DNA of 45,429 nucleotides from Bdellovibrionales bacterium (GTDB lineage: Bacteria; Bdellovibrionota; Bdellovibrionia; Bdellovibrionales; UBA1609). The position numbers and the translations under genes are program-made. Location: NCBI GenBank assembly GCA_007128005.1, contig SKYF01000067.1:1-45429 (forward strand), in the 5' to 3' direction. Below, in pieces: positions 1-45,429 of the stretch (position 1 is the first letter of the stretch; each line of letters opens with the position of its first letter). A model generated the notes under the pieces. It was not told the DNA's origin. It did not search any database and saw only the letters and a program-made list of their open reading frames with translations.

Positions 1-1
1 G

Positions 2-553
2 CTGCAGTCCTTTGCGGGCTCGCAAAAGAATTTGCACTCGGAGTTTGTCGACTCCCTGGTCTTGCACTCTCCTCTTGGTGATTGGGAGAAGATGATGGAA
101 GTGTGGCAGGCCATGGAGAGCTTGGTGGATCAGGGCTTGGTGGGGCAGCTGGGTTTGAGCAACTGCTATGACCCGGTCTTCTTTGCCCGACTCTGCGAAG
201 AGGCTCGGGTGCAGCCCCTGGTACTGCAAAATCGCTTTTACCGGGACTCGGGCTATGACCGAGAGCTGAGGGGTTACTGTCTGAAGGGAGCCAAAAAGCC
301 GGTGATCTATCAGAGCTTTTGGACTCTCACTGCCAACCCCCACCTACTCCAGCACCCCGCAGTCCAAGGCTTGGCTGAGGGCCGCAATAAAACTCCTGAG
401 CAGATCTTCTTTCGCTACCTCACTCAGCTCGGCATTCAGCCCCTGACCGGCACCACCTCAGAGCAGCATATGCGCGAGGACTTAGCTATTTTTGAATTCA
501 CTTTGGATGAGAGCGAAATGCAAGGGCTCGAGGTCTTGGGTCTGCGCGCCTGA
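2..553 (+). CDS. aldo/keto reductase family protein, C-terminal part (cut by left edge)
   Basis: The reading frame is open from the first bases of the window, so the N-terminus, including the NADPH-site Asp/Tyr region, lies outside. What remains shows the second half of an aldo/keto reductase TIM barrel: a strand ending in VLHSP, where the active-site His region sits, then GLSNCYD (the usual G-(V/L)-SN strand), a Q-N-R/F-Y strand, and a C-terminal T-x-(E/Q)Q cofactor-loop region near GTTSEQHM. These enzymes reduce carbonyl substrates with NAD(P)H in the cytoplasm. The substrate cannot be told from this fragment. A purine-rich stretch of about 50 bases separates it from the next gene, which may be cotranscribed. 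Confidence 0.8.
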   Translation: MQSFAGSQKNLHSEFVDSLVLHSPLGDWEKMMEVWQAMESLVDQGLVGQLGLSNCYDPVFFARLCEEARVQPLVLQNRFYRDSGYDRELRGYCLKGAKKPVIYQSFWTLTANPHLLQHPAVQGLAEGRNKTPEQIFFRYLTQLGIQPLTGTTSEQHMREDLAIFEFTLDESEMQGLEVLGLRA

Positions 554-604
554 GCAGAGGGAAAAGGAGCAGAGGAGAAGAGGAGCAGAGGAGGAGAGGG
601 CAAA

Positions 605-1096
605 TTGAGGTTTTCTTTGGCAACAGAGTTCGGTTGGCTCTCAGTGAGGCTGTCTGCAAGGGGTTTGCAGAGGCTGTCTTGGAATAGTGGGCCTGAACAG
701 AGCTGTGAGGCGGAGGACAGTTCTTTTGGGGAGGCAGCCGAAAAACAGGCTCTGGCCAGAGAGGTTCAAAGGCAAATTTCCGAATTCTTTTCAGGGAGCA
801 GACGGAGCTTTGACTTGGCATTGGACATGGAGGGCACCGACTTTCAAATGAGAGTGTGGCGCAAGGCACAGAGCATTCCTTTTGGGGAGAGAGTTTCTTA
901 CTCAGATCTGGCAGAGAGTTTAGGTTGTCCGGGGGCCCTGCGAGCCCTGGGCACGGCTCTCGGCAAAAATCCCCTCTTGTTGGTCATTCCCTGTCATCGG
1001 GTCATTGCCAAAAGCGGCAAGCTGGGGGGCTATGCCGGAGGAGGCTCCTTAAAGGAGCAGCTGCTGCTTTGGGAAAGCGGGCGGGCAAAGCCTTAA
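605..1096 (+). CDS. ogt: methylated-DNA--protein-cysteine S-methyltransferase
   Basis: This protein repairs O6-methylguanine in DNA by irreversibly transferring the methyl group to its own cysteine. The 163-residue protein carries the diagnostic IPCHRVI motif with acceptor Cys130. It is preceded by the helix-turn-helix DNA-binding segment (VSYSDLAESLG, residues about 97-107) and followed by the GGYAGG active-site loop. Length and layout match Ogt/MGMT. The chosen start is TTG at 605, because a GAGGAGAGGG ribosome-binding site lies just upstream and no better start is near. Its stop lies 4 bases from the stop of the convergent methyltransferase gene. No Ada-type regulatory domain is present, so it is probably a constitutive Ogt-like enzyme. 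Confidence 0.9.
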   Translation: MRFSLATEFGWLSVRLSARGLQRLSWNSGPEQSCEAEDSSFGEAAEKQALAREVQRQISEFFSGSRRSFDLALDMEGTDFQMRVWRKAQSIPFGERVSYSDLAESLGCPGALRALGTALGKNPLLLVIPCHRVIAKSGKLGGYAGGGSLKEQLLLWESGRAKP

Positions 1097-1099
1097 GCC

Positions 1100-2320
1100 C
1101 TAGGCTTTATGACCGATGACTGCAATATGGTCTTGAGGCAAGTGGAGGCGCTGAATCTGGGTGAATCCCGCCTCGGTCAGCCAGGACTCATACTCCTGGG
1201 CCGAGTAGATAAAACCCTGACCCGTGGCCAGAGTTAAAAAGTAGGGGTGGCCAGCCACGGCGGTCAAGGGACCCTTGCCGTCATCTCTTTGCATAATATC
1301 AAAGATGATAATTTGTCCCCCAGCAGGTAGGGCCTGATAGGTTTTGTTGATCAGAAATTTGTTTTGCTCTTCGGACCAAATATCCAGAAAGTGGCAGTAG
1401 AGAAAGCAGTCGGCGTCTTGGGGGTAGGGGTCTTTAAAGCAATCCCCTCTTAGAGTTGAGAGTCGGTCCTGCAGATGGGCTTTTTGGATATTTTCCTGGG
1501 CGAGTTTTTCCACGGAAGGGGAGTCAAAAATTCGAGCTCTCAAATGGGGGTTGCGCTGAGCAATAGCGATAATGTTCGAGGCGTTTCCTCCTCCCACATC
1601 GACCAGGCTGCGGACTTGGGAGAAGTCCACATAGCTAGCCAGAGAGCGATTGGCTGAGGTTGAGATCTGCTCCATGGCCTTTTGAAAGATGCGCTCAAGC
1701 TCAGGATGCTGGGTCAGGCGCTGGTAGAGAGTGTCGCCTTCTCCATCGATCTCAACAAGGCCCTCATTTTGACCTGTCTTAAGGGCCTCAAAAAAATGGT
1801 ACATGGGTTTGTAGCAGATATAGTGGTACCAATCCACCACGGCCTTGATATTGAGGGGGCTGTTCTCGCTCAGGTACCACTTGGTCAGCCAGTGATTGTA
1901 GTAGCTGGCCTCCTCCGATGGGCGCTTCTGAATAAAGCCCAAAGTGACAAGCACATCCAAAAGAACTCGCGCCTCTTTAGGGTCAATCTCAAGGGCCTCT
2001 GCAATTTCGGACAAGGTCAATTCACCCCGTTGATCTAACAGAGTAAACAGGTCAAAGCGAACAGCAGCACTTAGAGCCTGAAAGTAGATGGGTCCAAACA
2101 GAACTGGAAGCATACGTCGCTGATAGGGCTGGATCACCAGGGGCTCCAAAACATTTCGCACCATGAGCAGTTGAAGACGACTTTTAAGGGGAGACAACTT
2201 GGGCCAGCGCTCGCGCAGGAATTCATCCAGGGCATCTTGTCGACCCACAACGGAGTGTCCGAGGGTCTCGCTGAGAGTTTCGCTGATTCTGGAAAGAGCA
2301 CCTTGGATTGCGATTTTCAT
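1100..2320 (-). CDS. class I SAM-dependent O-methyltransferase-like protein with winged-helix dimerisation domain
   Basis: The 406-residue protein has the layout of plant-caffeate/acetylserotonin-type O-methyltransferases. An N-terminal winged-helix dimerisation region (about 80-155, with a LSEIAEALEI-type helix) is followed by a Rossmann SAM domain starting at motif I, LVDVGGGNAS (Asp241-Gly245). A later motif near FLYCHFLDIWSEE corresponds to the catalytic-domain strand and helix. The start at 2320 was chosen over upstream in-frame starts because GAGGG lies 6 bases before this ATG. An extra N-terminal segment of about 75 residues precedes the usual domain start. Substrate unknown: in bacteria this family methylates polyketides, carotenoids or other small hydroxylated compounds. 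It is apparently monocistronic. Confidence 0.75.
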   Translation of the reverse strand: MKIAIQGALSRISETLSETLGHSVVGRQDALDEFLRERWPKLSPLKSRLQLLMVRNVLEPLVIQPYQRRMLPVLFGPIYFQALSAAVRFDLFTLLDQRGELTLSEIAEALEIDPKEARVLLDVLVTLGFIQKRPSEEASYYNHWLTKWYLSENSPLNIKAVVDWYHYICYKPMYHFFEALKTGQNEGLVEIDGEGDTLYQRLTQHPELERIFQKAMEQISTSANRSLASYVDFSQVRSLVDVGGGNASNIIAIAQRNPHLRARIFDSPSVEKLAQENIQKAHLQDRLSTLRGDCFKDPYPQDADCFLYCHFLDIWSEEQNKFLINKTYQALPAGGQIIIFDIMQRDDGKGPLTAVAGHPYFLTLATGQGFIYSAQEYESWLTEAGFTQIQRLHLPQDHIAVIGHKA

Positions 2321-2508
2321 AGAGACCCTCAGCATATGTGTTGTCCCAGAGGGAGGCAAGCCGTCTCATATTGAGTCGGGCCTTTGGTCTATGGCCCAGT
2401 CAATGAGCCTCCTTTGCAGTTGAGATGTCTGAGATTGAAACAGTGGGGCCATTTTTTTTGCGAAAGCGAAGCAGAGGCCTTACAATTGAGGATGCGTAAG
2501 GAGAAGAC

Positions 2509-2583
2509 ATGTCAGTGGCACGTTCCATTCAGATCTTTGTGGGGATAGTGATTTTGCTTGACCCCCGACAGATCATTGAGTGA
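2509..2583 (+). CDS. candidate 24-residue small protein with a hydrophobic core
   Basis: A very short frame starts at ATG 2509, preceded by a perfect AAGGAG at 2498-2503 with 5 bases of spacing. The product has a polar start followed by the hydrophobic run IQIFVGIVILL and a charged end. It overlaps the 3' end of the convergent VWA gene by 11 bases. The only support is the ribosome-binding site and the hydrophobic character, so it may be chance. Confidence 0.22.
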   Translation: MSVARSIQIFVGIVILLDPRQIIE

Positions 2584-4258
2584 GGATCACTTCCACTGAG
2601 AGGCCCCGCTGTTCCCAGATCTGGTAGGGGTCGGAGGTGGAGGAAAGGGCTGCTTCTGAGAAACTTAAGTTGGTGTGCCCTTCAAGGTCATGGGCAAAGA
2701 TCAGGTGAGAGATGTCGGTGACCTTGTGGCCGTTGAGAACGACTTGGGTGTTGCTGGCGTTGAGGTGGCCTGCAAAGTTCAAAGTGGTTTCGCGCAAGTT
2801 CTTTCTGGGGTTTTTGTAAAAGTAGACAAAGCGCAGTTGAGCTCCGGGGGCGGGCGCCTCGGCAAAGATCACATCCCCACCTTCTATCTTGAAATCTTCG
2901 CCTGGAGTCATAATCTTCTCATCGACAAAGATCTGTAAAGAGTCACTGAGAATGTCTTCAGTGCCGACTTTCCACTGCTTTTTGTATTCGGGGCGCCCCT
3001 GGGGTTGAGTACTGGAGACAGAGTCAATCAGGACGCTGGCGCGGGGGTGGCCTTTAACCTGGATGTCGAGCTTTCTTTGCTTCACGGGTAGAGTGGGATC
3101 CAAGTGAGGGATGGAGTCCACTTGGTAGCGAATTTGATAGGTGGTGTTGAGCCGGTCGAGTATTCGCTGGAGGATCTGGTCAAGAGTGACTCGACCGCGA
3201 ATCACCAAATCAAAGTCAAACCACTCGCCACCGCTGGATTCCACGATGCTGGGCTGGCCATTGAGTGGGCTGTTAAAGCCGTCCCACACCATGTGCTGGC
3301 CCCGGTGTGTGTGTTCCATGCGGGTGACGGCAAAGACGGTCATCTGAGATTTTTCAATGGCCTGATTGACCTCACTCATTCGCGGGGCGGGGATCTGTCC
3401 CTTGCCGCCCTCTAGATAATGAACATCAATCATGACCCTGCCATCTCCAGCTTCAGCCGCATCTTCAGCTTCAGCCTCCTCCCCAGCCTCACCCCCAACC
3501 TCGGTCTCATCCACTTCAGGAGAGATGTGAAAGCCCCAATCGGTGACGAGGATCACAAAGCGCTGAGAGGACTCTCCCCAAGGCGCATCGGCGGCATCCA
3601 TGAGGGCTCCCATGGGGTTTTCATTGAGATCTGGCCAGCCCGGATCGTAGCCTGCTCCGCGGAAGGCCCTCAGCTGGTTGAGTTCTGAGAGCAACTCTCG
3701 AACTTGGGCCTCCGTGCTGGGGTCATTGGGGTTGTTGTCAAAAAAGCGCTCGCACTTTTTGACTGTATAGTTGCCAAAGGTCGAGATGCACATGCGGGTG
3801 TGATAGCCCTGCTGACGTGAAGTTTGGATAAAGTGGCGCAACCGCAATTTTGCTGTTTCAATGAGCTCAGACATTGTCCCCGTGACGTCCACCAAAAAGA
3901 CAATATCGGCCACTTGGTTGATCCGCTCAGTTTCACTCCTGAGGGAGAAGGGGTGCACGGGAATTCCATTTTCGCTGACCTGAAAGTCCTCCGCAAGGAG
4001 TCCGGTGATGGAGTTTTGGTGGCCGTTGAGGGCCCGGAAGTTGACTTGAACTTCGTTGATATCATAGCGCGCCTGCTGCATTGTCTGCTCTGAGGCAGAG
4101 ATACCAAAATGGCTTTGAAACTTGAGTGACTCCTTGGCAGGGGCCACTAGGGGTCCGCTCTCCACAGTGCAGGCCGAGTTGAAGGCAAGGGCAAAGAAGG
4201 CGACAAGGCCGACCCTTAAAAGCTTTGGGGATTTTATATCTATTGCCTTAACGTCCAC
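2573..4258 (-). CDS. exported von Willebrand factor A (VWA) domain protein
   Basis: A 561-residue protein with an N-terminal hydrophobic export signal ending in NSAC (Cys30), possibly lipidated although the -3 residue is not typical of a lipobox. Residues 68-107 look like the beta module that precedes VWA domains in VWFA-related proteins (DFQVSENGIPV). The VWA domain begins at IVFLVDVTGTMS with a MIDAS-like Asp124/Thr126/Thr128 series. A low-complexity acidic stretch (Glu/Asp/Ala rich) interrupts the domain after about residue 245. The C-terminal 150 residues, with LQIFVDEKIMTPGEDF, look like beta-sandwich material of unknown type. GTG 4258 is the start, with AAGGAGA 7 bases upstream. Such proteins usually bind metal-dependently to protein or wall ligands at the cell surface. 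The partner is unknown. Confidence 0.72.
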   Translation of the reverse strand: MDVKAIDIKSPKLLRVGLVAFFALAFNSACTVESGPLVAPAKESLKFQSHFGISASEQTMQQARYDINEVQVNFRALNGHQNSITGLLAEDFQVSENGIPVHPFSLRSETERINQVADIVFLVDVTGTMSELIETAKLRLRHFIQTSRQQGYHTRMCISTFGNYTVKKCERFFDNNPNDPSTEAQVRELLSELNQLRAFRGAGYDPGWPDLNENPMGALMDAADAPWGESSQRFVILVTDWGFHISPEVDETEVGGEAGEEAEAEDAAEAGDGRVMIDVHYLEGGKGQIPAPRMSEVNQAIEKSQMTVFAVTRMEHTHRGQHMVWDGFNSPLNGQPSIVESSGGEWFDFDLVIRGRVTLDQILQRILDRLNTTYQIRYQVDSIPHLDPTLPVKQRKLDIQVKGHPRASVLIDSVSSTQPQGRPEYKKQWKVGTEDILSDSLQIFVDEKIMTPGEDFKIEGGDVIFAEAPAPGAQLRFVYFYKNPRKNLRETTLNFAGHLNASNTQVVLNGHKVTDISHLIFAHDLEGHTNLSFSEAALSSTSDPYQIWEQRGLSVEVILTQ

Positions 4259-4488
4259 AAAAGTCTCCTTTTGAACAGTGCACTCAGCTCACTGGATTTG
4301 CCTGCCCACTTGGCCCTAATTGAGCAACTTTTGGGCCAGCTTGGAGTTTTGTGTACGGGAGCGGGTGGGGGAGGCCACTAAGGCTCTTTAAAAACACAAC
4401 TTAAAGCTGTTTTCAGACCCTTAGAGGCCCTCTTCAAATACAATCCAACTGTGAAAGGATCACAGACTCAGTGCCCTAGAACGTCACC

Positions 4489-4518
4489 TTGACAGCCCCT
4501 GAGGGGCTGGGCAATTCT
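4489..4518 (+). promoter_or_regulatory. candidate promoter with palindrome in the spacer
   Basis: A perfect -35 hexamer TTGACA lies at 4489-4494. The hyphenated palindrome AGCCCCTGAGGGGCT sits in the spacer, and a weak -10 (AATTCT, 4513-4518) follows at 18 bases. The first codon of the downstream gene is at 4544. A palindrome between -35 and -10 is typical of an operator, but the regulator is unknown and the -10 is poor. Confidence 0.35.
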
Positions 4519-4543
4519 TCGTATTTGAGGGAGTGGAGGTTTT

Positions 4544-5116
4544 ATGAGCTCAATGGGGAATTTGCGAAAGAGAATTCTGTCTTTGGTGGCGACAGTGACT
4601 TGCCTGGCTAGCTTTTCTCAGGGTGGAGGGGCCACAGCTCTTCCTCAAGACCTGGATTTTGCAGATTTTGTGGGCAGCTACCAAGTGCTCTCCTGTGAGC
4701 TCAAGGTCAACAACCGCGTTCACGAGGGCGATGGTCTCTGTGAGGGGGCGGTGAAAATAGAACTTCGACCCACTCCTCATGAGTCTGTGCAGAGCGGATT
4801 TGTCCAGGGTTCCCCAGCCGCTTTTGAGCTCAGCTACCTCGGGGAGACGGGAATTTTGCAGTTAGAAGTGCTTCGCCATATCAGAGGACAGGGGCAAAAT
4901 TTTCTGGAGAGGGCCGACTTTGTTTCTGATCCAAACTCTGCCTACTGGATTCGCCAGTACAGAGAGTTCCCAGTGATCTATGCGATCGATGAGTGGAGGG
5001 AGTGGATCCCTCAGCAAGACAGCGAGGAGCTGCTCTTTATCAGGCTCAGTCGTGAGCTCTGGGGAAATGATTTAAAGATCGTGCACTACGTCTATCGCCT
5101 CAAAAGGAGTCATTAG
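4544..5116 (+). CDS. secreted protein of unknown function
   Basis: I do not recognise this 190-residue protein. It has a basic N-terminus followed by a hydrophobic segment (RILSLVATVTCLASFS), consistent with a Sec signal peptide cleaved near residue 27-33. The mature part is about 155 residues. It contains two Cys residues early in the mature chain (in VLSCEL and GLCEGA) that could form a periplasmic disulfide, and alternating hydrophobic patterns that suggest beta structure. Start ATG 4544 follows GGAGG by 4 bases. It ends 3 bases before the ROK kinase start, so the two are probably cotranscribed and may be translationally coupled. A sugar-related periplasmic role would be speculation. Confidence 0.7.
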   Translation: MSSMGNLRKRILSLVATVTCLASFSQGGGATALPQDLDFADFVGSYQVLSCELKVNNRVHEGDGLCEGAVKIELRPTPHESVQSGFVQGSPAAFELSYLGETGILQLEVLRHIRGQGQNFLERADFVSDPNSAYWIRQYREFPVIYAIDEWREWIPQQDSEELLFIRLSRELWGNDLKIVHYVYRLKRSH

Positions 5117-5119
5117 GAG

Positions 5120-6046
5120 ATGGCCCGATTTGCAGTGGGAGTCGACATTGGCGGGACCAGGACCAAACTTGGACTGGTGGATGAGGGTGGCCGAGTTTTA
5201 CGGGAATCTGTGTTCTCTTCCCAGGGGCATGGCAGTCCGGGCCACTTTGTCGGTGCTTTAAGTCAGCACATCGGGGAGCTTTTGGAGGGGGAAGCTTTAA
5301 GCGATGGGTTTTTGGGCATAGGCATTGGGGCACCCAACGCCTATCCAGATCTTGGTAAAATGATTTCGCCTACAAATTTTGTTTGGGATGAGGTGGATGT
5401 CGTTGCGCCTCTTAGAGGAACTTGGCCTGGGAAGATTCTTCTGGAGAATGATGCCTGTGTGGCAGCCATTGGTGAGGCCCGTTGGGGAAAGGCCCGTGGT
5501 CTCAGCAATTTTGCTCTCGTCACTCTGGGCACGGGGGTCGGGCTCAGCCTAGTGGCCGAGGGGCGGATGCTGCGAGGCCCCGGGGGGGTGAACGGAGAGT
5601 TTGGTCACTCCTCACTTTATGAGGAGGGCAGAGAGTGCAACTGTGGGGGGAGCCGTGGCCACTTGGAGCCCTATCTGTCGGTGGAGGGTATGCTCAAGAC
5701 CATTGAGGAGATAACCGGACAATCCTTTCAGTGGTCTGAGGTTTTGGAGCTGTTTTCTGCTGACCCCCAGTCTTCTCTAGTGAGCGCAGCCTTGGAGCAA
5801 AGTGCCCGCCAGCTAGGACGGGCTTTGGCCTCTTTACATATGCTCTGTGGACCAGAGCTATTTGTCTTGTCTGGAGGAGGGAGTCTTTTAGGCTCTCCTT
5901 TTTGCCAAAAAGTTGAGCAGTCCCTAGAGGAATTTACCTTTCCCTCCTTCCGGGGTCGGGCCCGAGTGACTCACTCTGAGATTTCAGCGGACCAAGGAGC
6001 TATTTTAGGAGCCGCAGCCCTTATTTTTTCCTCATCTTTAGTTTGA
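5120..6046 (+). CDS. ROK family sugar kinase (glucokinase-like)
   Basis: The 308-residue protein matches the ROK family of sugar kinases, which phosphorylate glucose, N-acetylmannosamine or related sugars with ATP. Visible motifs are the N-terminal phosphate-binding loop (GVDIGGTRTKLGLV), the catalytic Asp in LLENDACVA, a second glycine loop (TLGTGVGLSLV), and the E-F-G-H segment before the zinc motif. The zinc motif itself is unusual: ECNCGGSRGHLEPYL has a His where the third Cys is expected, with one extra residue before it. The C-terminal LSGGGS adenosine loop is intact. There is no N-terminal HTH, so it is a kinase rather than a repressor. It follows the secreted protein by 3 bases. Glucokinase is the best guess, but the substrate is not proven. 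Confidence 0.85.
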   Translation: MARFAVGVDIGGTRTKLGLVDEGGRVLRESVFSSQGHGSPGHFVGALSQHIGELLEGEALSDGFLGIGIGAPNAYPDLGKMISPTNFVWDEVDVVAPLRGTWPGKILLENDACVAAIGEARWGKARGLSNFALVTLGTGVGLSLVAEGRMLRGPGGVNGEFGHSSLYEEGRECNCGGSRGHLEPYLSVEGMLKTIEEITGQSFQWSEVLELFSADPQSSLVSAALEQSARQLGRALASLHMLCGPELFVLSGGGSLLGSPFCQKVEQSLEEFTFPSFRGRARVTHSEISADQGAILGAAALIFSSSLV

Positions 6047-6095
6047 ACTCTCCCGATAGATTCCTCGTCAAGGATTCAATAAGGGAGGGTTTTAG

Positions 6096-6662
6096 ATGTC
6101 AGCAGGACTACTTATCTTTCTAATTGCCGCAGTGGTTGTTGTATCCATATTATTTAACTCGCTTGTGGCCAAGAAAAATGAAATCGAGAATGCCACAGGA
6201 GCGGTTCACTCCTATCTGCAAAAACGGGCGGACTTGATTCCAAGTCTTGTGGCCACAGTCAAGCAGTACGCAGCCCATGAGTCCAAGCTATTGACTGAGA
6301 TCACCGAGGCCCGAGCTAGCCTGCAGCGCCCGATGACCGGAGAGGGGGATCTGCAGCAGGCCGATTCCCTGATGTCTCAGATGTTTGGTCGGATCATTGC
6401 CGTGGCGGAAAACTACCCGGACCTCAAGGCCAACCAGAACTTTTTAAGCCTTCAGGCCTCTCTCAACGAAATTGAAGGGCAGCTGTCGGCCGCCCGTCGA
6501 ACTTACAATGCGGCAGTGGTCAGGTACAACAATGCGGTGGAGGGAATGCCCACTCTGATTTTGGCGCAGGTTCTCGGCTATCGCAGAAAGGCCGTCTTTC
6601 AGGTGGCTCCTGAAGCTGCAGTGAAGCCAGATGTGGCCAAACTCTTTGGGCAGGCGAGCTGA
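6096..6662 (+). CDS. lemA: LemA family membrane-anchored protein
   Basis: A 188-residue protein with one N-terminal membrane segment (GLLIFLIAAVVVVSILF) followed by a long helical domain containing the LemA hallmark: a short linker, N-E-I-E-N-A, then a KRADLIPSLV-type helix and a later NFLSLQASLNEIE helix. LemA proteins have an anti-parallel helical bundle outside the membrane anchor, and their molecular role is not settled. Start ATG follows AAGGGAGGG. It is the first gene of an apparent three-gene operon with a DUF3137 protein and a small membrane protein, a pairing seen in many bacteria. Confidence 0.9.
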   Translation: MSAGLLIFLIAAVVVVSILFNSLVAKKNEIENATGAVHSYLQKRADLIPSLVATVKQYAAHESKLLTEITEARASLQRPMTGEGDLQQADSLMSQMFGRIIAVAENYPDLKANQNFLSLQASLNEIEGQLSAARRTYNAAVVRYNNAVEGMPTLILAQVLGYRRKAVFQVAPEAAVKPDVAKLFGQAS

Positions 6663-6674
6663 GGAGTGCAGTAA

Positions 6675-7736
6675 ATGCCTAATATTCAAGCCTTAAGGCA
6701 AAAGCTTGAGACCCTGCCTGAATTTTGCAACTGCCAGCTCTGGCCAGAGGTGGAAAAGTTCGAGCAGGAGAACCAGGTGGACCGCAGTGGTCTGGATGAA
6801 GTTAAGAGAACCTGGGGGCCCTGGCTGATGGGGGCCCTGGCGGTGGGTTTCTTTGGTGGCTATTTGAATCTTGCAGGTGAATACTCTCCCTGGGTCTTTC
6901 TGGGTTCAGCCCTTGTGGGGGGCTTTGCCTTCCTTAAGATGCGCCCAGAGCTGCAAAAGTGGGCCCAGCAGTCGCGAAAGCGCAGAGAGGCTGAGATTGT
7001 TTTAGTCAGTTGGATGCGCGATCAACTCATGGACTTCTTAGATCCAAGTTTTCGCTTTGAGGCCCAGCCGGCCTTTCCCCGTGAGCTTTATATAAGCTGC
7101 GGGCTATTTCACCCCTCCTACGATCGAGGAGATATTTATGGAGCCTTTTCTGGACTGATTTCGCAGACCCAGTTTCGGCTTTCAGAAATTGGGACCTTTA
7201 GGAAACAAACAAGTAAAGACTCAAGAGGTCGTACTCAAACGACCTGGACGCCCATTTACAGAGGGCTGTTGTTCAAGGCAGACTTCAACAAGAACTTCAA
7301 CAGTCACACACTCGTCCAAGTGGACCGGGCCGAGGGAAGGCTTGGATTTATTGCTCGGGGGCTGCAGAGGCTGAAGAGCTCTCGTACCGAGCTTCAGTTG
7401 GTGGAGATGGAAAATCCGGACTTTGAAAAGGTCTTTAAAGTGACTTCCACCAACCCCATTGAGGCCCGCTACAAACTCACCCCGGCCTTTATGGAGCACT
7501 TTCTGAAACTGAGGGACAAGTATGGGGATGGCATAGAGCTGGTTTTTCTGGATCAGCTTGCGGTGATCTCCATTCCCCACAAGAAGAGTTTTTTGCCCCT
7601 TTACTTTAACGTCAAGGAGCTGACATCATCGGTGCAGAGGGCTGCAACCGAACTTGTGGATGTCTTGGAGATCATTGAGGACCTTGAGTTGGATAACCGA
7701 ACTTGGAATAAAACCCCTTTACAGCGAGGTGCATAA
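6675..7736 (+). CDS. DUF3137-like membrane protein, partner of LemA
   Basis: A 353-residue protein with two membrane segments near residues 50-95 (WLMGALAVGFFGGYL and WVFLGSALVGGFAFL) flanked by charged N- and C-terminal soluble parts. The C-terminal domain contains FRLSEIGTFRKQT, then a YRGLLFKADFNKNF strand-turn-strand pattern and a late IELVFLDQLAVISIP strand. These match my memory of DUF3137 proteins, which are often encoded beside lemA. It begins 12 bases after lemA with GAGGAG upstream and ends directly against the next start codon, supporting a single operon. Biochemical function is unknown. Confidence 0.75.
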   Translation: MPNIQALRQKLETLPEFCNCQLWPEVEKFEQENQVDRSGLDEVKRTWGPWLMGALAVGFFGGYLNLAGEYSPWVFLGSALVGGFAFLKMRPELQKWAQQSRKRREAEIVLVSWMRDQLMDFLDPSFRFEAQPAFPRELYISCGLFHPSYDRGDIYGAFSGLISQTQFRLSEIGTFRKQTSKDSRGRTQTTWTPIYRGLLFKADFNKNFNSHTLVQVDRAEGRLGFIARGLQRLKSSRTELQLVEMENPDFEKVFKVTSTNPIEARYKLTPAFMEHFLKLRDKYGDGIELVFLDQLAVISIPHKKSFLPLYFNVKELTSSVQRAATELVDVLEIIEDLELDNRTWNKTPLQRGA

Positions 7737-7970
7737 ATGCTGGTTTCAATTCGTATCATAGCGGTGGTTTTGGTGCTCTGCTTTACTCTGCTTGGGCTTT
7801 TGGCCGTCTTTGGCATCATCCCTAGACAAACGCTTTTGGACAATATGTTGGAGCTGGGTATGGCCGCAGGCCTCTTGGTTGCTGCTGCCGTCGGCCTGAA
7901 GCTCCTTTTGCCCGGGGGAGGTAAGTCTGGCGGAGCTGGAGGCAAGACGGAATCCCCTCCTCAGCTTTAA
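7737..7970 (+). CDS. small two-helix membrane protein of unknown function
   Basis: A 77-residue protein starting immediately after the stop of the DUF3137 gene (TAA then ATG), so it is almost certainly translationally coupled. It has two hydrophobic helices (about residues 4-25 and 36-60) and a Gly/Ser-rich hydrophilic tail. No family was recognised. Its position suggests it belongs with the LemA/DUF3137 pair in the membrane. Confidence 0.65.
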   Translation: MLVSIRIIAVVLVLCFTLLGLLAVFGIIPRQTLLDNMLELGMAAGLLVAAAVGLKLLLPGGGKSGGAGGKTESPPQL

Positions 7971-8000
7971 AATCCCCAGGCCCAAACAGGCCTTATCAAT

Positions 8001-8014
8001 TCACTTGCAAGTGA
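8001..8014. promoter_or_regulatory. 14-bp perfect palindrome upstream of the heme oxygenase operon
   Basis: TCACTTGCAAGTGA reads identically on both strands and lies 80 bases before the heme oxygenase start. A TTGACC hexamer follows at 8036-8041, so the palindrome would sit just upstream of a possible promoter. It could be an operator for a dimeric regulator. No known consensus is matched with confidence. Confidence 0.4.
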
Positions 8015-8093
8015 CCCCGTCTCTTTAGGCAACTGTTGACCTTCCCGCAAAGGCTCTCTAAGTCTAAGTCTTCATTGGAAGGAGAGCTTTAAA

Positions 8094-8759
8094 ATGGAAA
8101 AACTGTCACTGTTATTGCGAGATTCGACGAGTCAGGCCCATAGAGAGGCCGAGGGTGCGGACTTTATCAAAAAACTCTTTCGCGGCAGCTTTTCTGAGGG
8201 CGAGTACAGAGGCTACCTCTGGGCTCTGAGGGAGATCTATAGGGTGCTGGAGGAAGAGATGCACAGGTGCCAAGACGATCCCGCCCTTGAGTTGGTGTTT
8301 TTTCCCGAGCTCTTTCGAAGCCAAGCTCTGGAGCAAGACCTTCAGGCCTGGACTCAGGGGCTTGAGCTGCCGATCAGCCCCGAGCTCAAGAGGGCTGTGA
8401 GCGCCTATACAGAGCATTTGCAGGAGCTGGGAAAGAGTGGGCCACAGCTTTTAGTGGCCCATGCCTATGTGCGCTATTTAGGGGATCTGTCCGGAGGAGA
8501 AATCCTAGGGCGAGTGCTGAGGTCCCGCTTTGAGGGGCATAGTTTTGAGTTTCACGATTATGAGTTTTCAGATTTTGACCAGAAGAAAAACCTCTACCGC
8601 GAGCGTCTGGATCAAATTGGCGAGATGATGCCCGAACAAATAGAGGCTCTTTGTGAGGAGGCCGCAACAGCCTTTAAACTCAATGGCCTTGTCTTTCAGG
8701 CTCTCTCAGCCAGTGGGGTGAGCGAGGTAAAAACCGCAACTGCGGAGGTTCGGGTATGA
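8094..8759 (+). CDS. biliverdin-producing heme oxygenase
   Basis: Heme oxygenases open the heme ring to biliverdin, CO and Fe2+, usually for iron acquisition or for making biliverdin. This 221-residue, all-helical protein has the proximal heme-ligand region (SQAHREAE, His16) and the distal-helix glycine motif YLGDLSGGEILG, which lets substrate and O2 in over the heme. Length matches HmuO/HO-1 type bacterial enzymes. Start ATG 8094 follows AAGGAGAG by 8 bases. It overlaps the next gene by 4 bases (ATGA), a tight operon with the DUF454 membrane protein. Released iron links it logically to the neighbouring peroxide-defence genes. No heme uptake genes are in the window. Confidence 0.92.
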   Translation: MEKLSLLLRDSTSQAHREAEGADFIKKLFRGSFSEGEYRGYLWALREIYRVLEEEMHRCQDDPALELVFFPELFRSQALEQDLQAWTQGLELPISPELKRAVSAYTEHLQELGKSGPQLLVAHAYVRYLGDLSGGEILGRVLRSRFEGHSFEFHDYEFSDFDQKKNLYRERLDQIGEMMPEQIEALCEEAATAFKLNGLVFQALSASGVSEVKTATAEVRV

Positions 8760-9154
8760 AGAGAGTCCTGTTTTTTACAGCGGGGATGGGCATGACGGGG
8801 CTTGGTTTTTTGGGTGCTTTTTTGCCGGTGATGCCCTCGACGGTATTTTTAATTACCGCAGTCTATTTTTTTAGCAAGAGCAATCAGCGGTTTGAAAATT
8901 GGCTTCTCGAGCATCCGCGATTTGGACCCACTCTGGTGGCCTGGCGACGTTATGGGGCGATCAGCCGGGCGGGTAAGACTGCCGCGGCCTTAGGGATGTC
9001 GGTGGGGATGTTTTTTATGCTGATTTCTCCAGCGCCCCTATGGGTGAAGCTGTTGAGTGCAGCTTTTATAGGAGGCAGTGCCATCTATGTGCTGTCACGA
9101 CCCACCTTGCGGATGGAGGCCTACTCAAATTCCCAGAACCTCCAAGCTCTTTGA
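8756..9154 (+). CDS. DUF454 (YbaN-like) inner-membrane protein
   Basis: A 132-residue membrane protein with the DUF454 pattern: an N-terminal Gly-rich hairpin ending in LPVMPSTVFLITAVYFFSKS, then RFENWLLEHPRFGP, then W-x-x-x-GAISRAGK, then two C-terminal helices. It starts inside the last codons of the heme oxygenase gene (ATGA overlap), so the two are coupled. Function of the family is unknown. The pairing with heme oxygenase suggests a heme- or iron-linked membrane role. Its last 30 bases overlap the convergent oxyR gene. Confidence 0.85.
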   Translation: MKRVLFFTAGMGMTGLGFLGAFLPVMPSTVFLITAVYFFSKSNQRFENWLLEHPRFGPTLVAWRRYGAISRAGKTAAALGMSVGMFFMLISPAPLWVKLLSAAFIGGSAIYVLSRPTLRMEAYSNSQNLQAL

Positions 9155-10069
9155 CTTTTCACGAGGGAGCTCGGCAGGGATTCGTTGAATAATTTCTTGA
9201 GCCAGAGCCTCAATAATTAACTTTTTGTGTTGGCTGCGGCGGTAGACAAGGCTCACTTCTCGGCTGGGAATGGGGCGCACAAGGGGTTTGATCAGGGCTT
9301 TGTTGTTAGGGCGAATAAACTGGCTGGCCAGGTGGGGTAAAAGAGTGTAGCCGCTTCCCCGCTCAATCAAATGCACAATGGTTTCAAGGCTTCCGCTCTC
9401 CAGTCTTAGATTGGGAAACTTCTCAGGCTGGTCGCGCAGGGAGCAGATCTCAACCACTTGGTTGCGCAGACAGTGGCCCTCTGACAGCAGCCAGATGTCC
9501 TGGGGCTCAAGCATGCTCTGGCTGATACGGCTCTTTTTGGCCAAAGGGTGATCTCTGTGGAGGTAGAGCAAAAAGGGCTCATAAAAAAGCGGTCTTTCCA
9601 CCAAGCTCTTTTGTCCCAAGGGGGTGGCCAGGATGGCCGCATCGATGCGGTCGTTTTCCAGGGCCTCAATAATGCTCTCAGTGACAAGCTCTTCAATATA
9701 GAGCTCCACTTTGGGGAAAGTCTGAGTGAATTGGCTTAAAAAATAGGGCAAGAGATAGGGGGCCACAGTGGGAATCAGGGCCAGGCGGAACTCCCCCATG
9801 GGCTCCTGGCTGCGATTTTTGCACATATCATCGAGTTTTTCAGCTTCGCGTAAAACCACCTTGGCCTGGGCAATAATGGTCTCTCCTTCTTGAGTGGGTA
9901 GAATGGGCTGTTTGCTGCGGTCAAAAAAGACCACATCATATTCTTCTTCAAACTTCTGTAGCTGCATACTCAGAGTGGGTTGTGACACATGGCAGGCTTC
10001 GGCAGCTTTGCCAAAGTGTCGCCAGCGATCCACCGCAACAAGATATTTTAATTGTGTCAATGTCGCCAT
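9125..10069 (-). CDS. oxyR: LysR-type hydrogen peroxide sensor OxyR
   Basis: OxyR is a tetrameric transcription factor activated by an intramolecular disulfide formed by H2O2. The 314-residue protein has the LysR winged HTH (ATLTQLKYLVAVDRWRHFGK... SQPTLSMQLQKFE, residues 2-44) and a periplasmic-binding-protein-like sensor domain. Both redox cysteines are present in EGHCLRNQVVEIC (Cys200 and Cys209), with the same 9-residue spacing as the E. coli pair. GSGYTLLPHLA near the C-terminus is also typical. Start at 10069 gives the standard OxyR N-terminus; a TTG further upstream would add 13 residues and was rejected. It is divergent from ahpC with an OxyR half-site directly upstream, so autoregulation is likely. 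Confidence 0.95.
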   Translation of the reverse strand: MATLTQLKYLVAVDRWRHFGKAAEACHVSQPTLSMQLQKFEEEYDVVFFDRSKQPILPTQEGETIIAQAKVVLREAEKLDDMCKNRSQEPMGEFRLALIPTVAPYLLPYFLSQFTQTFPKVELYIEELVTESIIEALENDRIDAAILATPLGQKSLVERPLFYEPFLLYLHRDHPLAKKSRISQSMLEPQDIWLLSEGHCLRNQVVEICSLRDQPEKFPNLRLESGSLETIVHLIERGSGYTLLPHLASQFIRPNNKALIKPLVRPIPSREVSLVYRRSQHKKLIIEALAQEIIQRIPAELPREKSKSLEVLGI

Positions 10070-10077
10070 AATTTCTA

Positions 10078-10114
10078 ATAGATAACATCTATGAAGGGAT
10101 AAAAACAATTGATT
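10078..10114. promoter_or_regulatory. OxyR binding site in the oxyR-ahpC intergenic region
   Basis: ATAGATAACATCTAT at 10078-10092 fits the OxyR half-operator ATAG-n-T-n3-A-n-CTAT at every fixed position. After 7 bases a second, degenerate half (TAAAAACAATTGATT, 10100-10114) follows, giving the two-element spacing expected for an OxyR tetramer. It lies 8 bases before the oxyR start codon and just upstream of the inferred ahpC promoter, suiting repression of oxyR and activation of ahpC. Confidence 0.75.
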
Positions 10115-10142
10115 TTTCAGGAGGTTTGATTTGGGCTATGGT
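10114..10142 (+). promoter_or_regulatory. inferred ahpC promoter
   Basis: A -10 like TATGGT (10137-10142) stands 17 bases after a poor -35 (TTTCAG, 10114-10119) that abuts the OxyR site. A weak -35 adjacent to the activator site is the layout of OxyR-activated promoters. Transcription would start about 10149, leaving a leader of roughly 35 bases. Confidence 0.4.
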
Positions 10143-10183
10143 GGTTTTTGAGGAATCAACCTCAAGTTAACAAAGGAGAGTTC

Positions 10184-10750
10184 ATGACAACTTTAATTAA
10201 CACCAAGATTCCTGAGTTCAAAGTGGAGGCCTACCATAAGGACGATTTTAAGACCGTCACCCACAACGATCTGATGGGCAAGTGGTCGATTCTGTTCTTT
10301 TACCCGGCGGACTTCACTTTTGTTTGCCCCACAGAGCTTGGCGACATGGCCGATAAGTACGAGGAGTTTAAGAAGATGGGCGTTGAGGTTTACTCAGTGA
10401 GCACAGACACCCACTTTGTCCACAAGGCTTGGCATGATGCCTCTGAGACGATCAAAAAAATTCAGTATCCCATGCTGGCCGATCCCACGGGACTTCTCTC
10501 CAGAGCCTTTGGTGTTCATATTGAGGAGGCAGGTTTGGCTTACCGGGGAACCTTTGTGATCAACCCGGAGGGCATGATAAAACTCGCTGAAATTCACGAC
10601 AATGGAATTGGGCGCAATGCCGATGAGCTGTTGCGAAAGGTTCAGGCGGCCCAGTTTGTGGCTACTCACCCGAACGAGGTTTGCCCAGCCAAGTGGCGTC
10701 CAGGTGAAGACACCTTAAAGCCCGGCCTAGACCTTGTGGGAAAAATTTAA
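10184..10750 (+). CDS. ahpC: alkyl hydroperoxide reductase, peroxiredoxin subunit
   Basis: A typical 2-Cys peroxiredoxin that reduces H2O2 and organic peroxides in the cytoplasm and is recycled by AhpF. The 188-residue protein has peroxidatic Cys48 in PADFTFVCPTE and resolving Cys167 in NEVCPAKW, plus the GGLG-like/YF-type C-terminal region expected of AhpC (ending LKPGLDLVGKI). E. coli AhpC is 187 residues. Start ATG 10184 follows AAAGGAGAG by 3 bases. An in-frame upstream start would add 12 residues and was rejected. It is the first gene of the ahpCF operon and is divergent from oxyR with an OxyR box between. Confidence 0.96.
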   Translation: MTTLINTKIPEFKVEAYHKDDFKTVTHNDLMGKWSILFFYPADFTFVCPTELGDMADKYEEFKKMGVEVYSVSTDTHFVHKAWHDASETIKKIQYPMLADPTGLLSRAFGVHIEEAGLAYRGTFVINPEGMIKLAEIHDNGIGRNADELLRKVQAAQFVATHPNEVCPAKWRPGEDTLKPGLDLVGKI

Positions 10751-10779
10751 TCTCGTAATATATTTCAAGGAGGTCAGTG

Positions 10780-12357
10780 ATGCTCGAAGCAGCTCTTGTT
10801 GAACAGCTAAAAAATGTGTTTGCCAGTTTAGATAAAAGTATCCAGTTGAGAGTTTTTGAGTCTGCTCATTCGGATCAAGAGCGTCTGCTGGAGATGCTGG
10901 AGAGTGTTGCTGCCACCTCAGACAAAGTGACAGTGGAGCAGGTCGGGGCTGAAGATCCCGGGCCTGCCCCCTTTTTTGAGATCGCCCGGGAGGGGCATTC
11001 AACGGGAATATCCTTTCTCGGAATCCCAGGGGGGCACGAGTTTACCTCCCTAGTTTTATCCATCCTCTATGCCGATGGTAAAGGCAAGAGGCCTGATGAG
11101 GGCATTCAGGCGCGTATAGCCAGCCTGAAAGGACCTATTCGACTCAAGACCTTTATTTCCCTGTCCTGTGAGAACTGTCCGGATGTGGTCCAGGCTCTCA
11201 ACTTGATGGCCACTTTGCACGGGGACTTCGAGCATCAAATGGTAGACGGTGCCGTGGCACAAGATGAGGTCAATCGACTCGGTGTCCAGGGGGTCCCAGC
11301 CGTCTTTGCCGGCGACCAGCTGATTCATTCAGGCAAGGTGCAGTTGCTGGACCTGCTTGCAACTTTGGAGTCCTTTTTTGGTAAGAATGCGGATTCACAG
11401 AGCTCTCAAGTGGACTTGGGGCAAGTGGATGTGGCCATTGTTGGGGGCGGCCCTGCCGGGGCCTCGGCGGCCATCTACTCGGCCAGAAAGGGGCTGTCGA
11501 CGGTGATTTTAGCCGAGCGTTTTGGTGGTCAGCTTCAGGAGACGAAGGGCATTGAGAATATGATTTCTGTTCCCTACACAGAGGGAGTCAGGCTTTCAGC
11601 TTCACTGAGCGAGCATGTGCAGAGTTATCCGATAAAAATTTTAGAGCATCGTCGAGTCAGTGAGATTCGCCCCGGAGAGGTTCATGAATTGATCATGGAG
11701 AGCGGGGAAAAATTAAAGGCCAAGACAATTATAATCGCCACTGGGGCCAAATGGAGAGAGCTTGGCGTGCCAGGAGAAAAGGAGCACATTGGAACAGGTG
11801 TGGCCTTTTGTGCCCACTGCGATGGTCCCTTCTACAAGGGCAAAAAAGTGGCCGTTGTGGGAGGGGGCAACTCTGGAGTGGAGGCGGCGATAGATTTGGC
11901 CGGCATCGCCACTCATGTCACCCTGCTGGAGTTCAGTGACAGCCTCAAAGCCGATGGAGTTTTAATTGAGAAGCTGCGCAGCCTTGGCAACACCAAAATT
12001 ATCACTCAGGCCAAGACCACCCAGGTGCTGGGCGATGGGAAAAAGGTTGTGGGCTTGGAGTATCAGGACCGCAGTCAAGAGACGGAGAAGGAGTCTGGCC
12101 AGGTTCAGCGCTTAGAAGTGGATGGAGTTTTTGTGCAGATAGGTCTTTTGCCCAATAGCCAGTTTGTAAAGGGGCTCTTGGAGGTGACTCCTTATGGGGA
12201 GATTGTCGTGGACGAAAGGGGGAGGACCTCGGTTCCAGGGATCTACGCGGCTGGCGATGTCACCACCATTCCCTACAAGCAGATTGTTATGGCCATGGGC
12301 GACGGGGCTAAAGTGGCCCTGACGGCCTTTGAAGACCAAATGCGCAAGACAGCTTAA
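10780..12357 (+). CDS. ahpF: alkyl hydroperoxide reductase subunit F (NADH:peroxiredoxin reductase)
   Basis: AhpF is the flavoprotein that passes electrons from NADH to AhpC. The 525-residue protein shows all parts in order: an N-terminal tandem thioredoxin-fold domain with redox Cys130-Cys133 (SLSCENCPDVVQALN), a linker, an FAD-binding Rossmann loop (VAIVGGGPAGASAA, about 218-231), the thioredoxin-reductase-like redox pair Cys344-Cys347 (FCAHCDGPFY), an NADH loop (VVGGGNSGVEAA), and the C-terminal GIYAAGDVTTIPYKQ FAD motif. Spacing matches E. coli AhpF (521 residues). ATG 10780 follows AAGGAGG by 5 bases; a GTG directly before it is less well spaced. It lies 29 bases after ahpC, and its stop overlaps the convergent yihY-like gene by 4 bases. 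Confidence 0.96.
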   Translation: MLEAALVEQLKNVFASLDKSIQLRVFESAHSDQERLLEMLESVAATSDKVTVEQVGAEDPGPAPFFEIAREGHSTGISFLGIPGGHEFTSLVLSILYADGKGKRPDEGIQARIASLKGPIRLKTFISLSCENCPDVVQALNLMATLHGDFEHQMVDGAVAQDEVNRLGVQGVPAVFAGDQLIHSGKVQLLDLLATLESFFGKNADSQSSQVDLGQVDVAIVGGGPAGASAAIYSARKGLSTVILAERFGGQLQETKGIENMISVPYTEGVRLSASLSEHVQSYPIKILEHRRVSEIRPGEVHELIMESGEKLKAKTIIIATGAKWRELGVPGEKEHIGTGVAFCAHCDGPFYKGKKVAVVGGGNSGVEAAIDLAGIATHVTLLEFSDSLKADGVLIEKLRSLGNTKIITQAKTTQVLGDGKKVVGLEYQDRSQETEKESGQVQRLEVDGVFVQIGLLPNSQFVKGLLEVTPYGEIVVDERGRTSVPGIYAAGDVTTIPYKQIVMAMGDGAKVALTAFEDQMRKTA

Positions 12358-13121
12358 CTGGGGCGATGGTGAAGAGCTTTGGTGAGCAGCACTCCTGCCA
12401 AAAAGATCAGCCACATCAAATAAACCCAAAGCATAAACAGTGGCAAAATGGCAATGGAGCCATAGATCTGGTTGTACAAAAATAGATCTCGAGAGGCCCA
12501 GAGGTAAATAGTCTGGCCGCCCACAAAAAACAGCGAGACGACAAGGGCTGCAACTCCCGCAGCCCAAGCTTTCACTCGGGCATTGGGTAAGAGGTAATAG
12601 AGTAGAAACAAAAAGAAGAAGAGATGGAGGTATCCCAAGATCCGGACCGGGCCTACAAACCACTCCATCAGGCGCACCAAAACAGACAGAGCTAAAAAGA
12701 GCAGACCAGGAACTAAGATCAAGGGAATTCCAATATAAACTAAGAGACGCTTTTTGAGACCTGGCTTGATAGCAGCTCTCCACAGCATTTGCACCGAGGA
12801 GTCAATGCTGGAGATCATCATAAAAATTGTGTAGACGGACACTCCAAGTCCAATCCAGCCCACTGTAGAGCCCCGAACCCTCTCTACGGATCGTTTGAAC
12901 TGCTGGCTCATGGAGTCGTCAAGCCCAATCGTAACCATATCTAGAATCCACTCTCTCCAAAGACTCACGTGTTGTTCGACAAAGGGAAGGGCTGCCAGGG
13001 TCGAGATGGCGGTGGCCGTCAGGGGGATAATGAGCAGAAGAGTGTAAAAGGACAGGTGTGCGGCATGAAAGCTAATTTGCGTTTGAGTGAGTTTGCCAAG
13101 AGCCTGCCAGAGCCATTTCAT
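12354..13121 (-). CDS. YihY/BrkB-family inner-membrane protein
   Basis: A 255-residue polytopic membrane protein with about six hydrophobic segments. The family hallmark is the N-terminal region FHAAHLSFYTLLLIIPLTAT (usually A-x-x-(L/I)-(A/S)-(Y/F)-x-x-(L/F)-x-(L/I)-x-P-L). It continues with a second motif around GWIGLGVSVYTIFMMISSID and a W-R-A helix near residue 130. Members were once annotated ribonuclease BN, but that activity belongs to RNase Z, and their role is unknown. The length is somewhat shorter than usual (about 290), with a short C-terminus. Convergent with ahpF, with a 4-base overlap. Confidence 0.8.
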   Translation of the reverse strand: MKWLWQALGKLTQTQISFHAAHLSFYTLLLIIPLTATAISTLAALPFVEQHVSLWREWILDMVTIGLDDSMSQQFKRSVERVRGSTVGWIGLGVSVYTIFMMISSIDSSVQMLWRAAIKPGLKKRLLVYIGIPLILVPGLLFLALSVLVRLMEWFVGPVRILGYLHLFFFLFLLYYLLPNARVKAWAAGVAALVVSLFFVGGQTIYLWASRDLFLYNQIYGSIAILPLFMLWVYLMWLIFLAGVLLTKALHHRPS

Positions 13122-13168
13122 ATGGCTCTAGCATTGCATTTTTTAGGTTTTGGTCAAGTGCAATAAAA

Positions 13169-14002
13169 TTAAAACTCTTTGCTGGTCACTCCATCGGCAT
13201 CGGCTCGTACGGGAAAGTACTCAAAAATAGTTTCTCCCTGAGGATCTTTGAACTCGTTGACATAGTTTTGTACGAGAACCAAGCCCTCTTGGCGAACTTC
13301 GGCAATAAAATCGGTGGATTTGAGTCTGCACCCACGGGAATCGGTTAACTTTTGGAGCCAGTGGCACTGGGTTTCGGAATTTCTATTCGATGGCTTGAGT
13401 AGGACAGTGAGCTCTTCGCCCAAATAATCCGCCAACTCGGGCACGAGGTACTCTCCGATACACAGGCTTTCTGTGGAGATGGAGTAAATGCGACTGGTTG
13501 AAGTTCGACTGCAGGATTCCACAGATCCGGTCACTGAAATCAATCTGTCGGTGGGGATGATCTCATTGAGGATAAAAAACTGCCTGTCTGAATCGAGGGC
13601 CAAGATCTCGGGCACCCTTTCCAGTAAGAGGGCTTCATGAAGGGAGTACGGGTTCAGGGGGCGGAGCTCCACAAATGCCCCTCTAAAGGGAAGGCTTTCA
13701 TAGTGGGGACTAAAAGTGCGGCTCAGAGCAAAGACAATTTCACCATCCAGGTTCATCTCAAGGACGTGGACGTACTGTCTTATCTGAGTCTTCCCCACAA
13801 AGCGGGGGCTGTGGGTTGAGGTCCCAACAACCATCAAGTTCTCCACCACAAGATCCAGATCCTCCACATAGTAGTTGAGGGGGCGTTGAGTGGTTTGGGC
13901 CAAGGCCAGGCCGTGGAACAATGGGCCACTCAATAGAGCAGTTATAAGGCTTGCAATCGGAAGCACACTTCGAGAGCAGATCTTTGTAGTTAAACTTTTC
14001 AT
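13169..14002 (-). CDS. secreted protein of unknown function
   Basis: No family recognised. The 277-residue protein has a clear Sec signal peptide (KSLTTKICSRSVLPIASLITALL..., with cleavage after GLALAQ, near residue 36). The mature part is beta-rich by eye, with two Cys pairs (in ESCSRT / ESLCIGEY and SETQCHW / SRGCRLK) suggesting disulfides in the periplasm. Start ATG 14002 has AGAGG 6 bases upstream; a longer in-frame frame upstream is an unlikely extension. The 254 bases between it and the divergent nitroreductase-like gene hold room for two promoters, but I see no convincing motif. Confidence 0.65.
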   Translation of the reverse strand: MKSLTTKICSRSVLPIASLITALLSGPLFHGLALAQTTQRPLNYYVEDLDLVVENLMVVGTSTHSPRFVGKTQIRQYVHVLEMNLDGEIVFALSRTFSPHYESLPFRGAFVELRPLNPYSLHEALLLERVPEILALDSDRQFFILNEIIPTDRLISVTGSVESCSRTSTSRIYSISTESLCIGEYLVPELADYLGEELTVLLKPSNRNSETQCHWLQKLTDSRGCRLKSTDFIAEVRQEGLVLVQNYVNEFKDPQGETIFEYFPVRADADGVTSKEF

Positions 14003-14256
14003 ATATACCTCTTTCAGGTTAAAGGTCTGAAGATGACACAAGCTAACATGACGGAAGGTTCTTGGTCGAGACGGACCTTGCAAAACTTTGGAATCTGAAA
14101 ATTTTTCGAGTGGAGTGACAAAACTCGACCTAAGGCCATTCTTAACAAACATTGGAACTGGACTGTTGTTTCCAATGAGTTTTGCATCCAACAGAAAAAT
14201 AGAAATTGGCAAACGAATTGATTTCCTCTGCCCAAATTCAGTGCGATTCTTAACCT

Positions 14257-15384
14257 ATGACTGAGGAAAACTTTAGAAAGTGGGTGGAGATTGCAAGGTG
14301 GGCTCCTTCGGGTGGAAATGCCCAGCCCTGGAGACTTGTAAGGCTGTCCAGTCCATCAGACTTGTGCTTTCGTCTTTTGGTGGATCCCCTTTATGCAAAG
14401 GCTCCTTCCAACTTGGACCTGGACGGGGCAGCCAGTCTTATCGCTCTGGGAGCATTTTTTGAAAGTCTTGATTTGGTGGCCAGGCTGGATGGGGCCGAGC
14501 TTCAAGTTCAGGGCCTTCACGACAGCTCTGACTTCTTTGCCTGGTCGATTGACTTTAAGGTGAGCCAGGCGGCTGCTGAATCGCCCAGCCCCCCTGCTTT
14601 AATTTCCTCAGCCAATACAGTGCTTCGTCGCACCACCAACCGCTTTGCCTATTTGGAGAAAGAGGTCCCGGAGGAGTTTTGCGAGTGGATGTGCTTAGAC
14701 TTTAAGCAGCGAGGTTTTGCGCTTAAGTTTTTTGAAAGCGCTGATGAGCGAGCCCAGATCATTGAGCACCTCTCTGCCCTTGAAAAAATAAGGTGGGAGC
14801 AGCCCGCCTTCTTGAGCTCTGTGTTGGAGGAGTTAAAGGAGCAGCCTGCAGAGGAGGACACCCAAGGAATCCCTTTCTCTCAGCTGCCCCTGCGGTGGAA
14901 TGAAGTGCTTCTTATCAGGGCCTTAAAAAGCCAGCGCTGGCTGTGGAATTTAATGCCCCTGGGGATTTCTGGGCAAATTGCCAAGTCCGCCGTGAAGGTG
15001 CCGATTCAAGGGGCTCCAAGCTTCTTTTACATCCACCCACTGTCTGTTGCGAGTCAGGCCCAAGGGAAAGGTTTTTTTGATTTGGGAAGATCTATGCAGA
15101 GACTGTGGTTGGCGGCTGAGGAAAAGGGGCTGGCTCTTCAGCCCTTGGCAGGGCACCTCTTACCCCATCAGGCATTGAAAAACCCCGCAGCCTTCCGGCT
15201 GACTGCCAAACAAGAAGTCGTGATGGCCAAGGTGGCTGGTCGCTTTCAGGAACTTTGGGGACTTGACCTGATGCAGCCACTTTTTGGCTTTCGTATGGGC
15301 TATCCAACTCAAGCGGCCCCCACCTCGTTTCGCAAGGGAGTCGATGAGATTTTGCCTTCAGTCCAAGATGTGTTAGCCTCTTGA
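14257..15384 (+). CDS. nitroreductase-like FMN-binding family protein
   Basis: A 375-residue protein whose N-terminus has the nitroreductase-family FMN contact pattern (RWAPSGGNAQPWR, residues 14-26, where S-x-x-N-x-Q-P-W/H is typical). Later it carries a LDLDGAASLIALGAFFESL segment and a C-terminal FRMGYP corresponding to the G-(Y/F)-P end of these enzymes. It is longer than a standard 200-residue nitroreductase and resembles the Acg-like, two-repeat, single-chain form. It likely binds flavin, but activity on nitro compounds is not certain. It is followed after 4 bases by a Xre-type regulator, so they form an operon. Confidence 0.72.
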   Translation: MTEENFRKWVEIARWAPSGGNAQPWRLVRLSSPSDLCFRLLVDPLYAKAPSNLDLDGAASLIALGAFFESLDLVARLDGAELQVQGLHDSSDFFAWSIDFKVSQAAAESPSPPALISSANTVLRRTTNRFAYLEKEVPEEFCEWMCLDFKQRGFALKFFESADERAQIIEHLSALEKIRWEQPAFLSSVLEELKEQPAEEDTQGIPFSQLPLRWNEVLLIRALKSQRWLWNLMPLGISGQIAKSAVKVPIQGAPSFFYIHPLSVASQAQGKGFFDLGRSMQRLWLAAEEKGLALQPLAGHLLPHQALKNPAAFRLTAKQEVVMAKVAGRFQELWGLDLMQPLFGFRMGYPTQAAPTSFRKGVDEILPSVQDVLAS

Positions 15385-15388
15385 GGCT

Positions 15389-16411
15389 ATGCCAGATGTT
15401 GAATGTCCACGCCCTAGAGAGGCCTCAGTTGACTACCATGCCTGCGTGGGTGAGTTCCTGCGTGAGTTGAGAGGGGTGAGGACACAGCGTGAGTTGAGTC
15501 AGCTGCTGGGTTTTTCCTTCAATCAAGTGGGCAAGTGGGAATCAGGGGTCACTCACTTTAAGTGGAGGGATCTTTTTGGACTCTGTGAGGCACTCAAAGT
15601 TCCCTTTGAGCAGTACTTTCGTGAGCAATTTTGGAGTTTTTCTGGGGAGTTTAGGCCAAGCCTCACAGCTGAAGAAATATGGACTCAGCTCCAAGGTCTT
15701 GGGGCCCCTTGGGTGCCCGGAGGGAGCATATCGCAAGACGTTCTCAGGCAGAGGAAGACCCTCAAACGTTGGGCCTCCATGGAGCAGGGGCCAGATTTGG
15801 TCGAGGTCTTTCAGGTTCTCGATAAAGTGCCCAGTATGTTGGTGAGCTTTGTCAGCTACTTTGTCGACGTCGAGAAAATGCCGTCTTTGGCTCCGGCTTA
15901 TGAGCAGTTTGTGCGGGCCATGGACTTGGTGGGGCGACAACCTCTGTGTGTATTTGTCAACGCCGCCTTGCAGTTGAGCTCCTATAGGTCTTTGAGCCGA
16001 CACTGTGACGAGGTTTTAGCGCAGGCAATTGGCTGCAGTCAGAAAGAGGCGCGCTCCACCTTAATGTTAATGCAAAGTCATGGCTTGATTTTCTTTGACG
16101 GTAAGAAGTTTCACCCCAGTGTCTTTGACTTTAGCTTTTCAGCAGTCCGGAAAAGGAAACTTCGGATTCTGACCAAGTTCTCCACTCAAATGGCTGCGGA
16201 CAGATATCCCTTGGAGCCCTTAACCAAAAAGTCTCCATCAACTTCCTCAGTTCGGGTCAATGCTCTGTCGCAAAAGGCGGCAGGGGAGATCATGGGGCTA
16301 GTTTCTCAGTTTCATCACCAGGTGGCCCAAGTGGTCGAAAGAGATCGCGGTTTCAACAAGGAAGTCGTCCAAGTGGTCCTAGTTCACAGCTTTTCAGCGG
16401 ACTCAGGTTGA
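15389..16411 (+). CDS. Xre-type HTH regulator with DUF4423-like C-terminal region
   Basis: A 340-residue protein. The N-terminal 70 residues form a Cro/C1-type HTH: TQRELSQLLGFSFNQVGKWESG shows the classic recognition helix followed by W-E-S-G. The remaining 270 residues contain a second winged-helix-like stretch (LAQAIGCSQKEARSTLMLMQSHGLI) and a C-terminal helical end (LSQKAAGEIMGLVSQFHHQV), recalling the DUF4423/TIGR02147-type proteins abundant in Bdellovibrio. It begins 4 bases after the nitroreductase-like gene. Regulation of that neighbour is a natural inference; ligand and targets are unknown. Confidence 0.65.
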   Translation: MPDVECPRPREASVDYHACVGEFLRELRGVRTQRELSQLLGFSFNQVGKWESGVTHFKWRDLFGLCEALKVPFEQYFREQFWSFSGEFRPSLTAEEIWTQLQGLGAPWVPGGSISQDVLRQRKTLKRWASMEQGPDLVEVFQVLDKVPSMLVSFVSYFVDVEKMPSLAPAYEQFVRAMDLVGRQPLCVFVNAALQLSSYRSLSRHCDEVLAQAIGCSQKEARSTLMLMQSHGLIFFDGKKFHPSVFDFSFSAVRKRKLRILTKFSTQMAADRYPLEPLTKKSPSTSSVRVNALSQKAAGEIMGLVSQFHHQVAQVVERDRGFNKEVVQVVLVHSFSADSG

Positions 16412-16460
16412 AGCTTCTTTAAGGCCTAGCAATCAGAGATTGACTTGATAGTCGTTGGTT

Positions 16461-16489
16461 TTTAGCCTTGAGGAAGGGTGTTTTATAAT
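16461..16489 (+). promoter_or_regulatory. promoter of the TerB-like gene
   Basis: A perfect TATAAT at 16484-16489 follows a weak -35 (TTTAGC, 16461-16466) by 17 bases. Transcription would start near 16496, which places the 16509 start codon on the message and excludes a longer upstream reading frame beginning at 16455. Confidence 0.5.
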
Positions 16490-16508
16490 CTGGTTTTGGG
16501 GGGGCAGG

Positions 16509-16973
16509 ATGAGCTCATCAGTTCAGCTTAACGACAGTCAGTTTAACAAGTGGAAGACTCTAGTGGCCTTGGCTCATGTGGATGGGCAGGTTTGCCAGCT
16601 GGAGAGAAACTTTGTGCGGGACAGTTTGGAAAAAAGAAAGGTGAATCCTGAGCAGGTGGAACTTATCATGCAGGGCTTTGAGACAGCTGAGCCTGCCGGG
16701 GAGTTGTTTGAAAAGATCACCGATCCTCGGGATAGGGCCACCCTCTTGTATCTGGCCAGGCTGATGTTTTTGTCCAACAACGAGAGCTTTTGTGATTATG
16801 AGAAGCTCTACTATGAAAAATTTAAATCCAAACACATGTCCACAATCAATCTAGGTGAGCTTGTCAGTCAGGTGGGCAAAGTGGAAGCTGAGTTTGCGGT
16901 CAGGGATGATGGGATAAAGAGGGGGTCGAAGCCCTTTCGGATTTTCTCCAGTTTCGTTGAGAAAATATTCTGA
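16509..16973 (+). CDS. TerB-like helical protein
   Basis: A 154-residue soluble protein. Residues 13-40 (KTLVALAHVDGQVCQLERNFVRDSL) follow the TerB-like pattern, where a helix ending in DG is followed by a short loop and E-x-x-x-(I/V). In TerB-fold proteins this acidic region can bind metal. The second half, with LYLARLMFLSN and EKLYYEKF, is also helical. No tellurite-resistance genes are nearby, so only the fold is suggested. ATG 16509 was preferred because the promoter -10 lies downstream of the alternative start; the ribosome-binding region is a run of seven G followed by CAGG. Confidence 0.55.
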   Translation: MSSSVQLNDSQFNKWKTLVALAHVDGQVCQLERNFVRDSLEKRKVNPEQVELIMQGFETAEPAGELFEKITDPRDRATLLYLARLMFLSNNESFCDYEKLYYEKFKSKHMSTINLGELVSQVGKVEAEFAVRDDGIKRGSKPFRIFSSFVEKIF

Positions 16974-16994
16974 GTGAAATTTTTGGCTCCAGGC

Positions 16995-17023
16995 TTGACT
17001 CCATGCCTTTTGCTGCGTAGTTT
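16995..17023 (+). promoter_or_regulatory. candidate promoter of the initiator tRNA gene
   Basis: TTGACT (16995-17000), 17-base spacer, TAGTTT (17018-17023), giving an inferred start near 17030, about 30 bases upstream of the tRNA 5' end. Confidence 0.45.
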
Positions 17024-17059
17024 GGCCCCAGTTCAACCATTTATGGCATTCACTTATGA

Positions 17060-17136
<77 letters not shown>

Positions 17137-17140
17137 ACTT

Positions 17141-18064
17141 CTAAACTATTTCTGCTTGAAGCGGGCTGTCCCAGCCCATCTGGGCGCGAAACATTCCCTG
17201 TGTATTGAAGAGCATGGCAGAGTTTCCCCGGGCATTAATGGCAATCAGTCCTCCTGAACCTCCGTGGGCCTTGAGATCATCTAAACTTGTTTGGCAGGCC
17301 TCACTTAAGCTGGCTCCGGATTTGACAAGTAGGTGAGTGTAAAAACAGGAGTTCCTCTGAATAAAAACATCTCCCGTGCCTGTGGCACTGAGAGCACAGG
17401 TTTGATTGTCGGCATAGGTTCCGGCTCCGACAATGGCCGAATCAGAAACCCGGCCAGGCAGCTTTCCCGTCAATCCCCCTGTTGAGGTGGCTGCGGCGAG
17501 GTTTCCCAGAAGATCCAGGGCCACGGCTCCCACCGTCTGTCCTCCGTGATCCAAACTCATTTGACCCTTTTGCAAAAACTCCTGGTACTGGCGCTTTCTG
17601 AGGTCAGTGTTGAAGTGTTCAGGAGGAACCCTTTTCAGTTGGGGCCAGCGGTCGGCAAAGCTCTCAGCTCCGCCTCCTGCCAGAAGGCTGTGAGAGCCCT
17701 TTTCCAGTAAGATAAGGGCCAGCTCTACGGGGTTTTTGACCCTGGTCAATCCGCTCACTCCAGCTCCCTTTTGCTGGAGGCCGCACATAACAGATGCATC
17801 CAGCTCATGGCCACCCTGGGAGTGGTAGACAGCCCCTCGTCCGGCATTAAAAAGGGGGTTGTCTTCAAGATCTCTAACAGCAATGGTCGCCGCCTGTAGG
17901 GCAGTTGCTCCTTGAAGCAAAGCCTCGGCTCCAAGTTGTGCTGCTTGTTCAAGGCCATTTAGGTAAGTTTGCTTCTCTTCAGGACTAAAACGATCTGGTT
18001 GGATAGCGCCTGCTCCACCGTGGACGAGAATCTTCCAGGGTTTAGAGCTTTGAGCAGATGACAT
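17141..18064 (-). CDS. iaaA: isoaspartyl peptidase / type III L-asparaginase
   Basis: An Ntn-hydrolase that self-cleaves into alpha and beta subunits and hydrolyses isoaspartyl dipeptides and L-asparagine. The 307-residue protein has ILVHGGAGAI at its N-terminus, NPLFNAGRGAVY in the alpha subunit, and the autocleavage site HGGQTVGAVALD, where the Thr of QTVGAVA becomes the N-terminal nucleophile. GRVSDSAIVGAGTYADN (substrate pocket) and ALSATGTGD follow. One deviation is seen: the residue before the nucleophile is Gln in a GGQ-T context, where G-x-G/D-T is usual. The start at 18064 is ATG; a TTG 6 bases upstream is possible. It overlaps the end of the upstream small secreted-protein gene by 23 bases, so the two are coupled. 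Confidence 0.9.
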   Translation of the reverse strand: MSSAQSSKPWKILVHGGAGAIQPDRFSPEEKQTYLNGLEQAAQLGAEALLQGATALQAATIAVRDLEDNPLFNAGRGAVYHSQGGHELDASVMCGLQQKGAGVSGLTRVKNPVELALILLEKGSHSLLAGGGAESFADRWPQLKRVPPEHFNTDLRKRQYQEFLQKGQMSLDHGGQTVGAVALDLLGNLAAATSTGGLTGKLPGRVSDSAIVGAGTYADNQTCALSATGTGDVFIQRNSCFYTHLLVKSGASLSEACQTSLDDLKAHGGSGGLIAINARGNSAMLFNTQGMFRAQMGWDSPLQAEIV

Positions 18065-18392
18065 CGGCAAATAAGTCTGTGTTCAGCGTCAGGCCAATCA
18101 ATTGGGCATCACTGTCGACCCGGGCGGAGCTGACTGCAGCCGCCTGTCTGCCGGTGAGAAGAGTCAATTCGAGGACGCCATAGCCATCGATGTTTTCAGA
18201 AGAGAGGGCTAGACTCCAGGCTCCACGATTCCTGTCATTCGAGCCAAAGTGAACAGGATTGCCGTTGATCTCAAGATGAAGGATCTCTGGAGCTCTGCTA
18301 GAAGTGGTTGTGGCATAAAGGAAACACTGAAAATCGCTGGCCTTGGCCACCCCCGACAGTCCCAATGCCAAAAAAATAAATAAAGATTTCAT
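18042..18392 (-). CDS. small secreted protein of unknown function
   Basis: No family recognised. The 116-residue product has a short signal peptide (MKSLFIFLALGLSGVAKA, with cleavage after KAS or AKA). The mature chain of about 97 residues has two Cys residues, one near each end (FQCFLY and DVICSKL), likely a disulfide. Start ATG 18392 was chosen because the frame further upstream is the shadow of the tRNA-Ala gene. Just before the start codon the message reads nine A, nine G and T, so the ribosome-binding site is a homopolymeric G tract. It is cotranscribed with the asparaginase gene it overlaps, and possibly with the tRNA. Confidence 0.6.
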   Translation of the reverse strand: MKSLFIFLALGLSGVAKASDFQCFLYATTTSSRAPEILHLEINGNPVHFGSNDRNRGAWSLALSSENIDGYGVLELTLLTGRQAAAVSSARVDSDAQLIGLTLNTDLFADVICSKL

Positions 18393-18460
18393 ACCCCCCC
18401 CCTTTTTTTTTCTTTGCTGAACCCCTTTCACCACACTGATTGAGTTAGGATGAACTTGAA

Positions 18461-18536
18461 TGGTGGACCTGACAGGGATCGAACCTGCGACCTTTTGGCT
18501 GCCAGCCAAATGCTCTCCCAGCTGAGCTACAGGCCC
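18461..18536 (-). tRNA. tRNA-Ala(GGC)
   Basis: A 76-base tRNA on the minus strand with encoded CCA. Acceptor stem GGGCCTG pairs with CAGGTCC (one G:T pair). The D arm is GCTC/GAGC. The anticodon stem TTTGG/CCAAA encloses loop CTGGCAG, giving anticodon GGC (plus-strand 18501-18503). The T arm is GCAGG TTCGATC CCTGT. The small secreted-protein gene begins 68 bases downstream. Confidence 0.97.
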
Positions 18537-18553
18537 ACGGAGTTCAGGCCCCG

Positions 18554-18582
18554 TTCTTAGCTTTGATCCTCAGAGGTGGCAA
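18554..18582 (-). promoter_or_regulatory. candidate promoter of tRNA-Ala
   Basis: On the minus strand TTGCCA (18577-18582), 17-base spacer, TAAGAA (18554-18559). The inferred start lies about 10 bases upstream of the mature tRNA 5' end. Confidence 0.45.
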
Positions 18583-18649
18583 GGAAAAAAATTCTTGAAA
18601 ATCAAAGCCCTTAGGGGGTTAATAGGCCTCTAAAGGGAGGGTGCTTGTT

Positions 18650-19189
18650 ATGCGATATCAATTCAGATCAGGTCGCTTATTCAAAGCGATTCGGGGCTTT
18701 TTGTTGGCAGCGACTCTGCTGGGTGTTGGCCTTGTGACAGTTGAAAGCCAAGCCAAGGATCTCACTCATCGACTCGGGCTGGGCTTCACTGACCAATTTA
18801 GCATTCAGGGGAGCCTGCCTAGTATTGCTGTGCGTTACTACCCTGCTCGGGACTTGGGGATTGCGGCCTCTTTAGGGGTGGACACGCAAAAAAACAGCTC
18901 TCGCTTTGGCTTTATGGCCAAGGTGTTTCGAGTGATTTTTGTTGAGGACAATATGAACTTCTACATGGGTGCAGGAGTGGGACTGATCAGTCAAGAGACC
19001 CCCGGAAATAACAATGACTCTGGCTTTGAACTCAATGGCTTTGCTGGGGGGGAATTCTTCTTCTCCGGTCTGGAGAGCTTGGGGTTTAATTTTGAGTTGG
19101 GAATTGGCGTGACATCCATTTCCAGCGAGGTGAGATTTCGGACTTTAGGTGATCACCCCTTTCGTGCAGGAGTCACCTTTTACTTCTAA
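18650..19189 (+). CDS. predicted outer-membrane beta-barrel protein
   Basis: A 179-residue exported protein with a signal peptide (a hydrophobic stretch FLLAATLLGVGLVTV, cleaved after ESQAKA-like residues near 38). The mature sequence alternates polar and hydrophobic residues in strands such as SIAVRYYPARDLGIAASL, MNFYMGAGVGLIS and FNFELGIGVTSIS. It ends in GVTFYF, and a C-terminal aromatic residue is the classic assembly signal for Gram-negative outer-membrane barrels. An eight-stranded OmpA/OmpW-size barrel would fit the length. Start ATG 18650 has AAGGGAGG 9 bases upstream; a GTG at 18641 would have no spacing. Function unknown. Confidence 0.65.
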   Translation: MRYQFRSGRLFKAIRGFLLAATLLGVGLVTVESQAKDLTHRLGLGFTDQFSIQGSLPSIAVRYYPARDLGIAASLGVDTQKNSSRFGFMAKVFRVIFVEDNMNFYMGAGVGLISQETPGNNNDSGFELNGFAGGEFFFSGLESLGFNFELGIGVTSISSEVRFRTLGDHPFRAGVTFYF

Positions 19190-19219
19190 GGCCAAATATA
19201 TTTTAAGGAGAGATTCTCT

Positions 19220-19600
19220 ATGGAAAAGAAAGTTGTTTACACTCAAAGGGCTCCTGAGCCAGTGGGTCCCTATTCACAGGCAGTTTTTTTAGGCGACATA
19301 TTGTTTTGCTCGGGACAAATCCCCCTTGATGCCGCCTCCGGAGAGGTTTTTACCGGAGACATACAAGAGCAGACTCGGCGAGTGATGGCCAATATCAAAG
19401 AGGTATTGGCCGCAGCTGAATTGGACTTTTCTCATATTGTGAAAACCACAATTTTCCTCACCGACATGGCCGATTTTGCCAGGGTCAATGAGGTCTATGC
19501 CACTTACTTTAAAGACGCCCCCCCAGCCCGCTCAACTGTTCAGGTCTCGGCTCTGCCTAAGGGGGTCAATGTGGAGATTGAAGTGATTGCTGCGCGCTAG
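19220..19600 (+). CDS. ridA: RidA family enamine/imine deaminase
   Basis: RidA hydrolyses reactive 2-aminoacrylate-type enamines released by PLP enzymes, protecting them from damage. The 126-residue protein has every family landmark: PEPVGPYSQAV at the N-terminus, LFCSGQIPLD, a VKTTIFLTDMADFARVNEVY strand-helix, and PPARSTVQVSALPKG with the substrate-binding Arg of ARSTV. The C-terminus EIEVIAAR matches. Start ATG 19220 follows AAGGAGAG. Its last codons overlap the DUF218 gene by 14 bases. Confidence 0.95.
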   Translation: MEKKVVYTQRAPEPVGPYSQAVFLGDILFCSGQIPLDAASGEVFTGDIQEQTRRVMANIKEVLAAAELDFSHIVKTTIFLTDMADFARVNEVYATYFKDAPPARSTVQVSALPKGVNVEIEVIAAR

Positions 19601-20168
19601 GAGTTGGGGAATTAAAAGTCTGTTGGTCTGGGGACTGCTGCTCTCCATCATGGGTGGAGGGGGGCTGTGGTTCTATCAGGAAATGAAACGGGTCAAGGCG
19701 ACACCGATCACTGCCTGGACTCAGGACCACAGGGCCGACTGTGCCGTGGTGCTCACAGGTGGTCCCAACCGTGTGCGAGAGGGCTTGGACTTATTGGCCC
19801 AAGGGGCCGTTAGAAAGCTCATCATCGCCGGTGTGCATCCCAGATCCACTTTTGTGGAGATCTTTCCCCAGTGGCCCTACTATCCCATGGTCCGAGAGGA
19901 AGATGTGATTTTAGAAAGACGCTCTGCCACTACCTATGGAAATGCCCAGCAGGCACAGCCCTTGGTCGAGGCCCTCCACTGTCGGGACCTTATCTTGGTG
20001 ACTTCAAACCTACATATGTACAGGTCTTACAGGACATTTCGTGCCATCTTTGCTCAGGACTTCACCATACATCAAAGATCCGTGGTGACGGGCCGCTTTC
20101 AACCGGCCTTTTCAGACCTAAGTTTAGAAACAGTGAAGTCCATGTTTTACTCCCTGTTTGCCTACTGA
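19587..20168 (+). CDS. DUF218 (YdcF/SanA-like) membrane-anchored protein
   Basis: A 193-residue protein with one N-terminal membrane segment (LLVWGLLLSIMGGGGLWFY) followed by a Rossmann-like DUF218 domain. CAVVLTGGPNRVREGLDLLAQG is the usual first strand and glycine turn. RSATTYGNAQQAQPLV is the conserved (E/D/R)-x-x-(S/A)-x-(T/N)-T-x-x-N helix. LILVTSNLHMYRSYRTF is the (V/I)-T-(S/D)-x-x-H-(M/L)-x-R motif. Related proteins act at the envelope, for example SanA in vancomycin resistance and ElyC in undecaprenyl-phosphate metabolism. The TTG start at 19587 overlaps ridA by 14 bases, indicating coupling. It precedes the Mla-type genes by 21 bases, which suits an envelope role. Confidence 0.82.
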   Translation: MLRARSWGIKSLLVWGLLLSIMGGGGLWFYQEMKRVKATPITAWTQDHRADCAVVLTGGPNRVREGLDLLAQGAVRKLIIAGVHPRSTFVEIFPQWPYYPMVREEDVILERRSATTYGNAQQAQPLVEALHCRDLILVTSNLHMYRSYRTFRAIFAQDFTIHQRSVVTGRFQPAFSDLSLETVKSMFYSLFAY

Positions 20169-20189
20169 GAAACTGCCGAAAAGCCAACT

Positions 20190-21032
20190 ATGGCAACCAG
20201 AGTGGTTAACGGCTTTTGGCATTATATAGAGTCTTGGGGGGCCTCTGTCCTCAACCAGATCTTCTACACCCTTCAGGTGTTGGCCATGGTCTATTTGGCC
20301 TTCAGGGCCACCATTGTGGATCGAGCTCAGGGGTTCCGCACGATAGTCAGTGTGATTTCAGCTCAGATCTATTTCACCGGATGGCAGGCCATGCCCCTGA
20401 TCTCCATTTTGGCTTTGGCCTCGGGAAGTCTGGTGATCATGCAGTCCTCTTTTCAGCTCAGCTTTTTTGGCGGTCATGAGATGATCGGCCAGCTCCTGGT
20501 GATTGTGATTGTGCGGGAGTTGGCTCCCCTGTTGACGGCCCTTCTAGTGATCGCCAGGTCGGGGACCGCAGTGGCCTCTGAGGTGGGAAATATGAAGGCC
20601 AATCGCGAAATTGAGGCCCTTGAAGTCATGGGAATCAATCCTTTGAGCTATATTGTATTTCCACGTCTGGTGGGTGGGATTGTGAGCCTGCTGTGTCTGT
20701 CGTTTTATTTTACACTGATTGCTTTGATGGGTGGGTTTCTGGTGACAAAATTCACCCACGATCTGCCCTTTAGTTTTTACACCGAGTCACTGGCGGCTGC
20801 CGTTGCACAGGAAGACATCTTTCTCTTTTTGCTTAAGAACACCTTTGGTGGAGCAATTATATTTACCATCTGCTGCTACCAGGGATTGCTCGTAAAACAA
20901 AGTCCCCATGAGGTCCCTCAGGTCACAACGAAGGCCGTTGTGAATAGCATTATCTATGTGACCGTTTTTAACCTTGGAGTGAGCTTGTGGTTTTATCTCA
21001 ATCAACTCAGTCGGATGGGAGGGCTGTGGTGA
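20190..21032 (+). CDS. mlaE: MlaE-family lipid transport permease
   Basis: The membrane permease of the MCE/Mla ABC transporter, which moves phospholipids between the membranes. The 280-residue protein has five to six hydrophobic helices and the MlaE signature: a region ending in MQSSFQLSFFGG, then REL-A-PLLTALLVIARSGTAVASEVGNMKANREIEALEVMGINPL, a nearly unbroken match to the family's core. The coupling-helix segment contacts the ATPase. Start is ATG 20190 without an obvious ribosome-binding site. It overlaps mlaF by 4 bases (GTGA). Direction of transport cannot be read from sequence. Confidence 0.93.
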   Translation: MATRVVNGFWHYIESWGASVLNQIFYTLQVLAMVYLAFRATIVDRAQGFRTIVSVISAQIYFTGWQAMPLISILALASGSLVIMQSSFQLSFFGGHEMIGQLLVIVIVRELAPLLTALLVIARSGTAVASEVGNMKANREIEALEVMGINPLSYIVFPRLVGGIVSLLCLSFYFTLIALMGGFLVTKFTHDLPFSFYTESLAAAVAQEDIFLFLLKNTFGGAIIFTICCYQGLLVKQSPHEVPQVTTKAVVNSIIYVTVFNLGVSLWFYLNQLSRMGGLW

Positions 21033-21715
21033 TCCAAAGAGCATCCATCCATGAGCTGCGTTTTTCGGCAATGAGCTTTGGGTTTGACCCAAGTCAGAGG
21101 ATTTTGTCTGAGGTGGACTTTTCTTTCCCTCAAAATCAGGTTGCCAAGATTGACTCTCCCGCAGGAGCCGGAAAATCCACTTTGCTCAAACTCCTGTGTG
21201 GCCTCTGTCATCCCTGCTCAGGGGACTTTTTAATCAATGGCCAATCAGTGAACCAGATGAGCTTTGCTGAATTTGTCCCCTATCGCCTCAACCTTGGTTA
21301 TGCCTTTGACCTCGGGGGGCTTTTGAACAACAGAACGCTCAGAGAGAATGTGGAGCTCCCCATGCTCTATCATGGACTCTATCCCACCCAGGACATCCAA
21401 GCCCGAGTGGATCTGTGGTTTGAGCGCTTTGGCTTAACCAGTGTGCAACACGAGCGACCCTCGGCCGTGTCCGGAGGTCGGAGAAAGGTCGCTTGTCTGA
21501 TTCGGGCACTTATCCATGAGCCAGAAGTCCTTCTCTTGGATGAACCCACGGTTGGTTTGGCCGAGAATTTGGTGGAAGAGCTGACCTCAGAAGTGAGAAG
21601 GCGACGGGATCAAGGGTCCCTTAAGTATATATTCGTGGTTTCCAGCGACGAACGGCTTCAGCAGGGTAATTTTTTTGAGACAAGAATTTGCATTCAAGGG
21701 GGTGGCTTAAAGTGA
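21029..21715 (+). CDS. mlaF: MlaF-like ABC ATPase with non-consensus nucleotide-site motifs
   Basis: This is the ATPase partner of MlaE by position and by overall ABC layout (228 residues). The motifs are altered in four places. Walker A reads DSPAGAGKST, with Ser where the first Gly is expected. The Q-loop region reads GYAFDLGG, with Asp in the Gln position. The signature is VSGGR instead of LSGGQ. The switch region reads FVVSSDE, with Ser in the place of the His. The Walker B strand VLLLDEPT with its catalytic Glu is intact, as is the GKS core. GTG 21029 was chosen, with GGGAGGG 5 bases upstream, overlapping the mlaE stop; in turn it overlaps mlaD by 4 bases. ATP binding is likely, but efficient hydrolysis is open. 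Confidence 0.87.
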   Translation: MIQRASIHELRFSAMSFGFDPSQRILSEVDFSFPQNQVAKIDSPAGAGKSTLLKLLCGLCHPCSGDFLINGQSVNQMSFAEFVPYRLNLGYAFDLGGLLNNRTLRENVELPMLYHGLYPTQDIQARVDLWFERFGLTSVQHERPSAVSGGRRKVACLIRALIHEPEVLLLDEPTVGLAENLVEELTSEVRRRRDQGSLKYIFVVSSDERLQQGNFFETRICIQGGGLK

Positions 21716-22704
21716 AAGTTAAGCTCAGTCATTTTGAAAAAGTAGCAGGGCTATTTGTATTGGCCGCACTTGTAGGCTCGGTGGTCGTGAGCGTAGGGCT
21801 TGCTGTGAAGAAGGGGTGGTTTTCTGCAAAAATCCATTACGTCCTGATCACTCCCTCTGCCGAGGGGTTAAGGGCAGGGACAGCGGTTCAGATATCTGGG
21901 CTTCGCGCAGGGCAAGTGACAGATGTGGAACTGATTTCAGCCAATGAAGTTCACATCCATTTTTTTGTGTTTTCCAACTTTGAAAATCAACTCCGCGAAG
22001 ACAGCGAGATTCGAGTTATCCGACCCTTTGTGATCGGTGAAAAGGTCATTGACATCACGGTTGGAGATATCAGTTTACCCAAAATTAAGGAGGGGTCCGT
22101 CCTTCAAGTAGAGGCCGGCTTTGATATTATGGACTTGGTCAGTGGAAGGCGGCTTGCACCATTTTTGGGCACAATGGAAAGGCTGACCGAGAATTTGGTG
22201 GTGGTTGCGGAGTCCTTTGCCGATCCGGAGCGAACCCAGGCTCTGATAAAAATGTTTGATACCATGGAGCCCCTGTTTCGCAATCTCAATGAGATGTCTG
22301 TTGAGGTCATCCATGCCACCAAGTCCGTCAATCAGCAAAAGCGCCTTGAGAGGGTCTTTGACAATATGATTTTGCTGACCCAGGAAATGAACAAGGTGCT
22401 ACCAGCCTTCAACGAGGAGATGCCCGACATGGGGCCTCAGCTCGCCCAGATTTTGCGCAACCTCAATGTCCTGACTGAGGAATTCCAAAAGCTCACCCCT
22501 GTCCTGACCACCATTGCCCCTACCATTCCTCGCGCCAGTCAGCGCGCCGTTGAGGCTTTGGATGAGACTGTGGTGACCTTAAAGGCTCTGCAGCGCACCT
22601 TTCTTTTGCGCAGCAGTGTGCGTGAGGTCTTAAAAGAAGAAGAGGAAAGAGACAGTCAAATCGAAGAGGGGAGTTCACTGCGTGAGCCAGCCTCTGAAGA
22701 CTGA
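21712..22704 (+). CDS. mlaD: MCE-domain substrate-binding protein MlaD
   Basis: MlaD-type proteins sit in the inner membrane and form a hexameric ring that carries phospholipid. The 330-residue protein has an N-terminal membrane helix (VAGLFVLAALVGSVVVSVGLAV), then an MCE domain (about residues 38-120) with the hallmark GLRAGTAVQISGLRAGQVTDVEL. The C-terminal 200 residues are helical and amphipathic (for example LRNLNVLTEEFQKLTPVLTT), predicted to extend as a coiled-coil stalk across the periplasm. This is much longer than the 183-residue E. coli MlaD and closer to Mce proteins with tails. The GTG start at 21712 overlaps the mlaF stop; its own end overlaps the next gene by 23 bases. Confidence 0.9.
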   Translation: MKVKLSHFEKVAGLFVLAALVGSVVVSVGLAVKKGWFSAKIHYVLITPSAEGLRAGTAVQISGLRAGQVTDVELISANEVHIHFFVFSNFENQLREDSEIRVIRPFVIGEKVIDITVGDISLPKIKEGSVLQVEAGFDIMDLVSGRRLAPFLGTMERLTENLVVVAESFADPERTQALIKMFDTMEPLFRNLNEMSVEVIHATKSVNQQKRLERVFDNMILLTQEMNKVLPAFNEEMPDMGPQLAQILRNLNVLTEEFQKLTPVLTTIAPTIPRASQRAVEALDETVVTLKALQRTFLLRSSVREVLKEEEERDSQIEEGSSLREPASED

Positions 22705-23245
22705 CTTTTTCAAACCAGAACTGCTCGGTGGGAGCCTGAAGCCTGTGGCTGAGGATCTCATTCATTTGCGCGATCAAAGGGTGACCAGTTCCTGGCTTCA
22801 TAGCGATCATGGCGCCGATTTGATTTTGTGGTGGGATGAGCGGGGCAATCTCATTAAGCAGCATGTGAGCTTTTGGGGCCAAGTGGTGCAGTGGGATATT
22901 GTTCACGGCCTCAAGACAGGACTGGTCATTGAAAAGGAATCGGACAGCCCCCAGGAGATCTACCTGGGAGGCAAAGATAGCCCCGTCCACTTTGACTCTT
23001 CGGTGCAGAAAACCACTTTGGCCCAAGCGCTAGAGATCCTGTCTTTTGTCAAAGAGTTAGATGGGGAGGAGTTGGCTCAAGTGGTACGTAACTTCCTTGA
23101 GGCCCCCACCCTGAAGGACTTCAAGGACAGCGAGCTGCTCAGGCGCTTTGCTCCTGAGCGAGGCCTCAAGCGAGCTTTTAAGCGCTGGTGGAGGTCTTGG
23201 CACTTGAAGTTAAAGTTGCTGTTTTCTTGGTTTCCCCGCCGCTAA
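22682..23245 (+). CDS. unknown soluble protein in the Mla operon
   Basis: I do not recognise a family for this 187-residue protein. It has no signal peptide or membrane helix and is rich in charged and aromatic residues. The N-terminal half (DLILWWDERGNLIKQHVSFWGQVVQWDIV) looks like a small beta-sheet domain. The C-terminal end is highly basic (ERGLKRAFKRWWRSWHLK) and could be an amphipathic membrane- or nucleic-acid-binding helix. The GTG start at 22682 has GAGGGGAG 7 bases upstream and overlaps mlaD by 23 bases, so it is translated with the Mla complex and may be an accessory factor. Confidence 0.6.
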   Translation: MSQPLKTDFFKPELLGGSLKPVAEDLIHLRDQRVTSSWLHSDHGADLILWWDERGNLIKQHVSFWGQVVQWDIVHGLKTGLVIEKESDSPQEIYLGGKDSPVHFDSSVQKTTLAQALEILSFVKELDGEELAQVVRNFLEAPTLKDFKDSELLRRFAPERGLKRAFKRWWRSWHLKLKLLFSWFPRR

Positions 23246-23265
23246 GCTGTATATTTCCAGCCAAT

Positions 23266-24519
23266 ATGGGTTTTTATTGGCTATTCTTTCAGAGGTATTT
23301 TTTTTCTCCTCGCTCAGGGTCCCTGATTCGCACCATTGCTCGACTGTCCCTGGTGGGGATTTTGCTGTCGGTGGCAGCACTTGTCGTGGTCAGCAGTGTG
23401 ATGAATGGATTCAACCAATTGATTCGCCAGCGGTTATTGGCTGTAGAGCCCCATCTAGTGGTGGAGCACCCGAAAACAGCCGAGGAGCTTCAGGTCTTCA
23501 ACGACTGGATGGCTGATTTGAGATCCAGAGGAGGGCTTCAGGAAAGCTTTGAGATTCAAAGTCATGATGTCATTATCCGCACAGGAGAGGGGGCCTTTGG
23601 AGGGGCTGTCGCTAAAGCGGTGCTCGGGCATCAGATCAACCGCTACGTGGCTCGATTGGAAGGGGTGGAGCTGGGGGGCAGCTCACCCCCCACTGTTCCC
23701 ACCATGGAGGCGGATGTGCGGTCCTGGATGCGGCCTCAGGAGGTGATTCTAGGCCTAGACTTGGCCCGTACTCTTAGGGTGGTTGAGGGGGATCATATTT
23801 TAGTTCTGCCTCCAGAGGCTCTGCTCCTGCCAGCGGGGCAGGCGCCGCCTTATGAGAGGGTGAGGGTCAAGGCCAGGTTGAGTTCTCGGGAGTCTCAGGT
23901 GGACTCTCAAGTTCTTCTCTTTGTGCAGGGGGAGAGTCTGTTGAGTTTGAGGGAGTCGCCCTCTGAGCAGAGCTTCTGGGAGATATGGTTGAGGGATATA
24001 GATCAGGCCAAGAACGAAAAATCGACTTTGATGAAGGGAGGGCTTAAGGCAGAGACTTGGAGTGATAGAAACTCCAGTTTGTTTTTAGCGCTGCTCCTGG
24101 AAAAGACTGTAATGACGACTTTTCTTGCTCTGAGCGCGCTGATCACGGCTTTTTCTGTGATTGCGGTTTTAGTGTTGCTGATGGCACAGAAAAAACGCGA
24201 TATGGGAATGCTCATGGCCATGGGTATGGAGAGGCAGAGGCTGAGGAAAATGTTTACCTATTTGGGGCTGATGCTGTCCGGAGCGGGGCTTGTCTCTGGT
24301 CTTTTTTTGGGATTGGCCATCTCTCTGGTTCTGGACAGATACCCCTTGCCGGTTCTCCCTGATATCTATCAGGACAGCCACCTTCCGGCGGCCGTCGACT
24401 TCGGTCTTATCGGCTTTATTGTGGGTGGCATTTTGTTGATCACCACTGTGGGTTCTTTTTACCTCTCTCACAAGGGCTCAAAAATACTTCCAGCAGAGGC
24501 TTTGAGGTACCGAGAGTGA
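23266..24519 (+). CDS. LolC/LolE-family lipoprotein-releasing permease
   Basis: An ABC permease of the FtsX/MacB fold that detaches outer-membrane lipoproteins from the inner membrane. The 417-residue protein has an N-terminal membrane helix after the typical RYFFSPRSGSLIRTIARLS start, the SSVMNGF(N)QLIRQRLL motif characteristic of LolC/E, a large periplasmic domain (about residues 50-280), and three C-terminal helices including VLLMAQKKRDMGMLMAMGM, the coupling segment seen in LolC/E. Only one permease is present and no lolD ATPase is adjacent. This may be a homodimeric LolF-type permease, or its partners lie elsewhere. ATG 23266 has no strong ribosome-binding site but gives the family-typical N-terminus. 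Confidence 0.88.
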   Translation: MGFYWLFFQRYFFSPRSGSLIRTIARLSLVGILLSVAALVVVSSVMNGFNQLIRQRLLAVEPHLVVEHPKTAEELQVFNDWMADLRSRGGLQESFEIQSHDVIIRTGEGAFGGAVAKAVLGHQINRYVARLEGVELGGSSPPTVPTMEADVRSWMRPQEVILGLDLARTLRVVEGDHILVLPPEALLLPAGQAPPYERVRVKARLSSRESQVDSQVLLFVQGESLLSLRESPSEQSFWEIWLRDIDQAKNEKSTLMKGGLKAETWSDRNSSLFLALLLEKTVMTTFLALSALITAFSVIAVLVLLMAQKKRDMGMLMAMGMERQRLRKMFTYLGLMLSGAGLVSGLFLGLAISLVLDRYPLPVLPDIYQDSHLPAAVDFGLIGFIVGGILLITTVGSFYLSHKGSKILPAEALRYRE

Positions 24520-24531
24520 TTTCTTTTGAGC

Positions 24532-25392
24532 TTAAACTGAAACTTCGAAGTCCCGTAGGGCCTGAGTCAGGGATGTCTTAGTGTCGGTTTTTTCACTGCG
24601 TTGCCCGATAATCAGAGCACAGGCGGTCTGGTAGTCTCCAGCCGGAAAGCTCTTATTGATCGAGCCCGGGATCACTATAGAGTTGGCCGGCACGCGGCCA
24701 CGCAGAGTTTTTGGCTCTGATCCAGTGACATCTATAATTTTAGTGGATGCCGTGAGGGTCACACCGGCCCCGATCACAGCCCCCTGTTCCACAATCACTC
24801 CCTCAACCACAATCGAGCGGCTGCCAATAAAGGCATTGTCTTCAATAATCACCGGATTGGCTTGAACGGGCTCAAGCACGCCCCCTAAGCCGACACCTCC
24901 GGAGATATGGACATTTTCTCCCACCTGAGCGCATGAGCCCACAGTGGCCCAGGTGTCGATCATGCTGCCTTTGCCGACATAGGCCCCAATGTTCACATAA
25001 GAGGGCATGAGGATCGCTCCTCGGTCCACAAAGGCCCCTTTTCGGACCAGGGCCTGGGGCACCACTCGCACGCCCTCTTCTCCTGTCCACTTTTTTAGGG
25101 GGATCTTGTCAAAGTAGTTAAAGGCCCCGGCCTCAAGTAGCTGCATTTTTTGTTTGCGAAAATAGAGGAGAATGGCCTGCTTCAGCCACTGATGGGTCAC
25201 CCACTCTCCGTCCACTTGACTGCAAACTCGCCACAGCCCTGTGTTCAGCCCCTCAATGGCGCGGTCAATGGCCTCGGACTGGGAGGTGGAGATCTGGCTA
25301 AAGTCGGTGATCTGGGCTGAGTGTTCATAGAGCTCGGAGATGATGTTTTCAAGCTCGCGGCTTGCGGCCTGGTGGGGCATATCAGATTTCAT
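24532..25392 (-). CDS. dapD: 2,3,4,5-tetrahydropyridine-2,6-dicarboxylate N-succinyltransferase
   Basis: DapD succinylates tetrahydrodipicolinate using succinyl-CoA, committing carbon to the succinylase route to meso-diaminopimelate for peptidoglycan and lysine. The 286-residue protein has an N-terminal helical domain and a left-handed beta-helix built from hexapeptide repeats, including GAYVGKGSMIDTWATVGSCA, HISGGVGLGGVLEP and NAFIGSRSIVVEGVIV, all characteristic of DapD. Start ATG 25392 has AAAGGAG 8 bases upstream. It lies 13 bases after the MpaA-like gene, so they are an operon. Confidence 0.95.
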   Translation of the reverse strand: MKSDMPHQAASRELENIISELYEHSAQITDFSQISTSQSEAIDRAIEGLNTGLWRVCSQVDGEWVTHQWLKQAILLYFRKQKMQLLEAGAFNYFDKIPLKKWTGEEGVRVVPQALVRKGAFVDRGAILMPSYVNIGAYVGKGSMIDTWATVGSCAQVGENVHISGGVGLGGVLEPVQANPVIIEDNAFIGSRSIVVEGVIVEQGAVIGAGVTLTASTKIIDVTGSEPKTLRGRVPANSIVIPGSINKSFPAGDYQTACALIIGQRSEKTDTKTSLTQALRDFEVSV

Positions 25393-25405
25393 GGCTGTCT
25401 CTCCT

Positions 25406-26062
25406 TTAACTGAGATTCTCACTGAGTTTGAGGCATTCAATAATGGCTGGGGCATGTTTGCCAACAATGACCTCGGGGTCAAGGCCCCTTTCGATTTCAT
25501 AGGTGAGGGTGGGCATCTCTCGCTCCAGCCCACAGTAGGTGCCAAGGCAGCCGGGCGTGGGATAGCCGATGGAGTCTTTGATCTCATATCCGGTGTGTTT
25601 GGCAATGAGTTCTGCCTGAGCCCGACAGTTGCCATTGATGTTGAGTAAGGGCTTCCATGAGTGAAGACTCAATACGAACTGGGGCTGGTAGGTTTCAAGC
25701 CACTGGACAAGGGCTTCATTTTCGGGGGCCTCGCAGGGTCTAGATCCCGGGTGATAGCGCTCCTCAGCCACCTCCGCAGTCCAGTCGGCGGTGGGCAGGT
25801 TGCGGTTGAGATCAATGCCTTGAGCATTTTTGCGCTGGCCTCGGATCGCCCCATCGGTGTTGAACATAGGCACAATGGTCAGGCGCATCTTATAGGAAAA
25901 GGCCTTGGCAAAGCGGTTGATAAGAGCGTGAGCGGCAACAATTCCCTCCCACTCATCCCCATGGACTCCGCCCAGGACCAAGACATTGGGGCCGGCATGG
26001 CCAAAGAGGTGAGCCACAATGGGCAAATTCTGAGAGGTTTGGCCGAATATAAAACTTTTCAC
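25406..26062 (-). CDS. mpaA: MpaA-like M14 family zinc amidase/carboxypeptidase
   Basis: E. coli MpaA cleaves the gamma-D-Glu-meso-DAP bond of murein peptides during recycling. The 218-residue protein has zinc ligands His and Glu in GGVHGDEWEG, a third ligand His in SLHSW, and the MpaA-like order NTDG, NAQGIDLNRNLPTADW (with the substrate-binding R-N of LNRN), a PENEAL segment, SIGYPTPGCLGTYCGL and a late catalytic Glu in LTYEIERG. Only about 218 residues are present against roughly 240 in E. coli. The GTG start at 26062 has GAGGG 8 bases upstream; an ATG between them runs straight into a stop. Divergent from lysC. Activity on the murein tripeptide is inferred by similarity only. Confidence 0.78.
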   Translation of the reverse strand: MKSFIFGQTSQNLPIVAHLFGHAGPNVLVLGGVHGDEWEGIVAAHALINRFAKAFSYKMRLTIVPMFNTDGAIRGQRKNAQGIDLNRNLPTADWTAEVAEERYHPGSRPCEAPENEALVQWLETYQPQFVLSLHSWKPLLNINGNCRAQAELIAKHTGYEIKDSIGYPTPGCLGTYCGLEREMPTLTYEIERGLDPEVIVGKHAPAIIECLKLSENLS

Positions 26063-26102
26063 TAGTTCATCCCTCGTGTAGTGTTTGCTTCACATGGGAG
26101 AG

Positions 26103-27323
26103 ATGAAAACGCAAGCCAGACTCATGGTCAAGAAGTTCGGAGGCACCTCGGTGGGCTCGGTCGAGCGCATTGAGGCCGTTGCAGCTCGTGTATGGGAGGA
26201 CATCCAGCAGGGGCAAAGGCCCGTGGTGGTGGCCTCTGCGATGTCGGGCGAGACCAACCGGTTGGTGCGGCTGGCCGGAGAGATTGATCCCTTTAACCGA
26301 GGCATGGCCTACGATATGCTGCTGGCCTCAGGGGAGCAGGTCTCCATAGCTCTGTTGGCCATGGCTTTGGAGAAGCGCGGCATAAGAGCCGTGCCCCTTT
26401 TGGCCCATCAGGTGGGCATTCAGACTGACTCTGTGTACTCTAAAGCCCGGATTCAAGGGGTGAAGTCTGAGCGTCTTATGCGCCTTGTCGATGAGGGGGT
26501 GGTTCCCGTGGTGGCGGGCTTTCAGGGAGTGACTCTGGAAGATCGAATCACCACCTTGGGGCGAGGGGGGTCGGACACTACGGCGGTGGCTCTGGCTGCA
26601 GCCTTGGGCAGTTCAGCCTGTGAGATTTATACCGATGTACCGGCAGTTTTTACCGCCGATCCGCGATTGGTTCCCAAAGCCAAAGAGGTGCCTTTTTTGA
26701 GCTTTGAGGAGATGATGGAAATGGCCTCCCTTGGTTCAAAGGTGCTGCATTTTCGCTGCGTGGAACTGGCGGTGAAGTTTGGGGTCAAGATTCACGTGCG
26801 TTCGACTTTTGAGAAGCGCGAGGGGACTTGGGTGGTCCCGGAAGGAGAGCGAATGGAAGCTCCAGTGGTGTCCTCTGTCACTCACGACGGGCAGACAGTG
26901 GTTTTTAAATTATTTCCTGTTCCCTTTGGGCCGGGCTTTCTGGCCGAACTCTTTGAACACCTGGCAGAAAAGGGGGTGGTGGTGGACATTATCACTCAAA
27001 GCCAAAACGAGGAGGGGCAGCGTCTGGCCTTTTCCGTGAATGAGGAGGATCGTCCTTTGGTGGAAAAGACTCTGCAAACGCGCCTGCCCGAGGGCAGCCA
27101 GGTTGTGGTGATGGACCAGATGGCCAAGATCTCAACTGTGGGTGTGGGGATGCGCAATCATCCCGGTGTGGCGGCAAGGTTTTTCAAAGTGCTTCATGAG
27201 CTCAATATTCCCCTTCATTTGGTGACCACATCTGAAATCAAAATCAGTGCAGTGATCGACAAGGAGAACTTGCCCCGAGCGGCGCAGTCTCTGCACAGAG
27301 CCTTCTCCTTGGAAGAGGATTAG
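26103..27323 (+). CDS. lysC: aspartate kinase
   Basis: Aspartate kinase phosphorylates aspartate, the first step toward lysine, threonine and methionine. The 406-residue protein begins with the kinase motif VKKFGGTSVGS and continues with the GRGGSDTTAVALA segment, the EIYTDVPAVFTADPR loop, and two C-terminal ACT domains that bind feedback inhibitors (FAEL-type repeats near VVDIITQSQ and LHLVTTSEIKISAVI). The layout is the monofunctional single-polypeptide type. ATG 26103 was chosen as GGGAGAG precedes it, although the spacing is short; ATG 26124 is possible. It is followed after 3 bases by lysA. Confidence 0.93.
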   Translation: MKTQARLMVKKFGGTSVGSVERIEAVAARVWEDIQQGQRPVVVASAMSGETNRLVRLAGEIDPFNRGMAYDMLLASGEQVSIALLAMALEKRGIRAVPLLAHQVGIQTDSVYSKARIQGVKSERLMRLVDEGVVPVVAGFQGVTLEDRITTLGRGGSDTTAVALAAALGSSACEIYTDVPAVFTADPRLVPKAKEVPFLSFEEMMEMASLGSKVLHFRCVELAVKFGVKIHVRSTFEKREGTWVVPEGERMEAPVVSSVTHDGQTVVFKLFPVPFGPGFLAELFEHLAEKGVVVDIITQSQNEEGQRLAFSVNEEDRPLVEKTLQTRLPEGSQVVVMDQMAKISTVGVGMRNHPGVAARFFKVLHELNIPLHLVTTSEIKISAVIDKENLPRAAQSLHRAFSLEED

Positions 27324-27326
27324 ACC

Positions 27327-28553
27327 GTGGCCTTTTCCTATGTGGACGGACAGTTGGCTCGCCTCAGTTTGGCTGGCTCCCCGCAGCTGATTGCAGATAT
27401 CGTCAAAGATCGTCATCGGGCTTTCTATCTCTATGACCTTCAGGGTATAGGTGAGCGGGTGAGAGAGCTGCAAACGGCCCTCAGCGGGCTCAATATGGGC
27501 ATCCACTACGCCGTCAAAGCCAATCACCACCCAGAGGTGATCAAGACGATTGCAGGGCTCGGCTGTGGAGTGGACGTGGTTTCTGGAGGAGAGCTCAACA
27601 GGGCTTTGGAGGCCGGAGTGGGGGGTGAGAGAATTGTCTTTTCGGGGGTAGGAAAAAGCCGGGGGGAGATTGAGCTGGCTTTAAGGCAGTCCATCTTTCA
27701 GATCAATGTGGAAAGTCCCCAGGAGTTGGAGCGCATTGCCAAGGTGGGGGCAGAGCTCGGCCTTCAGGCCCCGGTGGCCTTTCGTATGAATCCCGATGTC
27801 AGTCCTGACACTCACCCCTATATTAAGACGGGCTTTCGCGACAACAAGTTCGGCATGGACGAGGCGCTGCTGCCCGAACTGTTTAAAATCCTAAAAGAGA
27901 ACTCTGCTCACCTCAAGCTCATGGGCTTGACAATGCACATCGGCTCTCAACTCAGAGAGCTGTCTGCGGTCTTTGAGGCAGTGGGTAAAATCTGGCGGCT
28001 GTTTGAGGAGATCAGATCCCAGGGTTTTGATTTGCAGACACTGGATGTGGGAGGAGGGCTGGGCATTGACTATCACTCAGACTCCTTTAAAGAAGAGGCC
28101 GAGTTGATGAAGCGCTACGGACAGGAGCTGAGAGATCGCTTTTCAGGGGAGAGGGCAAAGTCTGTGCGGCTGCTCTGTGAGCCGGGCAGGATACTGGTGG
28201 CAAGGTTTGGCTTGCTTTTGACCCAAGTGGAGTATGTGAAGCGGACCCCTTATAAGAACTTTGCCATTGTCAATTCGGGGATGCACCATCTGCTGAGACC
28301 AGCTCTTTACCAAGCTCAGCACCGGATATTGCCTTTAAGCCTTGGGGGCAGCAAGGCTGGCGCCTCAGACCAGGAGGTCTATGATGTGGTGGGCCCGATC
28401 TGTGAGTCTGCTGATGTGTTGGGTTTTGACCGCAGGCTGCCTCGCCTCGATGAGGGCGATTGGCTGGCCGTGGCCGACTGCGGAGCCTATGGAGCAGTGA
28501 TGGCCTCTCAGTACAACTTGCATGAGTTGCCCGAAGAGGTCGTGCTGTCCTGA
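27327..28553 (+). CDS. lysA: diaminopimelate decarboxylase
   Basis: LysA converts meso-diaminopimelate to L-lysine using PLP. The 408-residue fold-type III enzyme has the PLP-binding Lys in IHYAVKANHHP, the VSGGEL helix, a conserved glycine loop VGGGLGIDY for phosphate binding, and the C-terminal substrate Cys/Tyr region (GPICESADVLGFDR and DCGAYG). The GTG start lies 3 bases after the lysC stop, so translation is coupled. The next gene follows after 19 bases with AAAGGAGGG, suggesting a three-gene operon. Confidence 0.95.
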   Translation: MAFSYVDGQLARLSLAGSPQLIADIVKDRHRAFYLYDLQGIGERVRELQTALSGLNMGIHYAVKANHHPEVIKTIAGLGCGVDVVSGGELNRALEAGVGGERIVFSGVGKSRGEIELALRQSIFQINVESPQELERIAKVGAELGLQAPVAFRMNPDVSPDTHPYIKTGFRDNKFGMDEALLPELFKILKENSAHLKLMGLTMHIGSQLRELSAVFEAVGKIWRLFEEIRSQGFDLQTLDVGGGLGIDYHSDSFKEEAELMKRYGQELRDRFSGERAKSVRLLCEPGRILVARFGLLLTQVEYVKRTPYKNFAIVNSGMHHLLRPALYQAQHRILPLSLGGSKAGASDQEVYDVVGPICESADVLGFDRRLPRLDEGDWLAVADCGAYGAVMASQYNLHELPEEVVLS

Positions 28554-28572
28554 TAAAGGAGGGTTTTTAAAG

Positions 28573-29940
28573 ATGATTGAGATAATCAACCCGGCCACAG
28601 AGGAAGTCCTAAGTGAGTGGCTGCCCCTGAGTGAAGCAGAAATCGAGGACTCTTTGTCCAGAGCTCAAAGAGGCTTTGAGCACTTTTGGAGGGGCTTGGA
28701 GCTCGAGGAGAGGCTGGTGAGAGTTGAGCGCCTCGGGCAGCTTTTAAAGGAGCGGGAAGAGGACTTGGCCCGGCTGATTTCCCTTGAGATGGGGAAGGTT
28801 TTTAAGGAAGCCAAGGCAGAGATAAAAAAATGCCAATTGCTATGCGCTCATTATGTGGATGAGGCGGAAGCTGCTTTGAGGCCCTTAAATGTTTCCACCG
28901 AGGCACAAAAAAGCTATGTCAGCTTTGAACCCCTAGGGGTGGTTCTGGGGATTATGCCCTGGAACTTTCCCTTCTGGCAGGCCCTGCGCTTTGCTGTTCC
29001 GACACTGATTTCAGGAAACACTGTTTTGTTAAAGTCAGCCTCCAATGTGATGGGCTGCGGGGAGAAAATTGAGGAGCTCTTTGAGGAGGCCGGATTTCCC
29101 GAAGGGGTTTTTCAAAACATAAAAATTCTAGGGCGGAATACGGCTGGGTTGATTGCCGACCCCCGAGTCAAGGCCTTGTCCCTGACCGGCAGTACGGAGG
29201 TGGGCCGCAAGGTGGCGGCTCTGGCCGGCCAGCACTTGAAAAAAGCGGTGTTGGAGTTGGGGGGCAGCGACCCCGTAGTTGTACTAGATGATGCGGATCT
29301 CGACTGGGCGGCCGAGCAGTGTCTGCGCTCCAGGCTGGCCAACGCAGGGCAGAGTTGCATTGCCGCCAAGCGCTTGATCGTCACGCAAAAAAATTACGCT
29401 GACTTTGTGGAGAGACTCAAAGAGGGTTTGAGTCCACTCAAGTGGGGTGACCCCTTTGCTGAGGAGACGGCCTATGGGCCGATGGCTAGAAAAGACTTGC
29501 GCGATGAGCTCAAAGAGCAGGTGGAGAGAAGCCTTCACCAAGGGGCTCGCTGTGTGATTGGAGGTGAAGTTCCAGATCAAAAGGGCTTCTTTTATCAGGC
29601 AAGCCTGTTAGATGAAGTGGGGCCAGGGCATGCGGCCTTTGAGGAGGAGCTCTTTGGTCCGGTGCTGGCTGTGGTTCCAGTAAGAAGTGAGGATGAAGCC
29701 ATCCGGCTTGCCAATCAGACTTCCTTTGGTCTGGGAGCTTCGGTTTACTCTCAGGATCTTGACAGAGCCGAGCATGTGGCCCGCAAGCAGCTTGAGGCCG
29801 GCAATTGCTTTGTCAATGACCTGGTTCGCTCCCACCCTAGGCTTCCTTTTGGAGGAGTAAAGGATTCTGGCTGGGGCCGAGAACTTTCATTTTTTGGTCC
29901 GCGGGAGTTCTGCAATATAAAAACAGTTTATATAAGATAA
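28573..29940 (+). CDS. NAD(P)-dependent aldehyde dehydrogenase, succinate-semialdehyde type
   Basis: This family oxidises semialdehydes to carboxylic acids with NAD(P)+. The 455-residue protein has GIMPWNFPFWQ (cofactor domain), the SLTGSTEVGRKVA glycine loop, the catalytic base in VLELGGSDP, and the nucleophile in NAGQSCIAAKR, followed by FNDLV-type substrate loop and a GVKDSGWGREL motif near the C-terminus. Length and the short N-terminus fit the succinate-semialdehyde dehydrogenase branch (Sad/YneI or GabD-like). Start ATG 28573 follows AAAGGAGGG. Position after lysA may indicate a link to lysine or DAP-derived semialdehydes, but it could be an unrelated downstream gene. Confidence 0.85.
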   Translation: MIEIINPATEEVLSEWLPLSEAEIEDSLSRAQRGFEHFWRGLELEERLVRVERLGQLLKEREEDLARLISLEMGKVFKEAKAEIKKCQLLCAHYVDEAEAALRPLNVSTEAQKSYVSFEPLGVVLGIMPWNFPFWQALRFAVPTLISGNTVLLKSASNVMGCGEKIEELFEEAGFPEGVFQNIKILGRNTAGLIADPRVKALSLTGSTEVGRKVAALAGQHLKKAVLELGGSDPVVVLDDADLDWAAEQCLRSRLANAGQSCIAAKRLIVTQKNYADFVERLKEGLSPLKWGDPFAEETAYGPMARKDLRDELKEQVERSLHQGARCVIGGEVPDQKGFFYQASLLDEVGPGHAAFEEELFGPVLAVVPVRSEDEAIRLANQTSFGLGASVYSQDLDRAEHVARKQLEAGNCFVNDLVRSHPRLPFGGVKDSGWGRELSFFGPREFCNIKTVYIR

Positions 29941-29955
29941 AAATTATATAAGATT

Positions 29956-29987
29956 AAAAAAAACCGGCTCTCATTCTGAGAGCCGGT
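29956..29987 (-). terminator. intrinsic terminator on the minus strand
   Basis: A 10-bp perfect stem (ACCGGCTCTC / GAGAGCCGGT) with a 5-base loop at 29963-29987 is followed on the minus strand by eight T (plus-strand A56-A63 of this block). On the plus strand there is no T run, so the signal belongs to minus-strand transcription: either the guaB/guaC-type gene some 245 bases upstream or the small RNA candidate just upstream. Confidence 0.9.
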
Positions 29988-30096
29988 CGAGCGCAACAAG
30001 AACAACAATTTCTGACCGCTGAATCCTTCATACAGTCATAGTCAACAGAATAGGAAACTCACTCGGGAGAAGAACAATGGGAAACAACAATGTTCT
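29956..30096 (-). ncRNA. candidate small RNA of about 140 nt
   Basis: The minus-strand stretch between an inferred promoter (30103-30131) and a strong intrinsic terminator has no worthwhile reading frame. It would give a transcript of about 140 bases with a promoter, an unstructured part and a terminator hairpin. The unstructured part contains three repeats of an ATTGTT-TT-type motif (minus strand), a repeat style that can act as an unpaired binding site. Alternatively, this could be an untranslated 3' end of the upstream gene, so it is a candidate only. Confidence 0.35.
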
Positions 30097-30102
30097 GATC
30101 TG

Positions 30103-30131
30103 AGATTAGGGGGTCGAAGTCGTCTCGTCAA
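30103..30131 (-). promoter_or_regulatory. candidate promoter for a small RNA
   Basis: Reading on the minus strand, TTGACG (30126-30131), 17-base spacer, TAATCT (30103-30108). The inferred start is near 30096. The -35 matches consensus at five of six positions, the -10 at three. Confidence 0.35.
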
Positions 30132-30160
30132 AGGGGAAGATTGAGGTGGATTGCGTCTAA

Positions 30161-30192
30161 GTTGTCATGCAAAATGTTAACTGCATGACAAC
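30161..30192. repeat. 11-bp perfect inverted repeat, possible regulator site
   Basis: GTTGTCATGCA (30161-30171) and TGCATGACAAC (30182-30192) are exact reverse complements separated by 10 bases. It lies about 40 bases after the guaB/guaC stop and 30 bases upstream of the candidate sRNA promoter -35. There is no T-run on either strand, so it is not a standard intrinsic terminator. It may be a protein-binding operator or a 3' stabilising hairpin. Confidence 0.55.
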
Positions 30193-30232
30193 CTTGGCTG
30201 TTTATTGAAAGGTCTAGTTTTTTAAAGCCGGG

Positions 30233-31282
30233 TCAGGACTTAAGTCCATGAGCCCGACTTTCCAGATGGCCCATGGTGGTCATCTCGAGGAACAGGGCCT
30301 GCTCGCTCATCTCAGAAATTTGTTTGGCGTTGAGATAGCTCATTCCACTGCGCAGGCCTCCGGCCAACTCATGAATCACTGTATCGATATGGCCCTTGAT
30401 GGGCACAAGAGTGGACTCGCCTTCGGGAGCCATGCCCTCAGGCACTCCTCCCCGCCAGATATTTTGCGCCTCTCGAGAGGCCATGCCCCGATAGCGCTTT
30501 CGACCTCCAGTGATCTCACCCGGAGTCTCAATGGTTCCGGCAAGAATAGAGCCAAGCATTACAGTCTGGGCTCCGGCGGCCAGTGCCTTGACCACATCCC
30601 CCGAGGTCTTAATTCCACCGTCTGCGATGAGTGGCACAGAGTGCTCCCGAGTGATTTCCGCACAGAGAGCCACGGCCGTCAGCTGTGGAACCCCACAGCC
30701 CGTGATAACGCGTGTGGTGCACATGGAGCCGGGGCCAATGCCCACCTTTATGGCATCAGCTCCGGCCTCAATCAAATCGAGGCAAGCCTGGGGACTGGCC
30801 ACGTTGCCGGCAATGACCTCCACCTCAGGGAAACTGTCCTTCATCCATTTGAGAATATCTATCATAGCCAGGGAGTGGCCGTGGGCGATGTCAATGGTCA
30901 GGACATTGGCTCCAGCCTGAACCAGGGCTGTGGCCCGCTCGCGACCTTCGACATTGACCCCTACGCTGGCTCCAATGTGCTTGGCGCCCTCCTCCTTGAG
31001 ACGGCCAATCTGGTGGCACTGCTCGGCGATGCTCATAAAGCGGTGAACAATTCCAAAGGCCCCCAGTCGGTCCATACTTAGAGCCATCTCCCACTCTGTG
31101 ATAGTGTCCATATTGGCGCTGATAAAGGGCTTCTGCAGAGTCACTTTTCGGGTTAAAGGGCTGCTGAGGTCTGGATCTCTTCGCGAGCGCACATCGGATT
31201 TTTGCGGCATCAGCAAGACATCATCATAGGTGAGGGCTCGGCCGCGATGCTTAATTTCCTTCCAGGTGAACATAAGGCTCAT
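30233..31282 (-). CDS. guaC: IMP dehydrogenase / GMP reductase family protein, probably GMP reductase
   Basis: The 349-residue TIM-barrel protein lacks the CBS domains of IMP dehydrogenase. Visible are a typical N-terminus (LTYDDVLLMPQKS), the barrel region IDIAHGHS, the loop with the catalytic Cys in GIGPGSMCTTR, the phosphate loops IADGGIKTSGD and MLGSILAGT, and GGLRSGMSY. IMP dehydrogenases carry an Arg-Tyr pair in the mobile flap. Here the flap region NIWRGGVPEGMAPEGE aligns better with the GGV segment of GMP reductase. Length also equals GMP reductase (about 347). Thus GMP to IMP reduction is favoured, but CBS-less IMP dehydrogenases exist. Start 31282 has AAGGAG 8 bases upstream; longer frames upstream are rejected. 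The next gene on this strand is 17 bases upstream. Confidence 0.75.
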   Translation of the reverse strand: MSLMFTWKEIKHRGRALTYDDVLLMPQKSDVRSRRDPDLSSPLTRKVTLQKPFISANMDTITEWEMALSMDRLGAFGIVHRFMSIAEQCHQIGRLKEEGAKHIGASVGVNVEGRERATALVQAGANVLTIDIAHGHSLAMIDILKWMKDSFPEVEVIAGNVASPQACLDLIEAGADAIKVGIGPGSMCTTRVITGCGVPQLTAVALCAEITREHSVPLIADGGIKTSGDVVKALAAGAQTVMLGSILAGTIETPGEITGGRKRYRGMASREAQNIWRGGVPEGMAPEGESTLVPIKGHIDTVIHELAGGLRSGMSYLNAKQISEMSEQALFLEMTTMGHLESRAHGLKS

Positions 31283-31299
31283 ACTCACAACTCCTTCCT

Positions 31300-32076
31300 T
31301 TAATTGCTTCGAGCGGGGACAGAGAGCTCCAGGTTGAGCGGCTGAGCTCTTCCCCTGCGCGATCGAAACAGGGACAATAGAAAAATCTGCGAAATCAACA
31401 AGACGAACACTCTTCCAAGGTCTACCACTAGGGCCACCAAATAGAGAGTGAAAAAATTCTCTTCTCCAGGAGCCTGTCTGAGCCAAGCTGTCAGGGCCTC
31501 CCAAGCAAAATCCGCAGAGGCTCCCAAGATCAAGAACAGGCTCAAAGGCAGCATCATCCATCCTCGGGTGAGCTGCCAGGACTCCTTAAGCGCATCCAGC
31601 TCACCTCTTGGGTGACGAGAGTCAAAGAGCACCAGGAGGTTAACAAAAGAATAGCGGAGGGCTAAAAAAAGTCCTGGCAGGATCAGCAGCACAAGGCCAA
31701 GGAGAATGCGCGCCAGAGCTCTTAGGTTCTCTCTGAGAAGCTCTGCCCAGCGCGCCAGAAAAAAGGATCCAAGGCGAATGGGGCTGGTTTTTTGGACCAC
31801 CTCTGCCGTGCGCAGAGAGAATACAAAAATAAATACTATATATTTTAAGAAGTTGAGGCCGGCGAGCAGGTAAAAGGACGGATCCATAGCCCCCGAATCG
31901 AGACTCGGGCTCTGCTGAGACTGCATAACGAGGGCCTGCAGGGGCACAAAAACCAACAGCAGTGCAGGGATGAGATTTGAACTCGAGCCCTTTAGCACGG
32001 GCCCAAGCTGCTCGCCCACATCCTTAAAGGCAGGTAAGATTTCATCGCACAGGTGGGATTGAAAACCTTTAAACAC
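31300..32076 (-). CDS. multi-pass membrane protein of unknown function
   Basis: A 258-residue protein with about five to six hydrophobic segments, for example NLIPALLLVFVPLQALV, FLKYIVFIFVFSL, ILLGLVLLILPGLFLALRYSFVNLLVLF, LPLSLFLILGASAD and LYLVALVVDLGRVFVLL. The central helix-turn ending in ALKESWQLTRGWMM is the E-x-x-x-x-S-x-x-(L/V)-x-x-G pattern of YciC/glycerophosphodiesterase membrane-domain-like proteins. That is a weak resemblance only. Start is GTG 32076. It lies upstream of the GMP reductase-like gene on the same strand with a 17-base gap, so the two are likely one operon. Confidence 0.6.
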   Translation of the reverse strand: MFKGFQSHLCDEILPAFKDVGEQLGPVLKGSSSNLIPALLLVFVPLQALVMQSQQSPSLDSGAMDPSFYLLAGLNFLKYIVFIFVFSLRTAEVVQKTSPIRLGSFFLARWAELLRENLRALARILLGLVLLILPGLFLALRYSFVNLLVLFDSRHPRGELDALKESWQLTRGWMMLPLSLFLILGASADFAWEALTAWLRQAPGEENFFTLYLVALVVDLGRVFVLLISQIFLLSLFRSRRGRAQPLNLELSVPARSN

Positions 32077-32201
32077 AGGCCTGAGTTACACTAAACGACT
32101 GCGCAAAGCACCCCCAAAACAAGCCCAATTGGCCTCGACTTTTGTCTTGATGCGTCGAACTCAGTCATGTAATTTCAACAACTTAGCCTAAAAATTATAT
32201 A

Positions 32202-32220
32202 TGGTTCCGTTTTGGAACCA
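32202..32220. repeat. 7-bp hairpin between divergent genes
   Basis: TGGTTCC and GGAACCA are separated by GTTTT in the region upstream of the subtilase gene. On the minus strand the stem is followed by an AT-rich TATATAATTTTT run, so it could function as a terminator on that strand, although no minus-strand gene ends here. A role as an operator for either divergent gene is also possible. Confidence 0.35.
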
Positions 32221-32226
32221 AACTCT

Positions 32227-32255
32227 TTGCATTAAATTCAAAACTATTTAAGAAT
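32227..32255 (+). promoter_or_regulatory. candidate subtilase promoter
   Basis: TTGCAT (32227-32232), 17-base spacer, AAGAAT (32250-32255), placing transcription start near 32262 and a leader of about 50 bases before the ATG at 32315. It lies directly downstream of the 7-bp hairpin. Confidence 0.4.
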
Positions 32256-32314
32256 TCTTACACACCAAAGGGACGGGCCAATGAAGGCCCACTCCAGGGA
32301 AAGGGAGGCGCGCC

Positions 32315-34057
32315 ATGAGAGAACAAAAAGAAAAGAGCAGAGGCATCGGCTGGGGGGCTATCAAAGCTCTCGCTTACATTGCAGCTCTGACCTTTGCCGC
32401 CGGACTCAGTCAGGGGGCTTTGGCTGAATCCAAAAGATACATTCTGCAGCTGAGTTCTCCTCAGCTTCATGCGCAGATGAGCTCTCAGGTGCGGGCCGAG
32501 CAGGAGCGCTGGACCCATGCTCACGGAGTGGTTGCGCAAAGTGCTCCAAGTGTGAATCTTCAATTGCTCAGTGCCGATGTCCAGGTGGAGCAAGTCCTTG
32601 ATGCTGTGGGAATGATGATCGTCGAGTTCAGTGACTCTTCGGCTGTGGAGCTCTTGAGAGAGCATCCAGCGGTGGCCTTTCTTGAGGAGGAGGTGATCTA
32701 CCCCGCTCCTCAACCCATCCACCTGTCCGCCCGTGGGGTTTATAAAGGCTTTTCTCAGGCCCATCAGTACAGCTCTTACTCCCCAATGCCTTTGCCCTGG
32801 GGGGTCGAAGCCGTCAACGCTCCTCGAGCCTGGGGTCTGTCTGCTCTTGGACAGTCCTCCCGAGTTCTGGTCTTAGACACAGGGATCGATAAAGAGCATC
32901 CAAACTTGATGAGCCGATTTGAAGGGGGCAAAAACTTTACTACAGCCGGCGATGCAGCTCCTTACCCCTACTTTGATGATCACGGTCATGGGACTCATGT
33001 GGCTGGAACCATCCTGGCCGATGGCTCCAATCATGGCTTGCTCGGAGTGGCCCCTCAGGCGGTCCTCTTGGCAGGCAGGGTGTGCACAAATCAGGGCTGC
33101 CCCTCTGGAGCCATTGTCGCTGGAGTCAACTGGGGCATTGAGCAGGGTGTGGATGTGATCAATATGTCTTTGGGTGGAGCTTGGCTGGGACGTGCAGAAA
33201 GAGCCGTCTATGAAAAAGCCGAAGAGGCCAATGTGATGATCGTAGCCGCGGCTGGAAACAATGGTCGAGGGCAGGTCTCTTTCCCTGCAGCTCTGGACAC
33301 AGTTATGGCTGTGGGAGCTTTGGATCACAATCTGAAGAAAGCTGATTTTTCCCAGTGGGGCAAGGAGCTGGAGATCATGGCTCCAGGAGTGGACGTTTAC
33401 TCCTCTATGCCCAGAGGCACTGGCCGTGAGGCCTGGGTGATTGTTGATGCCAGTGGGACAGTGATGGAGCCCGAGGTCCTGCCCATGCTCGGCTCTCCAG
33501 TGGTCAAAGAGCCTGTGGTCGGAGATATGGTCTTTGTTGGACTCGGAAGAGAAGAGGACTACAAGGATGTGCGGGTCAGTGGTCGCATTGCCCTGATCAG
33601 CCGAGGGGAGATCACTTTTGCTGAAAAGGTCTCAAGAGCTGCCGAAAATGGCGCGATAGCAGTGATTATCTTTAACAACGAAGAGGGGAAATTCAATGGT
33701 GTTATCGAGCCCTCTCCTGGAGCAGAGGCAGCCATTCCCGCTGTTTCCATGGATCAAGAGACGGGGGAGAGCTTGAAAGAGAGCTTGCACCATGAATCTC
33801 TGCTTGTTCAGGTGAGTCTTGAGCCCACAGATTATGCTGAGATGAGTGGAACATCCATGGCCTCACCCCATGTTGCGGGAGTGGCGGCTCTAGTGAGGTC
33901 TGTCAACCCCCAATTGTCTCCTGCCGAGGTCAGAGCTGTCCTTAGAGCCAGTGCCATGCCTTTAGTGGAGCAAGATCCTGAAAACAAATATGGAAGTGGT
34001 TTGGTAGATGCCTATGAGGCCGTGAGCCTGGCGCTTCAACCCTCTCTGATCCCTTAA
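32315..34057 (+). CDS. secreted subtilisin-like serine protease (S8) with PA insert
   Basis: A 580-residue secreted protease. In order: a signal peptide (residues about 1-37, cleaved after ALA), an inhibitor_I9-like propeptide (about 39-130), and a catalytic domain with Asp188 in VLVLDTGID, His225 in DHGHGTHVAG, oxyanion Asn315 in AAAGNNG and Ser514 in GTSMASPHVAG. Between the Asn and Ser motifs sits an insert of about 120 residues with the pattern RIALISRGEITFAEKVSRAAENGA, typical of a protease-associated (PA) domain that can bind substrate. The triad is complete, so an active extracellular or periplasmic enzyme is expected. Start ATG follows GGGAAAGGGAGG. A predator or scavenger would use it to digest host protein, but that is inference. 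Confidence 0.92.
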   Translation: MREQKEKSRGIGWGAIKALAYIAALTFAAGLSQGALAESKRYILQLSSPQLHAQMSSQVRAEQERWTHAHGVVAQSAPSVNLQLLSADVQVEQVLDAVGMMIVEFSDSSAVELLREHPAVAFLEEEVIYPAPQPIHLSARGVYKGFSQAHQYSSYSPMPLPWGVEAVNAPRAWGLSALGQSSRVLVLDTGIDKEHPNLMSRFEGGKNFTTAGDAAPYPYFDDHGHGTHVAGTILADGSNHGLLGVAPQAVLLAGRVCTNQGCPSGAIVAGVNWGIEQGVDVINMSLGGAWLGRAERAVYEKAEEANVMIVAAAGNNGRGQVSFPAALDTVMAVGALDHNLKKADFSQWGKELEIMAPGVDVYSSMPRGTGREAWVIVDASGTVMEPEVLPMLGSPVVKEPVVGDMVFVGLGREEDYKDVRVSGRIALISRGEITFAEKVSRAAENGAIAVIIFNNEEGKFNGVIEPSPGAEAAIPAVSMDQETGESLKESLHHESLLVQVSLEPTDYAEMSGTSMASPHVAGVAALVRSVNPQLSPAEVRAVLRASAMPLVEQDPENKYGSGLVDAYEAVSLALQPSLIP

Positions 34058-34114
34058 CGGGAACTCTCTAGCGGAGGGGCTTGAAAGTCGGCCCCTTCGC
34101 ATCTTGATACTTTC

Positions 34115-34741
34115 CTACCAGCGATAGAAGTAATACCAATAAAGATAGTTTTGCGTGGAGTAAACTGGCCTGTAGTAGTAGTAATTCCACTGCCAATACC
34201 AAACGGGCTGATACCAGTAGGCATTAAACTGTGGGCTCCAGACAGTGGGATGGTGGTGAGTGAAGCGCTGTTGCCGAGAGCCACAAGAGTGAGAGTGATA
34301 GGAGTCACAACTGTGGCGCCGATACTGGTCGCGGTGTCCATGTCGGCGGGCAGGCGGTGGGCCGTGGCCAATTCTGGTTTGAGCAACTGAACTGTAATTC
34401 TCTATCTGTCTGACAAAGTAAAGTCCCTCACGGGGTGTCTCAGGGTAGCTTCCATTGATAATGGACTGGGGCATGGCCGGCTGGAAGTTGAGTTTCCCAG
34501 AGCGGGCAATCAGGCTTTCAAAATCATCGGAAGTCAGGCCAAAACCCTCATTTGCTTCGCCAGATGAAAATTGGGAAAGGGCTGCGTACTCCACCTGACC
34601 CTGGGGGCTCACCCGAACCACATACATCTCAGGCCAGGCGTTTTCTCCCACGGACTCAGGGGCCTTTTTTTCACAGGCCAATAGACTCAAAATAGCAAGA
34701 GTGCTTACAGTCGTTGCTGTCAGTCGTTTTAAGGCTTTCAT
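34115..34741 (-). CDS. lipoprotein with His-rich and Tyr/Trp-rich tail
   Basis: No family recognised. The 208-residue protein begins with a lipoprotein signal ending in LSLLAC (lipid-bearing Cys23) and an N-terminal region of roughly 90 residues without special features. Then follows a His/Arg-rich stretch with repeated His-Ser and Gln-Arg elements, including HRDQYRRHSCDSYHSHSCGS, and finally a 41-residue tail in which 22 residues are Tyr, Trp or Phe, ending in YWYYFYRW. Such aromatic density outside a membrane suggests a stacked, self-assembling or surface-binding segment. Start ATG 34741 follows AGGAGGG by 3 bases. The gene is convergent with the subtilase gene, 57 bases apart. Confidence 0.8.
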   Translation of the reverse strand: MKALKRLTATTVSTLAILSLLACEKKAPESVGENAWPEMYVVRVSPQGQVEYAALSQFSSGEANEGFGLTSDDFESLIARSGKLNFQPAMPQSIINGSYPETPREGLYFVRQIENYSSVAQTRIGHGPPPARRHGHRDQYRRHSCDSYHSHSCGSRQQRFTHHHPTVWSPQFNAYWYQPVWYWQWNYYYYRPVYSTQNYLYWYYFYRW

Positions 34742-34812
34742 GGTCCCTCCTAGAAATAGTTAACGCATCACATCTAGCGCATAGCATAAAAAATGCAAGG
34801 AAATTCCCCACA

Positions 34813-34840
34813 GTGACCATTTTGGGATCTTTTTTATAAA
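34813..34840 (+). promoter_or_regulatory. candidate promoter of the sugar-transport operon
   Basis: GTGACC (34813-34818), 16-base spacer, TATAAA (34835-34840). The inferred start near 34847 leaves a leader of about 60 bases that holds both copies of a direct repeat. Confidence 0.4.
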
Positions 34841-34856
34841 AATTTTATCAGGTTGG

Positions 34857-34906
34857 CCTATCCCTTCATGACATCCTGCTGACAGGACAATAGGGTCCTA
34901 TCCCTT
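34857..34906 (+). repeat. direct repeat CCTATCCCTT in the leader of the symporter gene
   Basis: Two copies of CCTATCCCTT lie at 34857-34866 and 34897-34906, 40 bases apart from start to start. The second abuts the start codon, so a ribosome-binding site is missing and a repeat occupies its place. Between them is a small 5-bp inverted repeat, AGGAC / GTCCT. This may be a regulator or RNA-binding site. Confidence 0.5.
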
Positions 34907-36508
34907 ATGTTAGTTTCTGGTTTGGATATCTTAGTCCTTGGACTCTACTTTGTCTTGGTTGTGGGACTGGCCGTGTTCCTGGCTCGGCGGGACTCGCGGC
35001 GCTCCCAGGCGACCTCTTCAGAAGACTATTTTTTGGCTGGTCGCAGCCTGGGCTGGGTGGCCGTGGGGCTTTCGCTCATTGCCTCAAATCTTTCTTCAAC
35101 CACACTCATTGGACTGTCTGGAGCGGCCTACAACACGGGGCTATCGATCTCGGCCTATGAGTGGATGACCACTTTTGTGTTGGTGTTTTTTGCCATCTTT
35201 TTTGTGCCCTACTTTTTAGGCAGTCGAATTTTCACTCTGCCTGAGTTTTTGGAAAAGCGCTTTGACCGCAGATCCAGGTACTACTTTTCGGGCATGACCA
35301 TTTTGGGCAATATGTTTATCGACACGGCAGGAACGCTTTTTGCCGGAGCCCTGGTCATTCACTTTTTCTTTCCTCAAGTGGATTACTGGTTGTCGGCGAC
35401 TATTTTGGCTGTAGTGGCTGGGGTTTACACGGCCATTGGGGGGCTGCGCGCTGTTGTGTACACCGATATGGCCCAGACGGTGATCCTGTTTGTAGGCTCT
35501 ACGGTTGCAGCCTATTTGCTCTACCAAGTGGCGGGCCCTTGGAGTTCTATTGTTGCCTCCACTCCCCCTGAAATGCTCAGTGTGATCCGGCCCCTTTCTG
35601 ATGGGACCATGCCCTGGTTGGGGCTTTTGACGGGAGTGCCCATTCTGGGGTTTTACTTCTGGTGCACCAATCAGTTTGTTGTGCAGCGAGTTTTGGCGGC
35701 AAAAAATGTCCAGCACGCTCGCTGGGGAATTTTGTTTGCAGCCTTCCTCAAGTTTGCAGCCATGTTTATTTTGCTCTTTCCAGGCATTATGGCCAGAGAG
35801 GTCTTTCCAGGTCTTGAGACTCCAGATCTGGTTTTTCCCACCATTGTGGCCGAGCTTTTGCCAGTGGGTCTTAAGGGGCTGGTGTTGGCCGGGCTCATTG
35901 CCGCCATTATGAGTAGCATTGACTCGACCCTGCACTCGGCCTCCACTCTGGTGACCATGGATTTTGTAAGACCCCTTCGCCCTCAAACCACTCAGGCCCA
36001 GCTGACTTTGATTGGTCGAATGGTGACCCTGCTGTTTATGCTGGTCAGTATTTTGTGGATCCCGGTGATTGCCAACTTTGAGACCCTCTTTGCCTATCTG
36101 CAGAGCTCCTTGGCCTTTTTTGTCCCACCAGTGGTGGCGGTTTTTTTGCTGGGGCTATTTTGGAAGGGAGCCACAGCTTCAGGGGCCTTTTGGGGGCTCG
36201 TAGTGGGGCATGTCACATCCTTGAGTGCCTTTGTCCTGCAGCAGACGGGATTTTTTCCTCATTTGCATTTTCTTATTGTTGCAGGCTTGATTTTTGCCTC
36301 TTCCGCTCTAGCCATTGCTCTGATCAGTTTTTGCGGGGCTTGCCCTGTGAGCTTGGAATCTCAACAATGGACATGGAGGGCTTCAGGACAGCAGGTGGGA
36401 GCCGTGAGCCGAGCTGTTGATGAAAGGCTTTCCTGGTGGCAAGATTATCGTTTACACTCAGCCCTTATGGTGGTGATCACCCTGAGTTTTGTTATTTTCT
36501 TCTGGTAG
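34907..36508 (+). CDS. sodium:solute symporter (SSS family), sugar-type
   Basis: A 533-residue membrane protein with about 14 hydrophobic segments. SSS landmarks are the N-terminal YF(V/L)AGRSLGW region (SEDYFLAGRSLGWVAVGLSL), the SNLSSTTLIGLSGAAY segment with the unwound first helix of the LeuT fold, TAIGGLRAVVYTD in helix 5 (the GG(L/M)-x-A-V-x-x-T-D signature of Na+/sugar symporters), and NQFVVQRVLAAKN. This resembles vSGLT-type glucose/galactose symporters. Substrate specificity cannot be settled by sequence alone. ATG 34907 lacks a clear ribosome-binding site. It is followed after 7 bases by the glycosidase-like gene. Confidence 0.88.
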   Translation: MLVSGLDILVLGLYFVLVVGLAVFLARRDSRRSQATSSEDYFLAGRSLGWVAVGLSLIASNLSSTTLIGLSGAAYNTGLSISAYEWMTTFVLVFFAIFFVPYFLGSRIFTLPEFLEKRFDRRSRYYFSGMTILGNMFIDTAGTLFAGALVIHFFFPQVDYWLSATILAVVAGVYTAIGGLRAVVYTDMAQTVILFVGSTVAAYLLYQVAGPWSSIVASTPPEMLSVIRPLSDGTMPWLGLLTGVPILGFYFWCTNQFVVQRVLAAKNVQHARWGILFAAFLKFAAMFILLFPGIMAREVFPGLETPDLVFPTIVAELLPVGLKGLVLAGLIAAIMSSIDSTLHSASTLVTMDFVRPLRPQTTQAQLTLIGRMVTLLFMLVSILWIPVIANFETLFAYLQSSLAFFVPPVVAVFLLGLFWKGATASGAFWGLVVGHVTSLSAFVLQQTGFFPHLHFLIVAGLIFASSALAIALISFCGACPVSLESQQWTWRASGQQVGAVSRAVDERLSWWQDYRLHSALMVVITLSFVIFFW

Positions 36509-36515
36509 GGGCAAA

Positions 36516-37757
36516 ATGAAGGCAGCAGAGGTATTTCATCAGGCCGTGGGGCTTTTAGAAGACAGCGTTCACCAGGGCTATTTTTTCGCAAGCCCCGCAA
36601 AGGTGGCCAACTACCAGAGGCTTTGGTCTCGCGATGGGGTCATCTGTGGGCTAGCAGCCCTGTCTCTGAAGCGCAAAGACCTTATAGAGGTTTTTAAAAA
36701 CTCCCTTGTGGCCTTGGCGCGGGCTCAGGGTCCGCAGGGCCAGATCCCCTCCAACTTGGAATTTGCTCAGGATGGCAGTGTTCGCCATGTGAGCCTTGGG
36801 ACTTTGGCCGGAAGGGTGGATGCCAACACCTGGTTTATTATTGGGGTCCTCCAATATCTGAATCAAAGTCCCGAGTGTCCGGAGAAGGATCTGCTTCTTA
36901 AGGCCTCGAAAAGCTCCTTTGGGCTTTTGCAGGCCTGGGAGTACAATGGACGCGGGCTGATCTACACCCCAGAGGGGGGAACCTGGGCCGATGACTACCT
37001 CCTTGAGGGCTACACCTTCTACGACCAGCTGCTGCGTCTGTGGGCGAGTCGTCTGATTCGGCGCCAGGAGCCTGAGGAAGCTGCCCTGGCTTGGGGTCTC
37101 AAGGGCAGTGAGGAGCAGTGGGTGGAGTGGCTTCGACTCAACTACTGGCCGGCTCCTGAGACGGTGACCCTGTCCTATCACCCTCTGGCACAGAAAACTC
37201 TTTTGGCCGATGGAGCAGAGCCTCAGCACTTTCTGGCGGCTCTCAAGCCCTCAGGCTACACTCCACAATTTGATCTCTTTGCTCACTCACTGGCCTTGTT
37301 GTTGAGAGTTCCCGAGAGCAGGCAGCTGGCGCGTATCCTCAGGTTTACAAAAGGAGTAGGCCGAAGGGGCCTGCCCGGAGCAGGTCAAGGAGCTCTGCTG
37401 CCGGCTTTTTGGCCGGTCATCGAGGAGAATACGGAAAACTGGAACAGGCTTCGCCATCTAGCCCCCTTGGCCTTTAAGAATCACCCTTATGAGTACCACA
37501 ATGGGGGTCTATGGCCCCTGCTCAACGGCTGGTGGGGAGTGGCTTTGGCAGAGCAGGGAGAAATGGAAAGCGCCCAAGAGGTGCTCGACTCCCTGACAGA
37601 TCTGCTGGCCAGCTCAGAGGCTGGGAACCAATTTCCTGAGTACTACAACTTCAAACACCTTCAAGCCCTCGGCACGGCCAACTGCACTTGGGGGGCTGCG
37701 GCTTACATAATGCTATTTCAGCGGCTGAATACGGGCTCGGTGGGGCTGTTGTTGTGA
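36516..37757 (+). CDS. (alpha/alpha)6-barrel glycosidase-like protein, debranching/invertase type
   Basis: A 413-residue cytoplasmic protein with the repeated-helix pattern of clan GH-L/GH-G enzymes. NYQRLWSRDGVICGLAAL matches the W-x-R-D motif that starts the catalytic cleft of amylo-1,6-glucosidases and neutral invertases. GGTWADDYLLEGYTFYDQLLRL, NHPYEYHNGGLWPLLNGWWGVAL and the C-terminal NCTWGAAAYIML are further matches. Asp and Glu residues in WSRD and WADD or EYHN are candidates for catalysis. I cannot choose between amylo-alpha-1,6-glucosidase, GH100 invertase or a phosphorylase-like function. The start 36516 has TAGGGG 4 bases upstream. It overlaps the next gene by 4 bases (GTGA). Confidence 0.7.
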   Translation: MKAAEVFHQAVGLLEDSVHQGYFFASPAKVANYQRLWSRDGVICGLAALSLKRKDLIEVFKNSLVALARAQGPQGQIPSNLEFAQDGSVRHVSLGTLAGRVDANTWFIIGVLQYLNQSPECPEKDLLLKASKSSFGLLQAWEYNGRGLIYTPEGGTWADDYLLEGYTFYDQLLRLWASRLIRRQEPEEAALAWGLKGSEEQWVEWLRLNYWPAPETVTLSYHPLAQKTLLADGAEPQHFLAALKPSGYTPQFDLFAHSLALLLRVPESRQLARILRFTKGVGRRGLPGAGQGALLPAFWPVIEENTENWNRLRHLAPLAFKNHPYEYHNGGLWPLLNGWWGVALAEQGEMESAQEVLDSLTDLLASSEAGNQFPEYYNFKHLQALGTANCTWGAAAYIMLFQRLNTGSVGLLL

Positions 37758-38392
37758 TTGGCGAAAACGTCGACCCAACTCTGGCCTCGCGGTCCCTGGT
37801 TGAGGTCTTGGTGGATGTTATTAAAGTGCAGGGGGAGAAGGTGAAACCTCTTGCTGTGGCTTTTTATGGAGAGTCTGGAAGTGGCAAGAGTGTGACGGCC
37901 AAGGCTCTGAGCTTGGGGCTTCAGGAGCAGGGTTATGGAGTCGTACGTCTGCAGATGGATGACTACTTCTTTCTCCCCCCTCAGCAAAACAGCCAGGAGA
38001 GAGAAAAAGACCTCTCTCGAGTGGGACCTTTAGAGGTGGACTTGGCCACCTTGGATCAGCATATCCGTGAGCTCAAAGCCGGGGCCAACCAGATTCAGCA
38101 TCCCATTATTGACTTTAAGCAAAGCACCCGAGTGGTTGAGACTCTGTGTGTGCCCACTCCGCTTGATTTTATCGTGGTTGAGGGGACTTATGTGAACTAT
38201 CTCAAGGAAGTTGATGTCCGGGTTTTTCTCGAGAGAACCTATGAGGAGACTCACATTCATCGCGTGGCCAGGATGCGCGAGCCAGATTCTGAATTGCTGC
38301 GCGAAGTTTTAAAGATTGAGCACCGAATTGTCCAACACAACCGCCATCAAGCCGATCATATCATCTCAAAGGACTTCCAACTGCTTCAGTAA
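37754..38392 (+). CDS. P-loop kinase of the uridine kinase/phosphoribulokinase family
   Basis: A 212-residue protein with P-loop YGESGSGKSVTAKALS (Walker A) near residue 38, the MDDYFFLPP motif containing the D-D-Y that binds substrate in uridine kinases, a hydrophobic strand ending in VVEGTYV (Walker B-like), and a C-terminal R-R-H/HRVARMRE lid region. The fold is the uridine kinase/phosphoribulokinase/pantothenate kinase group. Location directly after the symporter and glycosidase-like gene argues for phosphorylation of the sugar they supply, but uridine kinase remains possible. GTG 37754 overlaps the upstream stop (GTGA), so it is translated by coupling. Confidence 0.7.
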   Translation: MIGENVDPTLASRSLVEVLVDVIKVQGEKVKPLAVAFYGESGSGKSVTAKALSLGLQEQGYGVVRLQMDDYFFLPPQQNSQEREKDLSRVGPLEVDLATLDQHIRELKAGANQIQHPIIDFKQSTRVVETLCVPTPLDFIVVEGTYVNYLKEVDVRVFLERTYEETHIHRVARMREPDSELLREVLKIEHRIVQHNRHQADHIISKDFQLLQ

Positions 38393-38454
38393 AAATAAGG
38401 TGACAGGCTTTTTGCTCTGGGCATAGGCTTGAAGGGCAAGGGGGGGGGACAGGG

Positions 38455-39786
38455 ATGTTCATGGGCCTGCTGGTGAGCTTGGGTGTGTTTGCCCAAAGTC
38501 CGCCGCTCATGGCGGCAATTTCAGAAGTGGAGAGAGGGCGCATTTCGGCCCGACAGCTTTCTTTAGGTGAGGCCGAGATCAACGGGGCCTACGAGGTCAA
38601 GGTGCGGCTGCGCCGTCAAGTGGATGAACTGACTCTCTCAGCGGTGGGGCTGTCGATCTCAGCCAGTGGAGGGGAGCTGGGCTTGGCTTTACAAAACTCC
38701 GAGCAGTTGACCTTTGGCTTGGGAGCAGAGCCTCAGCAGTGGTGGGTTCGGCGAATCTCTGCCGAAGGCTTGCGGCAAATGGAAGTCAGAGCCGAGTGGC
38801 TGGAGCTGTCTGCGCTCACTGTGCGTCTGGGAGCAGAGCCCCTGCCTCAGAAACTGCGCCTGTGGCCCAACCCCAGAGGGGGTATAGATGTGATCGCCCA
38901 CTTGGATTTGGACAGCTATCTGGCTGGGGTGCTGCCCTCAGAGATGCCGGCCTCCTGGCCCAGGCAAGCTCTCAAGGCCCAGGCGGTGGCAGCGCGCTCC
39001 TATATGCTCAGTGTGATGGGTGAGAGGCTGGGACAGCACTTCCACCTGGAGTCGACAGTGGAGGATCAGGTCTACAGCTTGGCCCAGCAGCTCAACACCG
39101 AGCCCGAACTGCAGTCGAGGCTTGCACAGGTGCTTAAGGCAACGAGGGGAGAGGTGCTGGCCGATATCCAGGGCGATGTGTTGCGGGCCTTTTATCATGC
39201 CGACTGTGGGGGCCACACCGAGGAGGCTCGCCTGGTGTGGGGGAGGGGGCCCCGGGGTGGAGCCTATCCAAGGGGTGCCGGGACCACTTCTGACCCCTAC
39301 TGCCCCTCATCCCCTTTGGCTCAGTGGCGAGTGCGCATTGCCCGCCAGGAGCTGGAGCAAAAGCTGGGGGCCTACTTTGCTCGCCCTCCTGAGCAGCGCA
39401 GGTTTGTCGACCTGGTGGCGGCTGAAACCACGGGATCTGGACGAGTGAGCTGGATCAACGTGCTCTACCCCGATCAGGGGAGGCTCCACTCCATCAGCTC
39501 CCAGGAGCTGCGGCGTCTTTTGGGCTTCGGGCGGGTGCGCAGCACGCGCATGACCTGGCAGTGGGTGCAAAGTCAGGAGTCAGGGGAAGGTACAGGTACA
39601 GGTGCCGGTGCAGGTGCAGGTGCAGGTGCCGTCGCTGAACAGCTCGAGATCCAGGGCCGGGGTCATGGTCATGGTGTGGGATTATGTCAGTGGGGGGCTC
39701 GCGCCCTGGCAGAAAGGGGCCTGGGCTATCGAGATATCCTCAGGCACTATTATCCGCAGGCAACTTTAGCCAATCACGCCCAGTAG
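38455..39786 (+). CDS. SpoIID/LytB-domain exported protein
   Basis: SpoIID is a lytic transglycosylase in sporulating bacteria; the SpoIID/LytB-type domain is also found in Gram-negatives of unknown role. The 443-residue protein has a short signal (MFMGLLVSLGVFAQ), then an N-terminal region, and the SpoIID domain from about residue 140: LDLDSYLAGVLPSEMPASWP followed by ALKAQAVAARSYML, the region with the catalytic Glu, then YHADCGGHTEEA and the C-terminal RGHGHGVGLCQWGARALA. All are standard landmarks. An imperfect Gly-Thr/Gly-Ala repeat lies just before the last block. The start 38455 is preceded by nine G and ACAGGG. It was placed downstream of the kinase gene by 62 bases. Confidence 0.85.
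   Translation: MFMGLLVSLGVFAQSPPLMAAISEVERGRISARQLSLGEAEINGAYEVKVRLRRQVDELTLSAVGLSISASGGELGLALQNSEQLTFGLGAEPQQWWVRRISAEGLRQMEVRAEWLELSALTVRLGAEPLPQKLRLWPNPRGGIDVIAHLDLDSYLAGVLPSEMPASWPRQALKAQAVAARSYMLSVMGERLGQHFHLESTVEDQVYSLAQQLNTEPELQSRLAQVLKATRGEVLADIQGDVLRAFYHADCGGHTEEARLVWGRGPRGGAYPRGAGTTSDPYCPSSPLAQWRVRIARQELEQKLGAYFARPPEQRRFVDLVAAETTGSGRVSWINVLYPDQGRLHSISSQELRRLLGFGRVRSTRMTWQWVQSQESGEGTGTGAGAGAGAGAVAEQLEIQGRGHGHGVGLCQWGARALAERGLGYRDILRHYYPQATLANHAQ
39589..39630 (+). repeat. in-frame hexanucleotide tandem repeat in the SpoIID gene
   Basis: Seven 6-base units: GGTACA twice, GGTGCC once, GGTGCA three times, GGTGCC once. They encode Gly-Thr twice and Gly-Ala five times. Loss or gain of units would keep the frame, so length variation between strains can change a linker directly before the conserved GHGHGVGLCQWG block. 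Confidence 0.8.
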
Positions 39787-39849
39787 GACGCGAAAGGCGA
39801 AGAAGGCAACGGCTGAAAAGCTCATCAGAGCGACAGTGTTAATTCCCAT
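39766..39849 (-). CDS. candidate 27-residue single-helix membrane protein
   Basis: A short frame with ATG 39849 and AAGGGG 6 bases upstream encodes 27 residues that are almost entirely hydrophobic (GINTVALMSFSAVAFFAF...), suggesting one membrane helix with a positive residue near the end. It overlaps the last 21 bases of the SpoIID gene on the other strand. Size and composition resemble known bacterial membrane micropeptides. Its reality rests on ribosome-binding site and composition only. Confidence 0.4.
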   Translation of the reverse strand: MGINTVALMSFSAVAFFAFRVLLGVIG

Positions 39850-40185
39850 GTGACACCCCTTCGGTCGAAGTGACTAAAAACTTGAGAGGCTTTTGCAAAA
39901 AAAAATTTAGATTTTTTGTCGAAGTCCTTGTCATAGGGAGGGTTTTTGGGTTCTTGCCAGGCCCTTAGGCCCCCTGTTCAGACCCCTGTTCAGGCTCCGG
40001 TCAGCGACAAAAAAGGTCAGTCATGGGCTCTCTTAGACAGTCCCAAGAGTGTCTAAAGTCTGTTCACTTAACAGGAAAACACTAGAAAAAACAAAGCCTT
40101 AAATCTTTGAAAAGGCTTTGGGCACAGCCTTGGCACTGAGTCAGGGTTAAGGAAACCAATTATTTTAGGTTTCAGGGGTGAAGAT
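39850..40185. other. intergenic region without recognised gene
   Basis: About 340 bases between the SpoIID gene and the first lipoprotein. Present: an A/T-rich stretch around 39898-39917, two near-identical CCCCTGTTCAG direct repeats near 39970-39995, and a 9-bp inverted repeat CAAAGCCTT / AAGGCTTTG (40092-40100 and 40112-40120) without T-run. I see no convincing promoter hexamers for the downstream genes. Confidence 0.5.
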
Positions 40186-40995
40186 ATGAAACGATTTTAT
40201 TTAACACTAGCACTTGTCCTCTCGCTCTTGGCGACAGGTTGTGCCAGCGAAAAAAAGGTCTCTGAAAACGGCTCTGCTGGAGAGGAAGAGATTCCCTATG
40301 TGGATGTCCCCGACACCGAGTATGTCCCACCTGGAGATGGTCCCGGTCAGGGGCCAGGTCCTGACAGCAACTGGCGGTATGGGGCCACAGCGGCCTTGAG
40401 CTTTGACAGCCACCAGGTTCTGTCTGAGTACATTATGGGAGCCGTGAACTCCCCCAGAGAGGCTCGAATCAATGTGAACCTTGAGCGCTTTGACAACGAA
40501 AAGACGGGCCGGGTCACCTACGGCGGCACAGTCACTATTAGCTACAGGGACAACGTAGGAGAGGGTGAAGGCTTGGCCACGGGCCACTTTACCTCAGGCC
40601 ATTCCGCTTCTGAGACTCGCTACAATGTCTGGTTTGAGAAAAGTGGAACTGAGGCCTTTCACGGTTTTTTTACCGACCACATGGGAGCATTGATTCTGGT
40701 GCTGGATGGCCCCTCAGGGCCTGATCTGGGCGATGGTAGCCCCCGAGACAAGTGGGGCGGCAGTGTGTGGTTTAAGAACTTCGATCCCAAAGCCACCTTT
40801 TTCCACCCCCCTACTCGCTGTTGGTTTGTGTCTCGCGGGCCCTACGACTGCCGCTCTTGGATAAGTGGAAAGGGCGTTGACACCTTTCGCAGTATCAACC
40901 CCGACAGTGGAGGCTATAAAAGACTTGGGCGCTTTAGCGGATTGGATTTGAAGAAGGCCTTTAACAACGCGGACATTGTTTTCAGCAGGCCCTAA
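40186..40995 (+). CDS. lipoprotein of unknown function
   Basis: A 269-residue protein with a lipoprotein signal peptide ending in LLATGC (Cys19). A Ser/Gly/Pro/acid-rich linker (residues 20-63) is followed by a domain of about 200 residues with alternating strands (for example RVTYGGTVTISYRDNVG). It contains paired Cys (RCWFVS and YDCRSW). No family is recognised. It shares the layout with the next two genes (signal, Gly/Pro spacer or acidic linker, compact domain), so they may form a set. Start ATG 40186 follows AGGGGTG by 5 bases. Confidence 0.7.
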   Translation: MKRFYLTLALVLSLLATGCASEKKVSENGSAGEEEIPYVDVPDTEYVPPGDGPGQGPGPDSNWRYGATAALSFDSHQVLSEYIMGAVNSPREARINVNLERFDNEKTGRVTYGGTVTISYRDNVGEGEGLATGHFTSGHSASETRYNVWFEKSGTEAFHGFFTDHMGALILVLDGPSGPDLGDGSPRDKWGGSVWFKNFDPKATFFHPPTRCWFVSRGPYDCRSWISGKGVDTFRSINPDSGGYKRLGRFSGLDLKKAFNNADIVFSRP

Positions 40996-41032
40996 GAGTT
41001 TTAAATTTTGACTTTAAAAAGAGAGGTAAAAA

Positions 41033-41704
41033 ATGAAAACGCAAGTAGTAAATAGAGATGGGAGAGCCTGGGGGCGGCTGATGGCCTCAGCCCTTATGGT
41101 TCTTATGCTTGGCCTGATGACTACAGGCTGTGACAGAAAGTCAAAGAGTGGAACCAGCATTGGCGGCACTCCAGGAGGCCCTGGTTCTGGCCCGGGAGGC
41201 TGTTACGATGACTACTGCTACGGTGGAACGGAGCTGTTGGCCTCGGCCATAGGTCACAGCACAAACCCTCTGGTGAGGATGGAGATTGGCTTGAACTTCT
41301 ATCGCACTGATGGTGGCAGCTATTCAGGCTCTGGAGACTTTGAGGGCGGAGCCCTGGCTGAGGGTTACATCTATGTGGATTCGGACTCAGATGCCTGCAA
41401 CTCGTTTGACAGTAAGGCGCGGATTCGCAGGGGCTTTTACAACCTCTATCCCAAGAGCTCAAGCCAGTGGTCGGACACAGCTCCATGGAATATGGTCCAG
41501 CTGCCCATGGAGGCCGTTCATGAGTCGGGAAGAAAGATACAGCTCACTCTGTTGGGCACAGCTCTTAAAACCCGCTCCATGCAAATTGGCAAAGATGGCT
41601 ATGAATACCCCTATGGAATGCTGGGAGCGATCCGTATAGATTCAGTCTCTGGTGTGTCCTGCAATCTGTGGGGTATGCCCCTGAATGTATTCTTTGAGCA
41701 ATGA
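41033..41704 (+). CDS. lipoprotein of unknown function
   Basis: A 223-residue protein with a lipoprotein signal ending in MTTGC (Cys33), then a Gly/Pro/Ser spacer of about 25 residues (GGTPGGPGSGPGG), then a C-terminal domain with four Cys (in GGCYDDYCYGG, DACNSF and VSCNLW) likely forming disulfides. Sequence family unknown. It lies 37 bases after the previous lipoprotein gene. Start ATG 41033 has GAGAGG upstream. Confidence 0.7.
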   Translation: MKTQVVNRDGRAWGRLMASALMVLMLGLMTTGCDRKSKSGTSIGGTPGGPGSGPGGCYDDYCYGGTELLASAIGHSTNPLVRMEIGLNFYRTDGGSYSGSGDFEGGALAEGYIYVDSDSDACNSFDSKARIRRGFYNLYPKSSSQWSDTAPWNMVQLPMEAVHESGRKIQLTLLGTALKTRSMQIGKDGYEYPYGMLGAIRIDSVSGVSCNLWGMPLNVFFEQ

Positions 41705-41720
41705 GTGAGAGAGGGTATTG

Positions 41721-42383
41721 ATGATGCTGGCGCAAATTCGAAGCCTTAAGATCCTTAAAGTCGCTCTTCTTAGTCTGCTCATGGGCCTGCAGCTCGCCTG
41801 CTCCACCCAGTGGAGGGAGTTTGATGGAGAGATGGACGGAGATGAGGTGATGTCCTACCTGGATGAGGTCATGGGTTTTTCTCAGACCTCGCCTCAGGCA
41901 AGGTCAGAGGTTCAGGCTCTGAGACAAGATCCGCGCTCAACCATTTTCTTCTCACAATCCACCGCCGAATTTGGTCCAGCGGTGAGCGTTGCTTCACTTC
42001 TAGAACTCACCCCTCTGGGAGTGGACCGCTCACCGGTGGAGCGCTCATCGGCGGACCTAAGGGCTGTGCAGGTGTTTTTCTTGGATTTACCCCTTGAGGG
42101 TGGCAGCCACCGCAATGCCCTTGTGGTGGAGATGTGGTGGAGTGAGACACAGGCCCAGCAAGTGGTGTTGACAGGAGAGGGTTCGGTCGTTGATGGCAAG
42201 GAGTATGTGGCCTTTTTGGGACCAGTCGGTTCTTCAAGTACATCTTTAGTTCTGCGCTCCTTTGATGTGGACCGCAGAGGAGACCTCAACAGCGTGATTC
42301 AGCTCCGAGTCGGCTGCTTTGAGCCTGAAACGGGGATTGAGCGCTACTGCGGGAAATTCTCTGCCCTGGTTGGTTTTCAATAA
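41721..42383 (+). CDS. lipoprotein of unknown function
   Basis: A 220-residue protein with a lipoprotein signal peptide (RSLKILKVALLSLLMGLQLAC, Cys27). The mature part, starting with an acidic DGEMDGDEVMSYLDEVMG segment, has a central beta pattern (ALVVEMWWSETQAQQVVLTGEG). Two Cys near the C-terminus (GCFEPE and RYCGKF) may pair. No family recognised. Start ATG 41721 has GAGGG 5 bases upstream; a TTG before it is rejected. It is third in a row of lipoproteins and ends 40 bases before the recombinase gene. Confidence 0.68.
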   Translation: MMLAQIRSLKILKVALLSLLMGLQLACSTQWREFDGEMDGDEVMSYLDEVMGFSQTSPQARSEVQALRQDPRSTIFFSQSTAEFGPAVSVASLLELTPLGVDRSPVERSSADLRAVQVFFLDLPLEGGSHRNALVVEMWWSETQAQQVVLTGEGSVVDGKEYVAFLGPVGSSSTSLVLRSFDVDRRGDLNSVIQLRVGCFEPETGIERYCGKFSALVGFQ

Positions 42384-42423
42384 AATTCTTGCCTTTGGGT
42401 CCGAGGTTGTGGGCTAATGGGCC

Positions 42424-43302
42424 ATGGCTTTGGACTACTGGGTGGAATTCTTCGAAGATCTGCAGCATATCCGTGGTCGCTCTCGCAACACAGTGATGGC
42501 CTATCGCCGTGACCTGGAATTGTATGAGGAGTTTTCTCGCCATCACCAGGACATTGCGCAATTCTATGATTTTATGCACCGAAAAAAACTCTCTCGCCGT
42601 TCTCAGGCGCGAGTCATCAGCTCGCTGAGAACTTACTTTCGCTTTTGTGAGGAAAAAGGGGCTCAAACTCCGGACCTTCGCCAGCTGCGCCCGCCTAAAG
42701 TTAAGGCGGCTTTGCCCAAAGTCTTAAGCCCTGAGGACTTTCGCAGGCTGCATGAAAGTTGCGCCGTCGAAAGCCCTCTGCGCACCGCCCGCAATCAGAT
42801 CACACTGCTCTTGCTCTACGGCCTTGGCTGCAGAGTCAGTGAGCTCATTGCCCTCAACATCCACGATCTCAACGAGACCGATGCCTGGATCAGTGTTTTG
42901 GGCAAGGGGGGCAAGCAGCGACTTCTGCCCTTGACTCAGACCCTGCTCTCAGAGCTCAAGCTCTACCTGACCGAGGTCAGGCCTCAGCTGCGCAAGGACA
43001 ACACCCATTCAGTCTTGATCAACGACCGGGGCAAGCGCCCCTCTCGGGTGGACATATGGCGGTGGTTGGCCGCCTGGTCTGAGAAAGCGGGCTTCGACAA
43101 GCCCATCAGTCCCCACCAGTTTCGCCATGGCTGTGCGACAAGTCTGCTGGAAAATGGCGCCGACCTGCGCTCCATTCAGATGCTCTTAGGCCACTCGAGC
43201 ATTCAGACCACTCAGATCTACACCTCCGTCAGCCGCAGCAAACTCAAAGAGGAAATTGACCGCCACCACCCCCTCTCAACTACTCTAGGTCCCGGGGACT
43301 GA
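42424..43302 (+). CDS. xerD: Xer-type tyrosine recombinase
   Basis: Xer recombinases resolve chromosome dimers at dif sites. The 292-residue protein has an N-terminal core-binding domain (residues 1-90, with YWVEFFEDLQHIRG) and a catalytic domain with all active-site residues: Arg137 in LYGLGCRVSEL, Lys in VLGKGGKQR, His231 and Arg234 in SPHQFRHG, His257 in LLGHSSIQTTQIYT and the nucleophile Tyr266. The length is standard for XerC/XerD. XerC and XerD cannot be separated by sequence alone here, and only one is in the window. No attachment sites or phage genes are next to it, so a housekeeping role is likely. It ends 4 bases before the DUF1304 gene. Confidence 0.9.
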   Translation: MALDYWVEFFEDLQHIRGRSRNTVMAYRRDLELYEEFSRHHQDIAQFYDFMHRKKLSRRSQARVISSLRTYFRFCEEKGAQTPDLRQLRPPKVKAALPKVLSPEDFRRLHESCAVESPLRTARNQITLLLLYGLGCRVSELIALNIHDLNETDAWISVLGKGGKQRLLPLTQTLLSELKLYLTEVRPQLRKDNTHSVLINDRGKRPSRVDIWRWLAAWSEKAGFDKPISPHQFRHGCATSLLENGADLRSIQMLLGHSSIQTTQIYTSVSRSKLKEEIDRHHPLSTTLGPGD

Positions 43303-43306
43303 AGCC

Positions 43307-43717
43307 ATGGGGTATTTATGGATCTCATGGTTGAGCTTTGGCTTTTTTCTTCTGGCCGGAGTTATTCATCTGGGTTTTTTTGTCTTTGAGGCTTTCCTGA
43401 TGGGTCGACCCCACATCGCTCGGAGCCTGGGTTATGGAGAGGTCGAAATAAAGGCCATAAGACCTTGGGCGCTCAATCAGTCTGTGTACAATTTGAGTCT
43501 GGCCCTGATCACTTTTTTTGGCCTTTGGTTGATCTTTAAAAAGCAGATCATGATCTCAGGGGCTTTGGTGAGTGCAGCGGGCTTGACCATGATCCTGGCC
43601 GGAGTGACTCTGTGGTTCTCCGCACCTCGGTTGAGGTGGGCTGCAGCTATGCAGTTTGTCCCCCCACTCCTGGGCTTTGTATTTTTGATCCTACACATTA
43701 AGGAGCGAATGGGATAA
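43307..43717 (+). CDS. DUF1304 family membrane protein
   Basis: A 136-residue protein with four hydrophobic segments and the DUF1304 pattern: HLGFFVFEAFLMGRP in the first helix region, ALNQSVYNLSLALITFFGLW in the second (the N-Q-x-x-x-N motif is conserved), ending with AAMQFVPPLLGFVFLIL in the last. Function unknown. It follows the Xer gene by 4 bases. Confidence 0.82.
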   Translation: MGYLWISWLSFGFFLLAGVIHLGFFVFEAFLMGRPHIARSLGYGEVEIKAIRPWALNQSVYNLSLALITFFGLWLIFKKQIMISGALVSAAGLTMILAGVTLWFSAPRLRWAAAMQFVPPLLGFVFLILHIKERMG

Positions 43718-43884
43718 CCCAGTAGTAAGTGACTGGCGCGAAAGTGGGGCAAATGGGCAGTACATTTGCCAGGAGAGGCAGTGTGGCCGGAATTTAAATG
43801 GCGCAGTGAGGAGTTGCTTCAGCCCTTGGCAGAGGCATTTCAACCACAAAATGACCGCGGGCCTTCAAGCTCCGAGGGTGGGCT

Positions 43885-45429
43885 CTAGGCAAACAGTTGG
43901 CGCAGTTGAGCAAAGCTGTGCAGAGTCCAGGGCAGGGCCTGCTCTATATGAGGCCCTCGGATCAGAGTGGAGTTGCTGAGGTCTGCGTAGCTGCGGGCCA
44001 CCCTGAGCACGGCGCGCAGACGTCTTTGCGAAAGTCCCCCGGTTTCAGGCAGCAGGTTCTGGAATGTGAAGGGGTCTGTCAGCTCTTTGAGCTCATCCAT
44101 CTGCAGTTTTGAGTTGGGTCTTTCTCTCTGGCCTCGCTCGTCCTGGAGCCTGCGGGCTCCTTCAAGGGTTGAGCAGATGGAGTGCAGGGGCTGTGCCGTC
44201 CCCCTGGATGCGGAGCCGCCGAGCCAGCCGGAGGAAAAGGCAAAGATATCAAAGCGGTCCAAGATGGGGCCGCTCAGGCGCTGACAGTAGGAGCGACAGC
44301 GCTGCAGGCTGTAGGAGCAGGAATAGCTTTTTCCCGGGGTCAGCTGTCCGCAGGGGCAGAGGTTGGTGGTGGCCATCAGCATAAAGCGGGAGGGGAAGTG
44401 GCGAGTTTCACCCTTGCGGCTGATGGTGATCTGTCCGGACTCCAGGGGCTCACGAAGAGCCTCTTGAATTTGTCCGTTAAACTCCAAAAATTCATCCATA
44501 ATCAACAGGCCGTTGTGGGCCTGGGAAATGGCTCCAGGGAAAATCGGCGAACCTCCTCCGATCAATGACAGGGCGGTGATGCTGTGGTGTGGATTGGCAA
44601 GGGGGCGCCAGTCCAGGCCTTGGGCCGAGAGCTCTAGGTGAACCTGTGGTCCAGGAGCTCTCAGCAGAGGCCAAAGTGCCTCGGCCAAAGTGGTTTTGCC
44701 ACTGCCGGTGGCTCCGGCCAAAAGACAGTGGTGTTCTCCTGTGGCAAGAACCTGAAGCAGCTCCAGAGCCTTTGCTGGAAAGTGCATATCAGGTAGAGGA
44801 GGAGCTCGAAGATGGTCGGCATTGAGGGAGTCCTGGCCATGGTGGGGCTTCACCTGATTGAGCTGCTTAAGACTTTCAATCCAGGAGCAGTCAATTCCCA
44901 GGGCTTGGCTGAGTTTGCCGGTCAAAAGCGGGCTTCCCATGGTTTCCATATTCAGAGCCCAAAGGCTGATATCCTCAGGGGCCGTGCACTCACCCGTAAG
45001 ACTCAATTCTCCATAGGCGATCAACTCTCCTTCGGTGAGCAACTCAGGGCTGAGGCGAAGTTGACCTGTTGTCTGTAAGATGGCCAGAGCCAGGGCCAGA
45101 TCCAGCCCCTTTGATTTTTTGCGCTCAAAGGCCGGTCTCAGGTTGATTAGCAACTGCTGTGTGCGGGGCCACTTGTAGCCCTGGGCCCTCAGCGCCGCCT
45201 TCACTCGCAGCACACTTTCCTTTATCGCCTGATCGGGCAGACCCATAATATGAACTTGAGGCAGCCCCGGACTGAGCGAGGCCTCCACCAGAACCTTCTC
45301 CAAGCTGCCACTTTGATTTCTGAATAGGGAGAAGATCTTTAGCACCCCGGCCGCTGAAGACCCCCCTGTCTTCAACTCCAAGGCCTCATCCAAGTCCCCG
45401 TCCAATACGCCGTCCAATACGCCGTCCAA
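43885..45429 (-). CDS. comM: YifB/ComM family Mg-chelatase-like AAA ATPase (N-terminus cut by right edge)
   Basis: ComM-type helicases extend branch migration during recombination and natural transformation. The 514 residues seen include the N-terminal lid pattern SPGLPQVHIMGLPDQAIKESVLRVKAAL, a NLRPAFERKKSKGLDLALALAIL segment, Walker A GATGSGKTTLAEALW, Walker B-like LLIMDEFLEF, and a C-terminal CPCG...CSCYSL-x-C zinc region followed by SGPILDRFDIF. The family start (M-x-x-(A/K)-V-x-S) appears at about residue 28 here. A preceding Asp-Gly-Val-Leu repeat runs to the window edge, so it may be an extension or a longer upstream frame. Confidence 0.9.
   Translation of the reverse strand: MDGVLDGVLDGDLDEALELKTGGSSAAGVLKIFSLFRNQSGSLEKVLVEASLSPGLPQVHIMGLPDQAIKESVLRVKAALRAQGYKWPRTQQLLINLRPAFERKKSKGLDLALALAILQTTGQLRLSPELLTEGELIAYGELSLTGECTAPEDISLWALNMETMGSPLLTGKLSQALGIDCSWIESLKQLNQVKPHHGQDSLNADHLRAPPLPDMHFPAKALELLQVLATGEHHCLLAGATGSGKTTLAEALWPLLRAPGPQVHLELSAQGLDWRPLANPHHSITALSLIGGGSPIFPGAISQAHNGLLIMDEFLEFNGQIQEALREPLESGQITISRKGETRHFPSRFMLMATTNLCPCGQLTPGKSYSCSYSLQRCRSYCQRLSGPILDRFDIFAFSSGWLGGSASRGTAQPLHSICSTLEGARRLQDERGQRERPNSKLQMDELKELTDPFTFQNLLPETGGLSQRRLRAVLRVARSYADLSNSTLIRGPHIEQALPWTLHSFAQLRQLFA
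45399..45429 (-). repeat. 12-bp tandem repeat at the right edge
   Basis: At least two and a half copies of CGTCCAATACGC run to the end of the window, encoding repeated Asp-Gly-Val-Leu on the minus strand, in frame with comM. The number of copies beyond the edge is unknown. Confidence 0.6.

Follow-up and report, generated by a model that had tools for sequence, protein, structure and literature searches.

Bacterial lipoproteins of the Lgt/LspA/Lol pathway are recognized by an established rule, according to which a basic n-region and a hydrophobic h-region precede a lipobox that ends in a cysteine near residue 20 and whose –2 position is less usually occupied by leucine than by alanine or serine. 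We have analysed a stretch of 45,429 nucleotides, hereafter termed the window, which constitutes one whole contig (C191) of the 2.57 Mb genome of a Bdellovibrionales bacterium (99.4% complete) and which contains a gene whose product follows this rule (Table 1). Its signal peptide MKALKRLTATTVSTLAILSLLA comprises, as judged by reading, a basic KALKR n-region, a hydrophobic LAILSL h-region and the sequence L-L-A-C at residues 20-23, with the lipobox cysteine at residue 23, and an AGGAGG ribosome site is located four bases 5' of the ATG. The assignment as lipoprotein, which had already been made in a preliminary description of this DNA, is thus supported by the lipobox and the strong ribosome site. 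Unlike bacterial lipoproteins in general, the protein belongs to no family with known relatives and carries an unusual linker and tail.

In its overall character, the protein appears closest in kind to exported His-rich, Trp/Tyr-rich proteins, among which it would be new as an orphan. A small protein of this kind is encoded in another genome of the phylum (L140:1273-1722, G156 contig 2), where a His-rich part is followed by WWWVVGPSWYYYSRPVYPYPDPY and a C-terminal WYYCxxxxYYPYVxxCPGGW. The cysteine-containing end of this protein has relatives in Burkholderiaceae (on Burkholderia/Caballeronia replicons), and no Pfam or NCBIfam model describes it. Both proteins are exported, and in both a His-rich region comes before a Trp/Tyr-rich one that includes a YYYxRPVY-like run. 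Conversely, the L140 protein has a Sec-type signal without the lipobox and lacks the N-terminal domain of the lipoprotein, its aromatic content does not exceed 13 of 41 residues compared to 22 of 41 in the lipoprotein tail, and the C-terminal YYC...YYPYV..C.GGW that is conserved in its type is absent from the lipoprotein. Since the two proteins share no sequence similarity (BLASTP best E 8.5; a search of G000 with the L140 protein found nothing), we regard their relationship as a resemblance of kind rather than as membership.

Table 1. Features of the lipoprotein gene and its immediate vicinity, with positions numbered along the window.
Feature	Position	Strand	Description
Lipoprotein ORF	34115..34741	(-)	208 aa, ATG start, TAG stop
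Shine-Dalgarno region TAGGAGGGACC	34742..34752	(-)	AGGAGG, GACC, ATG; directly 5' of ATG
Signal peptide, residues 1-23	34673..34741	(-)	lipobox LSLLA/C, +2 Glu; direct reading
N-terminal domain, residues 24-118	34388..34672	(-)	without relatives
His/Arg-rich stretch, residues 119-167	34241..34387	(-)	codon statistics look out of frame
Aromatic tail, residues 168-208	34118..34240	(-)	22/41 Tyr/Trp/Phe
Overlapping +1-frame ORF	34054..34386	(-)	110 codons from TTG
Weak hairpin between convergent subtilase and lipoprotein genes	34071..34100	not assigned	

Following the signal peptide, a beta-beta-alpha-beta arrangement is predicted with low confidence for the N-terminal domain. The ensuing His/Arg-rich stretch contains nine histidines, which include the clusters HGH, HSH and HHH, and two cysteines within 49 residues, carries a net charge of +6 and harbours the HSC motifs at residues 143-145 and 151-153, whereas the c-type haem motif CXXCH is absent from the sequence. 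The tail, WSPQFNAYWYQPVWYWQWNYYYYRPVYSTQNYLYWYYFYRW, is present in the sequence as it had initially been described, with more than half of its residues being aromatic (13 Tyr, 7 Trp and 2 Phe), YWYYFYRW at its end and the paired HSC motifs upstream of it, and it is statistically extreme. The highest count in 56,958 in-frame windows of 41 residues taken from the remaining ORFs of this genome is 13 aromatic residues, and within 1.1 Mb of examined DNA only the reading of a TAY microsatellite exceeds the tail. At the DNA level the region is free of repeats; the tail has therefore not arisen by repeat expansion, and its origin from a microsatellite was rejected. On the Wimley-White scale, with its generally known values, the summed interface energy of the tail (–20.7 kcal/mol) is the lowest of the 56,958 windows, followed by a transmembrane-like segment at –16.1. 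At the same time, the tail is hydrophilic overall, with a mean Kyte-Doolittle value of –1.08, and the best other hydrophilic window of the sampled genes reaches an interface energy of only –8.3.

Searches for relatives of the lipoprotein were negative at all levels. Across 369 genomes of the phylum no homologue reached E<0.001, and none was obtained in its own genome, in GTDB-wide peptide patterns or in viral contigs, phages and plasmids. Weak candidates either contained internal stops or matched only in the signal peptide, and one of them (L004) looks by sequence like an FKBP-type isomerase lipoprotein. DNA patterns encoding YYYYRPVY and the terminal YWYYFYRW with its stop codon have their only exact match at the lipoprotein locus itself; inexact matches are scattered and were also obtained with reversed control patterns. 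The proposal that no family displays this combination of features agrees with the lack of any match in Pfam, NCBIfam, PHROGs and PADLOC (at E<=10 or E<=1) and in the PDB, although the L140 protein makes the composition less isolated than had been assumed. Literature searches on tyrosine-rich or aromatic-rich lipoproteins returned nothing relevant. In a second genome of the same genus (G001, 97% complete), the gene is absent while orthologues of both neighbours are present, and the DNA between 34058 and 34906 has no match there (best E 0.27). The missing relatives in the searched collections and the absence from the same-genus genome together suggest that the gene is a species-restricted orphan, as far as these collections, with their one genome per species, reach. 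It resembles other bacterial orphans of this type in having no same-genus relative and in residing where the gene order of two species differs, but it is distinguished from typical ones by a well-formed signal peptide, a ribosome site and a coding-like N-terminal domain. Conservation of the tail, on which the initial proposal had been made to depend, was not observed, since none of the searched genomes, the same-genus species included, contains another copy. It is thereby harder to argue for a conserved functional element, but with one genome per species in the searched set this is no proof of missing function.

The lipoprotein gene stands alone. Downstream, it converges with a gene for a subtilase with PA domain (32315-34057), and the hairpin between both found no support as an intrinsic terminator, as it is not significant compared to shuffled sequences (z –1.36) and lacks a T run. 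Upstream, the gene diverges from a sodium:solute symporter (34907-36508). The subtilase orthologue of G001 (76% identity) precedes, as judged from reading the sequence, a tRNA-like element and an ORF unrelated to the lipoprotein gene. The symporter orthologue (73%), located on a contig of 11,909 bases, adjoins a relative of the window ORF 4544-5116; the lipoprotein gene is next to neither of them. The symporter is followed by a GH100 (invertase-like) protein and a PRK-like kinase in a run (34907-38392) that is common to the sister species and that looks like a sugar-uptake operon. In G001 (L016, G001:C53), a VWA-like gene, a gene for a 177-residue protein, the symporter, the GH100-like protein, the PRK-like kinase and a ROK kinase are found together, whereas their counterparts in the window are divided into two halves (2573-6046 and 34907-38392) about 29 kb apart. 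Elsewhere in the window, a gene with a SpoIID domain contains seven tandem copies of AGGTGC (39588-39629), and a perfect tandem repeat with a 12-base unit (45398-45429, CCGTCCAATACG) lies at the very end of the contig, where it possibly caused the break in the assembly.

Whether the entire ORF is read in one frame bears on any interpretation of its C-terminal half. A frameshift near codon 115-124, either natural or introduced during assembly, could have fused an authentic N-terminal domain with sequence read out of frame. The His/Arg-rich stretch and perhaps the tail would then be chance sequence, and the protein would originally have terminated in the +1 frame, at 34054; if two shifts are assumed, the out-of-frame part would be confined to residues of about 115-157. 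We consider this explanation unlikely but far from negligible. It is favoured by simple coding-versus-background log-odds, which prefer the +1 frame for residues 119-208. The proper comparison is provided by two phase-aware codon models, in which the same bases are scored under each frame. These favour frame 0 for residues 1-118 by 50-60 bits and 131-137 bits, respectively, and both favour the +1 frame for residues 119-167 by 11 bits. A single switch from frame 0 to frame 1 is accompanied by a phase-aware gain of 6.6 bits compared to a maximum of 4.5 among 151 genes, and an out-of-frame island at residues 115-157 by a gain of 24 bits. The best single alternative-frame stretch (residues 124-157) amounts to 15.6 bits, and signals of at least 16.8 bits are found in about 5% of ORFs of the same genome, some of them perhaps from mis-set starts. 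Off-frame reads are typically enriched in His, Arg, Ser and Cys, as is the His/Arg-rich stretch, and a density of nine histidines in 49 residues is among other genes only found in frame +2. The natural His/Trp/Tyr-rich L140 protein, used as control, shows no alternative-frame signal, thus indicating that an odd composition by itself need not produce one. In contrast, the tail fits frame 0, which leads the other frames by 6 and 12 bits in the first model and by 11 and 21 bits in the second, with an advantage over frame 1 of 6-11 bits. Its third-position GC content is 0.62 in the annotated frame but only 0.30 in the +1 frame (reference 0.59), its tyrosine codons (TAC:TAT 7:6) are used close to the reference ratio of 121:122, and off-frame and antisense windows of the genome never contain more than 12 aromatics in 41 residues. 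The +1-frame ORF itself has neither relatives nor a visible ribosome site; a peptide match in G001 (L032) overlaps unrelated ORFs and is not a credible relative. Hence, the tail is probably in its annotated frame, and the His/Arg-rich stretch either belongs to a genuinely unusual protein or forms an island read out of frame. A frameshift product, against which the first analysis had cautioned, is by the codon models disfavoured for the tail but possible for this stretch.

Of the roles that had been considered earlier, the composition agrees best with adhesion or binding to an interface. Metal binding, dityrosine formation and a beta-signal are possible with less in their support than partition to an interface. 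The histidine clusters, the two cysteines and the HSC motifs could together with the aromatics form a patch that handles metal ions or haem. We regard this as quite improbable, as CXXCH is lacking, no known metal-binding family was matched, no metal or haem gene is found among the tested neighbours and the stretch in question is the part with the weakest coding evidence. The 13 tyrosines of the tail would also permit its oxidative cross-linking via dityrosine into an insoluble matrix, an idea from composition that appears very unlikely with no peroxidase or oxidase among the tested neighbours. Finally, the aromatic last residue and the aromatic or hydrophobic residues at positions –3, –5, –7 and –9 recall an outer-membrane beta-signal, by which the tail would form barrel strands or dock on BAM. 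This pattern is trivial for a sequence with 54% aromatics, where aromatic pairs are equally common at lags 1 and 2 (12 and 12) and thus show no alternation, and a lipoprotein of 208 residues in which no more than a short tail is strand-prone does not constitute a barrel. We regard this as the least likely of the explanations.

We tentatively prefer, while not holding it to be probable, an outer-membrane lipoprotein in which both the cationic linker and the aromatic tail seek out a membrane-water or glycan interface, a role that we infer from composition alone. Lipid-water partition or stacking on glycans is suggested by the interface energy of the tail and the charge of the linker. In such a mechanism, a real orphan gene would be expressed, and its product would receive its lipid at Cys23 and probably be directed to the outer membrane. 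A small folded domain of about residues 24-118 would be followed by a flexible cationic linker, if translation proceeds through this stretch, and by a tail that is either unstructured or beta-prone. The dense Tyr and Trp residues of the latter may enter the membrane-water interface or stack on glycans such as LPS, peptidoglycan or extracellular polysaccharide, and the protein would link the membrane in which it is anchored with another surface, thereby serving in non-specific adhesion and not in catalysis. We count the order of His-rich and Trp/Tyr-rich regions in the L140 protein in favour of this interface-binding lipoprotein, and against it the out-of-frame-like codon statistics of the His/Arg-rich stretch, the single known tail sequence with respect to selection on the tail, and an uninformative AlphaFold prediction from the single sequence (mean pLDDT 36.5). 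It would be a more daring and improbable proposal that a recently born lipoprotein uses its aromatic, cationic C-terminus as a 'sticker' that anchors the cell to the envelope of its prey, to polysaccharide or to mineral through nothing but interface chemistry, without a folded adhesin domain.

If the tail is a frameshift product, the locus would illustrate how a striking low-complexity protein can be simulated by reading out of frame. If it is translated, no other stretch of 41 residues in the sampled proteome would be as interface-seeking, the tail would represent a minimal natural element for adhesion or anchoring, and the gene, absent from the sister species, would be a young secreted gene that lends itself to study.
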